From: Agapetus fuscipes
Taxonomy: Eukaryota > Arthropoda > Insecta > Trichoptera > Glossosomatidae
NCBI GenBank assembly: GCA_951799405.1
Contig: OX637353.1
Span: 2,790,001-2,854,000 of the forward strand
Direction of reading: 5' to 3'
DNA length: 64,000 nt
A program made the translations under genes and the position numbers. Positions 1 to 64,000 of this stretch are shown here, one piece after another. The notes under the pieces were generated by a model, which saw only the letters and a program-made list of their open reading frames with translations, did no database searches and was not told the DNA's origin. Position 1 is the stretch's first letter. Each line of letters begins with the position of its first letter.

Positions 1-440
1 GCGTGAGTAATGAGCGTATGGCATTCCGGCTGTCCTTACAATACATTTGTTGGCGCCCCCGATGCTCGTATTCACATTTTTCGCTCAGAAACAATTCCTA
101 TAAATTGTATGCGGTGCCGCGTTTGCGGGATTTGGGAGGTTACCGTGGTAACAAATAACAACAATAATATAGTGGGTAGATCTGGGAAATCTCACAAAGA
201 GGAAGCCACTGTATTTTCTGTTGCTAAGTTGTGAGGTTGACCGACCATCCTGTAAAAAATTATGCTTACACTTTTGCAAAATAAGCATATAGAAAGGAGG
301 TGTACATTGTATGTTTATTTGCAATTCAGGTTTCTTTTAAGTGCATATATACCCAGTATGTGTAATTGTTAACCTATATGTGCATACTTGTATACTTGTG
401 CATTAAGAATGAAACATAATCGTAACTTTAAAAAAAAAAA
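1..440. other. Intergenic, nothing recognised
   Basis: AT-rich unique-looking DNA. Short open frames on both strands show no domain or codon signature. I see no supportable feature until the SINE fragment that begins after the A-run at about 431-440. Confidence 0.5.
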
Positions 441-500
441 TTAGGCTGATTTATTTGGTGAGCGCTGTTTTTGTGTGTATCACACCTCAAGAGCCCTCTA
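441..500 (-). repeat. SINE-A, 3' tail fragment
   Basis: Minus strand reads GGGCTCTTGAGGTGTGA, then CACAAAAACAGCGCTCACC, then AAATAAATCAGCC. This is the same 3' tail as in the SINE-A copies at 7518-7820 and 11715-12012. Only about 60 bp of tail remain, so it is either truncated or a tail-only relic. Confidence 0.75.
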
Positions 501-674
501 ACTTTGTAACTTTGTTTTGTACCTGCATAATAAATCTCTGAATACCTACAAATGGAAAAAAAATAGACGGCAAAGACATTAATACATTGTTGGTTGGTAT
601 CCTCTGCTGTAAAATACAGTAATATTGCCATTCGTTGTTTCAGTAACAAACTAATGAACTGATAAAAACATTAA

Positions 675-1093
675 GGCCCGGTATATTGAACTGTAGTAAT
701 ATTTTAGTTAACTATTACTTGAACTTTCATTCAAAATACTCAATCTCGAGTTAACTAAAACCGAACATTACCGAAGTATGAGGCCACGCCCCCAAATCTT
801 GGAAATAATTAAAATGACATTCAAAAGCTTTAAAACAAACAACTATTCATAAAAATCATATGCCTAACCTTCATTAAGCTAAAATACGAGACAAAAAATG
901 TTCAGTTTGCAACAATTTTGATGTATCCTTACATTAAAAAAGAACAGCTGCTGTCAGTGAAGCGCCGCCATCTTGAAAATCGAAAGTTAAAGTTACTAAA
1001 TAGTTACTGCCGAAATTCGGTGAGTGAAATATTATGATGATTTAACTAAAATTGCATTTTAGTTAACTTTACGATACTTCAAAATACCGGGCC
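675..1093. mobile_element. MITE with TAA target duplication (PIF/Harbinger-like)
   Basis: Terminal inverted repeats GGCCCGGTATATTGAA (left) and GGCCCGGTATTTTGAA (right, reverse complement) differ at one of 16 positions. Both ends are flanked by TAA (672-674 and 1094-1096). Length is 419 bp with no transposase frame. A three-base TAA duplication and GG-rich termini are what PIF/Harbinger MITEs show; the superfamily call is inferred from these alone. Confidence 0.7.
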
Positions 1094-1199
1094 TAAGAGA
1101 TATCCAAAAGGATCGTAACCTTCAGAAATCAGGTAAACGTTAATATCAGAGAATTTTTCAATTCTGAGTTTAAGCGTTTTCATTGAGACCGTTATTTGT

Positions 1200-1320
1200 T
1201 ATTTTTATGAAAATGCACTTTGAAAACTATAATCTGTGAAGATGCCTCATTAGGCGAAAATGTTTGAGCAAAACAAAAAGAATAAAGTGAATTAAAACCA
1301 TGTTTTACCATTTTAATTTT
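1200..1320 (+). other. Hammerhead-like motif, family shared with 62015-62075
   Basis: Core at about 1234-1270 reads GAAGAT, then GCCT-cat-TAGGC able to form a hairpin, then GAAAA and a TGTTTGAG segment. The same block occurs on the minus strand at 62031-62062. Layout follows the hammerhead order (CUGANGA, stem II, GAAA), but the first box is imperfect (CUGUGAAGA), so activity is doubtful. Probably a remnant of a Penelope-like or retrozyme-type element. Confidence 0.4.
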
Positions 1321-2304
1321 TAAATATTTATAATAATCTGTGTATTTAAAAACTTTCCTGTAAATATATCGAGTTCCTATTTTTTTCGGGCGTAAAGAGA
1401 ATAAAAAAAAAAAATCACGTATGTTTATATTTTAAAACCAGCAAAATAAGACGGGAAAATTGAAACAATCACAAGATACGTAAAGGTATTTATTAACAGC
1501 AGCCTAAAAGGATTGTAAAGGGTCAGTAGATATCATACTCAGGTGTAAAAGATCACGAGTCTCTGTTAAAAGATAACTTGATCTATTAAATGATGGTAGA
1601 GAATTGTCTGAAATTCAAAAAGAACCCAGCAGGTGTTCGCGATCCCCAATGAAAAGGCAAATTACTACAAAGAAGTTTTTCTTTCAACAAGATTAATCGT
1701 TTAGAATACCCTCATGTATTTTTTAACTTGATTCATTGTTCCATTTAATCCACCACTTAGCCGCTTTTGATTAAACCCTCGTGATTTATACGTCTCTGCG
1801 CTCACACGACACATCCCAAGTAACCATTTAAATTTCAGACTTGTCCCGCTAGACTCATGAGGTCTTCGGACTTTCCCATGCTCACTGTGAAAGCAACGAC
1901 GTTACATTACATACGAGTATTATATACTTAGTGACACATGCAAAGTTCAAGTAATCAGATAAATTAAATCTGTTTGCTTCGAGAATGGGACAAAGAAATT
2001 AAATTTAAATACAAAAATAATACAAATGGGTGCTAGGGAATAGAAAGAACTAGGTATACATGCATGGATGTAAAGTAGTGTGGAATCAAGCTTACAAAGG
2101 CTCTGGTTCCCTTTAGTGAAAATTCGGCAGAGTAATAAGAGTAAGCCAAGTGAACACAGCATTTGACTTTAATTCCCATGCTCCGGTCTCAAATTTGCAT
2201 CCAGTCTACTATTTAGTTTTATTTTCCCATATAAGATTACTGTTAACTTTAACTTTTCATCACCATAATACAACTTTTGATAACCTCAACGCATCGGCCT
2301 GTGG
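1321..2304. other. Intergenic, nothing recognised
   Basis: AT-rich sequence with no frame, repeat or terminal structure that I can defend. The 2150-2332 open frame is low-complexity and has no family resemblance. Confidence 0.4.
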
Positions 2305-2323
2305 AATAATATTTATTTTAAAT

Positions 2324-2472
2324 TTAAATTAAAAACCTTTTTAAAACATAGTTTTATTTTCACTTATTTAAGTTGACAAGGCCTAAGCGCTATCGGACTT
2401 TATCCGTCCATCATCAGAGGCTAAATTAAAATGAATTATCACTCTGTGAATGCACTAACTCTAGAAAATTTA
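2324..2472 (-). mobile_element. Short insertion with hammerhead-like core and 19-bp target duplication
   Basis: The 149-bp segment is bounded by a perfect 19-bp direct repeat (2305-2323 and 2473-2491), as expected for a target-site duplication of a retro-inserted element. On the minus strand it contains CTGATGA (2417-2411), a GGAC/GTCC stem II (2409-2406 with 2398-2395) and GATA where a hammerhead has GAAA (2394-2391). The order is that of a type I hammerhead; the GAAA box is damaged. Penelope-like elements and retrozymes carry such motifs in their terminal repeats. Confidence 0.5.
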
Positions 2473-2595
2473 AATAATATTTATTTTAAATCTAAGAGAA
2501 CCATCCTTACGCCAACCACTTGATTACTTATTTTAAGTATTTTTCCGTTTCGAAAGGAAAATTCGTCTCCCTTGTATAGGAAACCAAATCTAATA

Positions 2596-2890
2596 AGGGG
2601 CTGTCCATATATTACGTCATTCGCATTAAGGGGGGGGGGGGGAGTCTGGTCTACGGATGATGGCAAATGATGTACGAGTACCAAAAGTGACGTCGTTCTT
2701 GTAAATACCAATTTCTACAAAATATACAAAATATTATGTAAGTAATATAACATTATTAATTATTAAGCTCATCCATCATTACAGCAAGAGGGGGAGGGGG
2801 GGTCATTAGATAATGACTATAGGATGATTGTAGGGGGGGGGGGGGTCGAAAATCAGCCAAAATCGATGACGTAATTTATGGACGGCCCCT
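2596..2890. mobile_element. MITE with TA target duplication
   Basis: Termini AGGGGCTGTCCATATATTAC (left) and AGGGGCCGTCCATAAATTAC (reverse complement of right) match at 18 of 20 positions, and both continue GTCAT. Flanks are TA at 2594-2595 and 2891-2892. Length is 295 bp with no coding capacity, and it holds three G-runs of 7 to 13 bases. A TA duplication suggests a Tc1/mariner-type or another TA-targeting transposase; I cannot choose between them from the sequence. Confidence 0.7.
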
Positions 2891-2892
2891 TA

Positions 2893-3944
2893 GTTAATTT
2901 TTTTTAATTCCCTTAAAATTATGTTTTACATGTGTTTTGTTGTTTTATTCTTATTGTTTTTTATAATTGTTTAAAATCAAGTGTGACACAGTTAGTTCTA
3001 ACGGAATTGGTAGTGAAATAATTGGTATTTCCAGCGTTGGTACTTCAGAGTTTGAAAGATGGATGTGGGTCAAGCGTGGCCAGTCAACAAAAGTCCTGGC
3101 TCATATATCATGTAGAAAATGCAGAACAATAATTCTGCATTTTAATGTTAGGGATGCTCCAATTTTCGTAAATGGTTTTATTTTGTGTTAAAAATTAAAA
3201 TGTACACAGCGATGTAGATACTTCACAAGTTTATTGAATATATTTTTCTCTCCAGGTAAAATTCTTCATTCTGAAAATTCAAGAAACGAGCCCAACAAGT
3301 ATACACAAGCTTACAAAAAAAAAACACCTACCTATCTTACGATATGTGTACTTAAAAAGAGGTGTAATTTGTTATATTTTTTATTAGTTAATTTAGTTTT
3401 ATTTATTGTTTTAATAAAGTCATTCAAAATATATGAAATTAAGTATTTCTTGTTTTTGTATTTAACGTGTGCACATATTTCAATGTAAGAAAAAAACAGC
3501 AGTTTTTAATTTTATTGAAATATTTACAAAAACGTAGAGAAAAAAGTTTTTTTGCCAAAAAAAATGGTTTTTCACAACAAAAATCAAATAACACTGTGCT
3601 GAAAAAGCAGGAAAAAAATCAGCACAAAATATATGTGTGTCACTTTTGAAAATTCCGTTAGCAGCTCCAACATTTGGAATTGCTTTTTAATGGGTTTAAG
3701 AGAACACTGCAATTTCGCAGTGGAAAAAAATATTTTTGCGGAGTTATAAATTCGTTTTGAACTAGAGCGGGCAAGGGATGAAAAATTGTGACAATGTTTT
3801 TCTACCGGCGATTCTCAACAGTCCCGCTGTAATTTTTATTTTTCTAAAGATTTTTTTTCCAAATCCATGAAATTTAACCAGTCAGAAGTTGCCGGTAAAG
3901 AGATGACTATTGTAAACGTGACAAGGTAAAAGTGATTGTCCATT
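2893..3944. other. Probable 5' intron or flank of Dop1R2
   Basis: AT-rich DNA upstream of the receptor exon with several long T- and A-runs. No exon, promoter or repeat is clear. It ends in the polypyrimidine tract of the next entry. Confidence 0.4.
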
Positions 3945-3968
3945 AATTTAATTTGTTTTTTTTTTCAG
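3945..3968 (+). other. Splice acceptor of the Dop1R2 exon
   Basis: A T-rich tract runs directly into CAG at 3966-3968, giving an acceptor with the exon starting at 3969. That leaves 173 bases of 5' UTR in the exon before the ATG at 4142. Strong by inspection, but it predicts at least one upstream non-coding exon that I cannot locate. Confidence 0.65.
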
Positions 3969-4141
3969 ATGACGTCGGTACAGCTTATTCGAAGATGATG
4001 AGAAAAACCTACAAATATTCAAACGGACAAAAATTTGATCAAAATAAATAAGCAATATCAAAATGTTACGTTACACAAGATGACAATTTTTAAAAATGTG
4101 ATTCAACATCATTTCAAAAGATTGGTTACAAAAAAAGAAAA

Positions 4142-5490
4142 ATGAATACCACAGAACAAATTTTCTTCTTGACTCAAGATCAATTAGACAATCCAATAGA
4201 AAGTGACCTGTATTACTCGCTCGATGAAGTCTCTGAAAACGATGGAAGAATTGCTCAGGAGCTTGCGTCAGTAACACTGGACTACGCATTCAACCTTCTG
4301 GAAACAGTTGTCACAAGTTTCGACAATCTTAGCAACTTGAACACCACCTTTCGTTTCAACACTTCAGTATCTGTAGAAGATCAATGGGAGAGATATATAG
4401 AACTGGTACAAAAGAGAGCTGCTTTGGTGGCATTTTTATTACTGTTTTCGTTGACAACTGTTTTTGGAAACATGCTAGTGATCATGGCGGTTATTCGAGA
4501 GAGGTATCTTCACACTGCCACGAATTACTTTGTCACCTCACTTGCGGTTGCAGATTGCCTGGTCGGATTGGTGGTCATGCCATTTTCAGCCATGTACGAG
4601 GTGCTAGAACACATGTGGTTTTTTGGGATGGGTTGGTGTGACGTCTGGAGATCTTTAGATGTGCTATTTAGCACAGCTTCAATCCTCAACCTTTGTGTAA
4701 TTTCTCTGGACAGATACTGGGCTATCACTGATCCAATTACATATCCAATGCGCATGAGCGGGAGAAGAGCAGCTTTTTTGATAGCTGCTGTTTGGGTGTG
4801 CTCTTCGACAATATCTTTCCCAGCAATCGCATGGTGGAGAGCTGTTAGAACAGAAGAAGTACCAGCGTTACAATGCCCATTCACAGAGCACTTAGGTTAC
4901 TTAATATTTTCATCGACCATATCATTTTATCTTCCACTATTTGTCATGGTCTTTACATATTACAAAATCTACAGAGCAGCAATGATTCAAACTAAGTCTT
5001 TAAAAATGGGCACAAAGCAAGTGATGAGACCGTCCGGGGAATTGGAGTTGACTTTGAGAATACACAGAGGTGGCACAACTAGAGAACGTCCAGGTACAAT
5101 CTACCACTCTAACACAGCAAACTCTACTCCCGAAGAGCATTCCGATTTGCATGAACCTCTGACAGCTCTTCAAAACAATGGGCTATCAAGGACTGCTTCA
5201 AATAGACTCATGAACACCACGCACACTAAACATTTACCGAAGAATTTTTCGCTGAGCAGGAAATTGGCGAAATTTGCCAAGGAGAAGAAAGCGGCAAAGA
5301 CATTAGGCATAGTGATGGGTGTGTTTATCGTGTGTTGGTTGCCTTTTTTTGTGGTGAATCTTTTGTCTGGGTTCTGCATGAAGTGCATCGCTCACGAGGA
5401 GTACGTCAACGTGATAGTGACTTGGCTGGGCTGGATCAACTCTTCTATGAATCCTGTTATATATGCTTGCTGGAGCAGAGACTTCAGAAG
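4142..5490 (+). CDS. Dop1R2: Dopamine receptor, insect Dop1R2/DAMB type (main exon)
   Basis: Class A amine GPCR; the family couples dopamine to cAMP and calcium signalling in insect neurons. Residues 1-90 form a glycosylation-rich N-terminus with NTT and NTS sequons. TM1 carries N110, TM2 D138, TM3 the amine-binding D173 followed by DRY (190-192), and C166 can pair with C245. TM5 has the catechol serines S257, S258 and S261; TM6 has CWLP (398-401) and FF; TM7 has NPVIY (437-441). The third cytoplasmic loop is long (about 280-385). The PITYPMRMSGRRAA and GELELTLRIHRG segments are what identify Dop1R2 rather than Dop1R1. The ATG at 4142 is the first in frame and sits in an A-rich context. The frame ends at residue RDFRR, where a donor (GT at 5491) interrupts codon 450 after its second base; reading on into the intron gives an immediate TGA. 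The C-terminal tail exon was not found in this window. Confidence 0.88.
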
Positions 5491-5496
5491 GTGAGT
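5491..5496 (+). other. Splice donor after TM7 of Dop1R2
   Basis: AAG|GTGAGT is a consensus donor, leaving a phase-2 intron. It lies just after NPVIY and RDFRR, at the start of the cytoplasmic tail, so only the tail should be missing from this exon. Confidence 0.8.
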
Positions 5497-6530
5497 CATT
5501 TTTAGCTATTTTAGTAACTTATACTTCACATAAAGCTCACGCGTCATCTGACCAATCACTTCTTATCTGTAAACTAGACCTGTTTACCGCAGAAGTTTCC
5601 CGTCAAAGTCATGGGTAAAATGTCGATCGCAAAATCTTAGCTAAACTGCGGCAACTCAGCCCAAAAAACATATATACTGTATGAAATTAACCACCATCAT
5701 TAACCTTTATGACATGAAAATTTACAAAATGCCTGAGAAATTAAGCTTTCTTCCTGTGGTGGATCATTTCTTTGTATTTTTTTTTGTTTTAAATAGAAGC
5801 AAACAAATTAATTTATTCTAAGATAAAAAGTTGACGCCTTCAATTTTGTTTGCAAGAGAGTTGCCAACATTTTGAAATTTAGATACCGCGGTATCACAGG
5901 GAAGTTTGTGTCAACTTTGTTTTAATTAATGAAGGGTTTGACGGAAAATGATAATTAATGAAGTGTGACGTCTTTGAAAAAAACCAACACTACAATATTT
6001 TTAAATATGTTGACGATTCACAATATTTCGAGATAAGAAAGAACATTATTCAAATTTGTAGCGTTCTTAGATTGAAATATAAAATATTTTCATAAACATC
6101 ATAAGGTAAAACCATGAGATTATAATATGTATGTTTGTACTTACCAAATCATTTTTATCACGAGGAAGGCGGTAAAACACAGTTTCCATGAAATACGGTT
6201 TTCGTTCATTTGGAACGCAATTTAGTAAATAAACTATTTTTTCATCTAGATGAATTTTAGAGCTGTACAAAATAACTCAAAGCTCATTTAGTTAAAGAAT
6301 AACTCCGAATAGCATCGAAGAAAAATAATGTTGTCTGTTTTTAACAAGAGTAAACTATAACGACTGAATCTTTTTAAAATTGCTAGCTTAGTATTGAAAA
6401 CAACAAACGCCATTTATGAAATTTTACAAAATAAATGGTTTTCTGCTTCTCTTTCATGATCTATTTCAATTTGTAATTACAAAACTTTTTAATGACTTTT
6501 ATTTTTTATATGTATATATAAAAAATAAAA
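5497..6530. other. Dop1R2 intron, nothing recognised
   Basis: AT-rich with no repeat family recognised until the LINE-X tail at 6531. No candidate tail exon: no frame here has the cysteine-rich start expected after RDFRR. Confidence 0.4.
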
Positions 6531-6830
6531 GGTCGGCAAGAGTTGCAGGGCTTATGTTCATTTGAGATTGGGGTTTTTATATTGTAGGTCCACATGCAGC
6601 ATGTGTAAGCGCGAAATTATGCATGTCTGCTTGTGGGAATGCATTTAATATGAATCTCAAATGATACATATATTTGCAGCTTAGATTTATATTTAGATTT
6701 AGATTGCTTCTTCATACATATGTGTAAGCATGAACTTACACATGTAAATCGGAAATTTCATATGAATGTTAAAAGTTTACATATCTTTGTTACTTTGACA
6801 ATAAATTTATTATTATATAGATTATGGAGT
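6531..6830 (+). repeat. LINE-X 3' UTR, two partial copies end to end
   Basis: 6531-6706 starts at GGTCGGCAAGAGTTGCAGGG and runs to the terminal TTAGATTTATATTTAGATTT repeat. 6707-6830 repeats the terminal part (ATGTGTAAGC...TTACACATGT...CATATCTTTG) in more diverged form. Both end in short T/A/G repeats, as LINE 3' ends do. Confidence 0.7.
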
Positions 6831-6857
6831 CCATACAAATAATAGTATTATCTTTTA

Positions 6858-7054
6858 TTTAATTTATAATTATTGAATGAATTCAAACAAAACACTGTTT
6901 ATTTTCACAATAAAATTTATTTAAAAAGATTATTTATAAAAATTTAAAAATCTTTAAAACAAATTACAAACGTTTTCGACCAAGTAGGTCATCATCAGGT
7001 ATGAACATATAAACAGTGTTTTGTTTGAATTCATTCAAAAAATTATAAATTAAA
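6858..7054 (-). mobile_element. Palindromic element with an intact-looking hammerhead core
   Basis: Arms 6858-6902 and 7009-7054 are inverted repeats of 45-46 bases that differ by about one indel. Between them the minus strand reads CTGATGA (6998-6992), a GACC/GGTC stem II (6990-6987 with 6981-6978), GAAA (6977-6974), a self-complementary AAACGTTT and then GTA, an allowed NUH cleavage triplet. All core boxes of a type I hammerhead are present. The short self-complementary stem III is the form described for Penelope-like elements and retrozymes. No reverse transcriptase is nearby. Confidence 0.6.
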
Positions 7055-7339
7055 CAATATGAATTTTCACAGTGTTAATACACAAACAATACAAAATATA
7101 ATAATATTATCTGTTAATGTACAAACCATCGCTAAATGTAAGGAAATTAACTTAAAATAAATAAACTTACTTATTTATTAACATTGCAAAAGGCTCATAG
7201 CACTTTTTGTTTTCTATGACAAATTCAAATCTTTTTAGTTCCTATTAAAGGGAGCTATACAAATCATTTTTTTAAACTTAATTCACTCAAAAATGAAAAA
7301 TTCATAATATGTGGCTAAAAACTTATACTGAAATATTTT

Positions 7340-7480
7340 TTTTAATTTTGGCCAATGTCACCTGTGATTAAAGGAAACGTGGCAAGGGTTGCAGTGTTGA
7401 TTCCAATCTGTAGTTTACTTTGTCTTTTGTGTAGCATCTGTACATAAAAGCTAGACGCGCCTGCTTATACGTATGTACCT
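7340..7480 (+). repeat. LINE-X 3' UTR, strongly diverged
   Basis: GGCCAATGTCACCTGT, GGCAAGGGTTGCAG and GTAGCATCTGTACAT follow in the same order as the LINE-X tail (GCCAATGTCACCCCTG, GGCAAGAGTTGCAGG, GCAGCATG). Old copy, low similarity. Confidence 0.4.
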
Positions 7481-7517
7481 ACGTATGTGCCTGAAAGTGA
7501 ACCTCAACATATTGTTT

Positions 7518-7820
7518 GACCGGTCCGTAGTCCAGGTGGTAACACTTCGGACTCGTAACTGGAAGATCGTGGTTTCGAATCCCGGCGGAGCACAAAAAAT
7601 ATACCATTTATATTTTCAAATTTGCTCTTTGCTGGGTTGAAAAATTCATAAACCTTTACCAAAGACCAGTCATCAAAAAGGTCCATCCAGCCTTACAACA
7701 ACTGGGTCTTGCTTGAGAATTTGCGCTTTCTACAGCGACGACCAAGCTCGCAGAGGGCTCTTGAGGTGTGATACACACAAAAACAGCGCTCACCAAATAA
7801 ATCAGCCTAATTTAATTTTT
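7518..7820 (+). repeat. SINE-A, full-length copy with LINE-type tail
   Basis: tRNA-derived head with an A-box-like TAGTCCAGGTG and a B-box GGTTTCGAATCC. The anticodon-loop position reads CTCGTAA, compatible with a Thr(CGT)-type ancestor (uncertain). The body includes TTCGCTGGGTTGAAAAATTC-like sequence and CAACTGGGTCTTGCTTGAG. The 3' tail (7755-7791) matches the 3' end of the LINE at 20920-20956 at 32 of 37 positions and ends in AAATAAATCAGCC. Confidence 0.85.
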
Positions 7821-9814
7821 AATTAACTTTAATTGTATGATTTTACACGGATTCTATTTAATCAATAACTGCGGTGATTAATTTTGAAACATTTATTTCA
7901 CATTCGGTTCGGATACAGTCACTCTACACTTGCACAGTAAAGTGGTAGAATGATTTCTGAAGCAACAGAGATCGGTCCTTATTTTAAAGTTAGTATTGCG
8001 ATAATTCTTGAAACCTAGATAATCTTTAGTTGCTAGATTTTGCCAGAACATTCGAACTCGAACAAATACAAATCCTTATGAATGCGTAACATCTATTCAT
8101 TTCTAGAGAGACCTATACATACACCAACACAGACACAGACAATCCACAACACACAACCATGTACATATTTGTTACAACATACAACCCAGATTAAGTATAA
8201 TTATATAATTGCTAAAACTTCTACGTTCAATGAAATCCTGGCTTTATTAAAAAATGCCGTTTAACAGTCTTTGATACTGGACTACACAAATATTTTAATT
8301 AAGTAGGAATTTTTAAGGCGGATTGTTTACTGAAGTTGCGGTTTGTCGATTGGATTTCCAACTAATTTCATTAAATAAAACTCAGATGCTTAAAGAAAGC
8401 TTAGAAAGACCGGGGAGACTCCATTGCTAACTTTCTGCTTCGGTATTTTTCGTTTTAGCCGTTTTAGGAAACTAGACAAAGGAAATGTGACAGGCAAGGA
8501 AGATTGTTAGAACTTATGGGATACCTACAGTGAAAAAATGATAAGCAGGAGTTAAAAGAAATAACTGGTTTTACTCGTAATTTAATTAAAAAATTGATGC
8601 ATACAGCGAAAGATGTCATTTTAATTACTAATAATAATTCTCAGGACATTTTTTTTATGGAATCGCAACAATTTTCTCATATAATTTCTTTTTAAAAAGG
8701 TCAACACCTTTAACACAAGTTTATGGTTTGCTTTTTTTAATAGGTACGCACCCATATACCTACTTTCAAATTTAAAAATGGCAAGTCATATTTACAGAAA
8801 AAGGAAACTTCTGTGTGCTCACGTGTAAACTATTTTTAAAAATTGTCAGCAATTTTCTCTTTTGGGTGTTTATTGACTGATTTTGGTATTTGTGGCTAAC
8901 CCTCATGCTTTAAAAACTTGATTCACTTTTATTAATGCCACTTCGTTTCAGGGAAAAGAGTGTTTTTTTTTGTAAGTACCTACACATGCAGTACGTGTTA
9001 GTATGATCTTGTAATATATTCTGTTAACATGCATTAAATATAAGCCTTAAATGACCATATATCTTTTCAATTTAGATTATAGGGCTAGCTGAACTTGACT
9101 AACCAAACTTGACTTGCAAAAAACATAGTTTTAGCTTAAAACGACTTATTTTAATTGAATTTGTGTACGTAGGTACCTACGGCCAGACAGTGTTCTAATA
9201 CAGAGCCTTAGATGACTTATTAAGATTATTTATACATAATCTTGAAAGTAAAAGTATTGTGCGAGAAGGCTCCAGACACCTGCACACTGTAAGGCTTATT
9301 TCAGTGGCTGTAATATTATTAGTTTTGTGTTACTGACACCAACTAAATAATAATTCAGCGGGTTCCTTCTAAAAATACTGGTAGGATAATCCTATCTCCA
9401 CTATTTTTATATGAGTGCACAGAATTGGCTAAACCTTTTTTCATATTCCGTTTCAAAAACATGAACCATACAGCCAACTAAATTTCTCAAAGGAAAATAA
9501 AATTATTTTCATACAAATCAACTGCCACGGGTCAACCTCTTCCTTTCAAGTATGGAGTGTGGTCGGCCCTCACAAGTTCCATATTTATTTTTGCGTCCAC
9601 AAAGCACAAAAGAACCAACTGTATTTTGAGATTTTACAAAATCACCTATACTTGAAAAGAAAATAAATTGGCTTCTTCTATAATACAATACAAAGAGACT
9701 TATAAGGGTGAAACATATTTTTCTATAATATATATAATATTCTGAATTGAAAATAAATGTTACATTTAAGATTTATATTACATGCTCTCTCAAATTGGCA
9801 TTAGTTTTTTTTTT
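7821..9814. other. Intergenic or intronic; one old LINE-X tail at about 8971-9083
   Basis: Mostly unrecognised AT-rich DNA. At 8971-9083 the order GTAAGTACCTACACATGCAG, GCATTAAATATAAGCC, TTAGATTATAGG resembles the end of the LINE-X 3' UTR on the plus strand. Nothing else is supportable. Confidence 0.4.
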
Positions 9815-10130
9815 GACAGGTCCGTAGCTCAGTGGTAACACTGCGGACTCTGAATGGGAAGGTTGTGGGTTTGAATCCCGGCGAAACACAAAAAATTACC
9901 ATTTATATTTTAAAATTTGCACATCGCTGGGTTGAAAAATTCATAAACCTTTACCAATGACCGGTCACCAAAGGTCCATCCAGCCTTACAGCAACTAGGT
10001 CTTGCTTGAGTATTGGCGCTTTGTAGCGACGACCAAGCTCATACATCTCTGCGGCACTACAACAAGTGTCATAGACTCCTAGAGTCTCTAGAATCTAGGG
10101 AGTCTCCCGCACAGGATTTCTTAAAAAAAA
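9815..10130 (+). repeat. SINE-A, copy with the alternative poly-A tail
   Basis: Head GACAGGTCCGTAGCTCAGTG with B-box GGTTTGAATCCCGG and the same body as the copy at 7518. After ACCAAGCTC it diverges from the LINE-type tail into TGCGGCACTACAACAAGTG...CTCCCGCACAGGATTTCTT and an A-run. The copies at 46526 and 30717 share this second tail. Confidence 0.8.
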
Positions 10131-10246
10131 TAAAACCCCTGCAACTCTTGCCAACCTTCCCTGATACAGGGGGGACATTGACAAAGTGAACCAATTTTCA
10201 AAGTATGGGGCTTAGCCTCATACCAACCAATTAGTCAAGGAACTTT
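10131..10246 (-). repeat. LINE-X 3' UTR fragment
   Basis: Minus strand starts at CCTTGACTAATTGGTTGG and runs through GGTTCACTTTGTCAATGTC to GGCAAGAGTTGCAGG, where it abuts the poly-A of the SINE-A copy. The 5' edge is near the CCTTGACT position used by several other copies. Confidence 0.7.
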
Positions 10247-10540
10247 CTAGCTTGAGTACACATTTGTTCAATATTTGTGCACCTTAAATTTTTGAAAAAA
10301 TAAGAAATGAGTAGAACTCACGCATGCACGCCTAAAGCTATTTCTTACTGTACTTCATAAAATCGTAACTCACAATAAAATAAAATAAAATTTCATCGAA
10401 ATAAAATGCGAGGTAACTTAGGGCTCAAATCTGTTTCCAAAGTTTGCGCACATAAGTGGTGTAGGTTTTATTTCGTTATTTGATACTTCTCTATTGACGT
10501 GTATTCTTTGCCAATATTGTTGTTTGCCGAGCACTGTTTA
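10247..10540. other. Intergenic, nothing recognised
   Basis: AT-rich with a short ATAAA repeat near 10373. No gene or repeat boundary that I can support. Confidence 0.35.
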
Positions 10541-10578
10541 TACGAGTATCCAATACCACGTGGTATCAGATACTCGTA
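10541..10578. repeat. 38-bp palindrome centred on CACGTG
   Basis: TACGAGTATC and GATACTCGTA form perfect outer arms. The centre ATACCACGTGGTAT is a perfect 14-bp palindrome containing the E-box CACGTG. CA dinucleotides are the only unpaired steps. A related GGTATCTGATACC segment lies at about 11006. Confidence 0.7.
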
Positions 10579-10663
10579 CACCAGTGACTGACAAACTGTT
10601 CTCTCCAGCCACTGGTGAAGAGAATTCGCGCAAAATTCGAATTGGATTATTGCGTTAGAGGCC

Positions 10664-11206
10664 TACACCGCCGCGCCGGACAAAAAAAATACGAGTTTAC
10701 CTGCTACGGCACCGCTTGACTGTACTGAACCCTTTTTCTAAGAAATCCTTTATCGATACCTCTTTCTTATGTTCGATAAATTAAGGACACATGGTGTCCT
10801 TAATTTTATTATAAAAAATAAAGGTGAATTCACTAAGTATTAAATATTTTTAAATTTTATAAATATGTTTAAATTTTACTTACCTTAATTTAAAATAAAG
10901 CGATACGAACCTACTTCTTAAATATTAATTTAAAAATAACATGTCTTTTATTATTCCATCACAAACACTGGACCATAAATGAACCGTTATGGATCTCTAA
11001 GGTTCGGGTATCTGATACCTGGTATATAATGCCAATTTCTAACTACAATTCATAAGTAAGATTTTTTATTTTAACCTTGAAGTAAGGAGTAGTCATCACA
11101 TATGTCAAACAATACAAAAAAACTAATTAAATATTAAGAATAATTCATTATTTGTCAGTTTTAGTTTTTTTTGTAGGACTCGTAATTTTTTTTGTCCGGG
11201 GGTGTA
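10664..11206. mobile_element. Possible MITE with internal palindrome
   Basis: Left CCGGACAAAAAAAATACGAG and right (reverse complement) CCGGACAAAAAAAATTACGAG are inverted repeats that differ by one base inserted in the T/A run; TACACC precedes both, with six extra bases on the left. About 540 bp with no frame. Inside lies a perfect palindrome, AAATTAAGGACAC-atg-GTGTCCTTAATTT (10778-10806). No target duplication is visible, so the element boundaries are tentative. Confidence 0.45.
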
Positions 11207-11714
11207 TTTCATCAAGTTTTTTAAATGTTACCGCCAGCAGTTGAAAATAAATGAGAACCTATTTCATAACTTAATTAAAATTCTAAAATCTACTCCACAA
11301 GGTTATTGAAATCAGTTTTAACTATTTTTTTTTAATATTAGATGGTATTTAGGGGCATGAGTTCTTATTGTTTGATAACAATGTGCCATTTCGATGTAAG
11401 GTGGTTTGATGATGTTAAACAAGCGACATGTTTAATTTGATTTACGAACAAAAACCTAAAATATTAACACGATTGCACAAGTAACAGTGCATCTTATATG
11501 AGTCTTATATTTTTAATGAAATCAATGAATCATGAATAAAAACCACTTCAGCATAATATGTATACTATAAGAATAAAGATCAAGGGAAGCGTTAGTAGAT
11601 CCATCTTTGCATAAATATTTTCAACTATGCTACACATTTAGTGCACACTCATAAAGCACAGAAAAACGTTAAGGTTACACCTAGTATTTAGATACATACT
11701 AACTGCACCGGACT
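11207..11714. other. Intergenic, nothing recognised
   Basis: AT-rich sequence between the possible MITE and the next SINE. No defensible feature. Confidence 0.35.
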
Positions 11715-12012
11715 GACCGGTCCGTGGTCCAGGTGGTAACACTTCGGACTCGTAACTGGAAGGTCGTGAGTTCGAATCCCGGTGGAGCACATAAAATATA
11801 CCATTTATATTTTCAAATTTGCTCTTCGCTGGGTTGAAAAATTCATAAACCTTTACCAAAGACCGGTCATCAAAAGGTCCATCCAGCCTTGCAACAACTG
11901 GGTCTTGCTTGAGAATTGGCGCTTTCTACAGCGACGACCAAGCTCGCAGAGGTCTCTTGAGGTGTGATACACACAAAAACAGCGCTCACCAAATAAATCA
12001 GTCTAATTTATT
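11715..12012 (+). repeat. SINE-A, full-length copy with LINE-type tail
   Basis: Very close to the copy at 7518: GACCGGTCCGTGGTCCAGG head, B-box AGTTCGAATCCCGG, the shared body, the CTCTTGAGGTGTGATACAC tail and a terminal AAATAAATCAGTC. Confidence 0.85.
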
Positions 12013-12151
12013 TGATTATTTTTAACGGTGTAGCTGATAATTGAAGCTTACTTTTTAAAACAAAGCGATTTATTTTTTAGGAAGATTATAATTTCAGTTT
12101 TCAGGTGAAATGATTACATTAAGGTTTGTGACTTTGTTGCACACCTTTTTA

Positions 12152-12224
12152 GCACACTCTCTAATGCCACGGCACACAGTTTGGCACACTCTCTAATGCC
12201 ACGGCACACAGTTTGGCACACTCT
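12152..12224. repeat. 32-bp tandem duplication
   Basis: The unit starting GCACACTCTCTAATGCC and ending ACACAGTTTG occurs twice without a mismatch (12152-12183 and 12184-12215), followed by nine bases of a third unit. No known function. Confidence 0.85.
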
Positions 12225-12959
12225 GCACTGGATCTTGTATTTTCAACAAAATTCCTCATAAGCTTTTCCAGTTCCACAAACAAACATTTGCTTTCGCATG
12301 AATATCTTATTACCTTCTCACAATCCAACACATCGGAATTCCCCTCACATGTGCAGTGTTTGAGTTATGGCATTTTTGTCACGTATTCTTTAAGTAAAAT
12401 AAAACACGTGAGCATATTTTGTGTTTTTCCGCTCTTTTTGTCAGGAATGAAATGTCTCAGCATCTCTTAAAGCGATTAATATCCCCCTCGAGCAGTAGAG
12501 AGTGAGAGTATACTCGTACATCGGAGTTAAGATGGATATCACGCAGAATCGCCATTATGCTTGCAAATGATAAAATTAAAGCCTGAGTTGATCAGTCATT
12601 CAAATAGTCCACCGCCTTTGATCAAAACGATGGTTTTAAAAGAAAAGGTGGAGCTGCGGTCAAGATAGTCCGGGACTAAGTTCTCAAAGGACTTGCGGAT
12701 CATCTTGGTTGAATAAATTTACTTTGTCGATTTGTGATTCAGGTACAGGCCTCTCTTTCAAAGACTTCAGTCCCCCGCCTACTGTACCTGCCTTGTGGGT
12801 ATCTAGAGCTGGCCCTAATAGACTCAGTCATTTGGTTGGATATAATGGGACTTCTTGCCTAACAAAATTTAATCCTTTATGTTAGTTACCTCTGAGAAAG
12901 CCGGGCCGACTTCATCTTCGTAGTTTTAGGCAAATATAATTAAGCAAAAAAAGAGCAAA
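12225..12959. other. Intergenic, nothing recognised
   Basis: Slightly higher GC around 12480-12900, with no frame or repeat match inside the window. The open frame at 12213-12470 overlaps the tandem duplication and has no family resemblance. Confidence 0.35.
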
Positions 12960-13195
12960 ATATTTTCCTAAGTGACATATTGGTATGAGATTGACCACCC
13001 ATGCAGTAAAAAATGTTAATCTTTTGCCAAAATATTTTGTTTTTCAGACAAAAGACCGGCAAAACTTACTCATTTTGTGTTTATTTGTGGTTCAGAGTTC
13101 TCTCTGACAAGGACACCTACTATGTCCAAAACAATGTCCGAAGAAAAGTGAACCTTCCATTATAAAATGACTTTGCAACGTAGATTATATGTTAT
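12960..13195 (+). repeat. LINE-X 3' UTR, diverged copy
   Basis: TTGGTATGAGATTGACCACC and CCATGCAGTAAAAAATG match the start of the LINE-X 3' UTR, and TTTGCAACGTAGATTATATG matches its end. The middle is heavily changed. Confidence 0.5.
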
Positions 13196-13436
13196 CCATT
13201 GTTTCCTTTTATTTATCTTGTATATTTTATCCGGTCGGTCACGGATTGCACCCTTTGCGTGATTTGGCAGGAATAAAGATTTTTGTTACTATATGTTAGA
13301 TACTTACGAGAAAACTTGAAAAAAATTAAAACATTAAAAAATATATTTAAAAAAACTTACAATTATTAAAAGAAATTAATTTCAAAAATTTTCGTATGCA
13401 CTCTTAAAATTTTATATCTAAAATTTACCATTCCTA

Positions 13437-13760
13437 TAATATATAATCTAAGTTGCAAGGATATATTCATTCAAAGCTCTCAGATGTATGCCCACAAACA
13501 AACACGTGTAGTTCGCGCTTACAAATGCTGATTGTGTACTTACAAATAAAATTCAAACCTCAAATGAACATAAGCCCCACAACTTTTGCCGACCTTCCCT
13601 GAAACAGGGGTGACACTGGCAAAGTAAACCATTTTTTACAGTATGGGTAGTCAGCCTCATACCAACCTATAAGTCAAGGAATATGAATAATAAATTACAT
13701 TTAAATATAAAAAATAACAAAACCTTAAAATGAAATCTGTACAAAAAAAGTCAAAAATTT
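13437..13760 (-). repeat. LINE-X 3' UTR, long copy
   Basis: Minus strand contains the complete 3' UTR from a segment upstream of CCTTGACTTATAGG to the terminal CAACTTAGATTATATAT. It extends beyond CCTTGACT into LINE-type sequence, so this is a true 5'-truncated LINE insertion rather than a unit starting at CCTTGACT. Confidence 0.8.
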
Positions 13761-14693
13761 CTTATTCCTGATTGTCGTAAAATCATAAGATTAGTTAATA
13801 TAATGCATAGAAATATACAATAATAAATTATTGTATTTTTCTAGATTCACTCATTAATGGAAAACCAAAATGGGTAGGTATTTTTTTAAAACCTTGCAGG
13901 ATGTAAATCATTAACAGTAAATAACAAGATTTTGAAGATAAATCCAGTTGTATGATTATTTTTACAGGTTTTAAATTTCTTGAATTCAAATATAAAAGAA
14001 TCCAATTTTCAGAAATAACTCAAAAAGTTTTCTTGAAGTTCATAACTTTTTCGTATTTTAGTCTTTGGTTTATTTCAGAGATATCACGGAAATATAACTT
14101 TTAAATGCTTCAATTTTTTTATAATCCAACTTTGGCTAAGTTTTAAATGTCAACCAATTCGATTTTCTTCGCTTTTTTTTATTTGTACGCTCAGCAAAAA
14201 ACTTTGGTATTTTGTACGAGTATTTATATTTTTTGATCAAGACTACTGATAACATTTTTTCATCTCCATGTTAAAAGAAATGGTACGATGTTTTCCTTTT
14301 TACTGACACGCTTTAGTGACATCGGAAGACGAAGAAGAGCTAAGACTGAATTTTAACCCAGGCCATCGGTGACAAAGTTGCGTGTATTATCAACCCTTTT
14401 GACAAAAAATCTTAATGTTTTCTTGTGTGAAAAACCTATTTTTCATATTTATATGTAGTGGGTCTGTTGAGAGATTAGGGTGGCGTTATGATAGAAATAT
14501 GCAACAATATTTTTCCTAAATAATCTCAAGACATATAACATTGCGATTACTATTATTTCTTCCTTTTCATTTATCAACCCGGAACCTGGAACGAACTCTC
14601 AGAAATCTTTCTAAATTGCTTCCTGTTCATCGTTTTCAAAGGTTGCTATTTTTTTACGTAGGTAGAAAATAATAAAATGATGGAAAATATAAT
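13761..14693. other. Intergenic, nothing recognised
   Basis: AT-rich DNA with no supportable frame, repeat or structure. Confidence 0.35.
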
Positions 14694-14769
14694 GTGAGGA
14701 GAAAAAGAGAGAGAAAGAGAGAGAGAACGAGAGAAAGAAACAGAGAAAGAGAGGAAGAGAGTCTCTCAA
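14694..14769. repeat. GA-rich purine tract
   Basis: About 75 bases of almost pure purine on the plus strand, mostly GAGA and GAAA steps. It creates low-complexity open frames on the minus strand that I do not treat as coding. Confidence 0.85.
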
Positions 14770-14958
14770 GTAAGAAGGGTTAATCCAGTGAGTACCAACA
14801 TACACGCTTCTGTATGATTATATTTTTGACCATACCTGTCTGAATTGCGATTGCAGTATTTTTTTTGTGTATTTTTGAAGTAGGTACTTTTCATGATATT
14901 TTATATTTAAAATACCCTGTAAGTGTTTTATGTAAGTAAGTTTGCTCTTAGTTAGCGC

Positions 14959-15035
14959 TAGGGCTGAGCGGACAAAGGCAACTTCACAGAATATGTTTGA
15001 AATAAAGCAGTGGCAGTTCGAATCCCTGCAGGCCA
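14959..15035 (+). repeat. tRNA-like segment (Ser/Leu-type pseudogene or SINE head)
   Basis: Contains GCTGAGCGGACAAAGGC, like the D-arm of Ser/Leu tRNAs, and about 40 bases later an exact B-box GTTCGAATCCC within GCAGTTCGAATCCCTGC. The anticodon arm is not clearly foldable, so a working tRNA is unlikely. Confidence 0.4.
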
Positions 15036-16782
15036 TCATGACGATAGTGTTGACTGAGTAAACGGATGTTCTCGATAATTAATAATTAATATTCATGAAA
15101 TATTCATTTAATTGTAAACTTTTACAAAAAGCGACATCTGAATCGTAAAAATAGTCATAAATTATGAGCGATATTGTTCAGTTTTATTTCTTACAATTTA
15201 AATCATAAAGCACATCAAGAATTATTTCGTAAGATGATTTTTTATTTGTTTCTGGTTATTTTTATTGAAACCCACTTCAAACATCTCGCCTGTTATAATT
15301 TTGTTTACCTTAACGAGAGGGTATTATGTTATATTTTATCAAAATGGCGCTTCCCGGCTACGGCGGAGTGAATTTGGCTTAATTAATTAAATTTGCGGAT
15401 CATCCAGTTTTAGAAAAGTGAATAACTCGCCAAACAAAAAGGCTTCGTGAGGTATTAAACAACATTAATGTACGGGGGCTTTGAGACCGGTCGCAGTCTA
15501 ATGGGTAACGCAGTGGACTGAGTATAAAAAGGGACTAGTTTAGAATAACGATCTGAAACGATATTCTGCTAAATTCATAACGACCTGTAGGCGACGAAAC
15601 AGCGATTGGTGTCCAAAAATAAGGTGTACTGTGATTTTTTTTTATCTATGAAGCTCTTTTGCAAGCGCTAGCAAGCTTCGACTATGATTAATATCCAAAG
15701 TGTAAGGAATTTAGCAGAATAGCGCTTCAGAGCTCAAAAATGGTTAGTTTTTACTTACAAAAAACATCTGTAAAGGGGAGTTATTGTTTCTTCGTCAAGT
15801 CACATTAAATTTTTCGATCTTACAGCTGTAGAATTGTAGAAAATCTATAGCGACACCCAAGCTATCGATGTATAAAACAATTAGCAGGGCATTTACGTTT
15901 TGAGAGCAAGGTTTTTATTCCGAAGCAGATTCTTTTGTACGGAGTTATATCTTTACTTGGTTTAAATACCGGCAAGATTAATTTACTTTTCACAGGAAGG
16001 ATCTACTTCAAATAAAGTGAATTGCGTATGCAACTCCTTGCTTTTAAAATTAAAAAGGTATGTTAGAAATAAAACATCTTTTAAAATTTAGATTGTAAAC
16101 GGTTTTCCGTAGTTTTATCTGTTTTCATCCAATAAATCTCCTACGAGTTACTTCATTTCTTTGTATATGTGGGCATCTTAAGTAACATTCTACTAACCAA
16201 CTTTCATCACAACTTGTTCACTGTTTCTGTTTGAACAAGCCATTATTAGCTCTCACTCACCTTCAGTAAAGTATCTAAAGTTTGACACTGACTAAGCCCC
16301 CGCTCAGACCGCAGTTCACGACTAATCCAATAAACACATCTCAGACTAATATCGTAATGACTGTTTGTAATGGATTTCCTAATGGGAGGATCTAAGTTTC
16401 CACATTGACCTGATGCCCTGCTGACAGCGCTATTCATACAATCAGGTAGGCCTCGTCTCCTGATGATGATTAGGAAATAGATTGATTGTCGGTGATCACT
16501 GAATCCTTAAAGCTCTTAAACAAACGACAAAAGTGTTTCATCAATCAAAATTATCTTAAAGTGCCATGAAATTATTTATGGAATAGTCGTAGAAATTTAA
16601 CGCTTTGATTTGCCAAAACTTACCGACAGATACGGACGTAAAACGTCCCAAGTCATGGTTAAATTTAACAAATTTCTTTACAATAATTAAAAACACAGAA
16701 AAACACGGGATTTTGAAATATAAAGAGTTCACACATTATGTCATACGATTGAATTGATGATGAACTTTTATGGAAACATCAA
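15036..16782. other. Intergenic; possible decayed SINE-A head at about 15486-15600
   Basis: At 15486 the sequence GACCGGTCGCAGTCTAATGG followed by GGTAACGCAGTGGACTGAG resembles the SINE-A head, and CTAAATTCATAACGACCTG resembles its body, but the B-box is degraded. The rest is unrecognised. Confidence 0.35.
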
Positions 16783-17022
16783 AAATCTAAATCTAAGCTG
16801 CAAAGATATGTATCATTTGAGATTCATATTAAATGCATTCCCACAAGCAGACACGCATAATTTCGCACTTACACATGCCGCATGTGGACCTACAATATAA
16901 AAAAACCCAATCTCAAATGAACATAAGCCCTGCAACTCTTGCCGACCTTCCCTGAAGCAGGGGTGACATTGGCAAAGTGAACCATTTTTTACAGTATGGG
17001 TGGTCAGCCGCATCAGTCAAGG
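16783..17022 (-). repeat. LINE-X 3' UTR, near-complete copy
   Basis: Minus strand starts at TCCTTGACTG and runs through ACCACCCATACTGTAAAAAA, GGCAAGAGTTGCAGG and CCACATGCGGCATGTG to a terminal GCTTAGATTTAGATTT. The 5' edge coincides with CCTTGACT. Its open frame is 3'-UTR sequence, not a gene. Confidence 0.85.
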
Positions 17023-17245
17023 AAACATCATTTAAAAAATGTAGATCTTATATTGCGATATGCAAAAGGTAATTAACCCCATGTGTTGAAAAGATGAGAT
17101 TCAAAAGTAAGCAAGTCATAGATTTATTTATATAAATAATAACCGTAAAAGAGCATTAACTCTGCAACTCTGACATCGTGAATTTATTTTAAATTCAATT
17201 TTATACTATTCAGAAAAATAAAAATTATTAACGTAAGTAACAACT

Positions 17246-17340
17246 AAACGTAACTAAGCTACACATATAGTATAACTCCTAGACGCGTTTTTCCCGTAGG
17301 TGACGCATGTGTCGAGTTGATTCTACTTATTTGTACAGTT
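17246..17340 (-). repeat. Repeat R (candidate LINE-type 3' tail)
   Basis: Aligns by eye with 56414-56512: both contain AACTAAGCTACACAT, then a GCGTT...CCCG..GG hairpin region, then GCATGTG.CGAGTT and CTTATTT. On the minus strand it follows directly after SINE-B copy 17341-17555 and may be that copy's 3' tail. Confidence 0.55.
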
Positions 17341-17555
17341 AAGGATACTGGTCTTGCCTTATGGACAGCTCTAGAGGGGACTGGTACTCATTTCTTGTGA
17401 AGGCTGAGTAAACCATGTCGATATTTATATTGGGTTTGAAATAAACACCGAAACGCGAAATCATTTCTGACGGTGGGGCTCGCACTCGAGCTTTCGGCAT
17501 GGAATGCAAGCACTCTAACAACTTAGCTATCGACCAGACAACAATGTGTTTTAGA
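17341..17555 (-). repeat. SINE-B, copy with repeat-R tail
   Basis: Minus strand head GGTCGATAGCTAAGTTG and GCATTCCATGCCGAAAG, B-box-like CTCGAGTGCGAGCCC, body TACTCAGCCTTCACAAGAA. It matches the SINE-B copies at 43425 and 44047 as far as GAGCTG, then differs and runs into repeat R instead of the LINE-X tail. Confidence 0.65.
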
Positions 17556-17559
17556 GTAT

Positions 17560-20337
17560 GCAACGCACATTTTTTTATTCATCATTAATTTTTCTGTATT
17601 GTTTTAGAAATTGACAAATTATCAGTTGTAATTTTTACGTTAGTAACAACTTTTTTACATTACCTCAACAGTTGGAACGAGTTTATTATGTTTAAGAAAA
17701 AAACATTCAGGAGCTACTTCCTCCTGTTGGATGTTTGTTTACTTTGAAACACTTGACAGGAAATTTATGTAGAGCTTTTAACCCTTCTAACAACGCTGTA
17801 ACTCGTACCCCACGTTATAACACCATTTATACAAAACAGGCTACTTATATTTTACAGTGCTCTATTAAATTTCATCGTTTATTTACTCTACACTACCATT
17901 TAAGCTTATTTATCCGGTATAAAAAAACATTATGTGACCCGGAAAAAGTTTTCCATACATCGTCTTCAAGAAATAGACTTTTGTGCTAAAAGAGGAAATT
18001 GAAAATCTGAAATTTATGAGAAAATGTTAAAAAGGCACATCTTTTTTATTTCACCAATGAATCCCTCCTTTTGAAACTCTTATATTACTATTGGACCTTT
18101 TAAAGAAAGGTGATAACGCCAAGCTTGGCTTTACCATGTGATGCGCGTGGAAGGGTTTTTGAACCGCATTGGTTCTCCATAAACTGCCCAGCAAATCTGC
18201 CCAGGCAGCTAACCAAGGAGCAAAGGAATAGGAATCATGGAATTAAAGTCAGGACTCACCTTGATCTCCAATGGATGGCTTCTTCGCGGAGCACTGGTCG
18301 CATTGTTCGTATTTTTCTTCCTTCTGTCGCGCGCGATGAATACTGCGATGGTGACAAGTCTGTGCACTACCGTGATTGAACAAGTACTGAAGCTGGAGAC
18401 GGGTGATTGGGTAAATTAGGAGTGGTCAGTTTAAAGGCTAAAGGACAAAGGATTTCATGGCCAGCCACTCATAAACAAATCAACCTAACAATCCGCTCAA
18501 ATAAAAGGAAAGTTGGATTTTAACTCAAATATAAAAAAACAGGTCTTTTTTGAAAATATTTAAAGGTGCATATGGACATTTTTTCTACCGTACGCCCAAC
18601 TTTCAGGGTGTGTTTTGATGATTGCCATCTTTTGGATATATCTTTTTGATTATTTGTTGCTCTGTTACTGAGGTTGTAAGTAAAAGCTGTAGGTATATAA
18701 CTATTAGTGAGCCAAAGCCATTCCACAATAATTTATTTGTCTTTCAATCGTTAATAACTTTTCCATTTTGCTAATATGTACTATCACTCTTCGCATGCAT
18801 TTCCTTCTTATTGTGGGATTCAATGTAGAAGTGAAAGCCCATTCATTATTTCCTCTCAAAAGGTATTTTGTTTTCTATTCTAGCCGATGATTGCTCAAGT
18901 ACGACCTAAGCGGATAGAAAAAGCCATAACATTAGCATATAAAACAATCGAGCCTCCAATCCCTCTGACCTACGTGGCAGACGAAAGGTTGGACCTTCAA
19001 TTCTCATCAGATGGGGGAAACGTCTCAGTATCTTATACATTATTGGGGGATGGAAGCCATTTGGCGCCCTTAGCAAAAGATACAAGATACAGAAATGTAT
19101 CCTCATCAAATTTTATATCAGTCATTTTGGTGTCTCGTATTTTCGATCGAGCAAATTCATATGATAAACAAACAATATTTTCTGGTAGAATATTTTTCAT
19201 TGATATGTAAAAAAATCTAAAACAATCTCTGTTTGATGTGTTGTTATGTAAAAATCCTTATATTCTATTTTATTGAGTCTTATCTTTTTTGGTTCTTTTG
19301 ATGGATTTATATCTCGTTTATTTGTAAGTGGTTTACCAGTTTTTTCGTTGTAATATATTTGGAAAAATAATTATGAAGCAGCGACGCGACGCGACGGTTC
19401 AAAATCCATCAGGTCCTTTTGGCAATGTCTTTGACCGCGAGTTAAAACAAGTCATCGGGTAATTATGAATACATATTTCATTAAATAAAGTTAATGAATG
19501 AAGACTAATTCATACTATGAATTCCTGTTTCTGTTCATGCAAAAAAAGGTTCATGTATTGCATTCCTCCTCATAAGTGTATGGCAAAGAAACAAAAGTTT
19601 TTTTTTTTTTTTTAATAACTACTCTAAAATCAAAAGTGACAAGCTGCAAGTGTTTAACTTATGTATATACTTAAGCTTGCATTATGTTCCACGTAAAGTA
19701 TAACAATATCATAAATACACATGAACGTAATAACGTTAAATCATATTGAAAACTCAAATGAAAAGTTAGGAAAAAAATCCTAAAGTTAGTAAAACACCAT
19801 TTAAAAAAATACATGTTTATATTTTGAAATACGAAGTTGTAGCGCTGTGCCGCGCTAGCACATTTGGCAATATTCAAATTTTCGCTCAGTATTTTGTATT
19901 TTTTTTAGTTTTTATAGTTTTTCTCAGTACGCATGTAGTCAGAATAGATATTGTACCTACCCTGAAGTTGGCAATAGGATGAATAATGCGAAAACTTTGG
20001 TGGAGAGAAAATTTAATTTTTGCTTTATGAAATTTAGACGGCCTTGTAATCTGCAAATACTCGTATATTCTTTTTTATATGATACACTTTTAAAAAAGAA
20101 GAATTTATCATTTTTTTCACTAGATTTTCGGCTTTTGTAACGTATCCATTAAAAATTGTTTTTATTTTCACACAAAACAAGGAAGTTCAAATAACTGAAA
20201 GTCCTTGCGTAGAAATTTTCATCGACTTTACATTTTGATTTATTTACTAAGGCGTAAGGTTAAATATTATTCGTAAAAATAAAAATGTTCCATACCCTAA
20301 TACTTCCGCCTTCGCTAAAGCGGGATGAAGTTATGTT
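17560..20337. other. Intergenic; higher-GC patch at 18110-18420 of unknown nature
   Basis: Mostly AT-rich and unrecognised. At 18110-18420 GC rises and plus-strand frames of 60 and about 89 codons overlap. On the minus strand a GTGAGT donor-like site (about 18258-18253) follows two open frames, so an exon on that strand is possible. I recognise no domain in any frame. The 107-codon frame at 18887-19210 is likewise unassigned. Confidence 0.3.
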
Positions 20338-20956
20338 ATGAGGGTCAATGGTACAATTTTTGGCCTACGCCAAATAAGGGCTATCAGGAGGTGTCTACCG
20401 CCGGGTGTGGTTAAAACATTGGTGAGTGCTTTTGTGATGTCCCGAATTGATTATTGTTCCACACTTTATATCGGCCAGTCAAAGAAGCAACTGAAAAGAT
20501 TTCAGTCTGTTTTGAATGCGGCCGCAAGACTGATCTTCGGGATGTCCAAATTCTCTCACATCACTCCGCTTTTGAAAGAACTACATTGGCTTCGTTTTCC
20601 TGAGAGGGTGGTCTACCGTGTGTGTTTGATGGTATTTAAAGCCCTAAATGGTTTGGCTCCATCATATCTGGCAGACATGTTTTCCCCCGTTGAGGTGAGT
20701 GTGAGGGGGCGGACACTTAGGTCAGCGGGGTGTCGAGCTGTCAGGTTGATGCAGCCACGCCGTCAAATATGCACTAATTTTGGGGATCGCGCTTTCCAGT
20801 TTGCGGGACCAGTGGAGTGGAACCGACTGCCACCCGGAGTGAGGGTTTCGGAATCTGTTGGCATTTTTAAGAAAGCACTCAAACAGTACCTTTTTAAAAT
20901 ATCTCATTCATGATTAGGAGGGCCCTTGAGGTGTGACATGCACAAAAACGGCGCTC
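20338..20956 (+). mobile_element. CR1/L2-like LINE, 5'-truncated 3' end
   Basis: The open frame 20338-20913 (191 residues) is the end of a non-LTR reverse transcriptase protein. SRIDYC (about residues 35-40), LNAAARLIFG, SHITPLLKELHWL, ALNGLAPSYL, GDRAFQFAGPVEWN and FKKALKQYLF are the recurrent C-terminal signatures of CR1/L2-group elements. The catalytic palm is missing, so it is a dead 5'-truncated copy (an in-frame TGA lies just upstream). A very short 3' UTR follows, and its GGGCCCTTGAGGTGTGA segment (20920-20956) is shared with SINE-A. The exact clade is uncertain. Confidence 0.8.
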
Positions 20957-21146
20957 TTTTGTCATGTATAAATTTTTAATTAAATAAATTATCCTCATAT
21001 ATATATATATATATATATACAAAAATTCAGTATCGTCAGGCTACAAATAATTCTAATACAGACTGTGTCCTAAGATTGTAACAGATGTGATGTGAAAGAA
21101 AGCGGAAAAGGGTCAAAGGGCTGAACCAGACAGGTAACTAATATAT
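20957..21146. repeat. LINE 3' terminus and (AT)n microsatellite
   Basis: TAATTAAATAAATTATCC ends the LINE, followed by about ten AT units at 20999-21019. The rest is flank of the gypsy element; the last six bases ATATAT (21141-21146) are repeated at 28379-28384 as its target duplication (4 or 6 bp). Confidence 0.7.
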
Positions 21147-21619
21147 TGTTACGAAATTAGGGTTCAATTGTCTTCAAATTAAAAATACACAGGTCTTCTT
21201 CAATAGTTATTTATTTTACACAGTTACAAAATTTATTTTCACACTACTTTCTCGATTATTCCATTGGTTTCGGTTCACTGATCAGATGGCTTCGATGTGT
21301 TTGTTAGTCGCTACGATACTGCCCCGCTCTGCAGGCCATTCGCACCTTTATACTCTTCAGAGCAGTATGATCCAGAACTAAAGTCGCCAGACGGTTCCAG
21401 AGTAATTATTACTTCTCGACGCTTCACGTACTACCTAGAGATACAACCAAAATCCTACCTACAAATGTAACACAGTATTCCTATAATTATAACAAATACC
21501 TACTTAGCCTAGAGAATTCTACACTTATACATAATTATCGATCTTACCTACCAATACTTTTGAGGATTCTTATAACTATAACTATCCATACTTATTTCAA
21601 TATTTATATTTACATAACA
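21147..21619 (-). repeat. 3' LTR of the gypsy element
   Basis: 473 bp, with ends TGTTACG and CATAACA in plus orientation. It looks identical to 27906-28378. The boundary is fixed by the repeat itself and by the adjoining polypurine tract. Confidence 0.95.
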
Positions 21620-21632
21620 CTACCCCCCCCCT
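21620..21632 (-). promoter_or_regulatory. Polypurine tract, overlapping the pol stop codon
   Basis: Minus strand reads AGGGGGGGGGTAG immediately before the LTR. This is the expected primer for plus-strand synthesis. Unusually it is also translated: it encodes the terminal glycines and the TAG of pol. Confidence 0.85.
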
Positions 21633-24600
21633 AGACTGTTTCGTCCCGGAACAGTCTTGACTCTGTGTAGGTAGGGGCATGCTGATCCACGTCGACACCC
21701 TGTGGTCAGGAAGAAGTGGCAGTCCACGGATTTCTCCCCACTGGCTCTCGGCTGCGCTTGCTCGCAGCACACCATGACGCTGATGCCGACTCCCGAGAAC
21801 ACTGCTTCAATCATACTCCGGATTATCCGCCAGTCTCGATTAGCGCGGCCGCCACCCATCTTCGGTATTGCCAGACGCGCCTGCTGATCCTCCAACATGT
21901 AGTCACGCAGCTCAACAAGGCCGTCCCACAATGCCTTGTAGTCCTCTTCCAGGTTGCTGGAATCCGGGACAACCAGGCAGTATGCTTGTTGACGCCCCTT
22001 CGGTAGTCTCAGAGCTCTTCCTTGCGGGCTGCTCGAGGGTTGCGGTTCTCCGAATTTGTATCGGAAGACCCGTGCAATTCCTCTAGACATATCTAGATCT
22101 TGCGGTACACTGCATGCCAGTGTGTGGTCCCTAGTGACCTCAAATAAGTCCTTGTGGACTTCTGTGGTCACTCCATGGCGAAACTTCTGCCCTGCCTTCG
22201 CGTTCTCCCAAAACGTCTCAAAGGCTGGTGATCTTTCGGATGCGACGCACTGTCGTACTTTTTGGGCTGGTTGGTCATCATTATCGCCTAGGTATGGTGA
22301 GAGGCGATTGTAGTGCACGACCCTTGGTTTTCCGTTTGGTCTCTTTTTTATGCGGTAGACCACATCGTTGATGCGCTCCAAGATCTCGTACGGCCCGTCC
22401 CAGGAACGCTGAAGTTTCGGACAGTATCCTTGGCGCCTCTTGGGGTCAAAAAGCCACACCCAGTCACCAGCTTTGTACCCCATGCTGTCAGCTCTGGTGT
22501 CATAGCGCTCCTTCATTTGATCGCTGGCTTCCCCGATGTTCATGCGGACCTGATCATGGATGTCATCCAGCCTCCTGCGAAGGTCTGTCACATAGTCTTC
22601 TCCGGCTAGGTCTTCACCTGGTTTGCAGCCAAATTTGAGATCACAAGGAAGTCGCATTTCTCGCCCAAACAGTATGCTGCTGGGAGTCTTCTTCGTCGTT
22701 TCCTGAACAGCCGACCGGTAAGCCAATAAGAACAAAGGCAGATGTCGGTCCCAGTCCCGCTGATGGCTGGACACTACTTTGGCTAAGTACCTCCCCACGG
22801 TACGGTTCATCCTTTCCACCATTCCATCAGACTGTGGATGTAGCGCAGTGGTCCTGGTCTTGTAGATCCCTAGCCGCTCACACATTTGCTGGAAGATAGC
22901 AGCTTCAAAGTTCCTTCCCTGATCAGAATGTAATTCCAGGGGTACGCCAAACCTGCTGATAAATTCGGTAACTAGAACTTCAGTCACGGTTACGGCCTCT
23001 TGGTTAGGGATTGAGTAAGCTTCCACCCACTTGCTGAAGTAATCCATCACCACCATGATGTACTTGTTACCCTTCTCAGTTGTAGGAAATGGGCCAGCTA
23101 TGTCGATGGCAATTCTTTCAAAGGGGCTGCCAACATTGTACTGACGCATTGGTGCTCGCCTTTTCCTTTGCGGTCCATTGGCCGTTGCACAGGTTACACA
23201 TTTTCGACACCAATCTTTGACGTCTTCGCTGCAGTTGATCCAGTAAAATCGCTCTTTCACTTTCTCCAGCGTCTTCTTAACGCCTAGATGTCCTCCAGAA
23301 GTTCCTCCATGCAGCAGTCCAAGGATTTCCGGTACTCGGCTCCTCGGAACGAGGGTTTGCTTTCTTCTAAGTGTGCCGTCTTCCTTCTCGATCTTTCGTT
23401 TCAGAAACCCTCCTTCTATCACTATGGATCCCCATTGAGCCCAATAAGCCTTGACAGTTGGTGATAAGGGGGCGAGTTTTTCCCAGGTTGGCCTTTCTCC
23501 TTCTCGCGCCCATTCCATCACATACTTCAAGTCCGGATCATTCAGTTGGTCTTGCGCCAATTTTTCATCTTGCCAGTCCTCATCTTCGGTGGTCGTCCTT
23601 TGGACAATTGCTACCTTGTCCTCCATCTTGCTGCAATGTTTGCAGTCACTGGCGCATGGTCGTCTGGATAATGCATCCGCATTTCGATGAAGCGTGCCAG
23701 GTCTATGTTCGGAGTCATAATCATACTCCTGGAGCCTTTCAATCCATCTAGCCACTTGCCCTTCTGGGTTTTTGAATTTCAGAAGCCAAACCAGTGCAGC
23801 ATGATCAGTCCGTAGTGTGAATTTTCTCCCGTACAAGTATTTGCGGAAGTGTTCCACTGATTTTATCACGGCAAGAAGCTCTCGTCTGGTCACGCAATAA
23901 TTTCGTTCTGGCTTGGAAAGCACTTTACTGAAGTAACCCAGAACAGTCTCATGCCCATCCTGTATTTGGGAAAGGACGCCTCCTATCCCCACATTACTAG
24001 CGTCGGTATCCAGGATGAACTTTCCATCTTTTTGTGGGTAGCTCAAGATGGGGGCACTTGTTAATCTTCCCTTAAGCTCTTCAAATGCTTGTGCGCAGGA
24101 ATCACTCCAATGGAAGCGAGTGTTTTCTTCCGTAAGCTTGGTGAGCGGTTTTGCAATGTCCGCAAATCTTGGCACAAACCTCCTGTAATAAGTGCACAGC
24201 CCCAGGAAACTCCTAGTTTCATGTTTGTCCTTCAGCACGGGCCAGTCTCTTACTGCCTTGATTTTGGCAGGGTCAACTTCAACTTCACGTTGAGAAACTA
24301 TGTGTCCCAGGTAATTTACTTGTTTCTTGAACAGGTTACACTTTTTCGGGTTGAGCTTCAGTCCAGCGTCTTGTAGTCGCCCGAAAACTTGCTCCAGATT
24401 TCTCAACTGATGGTTGAAGTCCTTTCCCAGGATGATTATGTCATCCAAGTATACCAGGCAGGTTTCCCATGATAGTCCTCGCAGCACATTCTCCATCAGC
24501 CTTTCAAACGTGGCGGGGGCATTGCATAAGCCAAATGGCATCACGGTGAACTGCCAAAGTCCAGATCCAGTCGAGAATGCAGTTTTCTCCTTATCTTTGG

Positions 24601-25882
24601 CATCCAATTCAACTTGCCAGTAGCCACTTTTCAGGTCCAATGTGGAAAAAATGGTGCATCCTGCCAATGTGTCCAAGGTGTCGTCAATCCTTGGCAGAGG
24701 GTAACTATCCTTTTTCGTAACATCGTTGAGCAGTCTGTAGTCCACACAAAATCTCGTGGTACCATCCTTCTTTTTCACCAGTACCACCGGGGATGTCCAA
24801 GGGCTACTTGATGGTTCTATGATGCCATCCTTGCTCATGTCTTTGATGATCTTGTCAGCTTCTTCCCGCTTTGCAAAGGGTAGTCTTCTTGGAGCCTGTT
24901 TTATTGGTCTCGCTTCTCCGGTGTCTATGCTATGTCGCACTACCTTGGTTCTTCCCAGACGGCCATTAGAGTCCTCGAAAATGTTCTGGTAGCGGCAGAT
25001 CAAACTCCTCACTCTCCGTTTGTTTTCCTCGGTTAGACCTTGGGAAGCGTCGTGGACCAGGGCTTCCAATTGTGTTGACAATTTGTTTCCTTCGCATGAC
25101 ATGTTTGTCATCTGTTGCACAATGGAAGTTATCCTCTCACATCTGCCCAAAACAAAACCTTCATTCATTTTAACTGGGTAGCTGTTCACATTCATGATCT
25201 TGACAGGAATGGTCTCCTTTGCGCGAATCACTGTTCTTGCCACCATGACTCCTTTGTTAACATTGTCCATGTTCTCCGGTTCTATCATACAGATTTGGTC
25301 ATGTGTACTACTGGAATCCAGGCGGGCACTCACTATCATCTCGGATCGCCCCTTCACTTCGGTATTCTTGGCTAGGATAACACGTGCAGCCAGTTCTTTC
25401 CGTCTTTGCAGGATGACTTCTTCATTTCCAATTTTAATGGACCCTTTCTTTAAATTTAAACTGCACCCAAATCTGTCCAGTATGTCCATTCCCAATATAA
25501 CGTCTTCTTCAATGTTGGCCACCAACGTCCGATGATCAAAAGTGGTGCTGCCAATTTGGAAGGTGGCAATCGTCTCCCCATACACCTGTGCTGACTCTCC
25601 CGTGGCGGTGTGCAGAGACCACTTTGTTGGTGCAATCTGCTTACCTCGTGCCACTATGTCGCGTCTCAGAATTGTCCTGGTTGCTCCCGTGTCCACCAGT
25701 AGTTCACGAGTTACTCCATCTATTATGCCATTGATAAAAATGCTGCTGGCTTTTCCTCTCACGGTTGCGACAGTAGCAGCAGATTTCAGGGCCTCTCCAG
25801 CGTGGGTCAACGGTTGCCCCTTCCCATTAACCCTTTCTAGTTTTCCGCAGCCTGTTTTCTGGGTTTCTGAGGCTTGGGACAC
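21620..25882 (-). CDS. Gypsy Pol with C-terminal macro-like domain and CCCH finger
   Basis: 1,420 codons counted from a GTG; upstream the frame closes at a TAG two codons earlier, so translation probably enters from gag by a -1 shift rather than at this codon. Protease has DTGA (64-67). Reverse transcriptase has LDLKSG (D416) and YLDD (478-481). RNase H has D627, E668 and D693. Integrase has an H858/H865/C895/C898 finger and D927, D987, E1023 with DD35E spacing, then WDGPY (1161-1165) of the GPY/F module. Gypsy pol usually ends soon after this. Here it continues: about 1240-1375 resembles a macro domain (GIARVFRYKFG, LRLPKGR, AYCLVV, a helix near EDYKALWDGL, AIPKMGGG, DWRIIRSMIEAVF, ISVMVC). 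C1388-X7-C1396-X5-C1402-X3-H1406 is a CCCH zinc finger. By eye it is nearest to TARG1/OARD1, but the catalytic Lys and Asp positions appear substituted, which favours ADP-ribose binding over hydrolysis. The macro call is by pattern, not by search. Confidence 0.85.
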   Translation of the reverse strand: MSQASETQKTGCGKLERVNGKGQPLTHAGEALKSAATVATVRGKASSIFINGIIDGVTRELLVDTGATRTILRRDIVARGKQIAPTKWSLHTATGESAQVYGETIATFQIGSTTFDHRTLVANIEEDVILGMDILDRFGCSLNLKKGSIKIGNEEVILQRRKELAARVILAKNTEVKGRSEMIVSARLDSSSTHDQICMIEPENMDNVNKGVMVARTVIRAKETIPVKIMNVNSYPVKMNEGFVLGRCERITSIVQQMTNMSCEGNKLSTQLEALVHDASQGLTEENKRRVRSLICRYQNIFEDSNGRLGRTKVVRHSIDTGEARPIKQAPRRLPFAKREEADKIIKDMSKDGIIEPSSSPWTSPVVLVKKKDGTTRFCVDYRLLNDVTKKDSYPLPRIDDTLDTLAGCTIFSTLDLKSGYWQVELDAKDKEKTAFSTGSGLWQFTVMPFGLCNAPATFERLMENVLRGLSWETCLVYLDDIIILGKDFNHQLRNLEQVFGRLQDAGLKLNPKKCNLFKKQVNYLGHIVSQREVEVDPAKIKAVRDWPVLKDKHETRSFLGLCTYYRRFVPRFADIAKPLTKLTEENTRFHWSDSCAQAFEELKGRLTSAPILSYPQKDGKFILDTDASNVGIGGVLSQIQDGHETVLGYFSKVLSKPERNYCVTRRELLAVIKSVEHFRKYLYGRKFTLRTDHAALVWLLKFKNPEGQVARWIERLQEYDYDSEHRPGTLHRNADALSRRPCASDCKHCSKMEDKVAIVQRTTTEDEDWQDEKLAQDQLNDPDLKYVMEWAREGERPTWEKLAPLSPTVKAYWAQWGSIVIEGGFLKRKIEKEDGTLRRKQTLVPRSRVPEILGLLHGGTSGGHLGVKKTLEKVKERFYWINCSEDVKDWCRKCVTCATANGPQRKRRAPMRQYNVGSPFERIAIDIAGPFPTTEKGNKYIMVVMDYFSKWVEAYSIPNQEAVTVTEVLVTEFISRFGVPLELHSDQGRNFEAAIFQQMCERLGIYKTRTTALHPQSDGMVERMNRTVGRYLAKVVSSHQRDWDRHLPLFLLAYRSAVQETTKKTPSSILFGREMRLPCDLKFGCKPGEDLAGEDYVTDLRRRLDDIHDQVRMNIGEASDQMKERYDTRADSMGYKAGDWVWLFDPKRRQGYCPKLQRSWDGPYEILERINDVVYRIKKRPNGKPRVVHYNRLSPYLGDNDDQPAQKVRQCVASERSPAFETFWENAKAGQKFRHGVTTEVHKDLFEVTRDHTLACSVPQDLDMSRGIARVFRYKFGEPQPSSSPQGRALRLPKGRQQAYCLVVPDSSNLEEDYKALWDGLVELRDYMLEDQQARLAIPKMGGGRANRDWRIIRSMIEAVFSGVGISVMVCCEQAQPRASGEKSVDCHFFLTTGCRRGSACPYLHRVKTVPGRNSLGGG
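21633..21657 (-). other. Stem-loop just upstream of the polypurine tract
   Basis: AGACTGTT and AACAGTCT form a perfect 8-bp stem around a nine-base loop, within the pol frame. It could shape the RNA near the polypurine tract; function unknown. Confidence 0.6.
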
Positions 25883-27231
25883 TTGGTGCTAAGGTGGCCC
25901 AGCTGTCCGCAGTTCCAGCAGCGTGGGTCTCGTCTTCGAGGTCTCAGACGTTCCAGCACTTTTTCAATTAGCTCCTCGGTTGTAGGTAGCTTGACCTCCT
26001 CTGCCTCGACTGCACGAACCCTGGCGTGGCCCCTGATGGACTGTTTGACAGCCTCAAACTCGAGAGCTTGGCTGAGCGCCTCGTTCAAAGCCTTGGGATG
26101 GGCCAGTTTTACGGCTTGTTGCGTCTCCCATTCCCGCAATCCATTTAGGAACTTGTCCACTGCCAAGCTCTCACAGATGTCGTCGGAGGCTGTCGGGTAA
26201 GCGTCTCGTACCAGGCGGGCGATGTCCATTTCAAACTCCTGGAGGCTCTCGTTGGGCTTCTGCACCCTTGTGTTCAGCTGCGACTTGTACAGCTGCTCCA
26301 GGCACTTGTGGCCATAGCGCATATCCAAGCGCTGCTTCAGCTGCCCAAAGTCACCACGGTTGTCCAGGGGTATGGCCTGCAGAACCCTGAGAGCGTCTCC
26401 TCGGAGCGACAGGCTGAGAACCGAAGCCTTCTTCTGCTGGCTCCAGGCTCCCATCATGGCAGCCGTTTCAAAGAGGGTCAAATACTCCTCCCACGACGTC
26501 TTCCCGTCGAAGGTCGGGAGGTTGTGCTTCGCCAGCGAAGGGTCATCATCCCCTCTAGTGACCCTGGTTGGAGTTGAGCATCCCTGGTCGGTCTCGTCGT
26601 GAAGGCCGTCTTTGGGGGATATTCTGGTGGACTCCATCTGGCCCTTGTCGGCCAGCTCGGCACGCAGACGGTCCTCCAGGCTTGATATACGAGTCTCCAT
26701 TTCCCCCTTCAGGGCTGTCATCTTCTCTTCCATTTCTCCTTTCAGGGTTGTGAGATTTCGGGACACCTTTTCCTCCAGATTCCTGGCGTTGTCAGCCATT
26801 TCCACCTTCAGGTCGGTCACCACTTCCTTCAGGTTGGTGGTCATCTTCTCCTCCAGCCCGGTCAGGTCCTCCTTCAGGGTCTTGGCGTTGTCAGCCATCT
26901 TCTCCTCCAGCCCGGTCAGGTCCTCCTTCACGGTCTTGGCGTTGTCAGCCATCTTCTCCTCCAGGGTCTTGGCGTTGTCAGCCATCTCCACTTTCAGCTT
27001 TTCCTCCATGGAAGTGAAGTTTCCGGTGATGCTGAGGTTTAGCTCGTCCAGGGCGCGGTCCCCTCCAGACGCCATGACAAAATATGCCGGGTCTTCGCCT
27101 GACTGTTCTAAGGCCTCCATGAGGCGTGCCTGTAAGGCCGCCTTCCCTCCTGAGGTCTCCAGGTCCCTCTCCAGAAGCTCATTTTTAAGCTCAGTGACTT
27201 TGAGGTCCTTGATGTTCACTTTGTTTGCCAT
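25837..27231 (-). CDS. Gypsy Gag with SAP motif, coiled coil and zinc knuckle
   Basis: 464 residues from the ATG at 27231 (an upstream TTG at 27240 is not needed). Residues about 8-42 resemble a SAP motif (LKVTELKNELLERDL...GGKAALQARL), normally a DNA/chromatin-binding helix pair. Residues about 60-205 form a long coiled coil built from near-identical repeats of EEKMADNAKT and KEDLTGLEEKM. A capsid-type domain follows (LPTFDGKTSWEEYLTLFE onwards, about 225-400). A CCHC knuckle lies at 438-451 (CWNCGQLGHLSTKC), expected to bind element RNA. The frame overlaps pol by about 50 bases in the -1 register. Confidence 0.9.
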   Translation of the reverse strand: MANKVNIKDLKVTELKNELLERDLETSGGKAALQARLMEALEQSGEDPAYFVMASGGDRALDELNLSITGNFTSMEEKLKVEMADNAKTLEEKMADNAKTVKEDLTGLEEKMADNAKTLKEDLTGLEEKMTTNLKEVVTDLKVEMADNARNLEEKVSRNLTTLKGEMEEKMTALKGEMETRISSLEDRLRAELADKGQMESTRISPKDGLHDETDQGCSTPTRVTRGDDDPSLAKHNLPTFDGKTSWEEYLTLFETAAMMGAWSQQKKASVLSLSLRGDALRVLQAIPLDNRGDFGQLKQRLDMRYGHKCLEQLYKSQLNTRVQKPNESLQEFEMDIARLVRDAYPTASDDICESLAVDKFLNGLREWETQQAVKLAHPKALNEALSQALEFEAVKQSIRGHARVRAVEAEEVKLPTTEELIEKVLERLRPRRRDPRCWNCGQLGHLSTKCPKPQKPRKQAAEN

Positions 27232-27886
27232 TTTTTTCAAAATTTACTTCAAAACAAAAATATTTTTAAATTTATTTAATACAAGTTTTGAGTTTTATAT
27301 ATATAGCTGTTTTGAATACGTACTTTAGCAAAATAATAATTTATCTGATTACACTGATTGGTAGGTACTGTCTTTTAATATTTATTTTTAATTCACCAAT
27401 ATTTTTAACATAATAATGTCTGATAGTACATAATTATTTATTTCGTCTCAAGTCTTTCAAACACACAGGTAGGTACTTAATGTACATTCACACACTTGTA
27501 AACAAAGGATAGTTATTCAAAAACTTTTTCTCGATGAATCTGGAACGTTCTTTTGTAATATTTTTCAAGATTTTTATTTATTATTTTTTTTTTTTTTTAA
27601 TCACACACAATAATAAAAAACTATGGTCCAATTTGATGACTTTCTCAATGCGGTAAAATAGTCATTATGTTATGTCCAGAATTATGTCCAGAATTATGTT
27701 CCATATGATGTTCCAGAATTTATAAGCAACTTGCTTTTGCGTCTTTTCTTTTAACAAAAATTTATTTAAACACTTGTTTTCACAAAAGTCAGTTCACACA
27801 AAGTTCAATTTGAATAAAGTTCATTTTAACACTATTTAATTTATTTTATTTATTTTTAGACAGAAGATCTTAATTTTTCTTGACAA
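27232..27886 (-). other. Gypsy 5' leader
   Basis: AT-rich untranslated leader between primer site and gag. It contains a short tandem repeat of TATGTCCAGAAT (about 27670-27700) and long T-runs. Presumed to hold packaging signals; none is recognisable. Confidence 0.6.
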
Positions 27887-27903
27887 TTCCGCACCTGACG
27901 CCA
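27887..27903 (-). promoter_or_regulatory. Primer binding site
   Basis: Minus strand TGGCGTCAGGTGCGGAA begins two bases after the 5' LTR. The leading TGG pairs with the CCA end of a tRNA, and the next base implies a G discriminator. That fits tRNA-Ser among others, but I cannot name the tRNA securely. Confidence 0.8.
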
Positions 27904-27905
27904 AT

Positions 27906-28378
27906 TGTTACGAAATTAGGGTTCAATTGTCTTCAAATTAAAAATACACAGGTCTTCTTCAATAGTTATTTATTTTACACAGTTACAAAATTTATTTTCA
28001 CACTACTTTCTCGATTATTCCATTGGTTTCGGTTCACTGATCAGATGGCTTCGATGTGTTTGTTAGTCGCTACGATACTGCCCCGCTCTGCAGGCCATTC
28101 GCACCTTTATACTCTTCAGAGCAGTATGATCCAGAACTAAAGTCGCCAGACGGTTCCAGAGTAATTATTACTTCTCGACGCTTCACGTACTACCTAGAGA
28201 TACAACCAAAATCCTACCTACAAATGTAACACAGTATTCCTATAATTATAACAAATACCTACTTAGCCTAGAGAATTCTACACTTATACATAATTATCGA
28301 TCTTACCTACCAATACTTTTGAGGATTCTTATAACTATAACTATCCATACTTATTTCAATATTTATATTTACATAACA
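27906..28378 (-). repeat. 5' LTR of the gypsy element
   Basis: 473 bp, matching 21147-21619 base for base on inspection. The U3 promoter is presumably here; I could not place a TATA box with confidence. Confidence 0.95.
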
Positions 28379-28384
28379 ATATAT

Positions 28385-29409
28385 TTATTCCGTATCATAT
28401 GGGTGTCCCTCACATGCACCATATAGATTTATTCCATATCCCTGAGATCGGCATTTCTTCATGTTGTTAAAACTAAAGCTAACCTTTTTTTAGATTCTCC
28501 TTTTTCAGGTAATGTGACAAAGTTACATGTTTTATACATGAATATTTTGAATTTAAGGTTCAAGCGTAAAACCCAGCCCAAATGTTAGAAATATATGAAC
28601 GAGCATTCCAGCAACATATTATACAAAAAAACATTTACCCTTGAAGTCAAGATTTTAATTTGAAAAATATGATTTAATTTTAGTCATTGTAAAAACTCAA
28701 ATGAATTACAAATGTATTTTTAAGGCATATAAAAATACCTGAAATGAATATAACTCTACTTTGCGTTCCTTTTTCAATCCAAAACAAATTCACTGAGCTC
28801 TAAAATACTCGGAACTGGAGGTTAGTTTAGTTAGCGCTAAAAAATATAACGAGGTTTGCAAATGAACTTTGAGTTCTGGCTCACACAAAAACGGCCATAA
28901 CCAAATAAATGTGAATCTTAAATTTTAAAAGAAAACACACAAGGTGAATCATGTGGAAAGCTCTGGGGAATAATCAGGAAAATTTATTAACGCTGCCAAA
29001 TTTGCTTCGGACCCCAATATATATATTGAGTATATTTTTTTAGCAATTCTGAGAAAATGTTTATTCTGAGTGCCCCTCCAAAGTTACATAAAATATGTGG
29101 GTGCTCGCAAAACCCCAGAAAAAATGACCACAGAATTTGAAAAACTTGGAAAATATGAGATCGATACAAAAAAAATTGAAAAATTTAAACACAACAAACA
29201 AAAAATCGGAATATGGCACAAAATAAAATCAGCGCTTTTTTGATAATGATAAATATAATATATTATTTTTTCAGAAATAAAAAATGTGTGTTCAAGTTGC
29301 AGGATGAAAAATATTTTTTTTCGAAAAATAAAAATAAAGGACGATTTGGAAATTGAAGTACCAATATTAAGTATTTAGACCAAAAATTAAACAATATAAT
29401 TTCATTCAA
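28385..29409. other. Intergenic; SINE-A-type tail relic near 28870-28915
   Basis: At 28870-28915 TTGAGTTCTGGCTCACAC, CAAAAACGGCCATAACC, AAATAAATG follow the order of the SINE-A/LINE tail in degraded form. The rest is unrecognised AT-rich DNA. Confidence 0.4.
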
Positions 29410-29775
29410 TAATACTATTAAGATGATTTATAAGATAATTTATTAAGATGACTATTAAGATTATTTAATATTAAGATGATTTATTAATATGACTATTAAG
29501 ATGATTTATTTAGTGAGCGCGTTTTTTTGAGGGAATCACACCTCAAGAGCCTTATACGAACTTGGTCGTCACTATAGAAAGCGCCAATTCTCAAGCAAGG
29601 CCCGGTTAATGTTAGGCTGGTTGGACCTTTGGTGACCGGTCTTTGTTTAAGGAAAAAATTTCAAAGAAGCGAAGAGCATATTTAAAAATAAAAATAATAT
29701 TTTTTTGTGCTCCGCTGAGATTCGAACCCACGACCTTCCATTTACGAGTCCAAAGCATTACCACTAGACTTGTAT
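29410..29775 (-). repeat. SINE-A with expanded 3' terminal repeats
   Basis: Minus strand: diverged head with B-box GGTTCGAATCTC, body with GACCGGTCACCAAAGGTCC, and LINE-type tail TTGAGGTGTGATTCCC. Beyond the usual AAATAAATCA end, units like AAATCATCTTAATAGTC are repeated several times (29410-29510). Such 3' repeat expansion is a hallmark of target-primed reverse transcription. Confidence 0.75.
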
Positions 29776-30716
29776 TGGAAGCACTTGTATTCAAATCCAG
29801 GCCTTTCACTAAAAAAACAAAAGCTTCCAAAATGAGCACTGATCCGAAAAAATTGACAATTTACAATACTCGGGTAAAAATCTGATTTTCCCCGAAAATT
29901 CGGGAAGATTTATGAATATTGGCTAAGGGATTTTAATTTTTTTTAATAGGATCGCCTTTCCAGGAGTTTTATGGAAAGTTCTGCAAAGTGACATCGGCTT
30001 TTCAACTCTTTTTTTAAAGACAAATTTATTCCCATAACTTATCGTCCGCCCCACTTCGCTTGTGAGGTAAGTTTCTTAACTCAAATAAATTCATGGCTTT
30101 ATGGTGGAATTGAATCAATTTATATGAATGGAGCTCAATACATATTTTGGAGAGCAGGAAAAGAATAATTTTCATACGTAATTTCAAGATTGTAAGCCTC
30201 GTCGCAAGATTGCTGAATTTCTCGCTACTGTTGAATTTGTAAGAAAAATGTCAATAACTAGAATAAGTTTTTAAACTTTAAAAAAAGTAACGAAATTGTG
30301 TACTTCTTTGTTGGTGTTAAAATATGACGTACACGTTGATGCGTATTGCGACCGGACCTTACTTATATCTCAACAACTTAGATTTTCTTCTTCTTGTGCC
30401 TTTTCAGTAAAGATTGGCATCACAGCAATGTGCACGTTCAATATTGCTGCTCTAAAGAGGGATCTTATGCTTATGACAAACTACTGTCTCAGTTTTTTCT
30501 ACCAGAATATTATTTTTGGACCTAGAGCTCATTGTCTGTCCATTTTAATACGTACATTAATACATAGTAGGAGCTAATATAATATTTCTCATTTTTTTTT
30601 GTAAGCTTGAAATAAACCAATTTTGGCCGATTGACAAGCATCAGGGATTTGATCTAGTATTCATATGGGAAAGAAAATTGGCATTTGTTCCTACATCCAA
30701 CAATTCAAGCAACACC
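29776..30716. other. Intergenic, nothing recognised
   Basis: No repeat, gene or structure that I can support. The 93-codon frame at 30296-30577 lacks any recognisable domain. Confidence 0.35.
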
Positions 30717-30798
30717 TCTGCAGCACCTTTTCAGGGTAACATAGACCCCCAAGCCTTTTAAGAATCGGCAAGCCTCCCGCACAGGATTCCTAAAAAAA
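30717..30798 (+). repeat. SINE-A alternative tail fragment
   Basis: CTCTGCAGCACC, ACATAGACCCCCAAG and CTCCCGCACAGGATTCCT plus an A-run match the second SINE-A tail seen at 10030-10130 and 46750-46849. Head and body are absent. Confidence 0.6.
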
Positions 30799-31154
30799 CA
30801 TCCACCCAGGAGATTTTTAACATCTAACAGTATTAACATTATACACCCACATTTGTTGGCAGTGATTTTGTTATGAAGACAGTGAAATATAATAATTTTA
30901 TTTTGCACAAATTTTCTGCGTATCGTTTCACCTCAAACATTTATTATCGTATCCCAGAATACTGTGAAATTATTCAAAAAGAGTTGTATTTCTTTTTTAA
31001 CTGCCTTGGCCTTCAAATGGTGAAGAGTTATAGCGATGAAATTTTTTTTTGGAATAGCAGGATCTGGTGTTGATAAAATACGTACACTTTGGAAATTTTC
31101 CTTTGGGAATTTCTTTGGAAAAATACAAACATTTTAGAAATCCATGAAGCCTCC

Positions 31155-31283
31155 AATTTAATAAACCCTAGCCGCCAACATTACAGATCAACCGCCATTT
31201 CTTTCTGTCCTTACTTACTTCTTTCATTTCCTCCAGAGTCATAACCTTCTTCATACAGGCTCTTCTTTTATTATGACTCTGGA
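31155..31283 (-). pseudogene. LINE-X C-terminal fragment, inverted
   Basis: Minus strand encodes SHNKRRACMKKVMTLEEMKE and KDRKKWR, the final part of the LINE-X protein. It lies about 270 bp from the plus-strand copy at 31555, in opposite orientation. Two insertions, or one insertion with 5' inversion (twin priming), are possible. Confidence 0.75.
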
Positions 31284-31554
31284 TATGATTATTCAAATAT
31301 TCAAATATACTGGACAAGATTATTCAAATAAAAAGATTAAGAAAGCAAAACTTTTTGGCAGATGAGTGTGGTCCAGTGTACTAGAGGCGAGCATTCCATA
31401 CAGACAGACATAAAGTGGGAGCATTGCGATCAATTGCCTTTTACTCAGAAAATCTACAACTTAGAGTTCCAGGCGGAATTCCAATCGAGTCACTGTTTGA
31501 TCTCAAATTGTTTTTCTATGTATTTTTCAAAGCAAAAGTCAAATTCTTTTTATG

Positions 31555-32400
31555 GAATGAATGATGAAAGACTGACGAAGAAAGTATATGTTGCAAGAAT
31601 AGATGGATGTCGTGGTAGAGGAAGACCGAGAAAGGTATGAATGGACAAAATTTCCGAAATTGCGAATGAATGGAATATCTTGTAATAAAAGGAGAGTCTG
31701 TAGGAAGAAGGTTATGATAGTTAGGTGTATGTTAGAATTATGGTCGTTTGACATTTTGACAATTATATTAATTTTCGGATATTTAACGAACCGTTCGGTG
31801 AGAACTTACATTATTCTCTACGTTTCGTCAGCGACGTAACCGACGTCTTCAGGAGGACATCCTATCTGTAGTTCATCCTCAGTCGCCGTACAGATAGGAT
31901 GTTCTCATGAAGACGTCGGCTACGCCGCTGACGAAACGTAGAGATTAATGTAAGTTCTCACCGAACGGTTCGTTAAATATCCGAAAATTAATATAATTGT
32001 CAAGAAGGTTATGACTCTGGAGGAAATGAAAGAAGTGTGTTAGGACAGAAAGAAATGGCGGTTTATCTGTGATGTTGGCGGCTAGGGGTATTTAAATAAG
32101 AATTGGTTTTCTGTTAGTTTTTGATGTCCATACATATGATAATTTGTTGATTTTAAAAATGTAATTTGTTGTGTATGTTCCTTGACTTATAGGTTGGTAT
32201 GCGGCTGACCACGCATGCTGTGGAAAATGGTTCACTTTGCCAATGTCACCCCTGTTTTCAGGGAAGGTCGGCAAGAGTTGCAGGGTGAATGTCCATGTGA
32301 GATTCGAGTTTTGTGCATAAGACTACTAAGGCAAGACGAGTGAAAGTGCATATAATGGGAATCTTTAATGTTACATATACTTTGCAACTTAGATTAGATA
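31555..32400 (+). pseudogene. LINE-X 3' end, interrupted by a fold-back insertion
   Basis: From 31558 the frame encodes NDERLTKKVYVARIDGCRG and RGRPRKV, then a TGA replaces the expected Trp codon. At 31717 the coding sequence is cut by the 284-bp element at 31718-32001 and resumes at 32002 with MTLEEMKE. The 3' UTR (from about 32180) ends in CAACTTAGATTAGATAAG. Non-functional. Confidence 0.85.
31718..32001. mobile_element. Fold-back insertion with hammerhead-like motifs in both arms
   Basis: Flanked by a perfect 13-bp target duplication AAGAAGGTTATGA (31705-31717 and 32002-32014). Arms of roughly 110 bases (about 31756-31875 and 31895-32001) are near-perfect inverted repeats with a spacer of about 20 bases. 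Each arm holds a GAAGACGTCGG...GCTGACGAAACG segment (minus at 31851-31821, plus at 31906-31950), resembling the CUGANGA/stem II/GAAAC order of a hammerhead. The host site is LINE-X coding sequence, so the edges are exact. Confidence 0.7.
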
Positions 32401-34750
32401 AGTTTAGAATGTATTCACTTCTACCCGTGGTAATAGTAATGCGGTAGTGGAAATGCACCCTCTTGTGAATAACTATACATAACATTACGCTATTTCACGG
32501 GTGAAGGGGTTTCTTCTTGGCCACACTCTTTCAATTTGAAAAAGTAAATAAAAAAGTACGACCACAATTTGGTGGTGGGCGGAGAAATACTCCAAGTTTA
32601 CTTATAAATTCAACCACGACGCTTACCAAAATATGTATAGAAAAAAAACGAGCCTCTATCGCGCGTTGTAGTTTTCATGTATTTTTTTGGGAAAATGCTC
32701 TGGTTGAGTTTGAACGTGCGTACTAATGTCAGAAGTGAGACGACGCGACGCTCTGTGGAGCTAATTGAAGGAAAAACTGTTTCCCGCTCTTCCCAGAAAA
32801 CGACACAATAAAACAACGTATAAAAGAGCTTTCTTTATGCTGGGTTCTTATCAAGATTGATCTGGGTATAAATTAGTACAAATTTGTGGCATATGTATTC
32901 ATTTCAGTAACAAAAGAAATGGGATTTTTTCTTCGTAGACTGAAGTGTTTTACTTGAATTGTATTGTGGTAGTACAATGAACGTTATTTTTATAGTTTAC
33001 ATATTTCAAATGAAAGAAAGAAAGACTCATTGCAAAGAAATCATTTAAATGTACACTGCAGGTTTGAAAAACTAAATAAAACGAAAAAACATTTTTTTAT
33101 TAGATAAAAAATGTAGGTAGGAGGTACTGTGCTATTTATCTTACTTAAACCATCCAAACACTCTTCAGCCTGCCTTTACCTTAGTATTCATTTTTACTTG
33201 TATGTTTATTCTTTTTTTGCCAGTCTTTCGTCTTTTAATTAAAAAAAAAAACATAATAAATAAGCAAAGACTTTTTGTTCTAAAGTTAAGGACAAAAAAA
33301 AACTTAAAAATTACAATATTTCCTAGCTTTCAAGGTTCACACCAAAGTACAACATTTTGTTCACAAAAGATTTCCCATTCTTCATACCGGCAACTCTCAA
33401 CTCTTGCTAACAATATTCGGAAGTGCCAACTCGGTGGTTTGGTGTCGATTTTGATTAACGAGCGGTGAAGGAATGACTCGACAGAAAACTTGTATTTTCT
33501 CATTCGCGCCCAATCAAGTGTGCCTGAAAGGATCCTTAAGAGTAGGTGACAATATAGAAAATATGCTTTTGTTTGCTCTCGATCCATACTGTCATTTTTA
33601 TATTCACACGTGTCGATTCCTACTTTATTTTTTGTATAACTATAAAGTCAACATGAATCTATGAAAACTGATTTTCAGTAAAATTAAACTAAAGTTTATG
33701 CTGTTAAAAGGTAGGATGAATTAAGAAAATAATAATAAACTCAAGTATCTACTGATAAGATTAAAAACTGTTTCCTGTCTCTCCCTCTCCTTCAAGGCAT
33801 CAGTAGGTAGAATAGCTTGGAGACCATTGCTTTAATCTATGAAATTTACAGACAATTTCGTCTACCATTTTTCACATTTTATCGTGCAAATCACAGATTT
33901 TTACCGACTGAAATACATTTCACCTTATTCGTCGGCCTCCGCTTTTATTAGTGTCCTGTCATAGCCAGAAAACCATCTGTCACTTGCGCGGCAGAGTCAA
34001 TCTTTCCCTAGATACGTCAACCGAAAAAAGGCATTTCAGAATGCCTAAAAAAGGCAAAACTATGTATATTCCTTTCACATGGACGCTTGGTAAGAAATTA
34101 TTTTTAAATTTAATTTAGCTGTCACAAAATGTCGTTATCAATCATTTTCTTTATATCTGAAGCTGCCATTCGTTGGAGAGTAGGGAAAACATAACTTAAA
34201 TGTAGGTATATAATTTTAATATTGTAAGACCACTCCACATGATTAAGAACTATTTTTTTTACACCTGTTAAGTTATATCAAAACCTTTGTTTTGTTTGCA
34301 ATGGATAATTTCAAAAAAATCTGGAGTTTCAGAAAGTAGCATGAGCTTTTTTTTTCAATTCCCTGATATCGGCACGAAATTCGAAATTAGATTTTTTGTC
34401 GGCAAGCAAAAGTCACAGATCTCTAGGGTTCTTAACAACCAAACCAAATATTTGTTTGTTTCTTCCCTAGCAATGTGTATGGAATATATGGGATTCGCAC
34501 CGTGTTACTTGGGAATTGACTTTATTCACGACGTTTCGTTGGAAGCGTAAAACTTTAATAGGTGAAGAAACTAACTAAATGTCAAAAATAAAGTAAGTTT
34601 TCTTGCAACGGTTTTTAACTTAATTTGTATGTGCAAACACGTCAAAGAATTTAAATTTTAATTTATATTACAAAATAAAAATATGTTTTCATTTAGGAAG
34701 AGCCCCACCTATTTTAAGGTGGATGTTTTATGATAAAATACACATGTACT
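32401..34750. other. Intergenic, nothing recognised
   Basis: Long AT-rich stretch. Open frames of 60-90 codons are scattered on both strands without domains. I see no repeat family from elsewhere in the window. Confidence 0.35.
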
Positions 34751-34758
34751 GTGTAGAC

Positions 34759-35297
34759 AAGTGATGGGCAAAGTACGGCCCGCGGGCTATCTTCGGCCCG
34801 CGAAAACATTTAATCCGGCCCGCCGACGGTCCTTCGAAATGAATAGTATATGGCTCGCAATAATTATAGGTATGTTGACGGCCCAGAAGTATAAAGTAGA
34901 TTATACTTAGTAGAATAATAGACGCATAGGTAAAGGAGCCAGCTAGACTAGCCGCGTAGTTCATGATACGGCCACGAAATTGTGGAAAAACTCAATCAGA
35001 AACCGACTCACTGATGAACACCTTTTTGCGTTAATGAAAGTTACTTCGTCACAGCTCGAACCTGCATTCGAAAATATTATGGCAAATCAAAAGCAATTTC
35101 ATAAGTCTCACACGCATACCATGACAGGGCCTTCGAATAAAAGGAAATTAAATTGGAATTTTAAACATTTGTTAAGTGTGTAATGTCTTTATATGACATA
35201 TGGTTTAACACAAAATGCATTTTTCCTATAATTCTAGCCCGCCTCTTGAATTTCTTAAACATTCTGGCCCTCCAATAAGAAAGTTTGCCCTTCACTG
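34759..35297 (+). mobile_element. hAT transposon relic
   Basis: Perfect 8-bp target duplication GTGTAGAC at 34751-34758 and 35298-35305, the hallmark length for hAT. Ends AAGTGATGGGCAAA and CAGTGAAGGGCAAA (reverse complement of right) match at 12 of 14 positions. Inside, about 34972-35130 encodes KNSIRNRLTDEHLFAL and EPAFENIMANQKQFHKSH, like the C-terminal dimerisation region of hAT transposases. An internally deleted, inactive copy. Confidence 0.85.
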
Positions 35298-35507
35298 GTG
35301 TAGACTATCACAATATACTGCTCTCAAAACCATGAAATCATTAATCATGATTTAATCCCTCCTAGACTTCTACATGTAGGACAACTATTCTTGCGTAACA
35401 CACCTGCTGCTACATAAGGTTGATAAAATATACCAGTAATGTACACAGATATAATCTAAGGTGCATTTCTTTTATTAATTTATGAGTTTTAAATAAAAGA
35501 TGGAAGA

Positions 35508-36437
35508 ATGACCGGTGAATTTGAAAGAATAATGAAAGGCAGGTGCGTACTGGGTGCTACTGCTAGCATCGCCAAGAACCAGAATCTTTCAAAAAATGTT
35601 CGACTGGCGGTGCACGGTGGTATACTAGTGCCCACTCTGATGTATGGAAGTGAAGCCTGGACGGTGAGTGAAAGTGAGATTAGTAAAGTCCATACAGTGG
35701 AAATGGACTACTTAAGAAGTATGATTGGAAAAAGACGGAGTGATAGGGTGAGGAATGATTTTGTTAGAGGGGATTGTGGTGTAAGAGAAAGTGTGAAAGT
35801 AAAGATTAAAAGAAGTTTACTTAGATGGTTTGGACATTTGGAGAGAATGGATGAGGAAAGACTGACGAAGAAAGTGTATGCTGCAAGAATTGATGGATGC
35901 CGTGGAAGAGGAAGACCGAGAAAGGTATGGATGGACCAAATTTTCGAAATAGCTAGTGAATGGGATATCAAGAGTCATAATAAAAGAAGAGCTTGTATGA
36001 AAAAGGTTATGACTCTGGATGAAATGAAAGAAGTATGCAAGGACAGGAAGAAGTGGCGGCTAATCTGCAATGCTGATTTGGAATGTTAGTTTATTAGTTT
36101 GCTACATTTTTTGCATAAGAATTTTTTTCATAAGGTTTTGTTGTTGTTTTTTTTTTTTTTTTATACTTTAATGTTATTTATTACTCGTATTCCTTGACTA
36201 GGTTGGTCTTAGGCTGACCACCCATACCGTAAAAAATGGTTCACTTTGCCAATGTCACCCCTGTTTCAGGGAATGTCGGCAAGAGTTGCAGGGCTTATGT
36301 TCATTTGAGGTTTGGATTTTATTTGTAAGTACACAATCAGCATTTGTAAGCGCGAACTACACGTGTTTGTTTGTGGGCATACATCTTAGAGCTTTGAATG
36401 AATATATCCTTGCTACTTAGATTATAGATAGATTATA
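35508..36437 (+). pseudogene. LINE-X 3' end with open C-terminal frame
   Basis: Frame 35508-36089 (193 residues) starts at MTGEFERIMKGRCVLGA and contains LVPTLMYGSEAWTV, RWFGHLERM and GRGRPRKVWMDQ. The catalytic reverse transcriptase part is absent, so it is 5'-truncated near 35490. The 3' UTR follows from 36090, with the CCTTGACTAGGTTGG block at about 36190 and a terminal CTTAGATTATAGATAG. Very similar to the copies at 41249 and 51876. Confidence 0.85.
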
Positions 36438-39400
36438 TAGTTTTCCTTCAACATATGCTGTAGGTGTGATAGAAAAAAACACCAAATACAAATGAACTCC
36501 GCTTCAACTTTTCATATAATAGAGGTGGGTTTGACTTAAGTGTTTTATTTTTTGTTAATGCCCATTTGTGATTCACATAATATCTTCTTCAAACAGTAGG
36601 TATAGATGCACTTAAAAAAGGGCCTCATTGCATGCAAGTGCGTAGATGGATCAATTACTAAAGATAGAAGGAAATGTAAACTTTATTTACTTAAACCATT
36701 TTTATATGAAATTTAATAATGAAAAGTACATAAAACTTGTAAAATAGCAAAACAAAGTCTAGTGAAGCATTCGGTCTCTGAAAGAAACTTATTAAAATCT
36801 TCACAGAGAGCAAAAAAGGCAGATATAGTGTAAGCACAGCTCAGCCTTTTGTAAGCGAGACGCTAAAAGTGTACTCATGAAGGTTTTCTTTATATTCGCG
36901 AGGCATCCCTTACCGAGCGTGTTTACAGTAAAGGAGATTTATTGCCAGATCCACCCCTACCAAGAAGCCTGCCTCAAGTCGCTCCGCATGGGTCCAGAGA
37001 GCCCAGGAGGTCGCTCAGACAAAGACAGTAGTAGAATATGTGTGAGCGTGCGAGGTGTGTTGTGTTTAAAAATTGAAAGAAGGCCGTATAAAATAGACTT
37101 ATGTAAGTGTTGACTCGTCTTTGTATCACCTTCTCAAAATGCTATCAGTAATCTAAGATGTCCCAAATCTTGTGAGCTAACAGACTCAAGGCCTGAGGAC
37201 AACTAAAACAAATGCCTGGTCTCCGAGCAGCGCTTTATTTTTTTCTTTAGCTTATACGAGTACACCTGTATTTTAATCACACTGAAAGTTCAGTGAGCTG
37301 AACAAAGTTATCCGGTTTTCTCCAAACGACTTTTTTTAAATGTCAATCACACATTTTAAATCACACTCTTTGAGATACTGAGCTCTATTTATTTGGAAAA
37401 AAATAAGATTATTTTGCATTCGAGTTAACTTGCACGCTGACTTCTCTAATACTATCTACGTCAGAAAAAGCTTAAAGGGACCACAAGATGTGTTAACCTA
37501 TCTCAGTCCCTTGAGACTTTGGTGTTTGATAAATATTTTATGATTTTGTTTCGTGGATAATAAATGTGAAATAAATTTAGTTTTACAAAGAAGATTTATG
37601 AAATTGAAGTACATACAGAAAATCGTTTCTTTCAAAATAAAAGTTACGTATATAGTTAACGCTACATCCGTGTGGAATTACGTATTTGTTAAAGAAAGGG
37701 CAGTTTTTGTTTTTTCAAGTGCGAAGGACCTCAAATTTGTATGAATGCTAAAAAATGCAATAGAGATTTTCATCGGTGAAATGATGATTAATTTTGGTTA
37801 AACTGGAAAACGAGTACAACCGGATTAAATTGGGTAGGAAATACACATTCTGGTAGATAATGATGTAATAAGCGGGTAGTCGATTGCTTATGCAAGATAC
37901 GCCGGCGTTCGGAAATAAAGTCAATGAAATATTATGTATTTATAGGATACAATAATTGAAGAAAGCAATATCAAATCAATATAGAACAGTTATTCTTGTC
38001 CTTAGAAAAAGAAATAATAGCTCTCTAATATGAGTATGCACCATGTATGGCAATAAGTGTAACTGGAGTTATTTTAGAGTCTTATTTTTTTATTTAGACA
38101 AACAAACAGTTATACATGTAATATATGGGATAAACAACATAGTTATACAATTTCAAAAACCAGCAAAGAAGTCTGAAGTAATCGACCTTCCTTAGAAGAA
38201 CAATACAGGGGATTGATTTTCAACGGTCCGTCATGGAATTGTTTGTCTTTTCTAGTTTACATTCCTCTCGTCTAGAAAAAGAAATCCGAAACCCTGAAGG
38301 AAAAAGAACAGAAAACTTTATGCTCCAATACTAACGGGTATCTTTTTCTTTGGTACGCAATATATCTTTTTACTGGCAATCTCTTGGCAAATAAAAAACA
38401 TATTATGAATAAAAAACGCGTGAATATTTTAAACAACAAACAAAAAAACAAAGAAAGTAACTTGGGGATCAGAAAAATTTATCGTTCCACGTTTCTGGTG
38501 TTTGAAAAGCTGGCGTCATAAATATACTGTTTATTTGAAATTTTATCATTTCTCCTAGAAAAGGGATTTTTTCGAAAAGGAATTTCCACTTTATTTATTC
38601 GATTAGCTGTAAATAATGCCGCATTTCTTTACACATAAGGCAACATTCTTGTTTTATGTTATTTTTTTCATCACATTTAAAAGAAACCAAAAACTATACT
38701 CACTTTATTTTTACAGAACAGTTTTATTTGACTGATAAGGCCTACCAGCAAACCATTAATGAACATTCTCTCTGTATCTTTTGCCACCTGTCTCTGAAAT
38801 AGGATTGGCATTGTTATTTTTTAGGTATTCCTTCTCACAAATTCATTAATGTGCTAAAAAAATTATAAACGACCTAAAAAAGCACATTTTGATTCTAAGT
38901 AAGATTATTCATTCAGTTATTTCTTGCTTGATTCGCCACAGGCAACTTTTTTGTTCGCATTTATTCTTGAAGCATTTAATTAAATGTGTTTCATTATTTG
39001 ATAAATGGCGGCCCATTTATACGGCGGCTCACAAAACCGACATTGCCGCCTTTTCTTCATGAAAAAGTTCCTTTAACCGAATAAAAGACGCCTCGTGTGC
39101 AAAAAGGATAAAAAGAAAAATAGCCCATTTTTGGTTACTTTTCTTTGCAAGAGGTGGTTTGAAAATACCCAAATGAGTCGTGACCTCTTCGCTGCTCACC
39201 TCACCATCAGTCGTCACATTGAGGTTTTTCTAAAAGACCTGAAACGGGAGAAGCCCGTAATCTCTTATATCTGGTTTGTGTCTTCAGTTCTAGCTTAACT
39301 AATACCCCAGTCTTTAATTTGTGAAAAGCTCTCAAGATTGTCTAGCGGTCTACGTGCACTATGGCCAAGGAACTTGTGGATTCGTTTTAAGCACCAAGTC

Positions 39401-41248
39401 GACAGATCTATCCCCAACTGTTGCACGAGCTTACCCTTTCATTAATTAATACGTGTTTATGTCATATTGGTGTTAGTTTTGATAGAAACTATTTTTTTTT
39501 TCAATATAAAAATTGCGTATTCCTTCCGTTCGTTGGCCTTAGTTTTAAAGGTATGAAAACAAGGACACCACAATTTAGTACTACAAGCTTCTTTCCACAG
39601 TTTAAATATTAATATCATTATTTCCTTCTCATATAATGTGTCGGGTTATTTGAAGCCTAAAATTAATATACTTTGATGAGATTTTACCGTTCATTTACAC
39701 CGGCAGCCACAGCCAGATATTTTAATATCTCGCCGTGGCTGCTTGAACTTGTGGGAATGCTTGAACGAAAACATTGTCTTGAAATAATAATTCATCTGAT
39801 AAAGCATACAATACCGCCTTCCGTGTCGATACTTTGTACGTGACTTAAGTCGGGGTTGACAGAATGATAATTTATCACTTATTCCATATTAATTAACAAT
39901 CGTTGCAAGATAATTGAAAGGGGACGTATTTGAATATTTAAGGCGGAAATGTAAGGGCCGGTAGGAAGCACTTTTATGGCTTCGAGGTGGTTTGAACTGT
40001 AGGGGAGCTGTTTCGTGTTACCCAAGATAGAGATGAGTTACCTACTTTCTTTTAATAAGAGGTCGTTAACGTGCAGTGAATCTGACAGAACACATCAATA
40101 GAATTATATTGTTTACTTGAATCCATTTGTGGAACTGTAGAAGAAAAACGATGGATAGATGGCATTGTCAGCTGTTAGTAAATGTGACAAGAACTCATTT
40201 TGTGTTTTTGTACAAAGAATTATAATGATAAAATAATTATTTATACTTACATTATATATTATTACAAATATATTTTTAAAATCCTCGCGTTTTGATGTCA
40301 TGTCATACGCAGATCATGTATTTCGAATAAGAGTTTCTCAATTTTAAGCATTGTGAAATATGCAAAAGCCGTAAAACGGGCTAAATATACTGTTTAATAA
40401 TAAATTACTGTTTAATAATAAATTTATTGATAATGGTGATCATTTGTTTATCAACGCGACGATAGTGTTAAAACTTTACAAACGCAAATAAGCTCAGATT
40501 TTTTGTTGATTATTAAATTTCAGCTGATAATTTTGAAAGTAATTTCCTTTGTTTTCTCTGTGTATCTTAATATTAAGGCTCAAATAATTATGTTTTAAGA
40601 AAGGTGAAGATTGATATTCGTAGAGGTATAGTTGAGACTCTTGATAATGACCTGAATCTTGAAGGTCGAAAGTACTTGACGCAAATAAAATTATTGTGAA
40701 AATAAAACTACGTTTTGAAAAAAAAAAAAAAAAAAAAAAAAATATCATAGAGATGTTGCATTTTTTGATCTCAAGAAGGGTGCTGCGCCTAGAAGTTTAA
40801 GCGCCGCTTGCTTACAGGATTTCACGTCTGATGTTTTCCAATCTTATCACAGAGCAGGAAATGAATATCAATTTATTCCTGGGAGTAAATCTCTCCGCGT
40901 CACCACATAAATATTAAGTAATTCACGGAGGGAGACATCATCATGAATACATTACAATAACCAGCCTTGGCGCCTCCCCTATTGTGTAACACTTTTTTAA
41001 TAAACTTCTTAAGAGGAATGCAATTCTCCATTTCATTTTGTTCTCACCAGAAACGTCTTTAATTATCCATCGATTTTATTTTAAATAAATCTTAATAAAC
41101 AATTGCTAAAACGAATATTTTAACTAAAGGTAAAAATTATTGTTCGCTTTTTTATTTGTAGCATACTCCGTCATCATGACCGCTCGGTCATAGCATCGAC
41201 GATGCCAAACATTTTATACTTATCATCTTCTAAAGGCAGTGGCTTTTT
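36438..41248. other. Intergenic, nothing recognised except simple repeats
   Basis: Nearly 5 kb without a convincing gene. A 40-base hairpin lies at 39703-39742 and a run of 25 A at 40718-40742. A tRNA-like patch near 39345-39400 (GTCTAGCGGTCTACGTGC...GTGGATTCG) is too weak to call. The 78-codon frame at 36877-37113 has above-average GC but no recognisable domain. Confidence 0.35.
39703..39742. repeat. Short hairpin
   Basis: GCAGCCAC pairs with GTGGCTGC, and the inner GATATT...AATATC also pairs, giving a stem of about 17 bp with a few mismatches. No partner copies seen. Confidence 0.6.
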
Positions 41249-42367
41249 GTGTCAGCCATTTGTGTATGCAGGTCGCCATCTTTTGGAATAGCGGAAGACA
41301 TTCATGTTTTGAAAGCATACGGAGTGAACGGGGCTCTCCTAGGTGCGGTGCATGCAAACTATGAAAATAGTAAGGCATGTGTCCGTATTGATGGTGAGTA
41401 TAGTGAGTGGTTTGAAGTTTATAAGGGTGTGAGGCAAGGATGTGTGATGAGTCCATGGCTATTTAACATAGTCATGGACAAGTGTGTCAGAGATGCTCGA
41501 CTTAATGATTGTGGATTGATGATAGCAGAGAGCAAAGTGAGTGTTCTACTGTATGCAGATGATGCAGTTCTTGTATCTGATTCAGCAGTAGAATTGCAAA
41601 CAATGCTCTCTAGATTGAATGAAGCTTTGAAAGGTAACCATTTGAAGTTGAATGCAAGTAAGACGAAAGTATTGATTTTTGAAAGAGATGATGAAAGTAT
41701 GAATTATGAATTTAAAATTAATGGAATGAATGTTGATGTCGTAAATGAGTTTGTATACCTGGGAAGTAAGTTTGAAAAAGATGGAAGAATGACCGGTGAA
41801 TTTGAAAGAAGAATAATGAAAGGCAGGTGCGTACTGGGTGCTACCGCTAGCATCGCCAGGAACCAGAATCTCTCAAAAAATGTTAGATTGGCGGTGCACA
41901 GTGGTATACTAGTGCCAACCTTGATGTATGGAAGTGAAGCCTGGACGGTGAGTGAAAGGGAAATTAGTAAAGTCCATACAGTAGAAATGGACTATCTAAG
42001 AAGTATGATTGGGAAAAAACGAAGTGACAGAGTGAGGAATGATTTTGTAAGAGAAGAATGTGGTGTAAGGGAAAGTGTGAAAGTGAAGATTAAAAGAAGT
42101 ATGTTAAGATGGTTCGGGCATATGGAGAGAATGAGTGATGAAAGATTGACGAAGAAAGTATATGTTGCTAAAATAGATGGATGTCGTGGTAGAGGAAGAC
42201 CGAGAAAAGCATGGATGGATCAAATTTCTGAAATAGCGAATGAATGGGATATCCAGAGTCATAATAAAAGGAGGACTTGCATGAAAAAGGTTATGACTCT
42301 GGATGAAATGAAAGAAGTGTGCAAGGACAGGAAGAAGTGGCGGCTAATCTGCAATGGTGATTTTTAA
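41249..42367 (+). pseudogene. LINE-X reverse transcriptase, longest copy (5'-truncated)
   Basis: 372-residue open frame (begins at a non-ATG codon; LINE similarity starts about 41285). GVRQGCVMSPWLFN is reverse transcriptase motif B, LLYADDAVLV the catalytic YADD motif (about residues 107-116), and KLNASKTKVLIF and VYLGSKF follow. The C-terminal part has YGSEAWTV, RWFGHMERM and GRGRPRKAWMDQ. Motif A and the endonuclease are missing, so the copy cannot move itself, although its remaining frame is intact. Organisation resembles RTE-type LINEs, but I do not assign a clade. Confidence 0.85.
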
Positions 42368-42733
42368 TGTTGGTGTATTCATTTGCTACATTTTTTGCAT
42401 AGGAAATTTCTGACTTTTTTTGTATAGATTTCTTTGTAAGGTTTTGTTCTTTTATATATTTAAATGTAATTTTTTATTCATATTCCTTGACTTATAGGTT
42501 GGTATGAGGCTGACCACCCATACTGTAAAAAATGGTTCACTTTGCCAATGTCACCCCTGTTTCAGGGAAGGTCGGCAAAAGTTGTGGGGCTTATGTTCAT
42601 TTGAGGTTTGGATTTTATTTGTAAGTACACATTCAGCATTTGTAAGCGCGAACTACACTTGTTGGTTTGTGGGCTTACATCTGAGAGCTTTAAATGAATA
42701 TATCCTTGCAACTTAGATTATAGATTATTATAG
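42368..42733 (+). repeat. LINE-X 3' UTR (reference copy)
   Basis: Directly follows the stop codon. Contains CCTTGACTTATAGGTTGG, ACCCATACTGTAAAAAATGG, TTTGCCAATGTCACCCCTG and GCAACTTAGATTATAGATTA. It anchors all tail-only copies in the window to this LINE. Confidence 0.9.
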
Positions 42734-43130
42734 ATTCATGAGTCGTATCTAATGCTGAAAGTATGAAGCTCTTGAGTGATCTCTTATTCATTTTCCCCCG
42801 AAGACGCTTTGTCCTACCGAGGGTCCTATATTTATGTTCTATTGAAGTACCAAGATAACTTGTTTTTTTTAATTTTATCCTAAAAAATGTGAAGAAAATA
42901 ATTCACCATTCCATTTCAGCTTGGTTCAGGATATACCTAAACGATCTCGTTCGGGAAAGGTATTAATATTATTTTTGCACGAATTGAAAATATGCTTTTG
43001 TTTCGCTAAGTCAATAATAATAATAATAAGATGCGTTTATTCCAGCTTAGTCATGTGGAGGGTGCAATACATGACTAGCCATAAAAAATAATACATGAAA
43101 TATATGAGAAAAAAGAGCAAACAAAATATA
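42734..43130. other. Flank between LINE-X and Helitron-like element
   Basis: AT-rich, with a short AAT repeat at about 43013-43027. Nothing else recognised. Confidence 0.35.
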
Positions 43131-43150
43131 TCTATATCTATAAAGAAGGA

Positions 43151-43232
43151 TGTGTGTATGTATGTATGTATGTATGTATGTATGTATGTATGTATGTATG
43201 TATGTATGTATGTATGTATGTATGTATGTATG
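43151..43232 (+). repeat. (TATG)n microsatellite
   Basis: About twenty TATG units near the Helitron-like 5' end. A second array of about fourteen units occupies the same place in the duplicated unit (43795-43856). Confidence 0.95.
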
Positions 43233-43424
43233 TCCCCTATAGACTCATAAACCGCTCATCCGATTTTGACGAAATTTTCAGGAAACATGTAACATATTCT
43301 TAGAACGAATCCTGTGAAGTTTGATGGTGATCAAATAAACAGTGGTTCTCAATTCTCGATATTTCAGCAACGAGGTCGGTAAATTTTGAAACCACCCAAT
43401 AGAAGAAGACCATTATATTCAACT

Positions 43425-43764
43425 ACAATACATAATCTTAGTTGCAAATATACATTTACATTAAAGATTCATATAAAATGCATGCTCACAAGTAGACACA
43501 TGTAAGTTCACGCTTACAAATGCTGCATGTGTACCCACTCATAATTTAAAATCCAAATCTAAAATGAACAACCCAGTAACTTTTACTTTACGCCAACTTG
43601 AAATGGATGTTATTCAGCTCCTGAGTGGCTTGACACTCATTTCTTATGAAGGCTGAGTAAGCCTTGCCGGTATTTTATTTTGGGTTTAAAATAAACACTG
43701 ACACGGGAAATAATTTCTGACAACTTCGGTGGGATTCTAACTCGAGATCTCGGCATGGAATGCA
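43425..43764 (-). repeat. SINE-B with LINE-X-type tail (copy in unit 1)
   Basis: Minus strand: the head is truncated at TTGCATTCCATGCCGAG, with body ACCGGCAAGGCTTACTCAGC and GAATAACATCC. The 3' part shares the LINE-X 3' UTR end (GTTCATTTTAGATTTGG, GCAGCATTTGTAAGCG, TTGCAACTAAGATTATG). Confidence 0.8.
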
Positions 43765-44046
43765 ATCTATCTATCTATATCTATAAAGAAGGATGTGTGT
43801 ATGTATGTATGTATGTATGTATGTATGTATGTATGTATGTATGTATGTATGTATGTTCCCTATACTCATAAACCGCTCATCCGATTTTGACGAAATTTTC
43901 AGGAAACATGTAACATATTTTTAGAATGAATCCTGTGAAGTTTGATGGTGATCAAATAAACAATGGTTCTCAATTCTCAATATTTCAGCAACGAGGTCGG
44001 TAAATTTTGAAACCACCCAATAGAAGAAGACCATTATATTCAACTA

Positions 44047-44414
44047 CAATACATAATCTTAGTTGCAAATATACATTTACATTAAAGATTCATATAAAAT
44101 GCATGCTCACAAGTAGACACATGTAAGTCCACGCTTACAAATGCTGCATGTGTACCTACTCATAATTTAAAATCCAAATCTAAAATGAACAACCCAGTAA
44201 CTTTTACTTTACGCCAACTTGAAATGGATGTTATTCAGCTCCTGAGTGGCTTGACACTCATTTCTTATGAAGGCTGAGTAAGCCTTGCCGGTATTTTATT
44301 TTGGGTTAGAAATAAACACTGAAACGAGAAATAATTTCTGACAACTTCAGTGGGATTCTAACTCGAGATCTCGGCATGGAATGCAGTTACTCTACCAACT
44401 AAGCTATAGACCGG
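44047..44414 (-). repeat. SINE-B with LINE-X-type tail (copy in unit 2)
   Basis: Minus strand starts CCGGTCTATAGCTTAGTTGG (A-box region), then GCATTCCATGCCGAGATC and B-box-like CGAGTTAGAATCCCAC, the body, and about 150 bases of LINE-X-type 3' end. Most complete copy of the family here. Confidence 0.8.
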
Positions 44415-44451
44415 ACTTTTTACAAATATGGTGGATCGATATCGGTTTGGT

Positions 44452-45004
44452 TAGGGGTAAGCAACCTGCGGCTCACCAGCCACATGCGGCTCTTTGGGTG
44501 TGAAGTTACGGCTCTTTAGCTTCATACGCAAATATAAAAAAAACACAGAATTATACTTCTGATCGAAAAAAACTAAATCGTTCTGAATCGATTAACGATC
44601 TCTCCGCAACTTGTACTCGCTTTTCACCCCCCACCCTCCCCCCGCCCCATCGACGCTATTTATTGTTGGCAAAAAAACATTTGTGGCTCTTTACAAATCC
44701 AAATCCAAAATAAGATATGTATCATTTGAGATTCACATCAAATGCATTCCCATAAGCAGACACGCATAATTTCGCGCTCACACATACCGCATGTGGAACT
44801 ACAATATAAAAACCCAATCTTAAATGAACATAAGCCCTGCAACTCTTGCCGACCTTCCCTGAAACAGGGGCGACATTGGCAAAGTGAACCATTTTTTACA
44901 GTATGGGTGGTCAGCCTCATACCAACCTATAAGTCAAGGACAAACTTTGAAATTTGAAAATTGTAATTTTTGGCTCTTCTGACTCAAAAGGTTGCCGACC
45001 CCTG
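44452..45004. mobile_element. hAT-like MITE nested in the Helitron-like element
   Basis: Ends TAGGGGTAAGCAACCT and CAGGGGTCGGCAACCT (reverse complement of right) match at 13 of 16 positions, a typical hAT terminus. GCGGCTCTT/GGCTCTT segments recur inside. I see no 8-bp duplication, so the call rests on the termini. Split by a LINE-X tail. Confidence 0.55.
44713..44941 (-). repeat. LINE-X 3' UTR inside the hAT-like MITE
   Basis: Minus strand starts at GTCCTTGACTTATAGGTTGG and ends with CATATCTTATTTTGG. The 5' edge again falls at CCTTGACT. The open frames on both strands here are UTR sequence. Confidence 0.85.
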
Positions 45005-45861
45005 GCCTAGACAAAAGTTCCAAATTAAAAAATGTTATTCAAGTATTCCAAGTTGAATTTTAGAAATGTTAGAAAGCTTTTATATCCCGCACTTATAAAA
45101 AATACGATAAAAGAAAGTTCGTAGGTCACAACTAGAAGACCATATTGAAATATATTATTATTATTAAAACCTTTTATTGAAACATACTTTTAATTAAAAT
45201 ATACATAATATAGTTGTTTTTTCAAAAAACGCATTTCTGTAAAATTATATACTCACCACAAATTTAAAGATCGTTTTTTTCTCGGCGGTTAAACGTCTTT
45301 CTTCTATGTGACAATGGTCCAAAGCAACCAAGATAAACAAAATGTTTGCCTTTTACCTAACCCGGCCGTGCGACTTACAATTTTGTTGTCAATAGAAAAT
45401 GTTCCGTGTGCACTACCTAAAACTTTCACTTATTGAAATAATGGATAGAGCACATTTTAAATGTGGGGAAAAAATGTGAATTCACTTGGCCGGGATAAAG
45501 ACAGGACAGGGTGTCAAAAATTCAACATAAATTAAACACTTTTATGGAGATAGTTGAAAAAACACTTAAGTGCATCATATTGTGTGAAGCATTTTCCGCA
45601 TACTGATTGATGATTTTTTTATCTTAAATATAAATGGAGCACCGCAATCGATTTTCCCTATGCTTGGCTCTGGCTGCTTAACAGTTGTACCTAGACCTTT
45701 TTTTTAGAAAACGTGAAGATTAACCTAGAGATAAATTGTGTGAAGCTTGATTCCGATTAGCACACTTTTTTTTTTGATCCTGTTGTTTCCTCTTTTATCT
45801 GTAGAAAAAAATTGATACCACATGCCCAAATGGCGTAGTGAAACACGCCGGGTACTGCTAG

Positions 45862-46525
45862 TAGTTAATAAACAGTGAAAAAAAAGAGAAATACATGGTC
45901 ATTGTACATTAGAATATCAGGAACATATTATAAAATAATAGGAACATATAATAAAAAATGATTATTTAAAAAAATAATTAAAACATATTTTTAAAAAACT
46001 AAAATTAAAAGACATTGTTTTGTACCACTTGAGTATTTTTTTAACTTAAACAATGTTTTTTTAACTTAATTTTTTTTTTAATTTTTTGTTTTAAATAATC
46101 CTTTTTTAAAATGGCATACCACAAGGTTTCACTAAATCAATTTGAAAACTTATCTATAATAATGCTAGTACTTAATTATTTACACCCAAAATATTTCTCT
46201 TTTCAGTAAAAACTCTAAGCCAGGCCTTAATAAAGTAGTGCTGTGAAAATATTGAAACCTCAATAGTCGCATGTAAGCAAAAATTCTTATTTTGTTAGTA
46301 AAATCGATATATAAAATATTTTCAATGCTGGCAATAACCATTTTAACGATTCTTTTTATGGTCTATTTTTAATTTTGAAAAATGCATGTGATCATTTTTG
46401 TTATGGCTGTAGGATTGTAAAGATTTAATCCGTCATTACCTAGATAATGTATTAATATGTTATGTATGTATCCACCTACAAAATTTAAACGTTTTGTAAT
46501 AACTATTTTCTACGCTGGCAACTTG
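45862..46525. other. Intergenic, nothing recognised
   Basis: AT-rich, with many A and T runs. No supportable feature. Confidence 0.35.
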
Positions 46526-46849
46526 GACCGGTCCGTAGTCCGTAGTGGCAACACTTCGGACTCGTAAATGGAAGGTTATGGATTCGGATCCCGGCGGAGC
46601 ACAAAAATATACCATTTATATCTCGAATGTGCTCTTCGCTGGGTTGAAAAATTCATAAAAACCTTTGCCAATGACCGGTCACCAAAGGTCCATCCAGCCT
46701 TACAGCAACTAGGGTCTTGTTGAGTATTGGCGCTTTGTAGCGACGACCAAGCTCGTACCCCTCTGCGGCACTACAACAAGTGTCATAGACCCCTAGAGTC
46801 CTAGAATCTAGGGAGTCTCCCGCACAGGATTTCTTAAAAAAAAAAAAAA
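46526..46849 (+). repeat. SINE-A, copy with the alternative poly-A tail
   Basis: Head GACCGGTCCGTAGTCCGTAG, B-box GGATTCGGATCCCGG, shared body, then CTCTGCGGCACTACAACAAG and CCCGCACAGGATTTCTT ending in an A-run. Same tail as 9815-10130. Confidence 0.85.
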
Positions 46850-47999
46850 CAACGCGCTGCATTCCCAACGTGTTCATTCGTTCATTTGAGTTTCGAATAA
46901 CGTGCGTAATCACATTTTTATGGCTGTAGGATTGTGGCTTATTTAATTTGCGTGATTCTTTGTACCTAACTATCTTTATTATTTAAAAAGCAAAAAATAT
47001 ATTACGTTAATGAAATTTAGGGCGTGTGTTATCCGATTAGTATTTTTTTTATGGCTATTGGATTGTCAAATACATTTTTATTTTACTTTCATGTATATTT
47101 ATTTATATCTTAACATGCTGGCTTTTAATGACTTGGTCCATCAGCATCTTTTAAGGGGTTGTATACTTTAGAATTGAGAGTTATGTCTTCTTCGATCTTA
47201 ACATTTTTATTGCCACTTCTATCGACGATCATCGTTGTGACTACTAGTTTAGATGCTGCAGCTCTCAATAGGTGTTTCTGTTAAACCATTGTCATTGATT
47301 GTTGAGCCACGTTAACAATATTTATTTATTTGTGGGTTATGTTCATACATAGGAAAACTTTTTTGTGGGTAAACACCGATCTCGTCATCAGAACCCCAAG
47401 TATTATAAAAAATCTTCTACGCTCACATGTCGTATGGAATAAAAAATATATGGATGTTTGAGATTCCATTTACGCTCACCGGAGGCGCTGTTAAATCTTT
47501 CTACGGAAATATCAACAGAACCTCCAATGAGTGTTTTGGTACTTTTTTTTTTCTTTTGAACGCCTTGCACGAATCTTAGGCGCACATTGAGGTTTCTTCA
47601 TAATTTATTCAGAAAATTATGCAAATTCTTTCGGGCTCCCCTCCATCACAGGCCTGAGTGTTAATTTTAATAATTACATTGTGTTAGAAAGAGAAAGGTG
47701 CATTGTAATGAAAAGTGTTACGACATTTTTATGCTTCATTCCATGCAATACAAAAGTGTCGTGACAATAAAAGTGAGTCGGGTAATTTTCACTTTACGTA
47801 AATGTTACACGAACTAATTATTATAATAATTAATGCACAGTTTACTTAAAATTAAATGAAAATGAAATTTTCTTTTTGTTGAAAATTTGAATGAAAAATT
47901 CAATCTGAATGACTCTTTAATATTCTTGATGTAGTATCTTACAGCTAAACTTTGTAATAATCTATTATGAATTGTGTACGTTTCCTCATCATAATTTTT
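46850..47999. other. Intergenic; possible hammerhead relic near 47350-47391
   Basis: Minus strand CTGATGACGAGATCGG (from 47391) looks like the first box and stem of a hammerhead, but no GAAA box follows where expected. Otherwise unrecognised. Confidence 0.35.
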
Positions 48000-48868
48000 T
48001 CCCTACTCATGATAATAACCATTTTCAAAATAATCATCATCAACATCCTCACCACTTCCACCGTCATTACAATTTGCTACTATCATAATTGACATCATCA
48101 TTACCACCGTCGTCATCATCATGACTACTATCATCATCGTCACCATCATCACCACAACAATTATCACCGTCATTATCATAATCAACCCCATCATTAACAT
48201 CATCACCGAAATAATCACCACACCAACGTCATCATCATCACCATTGATATTATCATCGATATCATCATCACCATCATCATCATCACTGTTCTCACTACTA
48301 CTATCATCATTGTCACTATAATCACCACCACAATCATCATCGCCATCATGATGACCACCATCATCAATCATCATCATCATAATCACCATCATCATAACCG
48401 TCATCAACGTCATTATCATCAACACATCAGTCACCATGGTCATCAAAATCCCACCATTTTAATCATCATCATCATCACAATCTTCAGCCTCACCACCATC
48501 ATCATCGTGACTATCACCATCCTTATTATCAACATGTTCATCATAATCATCATCATCAACATCATCATCACAATCTTTAGCATCACCACCATCATCATCA
48601 TCATGATTATCACCATCCTTATCATCGACATGTTCATCATCATTGTCATCATCAACATCACAATCTTCAGCACACTACCATGATCATCATGACTATCACC
48701 ATCCTTATCATCAACATGTTCATTATCATCATCATCATCAACAACAACATCATCATCGCAATCTTCAGCATCACCGCCATTATCATCATCATGACTATCA
48801 CCACAGATCAAAAAAAGAAGACTATCACCATCCTTATCATCAACATGTTCCTTATCATCATCATCATC

Positions 48869-49266
48869 TGCTAATCTGCAATGCTGATTTGTAATGTTGG
48901 TTTATTAGTTTGCTACATTTTTTGCATAAGAATTTTTTGACTTTTTTTGTATAGATTAATTTTTTAAGGTTTTGTTGTTTTTTTTTTTATACTTAAATGT
49001 TATTTATTACTCGTATTCCTTGACTTATAGGTTGGTATGAGGCTGACCACCCATACTGTAAAAATGGTTCACTTTACCAATGTCACCCCTGTTTCAGGGA
49101 AGGTCGGCAAAAGTTGTGGGGCTTATGTTCATTTGAGTTTGGATTTTATTTGTAAGTACACAATCAGCATTTGTAAGCGCGAACTACACGTGTTTGTTTG
49201 TGGGCATACATCTGAGAGCTTTGAATGAATATATCCTTGCAACTTAGATTATAGATTATAGTTTAT
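48869..49266 (+). repeat. LINE-X 3' end inserted in the CAT array
   Basis: Starts in the last codons of the LINE-X protein (GCTAATCTGCAATGCTG) and carries the full 3' UTR to CTTAGATTATAGATTATAG. CAT repeats resume directly on both sides, which dates the insertion after the array. Confidence 0.85.
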
Positions 49267-49429
49267 AGATCATCATCATCATCAAAATCTTCAGCATCAC
49301 CGCCATCATCATCATCATGATTATCACCATCCTTATCATCGACATGTTCATCATCATTGTCATCATCAACATCATCATCACAATCTTCAGCATCACCACC
49401 ATGATCATCATGACTTCTTCTTCATCTTA

Positions 49430-49630
49430 TTCCTCATTACTGAGGATTGTGACCCTTGGGGAAGCAACCAATCTTCTCCAGTTCTCTCTTGATTGCGCTG
49501 CCCGCAACACTCCAACCACCGATGTGCCTACTGCTGTCTTCACTTGATCGGTCCATCGTGTAGGGGATCTACCTCTTCCTCTCTTCCCTTCCAAGCCACC
49601 GATCACAACCAGTCGTTCCAGGCTATCCAC
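49430..49630 (-). pseudogene. C-terminal fragment of another LINE
   Basis: Minus strand encodes GLEGKRGRGRSPTRWTDQVK and AQSRENWRRLVASP, ending at a TAA (49427-49429). GRGRSPTRW is the recurrent C-terminal motif of several LINE families, different from LINE-X. CAT repeats begin straight after the stop and also lie upstream. Confidence 0.6.
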
Positions 49631-49690
49631 ATTGCCATCATGACTATCACCATCCATAACATCAACATCATCATTATCATCACCATCTCC

Positions 49691-49974
49691 GTTGTGTTGT
49701 TGTGTTAATCTCCATAAGCACACACACTCGCCAGTGGTGAACATGTTGTCCCAGCAGCTAGTAGCTAGCTAGCTATACAGAGATATGAGTGCATCGGCTC
49801 GGCTAACGCAATTACGCCGCGCACCCATGTTCGCCTCTAGACATGGACTCACGGCCAATATGACTCCACGCCATCAAATCAACTATTTTACAAGGATGCA
49901 CTGCACATAGGAAAATCCATCTTTTACTCCACTTATAAAACATTGCATTAACTCCTCTTTAATATAATCTTAAA
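49691..49974. other. Intergenic, nothing recognised
   Basis: Contains AGCTAGTAGCTAGCTAGC at about 49757. No other structure. Confidence 0.35.
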
Positions 49975-50212
49975 TTTTACGAATATATTAAATTTAGGAT
50001 TCGTACTAAATGCATGGCCACAAACAGACACGCATAAGTTCGCACTTACACATGCCGCATGTATATTGTATATCCATAATGTAAACCAAACCACACATGA
50101 ACATAAACCTTGCAGCGCCTGTCACCTTTCCCTGAAACCGGGGTGGCATTGGCAAAAGTGAACCAAGTTTTAACAACATGCGGATTAGCCTCATACCAAC
50201 CTATTAGTTAAG
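49975..50212 (-). repeat. LINE-X 3' UTR, diverged near-complete copy
   Basis: Minus strand starts at GTTCCTTAACTAATAGGTTGG, passes GGTTCACTTTTGCCAATGCC and ACATGCGGCATGTG, and ends near TTAAATTTAATATATTCG. The 5' edge falls at the CCTTGACT position. Confidence 0.75.
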
Positions 50213-51875
50213 GAACAAACACTCTCAATCGTGTAGGTAGAACAAAAATGTATGAAGGTTAATCTAGGGGTGCTGTTTCATCTTCCATACATCTTCTATT
50301 GATGCAATCAAATGAAGTTTTCCCAATGTTTTATTCTGGGGGTACTCTAAAAGTTAAATTATATTATTGTTACTCTATTGAGACTGAAAAACTTCCGAGT
50401 TTCTTATAACATTCTACAGTTGAAAATTTGAGAAAAAAGACATCGAGAAGCAAAGTGTTCATCATGTTATTTAAACAATAAACGTACATGATATGTGTCT
50501 TCGCCATCATTTAAAATAAGAAAAAATCATGACATGTTCTTTAGATCTAAACCGATAACATGAATTGTTCGTGTATTCTGTGACTTTCCTTCAAATATTG
50601 ATTTATTTAACAAGCGTTTTTCTGCTCCCCAAGGGATACTCAGATTGGTAATCCTTAATCTTTCAGTGCAAACAAATTTCAATTTTGTCAATCATTTCAA
50701 TCATATTTACAACACTTTATTGACTGTGAAAAACAGTTTATAGGTTGCACAGAGCAAGCGAAATTTTTGTAGAGGGTAAAGATAATGTAGGATTCTAAAG
50801 TTACGGCTTGTATTCAACATCTCTAACTTCACATCCCTTACAGGTTCTAATATTAACGATGCATGTTTGTATTTGAGTCTATGGAGTTGACACTAAAACA
50901 ACAACCATAAATGACACTACTTGTTACACGCAATTTGTTCTATGCAAATGCAATACTTCAAAAAAACCCTTTGCTATCATTAAAAAATAAACCTTTTGCT
51001 ATCAAGTTCCGGAACTACATACTAATTGTTTAAAGATGGAATACTCAATACATGAAAAACATTTTTCCCTGTACCGGGTTGGGTTGCCACTCCGATTCCA
51101 GGAGAAAGAGATAAACGGCAAGAGTTGCAAAGCTTATGCCCTTTTGAAGTGTTGGTCTCCTTTGTAAGTACGCACTTCCACTACACACAATGCTGATGAG
51201 TGATAGGACACGCACAAAAACTGAAAGAATGATCTTTGATTTCTAGCTACCTCACTATCACTCTAAAAAAATATTTAGCTACGTATATATTCCAAGAAAC
51301 GAAGCCAGTAACTAAAATTTACAGTATTAATAATGGCATGTTACTGTGTAGGCTACGAAATGAACTCCTACGATTTTATCGTCATCCACTTTGAACAGGC
51401 TTTGCATACATCTTGTCTCATCACCTTTTTCTTTCACTTAGGTAGGAGTACAGAAGCATAGGTGACTTTAATTGACTTGACCACAAGACTTGGCATAACT
51501 TTTATCTTAATATTTGAATACAGTTGATGTGAGTAAATGTTCAGAGCTTATAGTAAACTTATCTTGGAGTAGGTAGGTGTAAAACCACCGTCACCATTGG
51601 CATCGGTATCGGCTTGAGGTTTAATAAGAGCGGCTGTGTTCTAGATTTATCGAACGCTTTCCTTAAGCTGAAACAACTAGCGATATTACAATATTCAGAT
51701 TTCAATTATTGTAGAAGCATTCACCTTGTAATCTTTGTAGGTAAAGATTGAGATTTAGAGTGGTTGATTCATACAACATTTAATTGAAATTTAGTCAGTA
51801 TTTCAAGATCATCAAGCCAAACATGTTTCTTTCCATCATGTAAACCTTTTTTGTTCGTGTTTTTTTTTACTTCAT
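50213..51875. other. Intergenic; short LINE-X tail piece at about 51105-51195
   Basis: GGCAAGAGTTGCAAAGCTTATG followed by TTTGTAAGTACGCACTTCC matches the middle of the LINE-X 3' UTR on the plus strand. Nothing else is recognised. Confidence 0.45.
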
Positions 51876-52676
51876 TTGGAAGCGAGGCCTGGACGGTGAA
51901 TGAAAGTGAAATTAGTAAAGTCCATACTGTTGAAATGGACTTTCTAAGAAGTATGATTGGGAAAAAACGGAGTGACAGGGTGAGGAATGATTTTGTAAGA
52001 GAAGAATGTGGTGCAAGAGAAAGTGTGAAAGTGAAGATTAAAAGAAGTTTGTTAAGATGGTTTGGGCATATGGAGAGAATGAATGAGGAAAGACTGACGA
52101 AGAAAGTATATGTTGGTAGAATAGATGGATGTCGTGGTAGAGGAAGACCGAGAAAGGTATGGATGGACCAAATATCCGAAATTGCGAATGAATGGAATAT
52201 CCAGAGTCATAATAAAAGAAGAGCTTGTATGAAGAAGGTTATGACTCTGGAGGAAATGAAAGAAGTATGTAAGGATAGAAAGAAATGGCGGTTGATCTGT
52301 GATGTTGGCGGCTGAGGTTTGTTAAAGTAAAATTTGGTTTTATGATTTAGTTTTTATGTCCATGTATATATTGTGATTTATTGTTTTTAAAAAATGTAAT
52401 TTGTCATGTATGTTCCTTGACTTATAGGTTGTTATGCGGCTGACCACCCATAATGTCAAAATTGGTTCACTTTGCCAATGTCACCTCTGTTTCAGGGAAG
52501 GACGGCAAGAGTTGCAAGGCTTATGTTCATTTGAGATTGGGTTTTTATATTGTAGGTCCACATGCGGCATGTGTTAGCGCGAAATTATACATATCTGCTT
52601 GTGGGAATGCATTTAATATAAAACTTAAATGATATATATCTTTGCAGCTTAGATTAGATTAGATTAGATTAGATTT
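51876..52676 (+). pseudogene. LINE-X 3' end with open C-terminal frame
   Basis: From GSEAWTVNESEISKVHTVEM to KKWRLICDVGG (stop at 52315), with RWFGHMERM and GRGRPRKVWMDQ. 5'-truncated at about 51876. The 3' UTR includes CCTTGACTTATAGGTTG and ends in five TTAGA units (52649-52676). The frame is intact but lacks all catalytic motifs. Confidence 0.85.
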
Positions 52677-53459
52677 CCTTTATAAAACCCATCTATTCAT
52701 AATCACATTTTTTTGATCAAGCCGTTACTTTTTCGATCATTGAATTTCAATTCTTTGTTAAAAAAATCATTTTCCTTGTTATTTACAATTACAGCCACAT
52801 ATAAGCAAAGGATAAAGTATTAAAACGAAATCCTTTATGTTATTTAACGTATTCTTAAGATTGATGCTGTTAATGTACGAGACCATGCATGGAAGTATTT
52901 CGTTCGATATTTCATTTGTTTCATATTTGTAGTAACCATCACTTGCAGTCTAAGTGATGATGTATCGTCTAGGTAACTCCTATTTAATATCGAATCACCG
53001 TAAATAATAGGTGTGGCATTCTGTCTCATTATTTATCACCGCTGAAGGTGTTAACGCGAATCACCGCGTGCCCGTGATGGCCCAAGGAGTTATTCACCCA
53101 ATATAAACCAGGAGATTCAATACTCGCACGAGCTGCGAAGTTGGAGATTCAATATGAAAGCAGAAGTTAAATAAATTATCGCATAAGATAAATTGACCTA
53201 TAAATTTGTCATGAGCATGCTTAATAAATTAGAATTATTTTAGTTTTCTCTTTCAAATACGACATTATTTTTTATTATCAACTCTTATTACTTTATCTCG
53301 GATTCAAACAAGGATAATACAAATTTGAGGAGTCAATTTGAGATCATATAGCAATAAGCTGCGTATGACAGTCCATAAAGGTCAAAGCCAATGTGTATGA
53401 CATATTGTACGAGCCCAGAATCATATTATGAATAAATAATTTCAATAATCTGTAAATAA
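52677..53459. other. Intergenic, nothing recognised
   Basis: AT-rich DNA with no repeat or gene that I can support. Confidence 0.35.
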
Positions 53460-53660
53460 ATCTATAATAAAAAACCAGATGTCGAATGAACATAACCTTG
53501 CAGCTCTTGCCGACCTTCCCTGAAACAGGGGTCACATTGGTAAAGCGAACTATTTTACAGTATGGAGAGTCAGCCTCATCTCAGCCTATAAGTCAAGAAA
53601 TACAAACAATAAATAACATTTGACTATATAAAAACAACAAAACAAATTGATAAAAAAAAG
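53460..53660 (-). repeat. LINE-X 3' UTR, truncated copy
   Basis: Minus strand runs from LINE-type sequence upstream of CTTGACTTATAGGC through GGTCGGCAAGAGCTGCAAGG and stops near ATTCGACATC. The terminal third is missing. Confidence 0.7.
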
Positions 53661-54802
53661 TTGAAGAAGAGCCAGTATCCAGCAACCAAAATAAACGTAA
53701 AATTTAGCGTACCTGATTTTCAAACGTAGAAAATAAAGTCCGTTAGCTTTTTTAGCGATGTAATGTATTAAAAGATCAAATGAAAAAAATCTCGAAAAGG
53801 TAGCAGTGTCATTCACATGAATTTATTGGATAAAACCCCAAACATAAGAGAGCTGTGATCACATAAAAAAAAAAACAAAGTTGTGCGTCAGCCATGGAAA
53901 CTTATGTATTTTGAAAAGAACGCAGAATCATCACTTTTAAATTGCAACTTAGCTAGAACGCATTTCCAATACCAATTAGCCGCAAACAAAAACAAATAAA
54001 GCCTCGAGGAGAAAGTTCGGCGTCGTAAGGAGAGAAGGAACGAAAGAAATCGAAAGTGATCTTGGGAGAAACGATCAGAGAGGGAAAGTGTAAGAAAAAT
54101 TAGACGCAATTCAGAAAATACAGAAACAACAACTGTTGGCCCCAAGGAAAACTTTTAGTTCTAGGCAGAGACTTCTTAGAGCGCGGAGATATAAAACTAA
54201 TAACAGCAAGATTGCCATCGTATTTTTAAGAGGTAAATTTTCGTAGGTGTAGAAAAGAGAAAAAAGTTTCAAGTTTCTTGTACACATAAAACGAAACGTG
54301 TTTATGGGTGTAATTGAAAAAAATATACAAAAAAAGCATTTAGGAAAACGAAGATGTAAAATGAAAATTAAAAAAAAAAACTTTTTGATCCATTTAAATA
54401 TACATGCGTGGAGATATGTTTGTTGATAAAAGAAAACGGATACTGTTTTTTTTTTATATTATCGATAGGAAAAAGTCCGAAAAATTCAATTTGAAATCTT
54501 AATTAATTTTTGGTTCTATTTTCCACTTATAAAATTTGAAATGATAAAAAAATACCCATTTAAAAAGTGGTCGAGCATATTTTAACTATAGGTTTTACCA
54601 TAAAAGAAAAGTGAGCACGTTCTATTGATAGTTGTGTAAAATTTTAGAACCATTTTCTTCAACATTCTAGATAAAAATCAAACATGCAATTAATTACTGG
54701 ATAACGTCAACTTGTTAGTAAAAATAATTGAATTAACCATTGAGAGGTTGAATTACTAAAAATAGAAGATGTAAAGTATCTTGTACAAAGTATGTTCTCA
54801 TG

Positions 54803-54988
54803 CTAATCTGTTGGAGAGAAAACAATAAAGAGTTGATTAATTTTAAAATAAGTTTTCCTTGTCCACGTTTTCAATAAGTCCATAGTTTCAGGTTTCGCAG
54901 CTTTTTTCTTTTTGCGAGCTTTCTGTTTCTCTTTCTCCTCACGCGTGCGGCTCTGGCGGAGTGGCCGGCGAAGCTTTTCTAAATGCCT
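54803..54988 (-). other. Lysine-rich open frame, possible terminal exon
   Basis: 61 codons without stop, containing KLRRPLRQSRTREEKEKQKA and a run of K/A residues. GC is well above the surroundings at 54925-54980. TTTAG|AAAAGC (AG at 54980-54979) could be an acceptor. I recognise no family. Low-complexity charge can arise by chance, so this is only a candidate. Confidence 0.25.
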
Positions 54989-56413
54989 TTATGTGGCAAT
55001 TGAATGAAAACAAGCTTTTCCCTGTATCGCTGTGGAATACCAATATACTGTGTGAAAGAAACAAGAAGCTTTTCGAGAACAGCATGAGCTTTTGCATGCT
55101 CTTCTAATTGATTTACTTCAAAAGTTATTTTTGACCCAATTTTTTTGTGAACTTATTTTTTCTCAACAATTGACACAGAAATATATGCCACGTGCACATA
55201 ATCTAATATGACAAAAACATTCGTCAACAAACAAACAAGTAGGTTTTTGGCTCTGTTGAGGATCTGCTCATGCTGCTCGGGACAGAGGTTTCTCCCAAAG
55301 GATCGTCAACATGCGACCTGACAAGACAAACGGAGTAGAACAAATAACAATCTACTCGTAGCAAGCCAACACTCAAATTTAATTATTGGAGGATTTCATA
55401 CAGGAATTAAAAAAAATATGTTCTTAATAGTTTTGTAAAATAAATGCTTTAAAAGAAAATGTACTGAAAAACATTCCTGAATAACACATCTACAATCTTC
55501 TTAAAAACTAAACTGAGTCTCCTTTATCTTTTGTAATGCTAAATCTGACAAATTTATGCTTTCATTCATCCACGAAATGAAAAATATATTTGTTAAACCT
55601 TGGCCCACATAAAAATAGCAGAAATGTCATAAAATTCAAGATAATAAAGTTACAGTGGGACGTGAAGCGAATGTAAGTCAGACAAAGAAAAATACCCTCT
55701 CGAAATACAACATTCCCCTTGTAAAGTTTCCCTATTTGAATTGATTATTCAATAAAAATGCCACATGAGTTGCTTTGACCTAAACTGGTTTCACGATTCT
55801 TCAGGGGCGAGCACTCCTAAAGGAAAAACGAGGCAACATGGGAAAATAACGTACATGTTTAAAAATCAGATATGCAAATTAAAATAATATTTCATGATTT
55901 TGTGATATCGAGGAGTTTCAAGAAAAAAGTGTTTGAAAAAATTAGATACCTAGTTTTTTTCGTCACAAAGAAATCATAGCCTTACTTACACATACGACAG
56001 TTGATGGGTGAACGATTTTTTTGAGTGATTTATTTTTATTTCTATTCCACTAATTTCGATTATTTATCTCAGTGCCATCAATTGTTTTATTTTTTTAATT
56101 CTTCCTTTGAAATATGAAATAATGTAATCTTGCCCTCCCACAAATTTGACAATCAAGTTGCATGGAATCAAGTGCACCAATCATATTAATTTAAAATGAC
56201 GTTAATAAATGAATGCTTGGAAATTGCATTTTCTACGTTTATATGTATTTATAAAAAAAAATTCAATATTTTTATATTGCTTATGATTCTTTACAACACA
56301 ATTTAAATTCTGGAAACATTTAGTTCCCATTTTTTTCGTACCAGTAGATCCTTCATTTCTGGCGGCTGTATTTATTTATATTGATGGTTGATGATTGCTC
56401 GATGCTTTCACAG

Positions 56414-56512
56414 TAACGCAACGCAACTAAGCTACACATGTATTGTAATTTCTTGCCGCGTTATCCCCGAAGGGGTCGGGTCGCATGTGGCGAGTTAAAC
56501 TTATTTATTAAC
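56414..56512. repeat. Repeat R, second copy
   Basis: CAACTAAGCTACACATG, GCCGCGTTATCCCCGAAGG with a CCCCGAAGGGG hairpin, and GCATGTGGCGAGTT. Starts with a short ACGCA repeat, suggesting that this is the 3' end of a minus-strand element. Confidence 0.6.
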
Positions 56513-57924
56513 AGTCGATCTATCAAAGTAGCAAACTGTAAAGTGATAAATAATAAATACCACTTTTCAGTTAAAGACTAAACTTCACAACTTCATAAAA
56601 ATCAAGGAATTCTTTCAATTCGCATAAATTATAAAGATATCGCGCAGATTACTCTTTTGGCATGATCTGACTCCATGCAGTGCACGTACCTGGATATTGG
56701 CACGAATGTGTAACCAAACTAACTGGTGCCAAAAATAACTTGTTCTGTTCTATTTCCGACGCCGAATTTTACAACTTAGTCATCCCTGTTTAGGTTTTGT
56801 GGCTTCAAAAGCAATTCTCCAGCTGACTGTGAAATTTCTCGAGTGAGTGGCGCTCTACTAGGGACGGCAGCTAAGTATATACACCAACTGATCCTTCAGT
56901 GTAAGGTAAAATAAGCTGGAGTAACATAGCCTAAGCTTTACGTAGGAATTCTTATCTAACTTGGAATATGTTTTACTCAGTAAGCAAATCAACGGGAATG
57001 GGAGGGAAAGCTGGGAAAGCGTGTCTAAAAATTTCATTCGAATTTTGGAGAAGCTATAAACTTAAAAGTTGTAGAAGCGTCACAAAATTCTTGCTTCTTA
57101 TTTTAATTAGTTATTTTCATACAGTATTCTTCCTTTTTTTCTTCGTACGAGTAAAAAGTTTTTTCAACGTAGGCACTGTACTTAAAATTTGAAGTTCTAA
57201 GAACTATTACTACTTGAGGTAGCGTTACTATTTTATAAGTTTGTGCTTTTTCTCTCCCAATAAAATTTAAAGTAAAACTCGAATGAATAACCGAGGGTGT
57301 AGTGTACCTACGATCATCGATGTATTAATATGATTATTAACTCCATGCCTACGGCTAGGGCTGACTCGATTTTTTGTTAGCAAGTATGTAATTTTACGTT
57401 TTTTTGCATGTAAACTAGTTTAGTAGGAGATTTCTTTACCTCAGGGGAATTCCCAAACAAGAGAGCTTGTTGGCGGGAATTCTCTTAGGTAGTAAAAATT
57501 CTGATTCCTTCACCAAACGACATGAGCTCACCAAGATAGTGTGTGTTACAGGAAAATGAAAGTTATTGTAAATGTTTTTTTCGAAAATACAGCATCCTAT
57601 AAAAACGTAGCGGTATTCCCAAAATATCAACAAAATACTATAATTACACAATTTTCTGGGTAATTATTTGTTTTTACTTTTAAATACTGGTTTTTTATTT
57701 TGTTAATAACTTGTGTTTATGGCATGTTTATAATAACATTACTTTATACATTCGGTATTATAAAACAACAATATAAAATAATCATTTATTGAAAAATATC
57801 ATTACAAGGTAAAGACTGAAATGAAAATAATGCTACCAAGCATAAACTTATTTGAAAACACAAACATTTTTAAATAAGTTTCAAAAATATTTTATTAATT
57901 CATAATTATCATTTCAATGCTAAT

Positions 57925-58150
57925 TTATCCACAGCTGGGCTTAAACTTCACCCTGATCCCTCCAAAATGTACAGTTTTGTGCCATTTGCCAGCAGCTTCC
58001 TGCAGCCTTGGCCAGGTCATCTGGTGTAGGGTCACCTCACCTACGTTTTCTGGTGCGTGAACACCACTCTAGAATCTTCCTTCTCCATAAGCCATCGATT
58101 GTTTGAGCTATGTGTCCATGCACCGCCATTTCAAGATTTTAATTCTTTGA
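57925..58150 (-). pseudogene. Decayed LINE C-terminus
   Basis: Minus strand in several frames reads VVQRIKILKWRCMDT, then IDGLWRRKILEW, then AKAAGSCWQMAQ and FWRDQGEV*AQLW. This is the order of a common insect LINE C-terminus (KLKW..GH / WR.KVLEWRP / GRPP.RW / W...AQDR..W..LGEAYVQQW). At least two frame breaks and one stop. Confidence 0.55.
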
Positions 58151-60651
58151 ACAACGTTGGTTCTAGTGTAAATGATGTCTGTAACGTGTAATCTGTTATT
58201 TTAACTTCGTTGTCGATTGCTCCATACGGATACCGGGTTTTCTCTGAGGTTTCGATCCTGCTAAATAAAATATATTGTTTAACTTGAAACCCTGAAAGTT
58301 TTTCTTTTCACATAAATAACTTCATTTCAGGTGTTTTTTAGGCCCAGCAAAAGTAAAGTCCGAAAAAAGTTTCTGAACTTTACTTTGACTTAAAAAAGGA
58401 AATGTGAATAAAATCGAAGTTCCTTTGTTTCTTGTTTTGACCACCTTCCTCTCCCAGTCCCAAGTCACTTTTTTGGGTTTTTCTACTGCTCTTCGTCCAT
58501 CAAAGTTTATAATTACATCTTTATTCTCCACGCTCTGATAGTCAATTCAATGTTTGTGTCTCTGCCGATCCAGATGAATTTCATTGACTGGGTCACATCA
58601 GCATATTTACTCAACTTCACGTATATTTAAAAATATACATCAAGTATTTTTAAACAAATACAAACAAGGTCAACATAAAAATCCGAGTTAGTCAGTAAAA
58701 AAAGTTGAGTCGATATTGTACAAAAAAAACTTAAAACTGGATGTATAAACTTAAACATTTGTACGTGCACTGCTTAGAGTCATTTTTTTATGCATTTTTC
58801 TCCTGATCGGAAATCTCCTGCTTCTTTTCTTATTTTCAGTCGAATGTCAGTGTCCACAGGTATATAAAAATCTTACAATATAATGGGAACGTTTTAGACA
58901 CGGATGTTCTAAGTAAATAAATAAACTACTCAGCTGGCAAACGTCACACGTCTGTGAATCTAATAAGAGTCCTTAATAGCAACTAATAACAAATTATAAA
59001 TTAGCGACCCGGCCGTATGAAATCACAACTTTCTTGAAGTTTTTGAATGTGCAGACCTTCCTTCATGTCCAGTCTAATTTTAAGTCGGTGAGTTACAGCC
59101 ACACAGATGAGGGTTGTATTTTTCTTTTAGCCGTGATTTCAAAAGAACATTCACTACGCGCCCTTATCGTTTGAGAACGAGCCCTTTTTTCAGGGGTTGT
59201 GATTCCAACCACGCACGGACCATTTGTTTTGCCTCTCCCTCCTTCATTTTACCACCCCTGGCTGAAATCAGTAGCGCACCTAGCAGGCGCGTGCACTGCG
59301 TGGAGAAAAACATTCCAGAGTAATTAATTTGGCTGAACTCAATTTCAGCGGTGTTGCTTACGAATGGATTATGTAAGAAGGCAGCGTAAAGATCTATTAG
59401 TAGATAACATTATTTGATTTTTACAAAATTGTAAATAGATTTATAGCTTTTTGACGTCACAAGGAATTAAAGTATTTAATTTATAATTAAAAAAATAGCA
59501 TTTTAAAACAAAGTAAATTATTAAAATTTACACATCCGGTGAAATGGTCTCGGGAAATAATGTATGTATTCATTTATTGCATAATATCCCCTGATTACAG
59601 CCTCTTTTTATATTTGGCCCAACAATACAGCTTCTGAATATTTTTTTAACCTTATTGTACACGCACATACATTGGTGCTCAAAGGAGTTCCTTATTCTTT
59701 CCAACCTAGTTGAGTGCATAAAGAGTTCATTTTTATTACTTGTGTTAAATTTATTCCTTTTGTTTATATGAATACAACTTTGTGGCTAATATGGCTAAAT
59801 ATACGTTATTGTTGAAAAAAATGTGACCAAAAAGGAAAGAGCGCAGAGGATGGCTGCGTTGTCGGAGCACTAGCAGCTGTCATGTCAACTGACAGGTCAG
59901 TTCGTGCACACATTGTGACTGCTTGTACGAGTGATGGTTCCCTTAGTGAAAAACAGTACCTTGGAGAAGACGCTGCCAAGGTACGATGTGCTTGCTACTG
60001 TCCTGCATCCCTGCTGCCAACATTTAATCACAAAACATAAAAACTATGAAATAAGATTACAATAATGTAGTCAACACACTTTCTAAGGACCAGTATTCTC
60101 ACATTTGAAGCTAAAGTAGTTTATATAGCATATTTTACACTCGAGATATGCTTAAGTAACGCCAAAACAGTATTTTTATTCGCATTTTACCCATAGATAA
60201 AATCTTAGGTAAAAATTTTACCTATCTTAACACTGTAACTGTAACTGTAACTCTGTCACCATTCCGCTAGGGGTGGCCAGAGCCTCTGCAGAGTTGCCTC
60301 CATTTTTTTACACCTATCGTAGCAATCTTTAGTAAACACCGAAAATACTCGAAGAAAATTTCATTGATACCATTGTAACAAAACTTGTGAAAAGAAACCT
60401 CTAATGCTGCATTCAGTCACATAAATAATAAAATAAACAGTCACAAACTCAAGATTTTTTTATCTATGATAGTTTTCTACAACTGTCAAATGTCATATTG
60501 ACGTTCCGCCTACAATACATCAAAAATGATGGCACACTGTGATAATGTAATATGATGATCGGCTCGCAAGAAGCCCAGAATAATATATTTTTTTTGACTG
60601 TATTAACTAAATTAGTTGAAGATATAATTTATAATTAATTGTACGCAGTCA
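58151..60651. other. Intergenic, nothing recognised
   Basis: Includes moderately GC-rich patches near 59150-59300 and 59840-60010 with short open frames but no domain. No repeat from elsewhere in the window. Confidence 0.35.
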
Positions 60652-61128
60652 AAAAGTGAACGCCTGCATAAATCACAGATGCGGTTTCTCTCATAACCTT
60701 TTCCAAGGCTAGGTTGAAGAGCAATGGAGAAAGAGCGTCACCTACTTCAGGCCTGAACTGATCTCAAAGGGTTCCGAGACCTGCCCCTGCAGCAGTATTT
60801 GAGCTCTTGAATCTTCTATGGATATCTGAACCAGTTTGATAAGTTTTCCAGGAATTCCATAGTCTCGTAAAACGCTCCATAGCCCCAAACGATGCACTGA
60901 GTCATAAACAGTCTTGACTCTTGAAGTCGACAAAAAATTAATGAGTATCTTGAGCATATTCCCATTTCTTCTCTAATATTTGCCTGAAAAAAAAGATCTG
61001 GTCGGTTGTGCTCCGATTCATTCTGAACCCTGCTTGATACTCTTGAAGAGCACTTTCAGCATATGGCATAATTTTTCTTACCAGAATATTAGACAATATT
61101 TTGTATGCCGCTGGGAGAAGTGCCAATT
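60652..61128 (-). pseudogene. LINE reverse transcriptase fragment, broken
   Basis: Minus strand first encodes AAYKILSNILVRKIMPYAES and YQAGFRMNRSTTDQIFFFRQ, the fingers region. After a frameshift it continues VYDSVHR.GLW and GIPGKLIKLV (palm, motif A area), then SGLK, a TAG where Gln is expected, and VGDALSPLLFNLALEKV (motif B). The YADD motif lies outside or is lost. Two disabling changes. Confidence 0.8.
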
Positions 61129-61685
61129 GTTGTAACTACTTTAAATCCATATTACGCATGTTTTTTTTCTACTACAATTTCACCCTTGTTTTTGGCACTG
61201 AAGAGGTCGACCTTTCTTATGAAAACAATAAAAACGAGATAAAAGTTACGACTCTGGGCGTATCATGAAGCTGGATGGAAGTATTATTATATTTAATCCT
61301 TCTGACATGCGCACATAATTCTCCTTGACTTAATCCTCACGATATTCTAAATCCGTCGTAAAATAAACCTTACAAATGCGGGAACCTACACGTACATACA
61401 TTGCAAGGAACACCGCACGTCCCAGCAATAGTCTACAATGAAATCAAATAGCTTTTTAGTCCACGCTAACAACTTTAAATCAAGTTGGACGAGCAGGGAT
61501 AGATTAAGATATAAAGATCATACACAAGCACATGTACAAGCAGACTCACGTAATCAAATCAAAATATCTGATCTGAAAATGAATAAAATACGAGTATGTT
61601 TAACTGTTGCCGCTTTTCCCTAAAACAAGCTTGGCATAAGCAATAGCAAAAAATACTACAGCATTAACGATCAACCACATGGACC
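61129..61685. other. Intergenic, nothing recognised
   Basis: No supportable repeat or frame. The last bases lead into a small tandem palindrome. Confidence 0.35.
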
Positions 61686-61727
61686 TATCGTAAACACGAT
61701 AACGACTATCGTACACACGATAACGAC
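61686..61727. repeat. Tandem pair of 21-bp palindromic units
   Basis: TATCGTAAACACGATAACGAC and TATCGTACACACGATAACGAC are tandem and differ at one base. Each contains TATCGT...ACGATA, a perfect 6-bp stem. The start of a third unit may follow. Confidence 0.75.
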
Positions 61728-61756
61728 TATCCGCAAATAAATTATCCATCTCAACT

Positions 61757-61910
61757 AAGTCGATAGCTCCATCGGTAGATCGTGTGTATTATAAGCGGAA
61801 GTCTTGGTTTGAGATTTTGGCATGTCATTGGAATACCGGTTTGGTGTTTTCCAAACCAGGTCCTAGCACTGACAAGGCTTGCTCGGTCTTTACAAAAAAA
61901 TTAAAATCAT
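61757..61910 (+). repeat. tRNA-like SINE, degenerate
   Basis: GTCGATAGCTCCATCGGTAG looks like the A-box half of a tRNA-derived head, and GGTTTGAGATTTTGG a degraded B-box. ACAAGGCTTGCTCGGTC resembles the SINE-B body AAGGCTTACTCAGCC. Possibly a distant SINE-B relative. Confidence 0.35.
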
Positions 61911-62014
61911 AAATAGGGAGACACCATTTACAATTTATATTTTTAAGGGTATGCCTGTTAGCACAGTGAAAGTTCATTGTATTTTTTACAAATTCAAAGT
62001 TTTAATTAACTTTT

Positions 62015-62075
62015 ATTGATTTATTTTTGTTCAAACGTTTTCGCCTAACAAGGCATCTTTGGGAGCACAATTGTA
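62015..62075 (-). other. Hammerhead-like motif, partner of 1200-1320
   Basis: Minus strand AAAGAT, GCCT-tgtt-AGGC hairpin, GAAAACGTTTGAAC (62062-62031). The GAAA box and self-complementary AAACGTTT are kept; the CUGANGA box is degraded (CCAAAGA). Confidence 0.45.
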
Positions 62076-62559
62076 TAAATATTTATGAAAATATTTCACG
62101 GGAAGAGATAGGAAAAATATATTCTGCAAACCAGGGATGATGTTTGAAAAGAACAAAGACAAAGACCAAGCTAAAATTATTTTTAGCTTTAGTATACAAA
62201 GCAAAGTGGAGTGTCCTCGGAAAGAATTTGTTTGACAAGTCTGTATTTTTCATGCATGATTATCCGCGTGAGGTTTTTTGATCTTCCGCGTAATGCCTTC
62301 CACTCAATTTCATTTCCCACATCCATCTTACCCTGATCTCGCCTCCAATTTGTCCGTTCCTGCCTCTCTACGCAGCCTCTCACCAAACTCTCATATCCCT
62401 ACACTCTCTTTCTCTGCCGTTTCAAGTTTCTCATATCTTGCCATGCCTCCTGTTTCCTATGGTATAGAATCACACACACTTACCGCAACGAGCCTAAAAT
62501 CAAGGCATTTGAGCCGTATAGAATAAAAAAAGCAATCGAGGATTTTTTTTAAATGATAC
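62076..62559. other. Intergenic, nothing recognised
   Basis: Short open frames only; no supportable feature. Confidence 0.35.
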
Positions 62560-62822
62560 AGTTCGTTGGCTTAAAGGTTGGTATGAGTCTGAACACCCAT
62601 ACTGTAACCAATGGTTCACTTTGCCAATTTCACGCCTGTTTCAGGGAAAGTAGGCAAGGTTTGCAGAGCTTATATTCATTTGAGATTGTGCTTTATGTTG
62701 CAAGTCCATATGCGGCATGTGTAAGCGTAAACTTAAACGTGTATGCCTATAAGAATGCATGTAATATGAATTTTAAACACTCGTATAATATATATTTGCA
62801 CTTAAATTATATATTATAGATA
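62560..62822 (+). repeat. LINE-X 3' UTR, diverged copy
   Basis: GGCTTAAAGGTTGGTATGAG at the start, GGTTCACTTTGCCAATTTC and CATATGCGGCATGTGTAAGC inside, and TTATATATTATAGATAG at the end. The 5' edge is again close to the CTTGACT position. Confidence 0.75.
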
Positions 62823-62829
62823 GATTTAA

Positions 62830-64000
62830 GTAAATGGTGAGACAAATGAACTAGCTCCACCCCTCTATAAACTGTACAAATTGTCCCTTGGATGCGGTAC
62901 CGTGCCTTCTAACTGGAAGGTTGCAACCGTTCATCCCATCCCCAAGAAGGGAATTCGCTCTGACCCTGCCAATTATCGTCCAATCGCAATCACTTCCTTA
63001 CTTTCAAAAGTCATGGAAAGGATCATAAACGATAAGCTTATGGAATATCTGGAAACCCATAAACTGCTTAGCGACCACCAATACGGTTTTCGCCGTAACC
63101 GCTCCAGTGGTGACCTTCTCACTTATGTCACACACGTCTGGGGTCGACGCCTCGATCTTATGGGCGAAACACAAGCTGTTGCTCTTGATATTTCCAAAGC
63201 TTTTGATAGAGTTTGGCACTCCAGCCTCCTTAACAAATTGTCATCATTTGGACTTCCCCTTCTCCTCATAGAATGGATTTCCAGCTTTCTAAAAGACAGA
63301 TCTATCCAAACAGTCATCGATGGTAGTAAATCAGCCCTGCTACCAATCAATTCCGGTGTCCCCCAAGGATCCGTCTTGTCTCCGACACTTTTTCTTATGC
63401 ACATCAATGATTTACTATCCTGTGCTCCTATCCACTGCTATGCCGATGACAGTACAATACATGACGGTTTCTCTTTTACAAAGCCCCCAAATAGTTCAGC
63501 GATATCTATTGCTCGTGAATCATTAGCTTCAAAGATCAATACAGATCTCAGGGCTGTCAGCCGTTGGGGCACTGACAACCTTGTAGAGTTCAACGTCAAA
63601 AAGACTCAAGCATGTCTGATATCCTTAAAGAGGATTCCAAACAACTATCTCCCAACTTTAGACAATGTCTCCCTCTCTAACCATGAACACTTAAATCTTC
63701 TTGGTGTTTCTCTGTCATCAGAGTTAAAATACCATGATGCTATTGAGTCTCGCACAACTTCCGCTTTCCGGCGACTCGGCATATTATACAGAGCCCGTAG
63801 GTTTTTTACTTCAGCCCAGTTATTGACTCTGTATAAATCCCAAATCCGCCCCATTATCGAGTATGGCAGCCATCTCTGGTGTGGTATGTCCAAGAAGTTG
63901 AGTGACCAACTTGATTCTGTGCAAAGGAGGGCAGTGAGGTTGATCAATGATCCTTCTCTGACATCCAATCTGCAGCCGCTCCAGCACAGAAGAAAAGTTG
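62830..64000 (+). CDS. LINE-Y reverse transcriptase, partial, runs off the window
   Basis: Open from the codon after TAA at 62827-62829 to the window edge, about 390 codons with no stop. Order: SNWKVATVHPIPKKG, ANYRPIAITSLLSKVMER, QYGFRRNRSS, motif A LDISKAFDRVWH (Asp codon 63187-63189), motif B GVPQGSVLSP, motif C YADD (63439-63450), then WGTDNLVEFNVKKTQ and LGVSLSS. The C-terminal part has YKSQIRPIIEYGSHLW and QRRAVRLINDPSL. It is a jockey/CR1-group type of non-LTR retrotransposon, clade not fixed. The 5' part (endonuclease) is absent: the copy starts right after a LINE-X tail, so it is 5'-truncated. The 3' end lies outside the window. Confidence 0.88.

What the first reader, a model, noticed from the sequence alone, without database searches (positions are those of the whole stretch)
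21665..22165. Gypsy Pol carries a macro-like domain plus CCCH zinc finger after integrase
Seen: after the GPY/F module the pol frame continues about 220 residues, all open. Residues about 1240-1375 keep macro-domain landmarks in order (RGIARVFRYKFG, YCLVV, IPKMGGG, W...MIEAVF, ISVMVC), and C1388/C1396/C1402/H1406 form a CX7CX5CX3H finger. Known: macro domains bind or hydrolyse ADP-ribose; CCCH fingers bind RNA. Inferred: an LTR element has captured a TARG1-like gene and may use it against, or to exploit, host ADP-ribosylation (as some RNA viruses do with macro domains), with the finger recruiting element RNA. I do not know whether this fusion has been reported.
Basis: partly seen in the sequence, partly recalled or inferred. 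Interest (0 to 1): 0.92.

Follow-up and report, generated by a model that had tools for sequence, protein, structure and literature searches.

The report
Gypsy transposon with captured macrodomain module
A gypsy jumping gene with identical end repeats carries, after its integrase, a domain related to the human ADP-ribose enzyme TARG1 in which both catalytic residues are replaced, followed by a zinc finger, and a shorter relative that matches at 150 or more places in the same genome joins this module to its Gag protein instead; the module likely reads ADP-ribose marks and would bind RNA rather than cut the marks, which would be a new way for a transposon to use a host signalling system.

The parts
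21147..21619 (-). 3' LTR, 473 bp, TGTTAC...ATAACA
   Evidence: 0 mismatches to the 5' LTR
27906..28378 (-). 5' LTR, 473 bp
21143..21146 (.). target-site duplication ATAT (copy beside the 3' LTR)
28379..28382 (.). target-site duplication ATAT (copy beside the 5' LTR)
27889..27903 (-). probable primer-binding site TGGCGTCAGGTGCGG, two bases after the 5' LTR
   Evidence: position and TGG start only
25837..27240 (-). Gag ORF: SAP domain, coiled-coil repeats, capsid, CCHC knuckle
27106..27213 (-). SAP domain of Gag (PF02037)
   Evidence: E 3e-8
21620..25882 (-). Pol ORF, 1420 aa, in another frame than Gag with a short overlap
25472..25735 (-). aspartic protease
24296..24778 (-). reverse transcriptase
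23723..24109 (-). RNase H
22850..23350 (-). integrase zinc-binding and core domains
22292..22468 (-). integrase C-terminal domain (p58_C / SH3_Tf2-1, GPY/F-type)
22160..22291 (-). linker; in pol-less locus L029 homology resumes at 22282
21767..22159 (-). TARG1-type macrodomain, Pol residues about 1242-1372; Lys84 and Asp125 equivalents replaced
21665..21721 (-). CCCH finger CX7CX5CX3H, C1388 to H1406
21623..21631 (-). run of nine G just before the stop codon, probable polypurine tract inside the coding sequence; the stop codon (21620-21622) touches the 3' LTR

Best explanation
The tail of this Ty3/gypsy Pol is a TARG1-family macrodomain that has lost the catalytic lysine and aspartate, followed by a CCCH finger, and it likely works as a particle-tethered, non-hydrolysing ADP-ribose reader with a predicted RNA-binding finger. 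Shown: the homology, the replaced dyad, the kept adenine and pyrophosphate contact residues, low dN/dS after the loss, and the same module fused to Gag in a pol-less family. Inferred: that the pocket still holds ADP-ribose or a similar adenine nucleotide, that the finger holds RNA, and that the module enters the particle by being covalently part of Gag-Pol (window family) or Gag (pol-less family). The mechanism I commit to: the module would dock Gag/Pol particles and their RNA or cDNA on host sites marked by PARP enzymes, most likely chromatin (Gag also carries a SAP domain, a DNA-binding type), holding or shielding the mark instead of erasing it. It probably arose from an active hydrolase.
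For: Homology and fold. Catalytic Lys and Asp are kept in 53 of 56 aligned macrodomains (52 search hits, human TARG1 and 3 own families) and lost only in the window family A and families B and C of its genome. The contacts D20, L21, F22, I44, P118, G121 and G123 are kept in the window copy (L47 is Val), while H32, T83, K84 and D125 of the distal-ribose side are changed (roles from section 5 of PMC6397177). Macrodomain dN/dS between A and C is 0.177 (51 synonymous, 48 nonsynonymous differences), with 0.085 for the integrase C-terminus. Shift of function: at like integrase identity (mean 73 against 74%) the window macrodomain is 35-43% identical to 10 relatives, while those ten are 49-69% identical to each other (45 pairs). 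Gag link: 150 scored matches to the Gag-macro junction among 948 candidates, 126 of 150 with open frames of 700 aa or more. In 7 of 7 such loci fetched for this, Gag, macro-CCCH and LTR sequence (only its start in L070) are present and nothing from protease to integrase matches; in L029 homology to Pol resumes at 22282, just after the integrase. Precedent: chikungunya macrodomain mutants without hydrolysis still bind ADP-ribose (PMC12632316, abstract); loss of activity recurs in viral and host macrodomains (PMC10221186, abstract).
Against: No binding, expression or localisation data. Two distal-ribose positions besides the dyad are changed (H32 to Cys, T83 to Val), so the ligand could be something else, such as adenine of RNA; contacts Y150 and L152 were not mapped. 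Pfam Macro misses the copy. Family C was read at one locus only (L021), so the A-C dN/dS rests on one copy; it is a simple Nei-Gojobori count with high dS. Seven recent pol-less copies differ from the window tail by only 1-3 synonymous sites, so selection on them is barely measurable; three older ones give pN/pS 0.19-0.28. Chromatin as the docking site rests on the SAP domain and on analogy. In mosquito cells the chikungunya mutants replicated normally (PMC12632316, abstract), so a reader need not matter in insects.
Confidence: 0.48

Rival explanations
1. Integrase tether: the module reads a mark on chromatin and steers integration, as the chromodomain of chromoviruses is believed to do at the end of integrase.
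For: Directly after the integrase C-terminal domain; chromodomains in gypsy integrases are believed to help contact with chromatin (PMC5408687, passages).
Against: The pol-less family keeps the module on Gag without any integrase; an integrase supplied in trans would already carry the tether. No insertion-site preference was tested.
Confidence: 0.2
2. Eraser: the macrodomain removes ADP-ribose placed by host PARPs on element proteins or RNA, as viral macrodomains do.
For: 17 of 17 relatives with the C-terminal arrangement outside this genome keep Lys and Asp; family D in the same genome keeps both.
Against: In families A, B and C Lys84 is Pro, Arg and Pro, and Asp125 is Ala in all three; the TARG1 pattern TKx(30,35)Px[IL]GxGxD is not met.
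Confidence: 0.1
3. Nucleic-acid packaging module: the finger and a remodelled pocket bind element RNA (for instance adenine-rich stretches) and help Gag select it; ADP-ribose plays no part.
For: A second zinc finger beyond the CCHC knuckle, present in 14 of 20 elements with the C-terminal arrangement; distal-ribose residues lost; retention in a Gag-only family.
Against: Adenine and pyrophosphate contacts are kept; 6 of 20 such elements show no finger but have the macrodomain, one of them (P0013) ending 17 residues after it.
Confidence: 0.17
4. Passive passenger: a captured gene fragment with no function, in decay.
For: Loss of the catalytic dyad and fast change in this lineage.
Against: 108 of 134 scored copies keep a frame of 1400 aa or more, and 95 of 115 in a search that did not use the tail; dN/dS 0.177; finger cysteines and histidine kept in families A, B and C; retained in the pol-less family.
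Confidence: 0.05

Closest known systems
Human TARG1/OARD1 (C6orf130), TARG1-like subclass of ALC1-type macrodomains
   Same: Sequence homology (E 1.4e-10), same predicted fold, adenine and pyrophosphate contacts
   Different: Lys84 and Asp125 replaced; fused to integrase and followed by a CCCH finger; TARG1 pattern not met
Fish endogenous retroviruses with macro-domain ORFs (Basta et al. 2009, seen only as cited in one passage of PMC4977317)
   Same: An LTR retroelement that gained a macrodomain gene
   Different: Retroviruses with an additional open reading frame; here a Ty3/gypsy element with the domain fused to Pol or Gag and a lost dyad. The fish sequences were not compared.
Chromoviruses (gypsy elements with a chromodomain in the integrase C-terminal domain)
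   Same: A host-type domain at the end of integrase, next to the GPY/F-type domain
   Different: Macrodomain and CCCH, no chromodomain hit; also found on Gag without integrase
Alphavirus macrodomains
   Same: Macro fold in an RNA-based element; loss of hydrolysis recurs there (PMC10221186, abstract)
   Different: Another macrodomain subclass, 12-19% identity in the fold matches
Gag-only non-autonomous LTR elements (plant examples such as TR-GAG, recalled)
   Same: Gag kept, pol deleted, presumably mobilised in trans
   Different: Gag is extended by a coiled coil plus macro and CCCH

Membership tests
TARG1-like macrodomain | Macro fold and sequence homology to TARG1 | tested here: met
TARG1-like macrodomain | Pattern TKx(30,35)Px[IL]GxGxD (PMC6397177, section 5) | tested here: not met
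   also False for families B and C and for 7 element rows with Lys and Asp (P0008, P0010-P0013, P0015, P0038) that miss the pattern for other reasons
TARG1-like macrodomain | Catalytic Lys84 and Asp125 | tested here: not met
   Pro and Ala; 53 of 56 rows keep both
TARG1-like macrodomain | ADP-ribose binding and hydrolysis | not testable with these tools
   needs purified protein
Ty3/gypsy LTR retrotransposon | LTRs with short target-site duplication; order PR-RT-RNase H-IN; Gag with knuckle | tested here: met
Chromovirus | Chromodomain at the end of integrase | tested here: not met
   no chromodomain among Pfam matches up to E 10 (HMMER filters drop most matches above about 0.1)
CCCH zinc finger (PF00642) | Curated Pfam score | tested here: inconclusive
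   21.8 bits on one piece, 20.0 on the other, cut-off 20.5; spacing CX7CX5CX3H is exact
Fish ERV with macro ORF | Retrovirus with an additional macro-domain ORF | tested here: not met
   the domain is in the Pol frame of a gypsy element; the fish sequences themselves were not compared

The most novel reading that the evidence does not exclude
A gypsy lineage turned a captured ADP-ribose hydrolase into a non-catalytic reader, linked it to an RNA-binding finger, and made it a portable particle module that a pol-less family keeps on Gag while dropping every enzyme. Together with separate captures of TARG1-like domains before protease, between RNase H and integrase, and after integrase, this makes ADP-ribosylation a general front between animals and their LTR retrotransposons, fought by reading marks as well as erasing them.
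Probability: 0.35. Interest if true: 0.9.

Novelty: new variant of a known kind. Interest (0 to 1): 0.78.

Why it matters
Macrodomains are studied as weapons of RNA viruses against host PARPs. TARG1-type macrodomains at three places of gypsy polyproteins, in a family that jumped very recently, would extend that contest to transposons. One genome holds versions with the catalytic dyad (family D) and without it (families A, B, C and the Gag form), a natural comparison of eraser against reader. The Gag-macro-CCCH family shows which part of Pol a parasite of the element keeps, which makes the module's function open to biochemistry now.

Tried and rejected
Chance resemblance: rejected by reversed and shuffled controls and by independent relatives. 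Catalytic eraser for this copy: demoted after the residue census. One-off fusion or assembly error: rejected by 134 scored own-genome copies, the integrase-based search and relatives from other species. One single capture for all element macrodomains: not rejected by the macro tree (p-AU 0.222). In the integrase tree (P0010, P0015 and OWN_B dropped as too short, P0011, P0012 and family C not entered) P0045, with an internal macrodomain, is the nearest neighbour of the C-terminal group, so the domain may have moved once within that lineage; P0038, P0040, P0043, P0047, P0054 and family D lie far off, which is why I favour several captures. The C-terminal clade has support 96/72, below the double threshold, and 99/92 for its 20 rows. 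Close relatives in bacterial or archaeal contigs: none (a scan by peptide patterns, 15 stretches matched, none confirmed). Host species: not identified; a telomere-repeat search did not complete. Two of ten LTR pairs gave only partial matches, with an end cut by my window choice, and were not used. Older pol-less locus L045 was dropped from the pN/pS count for its length, L046 not entered. Literature: (listings only; 15 of 226 shown) gave nothing on a macrodomain in gypsy Pol; Basta 2009 itself was not read.

Full report
What is there. A complete Ty3/gypsy element lies on the minus strand: two 473-bp LTRs without a mismatch, an ATAT target-site duplication, a probable primer site starting TGG, a Gag ORF with a SAP domain, coiled-coil repeats, capsid and CCHC knuckle, and a 1420-residue Pol ORF with protease, reverse transcriptase, RNase H, integrase and the integrase C-terminal domain. 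Pol does not end there. About 220 more residues run up to the 3' LTR: the stop codon touches the LTR and a run of nine G inside the last codons is the probable polypurine tract.

It is a family. A search with the relative P0003 found 52 proteins at E<=10, P0003 included. By my reading of their Pfam columns and macro positions, 17 are gypsy Pol proteins or fragments with the macrodomain after the integrase C-terminus (P0003-P0013, P0015-P0019, P0022), from the beetles Aromia and Callosobruchus, from contigs labelled Erysiphe pulchra and from unnamed sources; 6 are elements with it elsewhere or without a p58 domain before it (P0038, P0040, P0043, P0045, P0047, P0054); 28 look like cellular proteins, nearly all from named insects, and one is Banna virus VP5. 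With families A, B and C of this genome there are 20 elements with the C-terminal arrangement; 14 of the 20 have the CCCH finger. In the macro tree these form one group (99/92, with P0011 and P0012 left out and three rows added: 96/72). In the integrase tree they also group (83/93; 14 rows); P0045 is the nearest outsider and the other elements lie far off.

The active site is gone here. Section 5 of PMC6397177 assigns Lys84 as nucleophile and Asp125 as the residue that resolves the intermediate. In 56 aligned macrodomains 53 keep Lys and 53 keep Asp; the three exceptions are the families of this genome, A (Pro, Ala), B (Arg, Ala) and C (Pro, Ala). The contacts D20, L21, F22, I44, P118, G121 and G123 are kept in the window copy; C has Glu at D20, B has Val at I44, and L47, which varies widely in relatives, is Val in A. 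H32 is Cys in A and B (a gap in C), and T83 is Val in A and C but Thr in B. Human S35 is Ala in all 45 comparison rows and Pro in the window. The domain is therefore likely a binder that does not hydrolyse; binding is not tested.

Change of function, then conservation. Window against ten of the 17 relatives (near-copies and fragments left out): integrase 68-76% identical, macrodomain 35-43%. The same ten among themselves (45 pairs): integrase 69-93%, macrodomain 49-69%. Like integrase distance, non-overlapping macrodomain identity: the macrodomain sped up in this lineage. Since the split of A and C (C read at one locus, L021) it is constrained: dN/dS 0.177 over 134 codons, against 0.085 in the integrase C-terminus. 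The A and C finger regions are nearly identical (dS 0.155 where the macrodomain has 0.98), which suggests template switching.

Copies and age. 134 copies of the tail were scored out of 1458 candidates; all are 100% identical to the query as rounded in the table, and 108 of 134 have an open frame of 1400 aa or more. A search with integrase alone scored 115 of 2403 candidates, 95 with frames of 1400 aa or more; none of the other 20 has the ~1200 aa that an end after the GPY/F module would give. Of ten further LTR pairs, eight could be compared: 0-2 mismatches each, four of them with 14-23 unmatched columns; 4-bp duplications are visible in four pairs. The family has jumped very recently. Family B: 48 of the 150 rows scored have 45-47% identity to the P0003 query; 10 of 10 fetched are of this type.

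A Gag version without Pol. Some copies had a coiled coil before the macro linker instead of integrase. Reading outward showed Gag, CCHC knuckle, coiled coil, macrodomain and CCCH in one frame (whole frames). In L029, homology to the window element covers Gag, stops, and resumes at 22282, just after the integrase C-terminal domain; the coiled coil has no match in the window. Searching the junction gave 150 scored matches of 948 candidates, 126 of the 150 with frames of 700 aa or more. Seven of seven loci fetched for this contain Gag, macro-CCCH and LTR sequence (only its start in L070) and no match to the segment from protease to integrase. Three older copies give pN/pS 0.19-0.28 against the window tail; seven recent ones differ by too few sites to say. 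A non-autonomous element that drops all enzymes but keeps this module argues that the module serves Gag, the particle or the RNA, and not only integrase.

Other versions in the same genome. Three loci look like exons of the host's own TARG1, with Lys and Asp intact. Family D (8 rows, and a shorter ninth, of the 150 scored; five loci read) carries a macrodomain after RNase H with Lys and Asp intact; in four of the five the integrase follows in the same frame, in the short one it was not in view. One origin for all element macrodomains is not rejected by the macro tree alone (p-AU 0.222), but positions and integrase distances favour several captures.

How it most likely works. Common to the autonomous and the Gag-only family is that the module is made as part of a particle protein. 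I therefore think it rides in the particle, where the macrodomain would hold ADP-ribose marks on host sites and the finger would hold RNA. Reader use has precedent: chikungunya macrodomain mutants lose hydrolysis and keep binding, and the authors see binding as what is selected, though replication in mosquito cells was unaffected (PMC12632316, abstract); activity is lost repeatedly in viral and host macrodomains (PMC10221186, abstract). PARP-1 may matter to gypsy elements: in fly parp-1 mutants springer rises strongly and nine further gypsy-superfamily elements tend to rise without passing the study's FDR, possibly indirectly (PMC7712786, passages). Where docking happens is open; chromatin is my choice because Gag has a SAP domain and Pol hangs the module on integrase, where chromoviruses carry a chromodomain (PMC5408687, passages).

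Known or new. Macro-domain ORFs have been reported in fish endogenous retroviruses (one passage of PMC4977317, citing Basta 2009, which I did not read). Six searches listed nothing about a macrodomain in a gypsy Pol; the library lacks most subscription papers. Accessory domains in retroelements are a known kind; this domain, its inactivation and its Gag form make it a new variant.

Noticed in passing
L035-L038, L041 (G000:C21:11273800, C12:10912553, C30:6582391, C1:26556788, C143:48800): Family D: gypsy elements with a macrodomain between RNase H and integrase, Lys and Asp intact (ITKQN, GCGLD or GSGLD). L038 is shorter and its integrase was not in view.
   Followed up: partly
L029-L031, L045, L046, L067-L073: Pol-less family with Gag, coiled coil, macrodomain and CCCH in one frame; the coiled coil resembles a generic myosin-tail profile (E 9.4e-10, 37.5 bits, just under the cut-off of 38.1) and its origin is unknown.
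   Followed up: yes
window 27106-27213: SAP domain at the N-terminus of Gag (PF02037, E 3e-8); the precomputed domains also list it for Aromia relatives P0011 and P0012.
   Followed up: no
P0053; BFVD A0A8E0KJF2: Banna virus VP5 is found by the P0003 macro query and Kadipiro virus VP8 is the best viral fold match; P0053 groups with a mayfly protein in the macro tree (98/85).
   Followed up: no
P0014, P0020, P0021, P0023: Cellular proteins of Asbolus, Tribolium (two species) and Tenebrio have four TARG1-like macrodomains each.
   Followed up: no
P0003, P0016: Two macro-carrying gypsy proteins are labelled Erysiphe pulchra (a fungus) but nest among elements of insects and unnamed sources; contaminating animal DNA is likely, not tested.
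   Followed up: no
L021 against window 21620-21760: Family C has a finger region almost identical to family A while the rest is diverged, a sign of template switching at the 3' end.
   Followed up: partly
L032-L034: Three near-identical exons of a host TARG1-like gene with intact Lys and Asp, two on one contig.
   Followed up: partly
window 4094-5494: An open frame of 466 codons that reads as an amine (dopamine-type) receptor; identification from recall only.
   Followed up: no
window 41234-42367, 35493-36089, 51788-52315: Similar reverse-transcriptase-like open frames in three places, probably a LINE; class named from recall.
   Followed up: no
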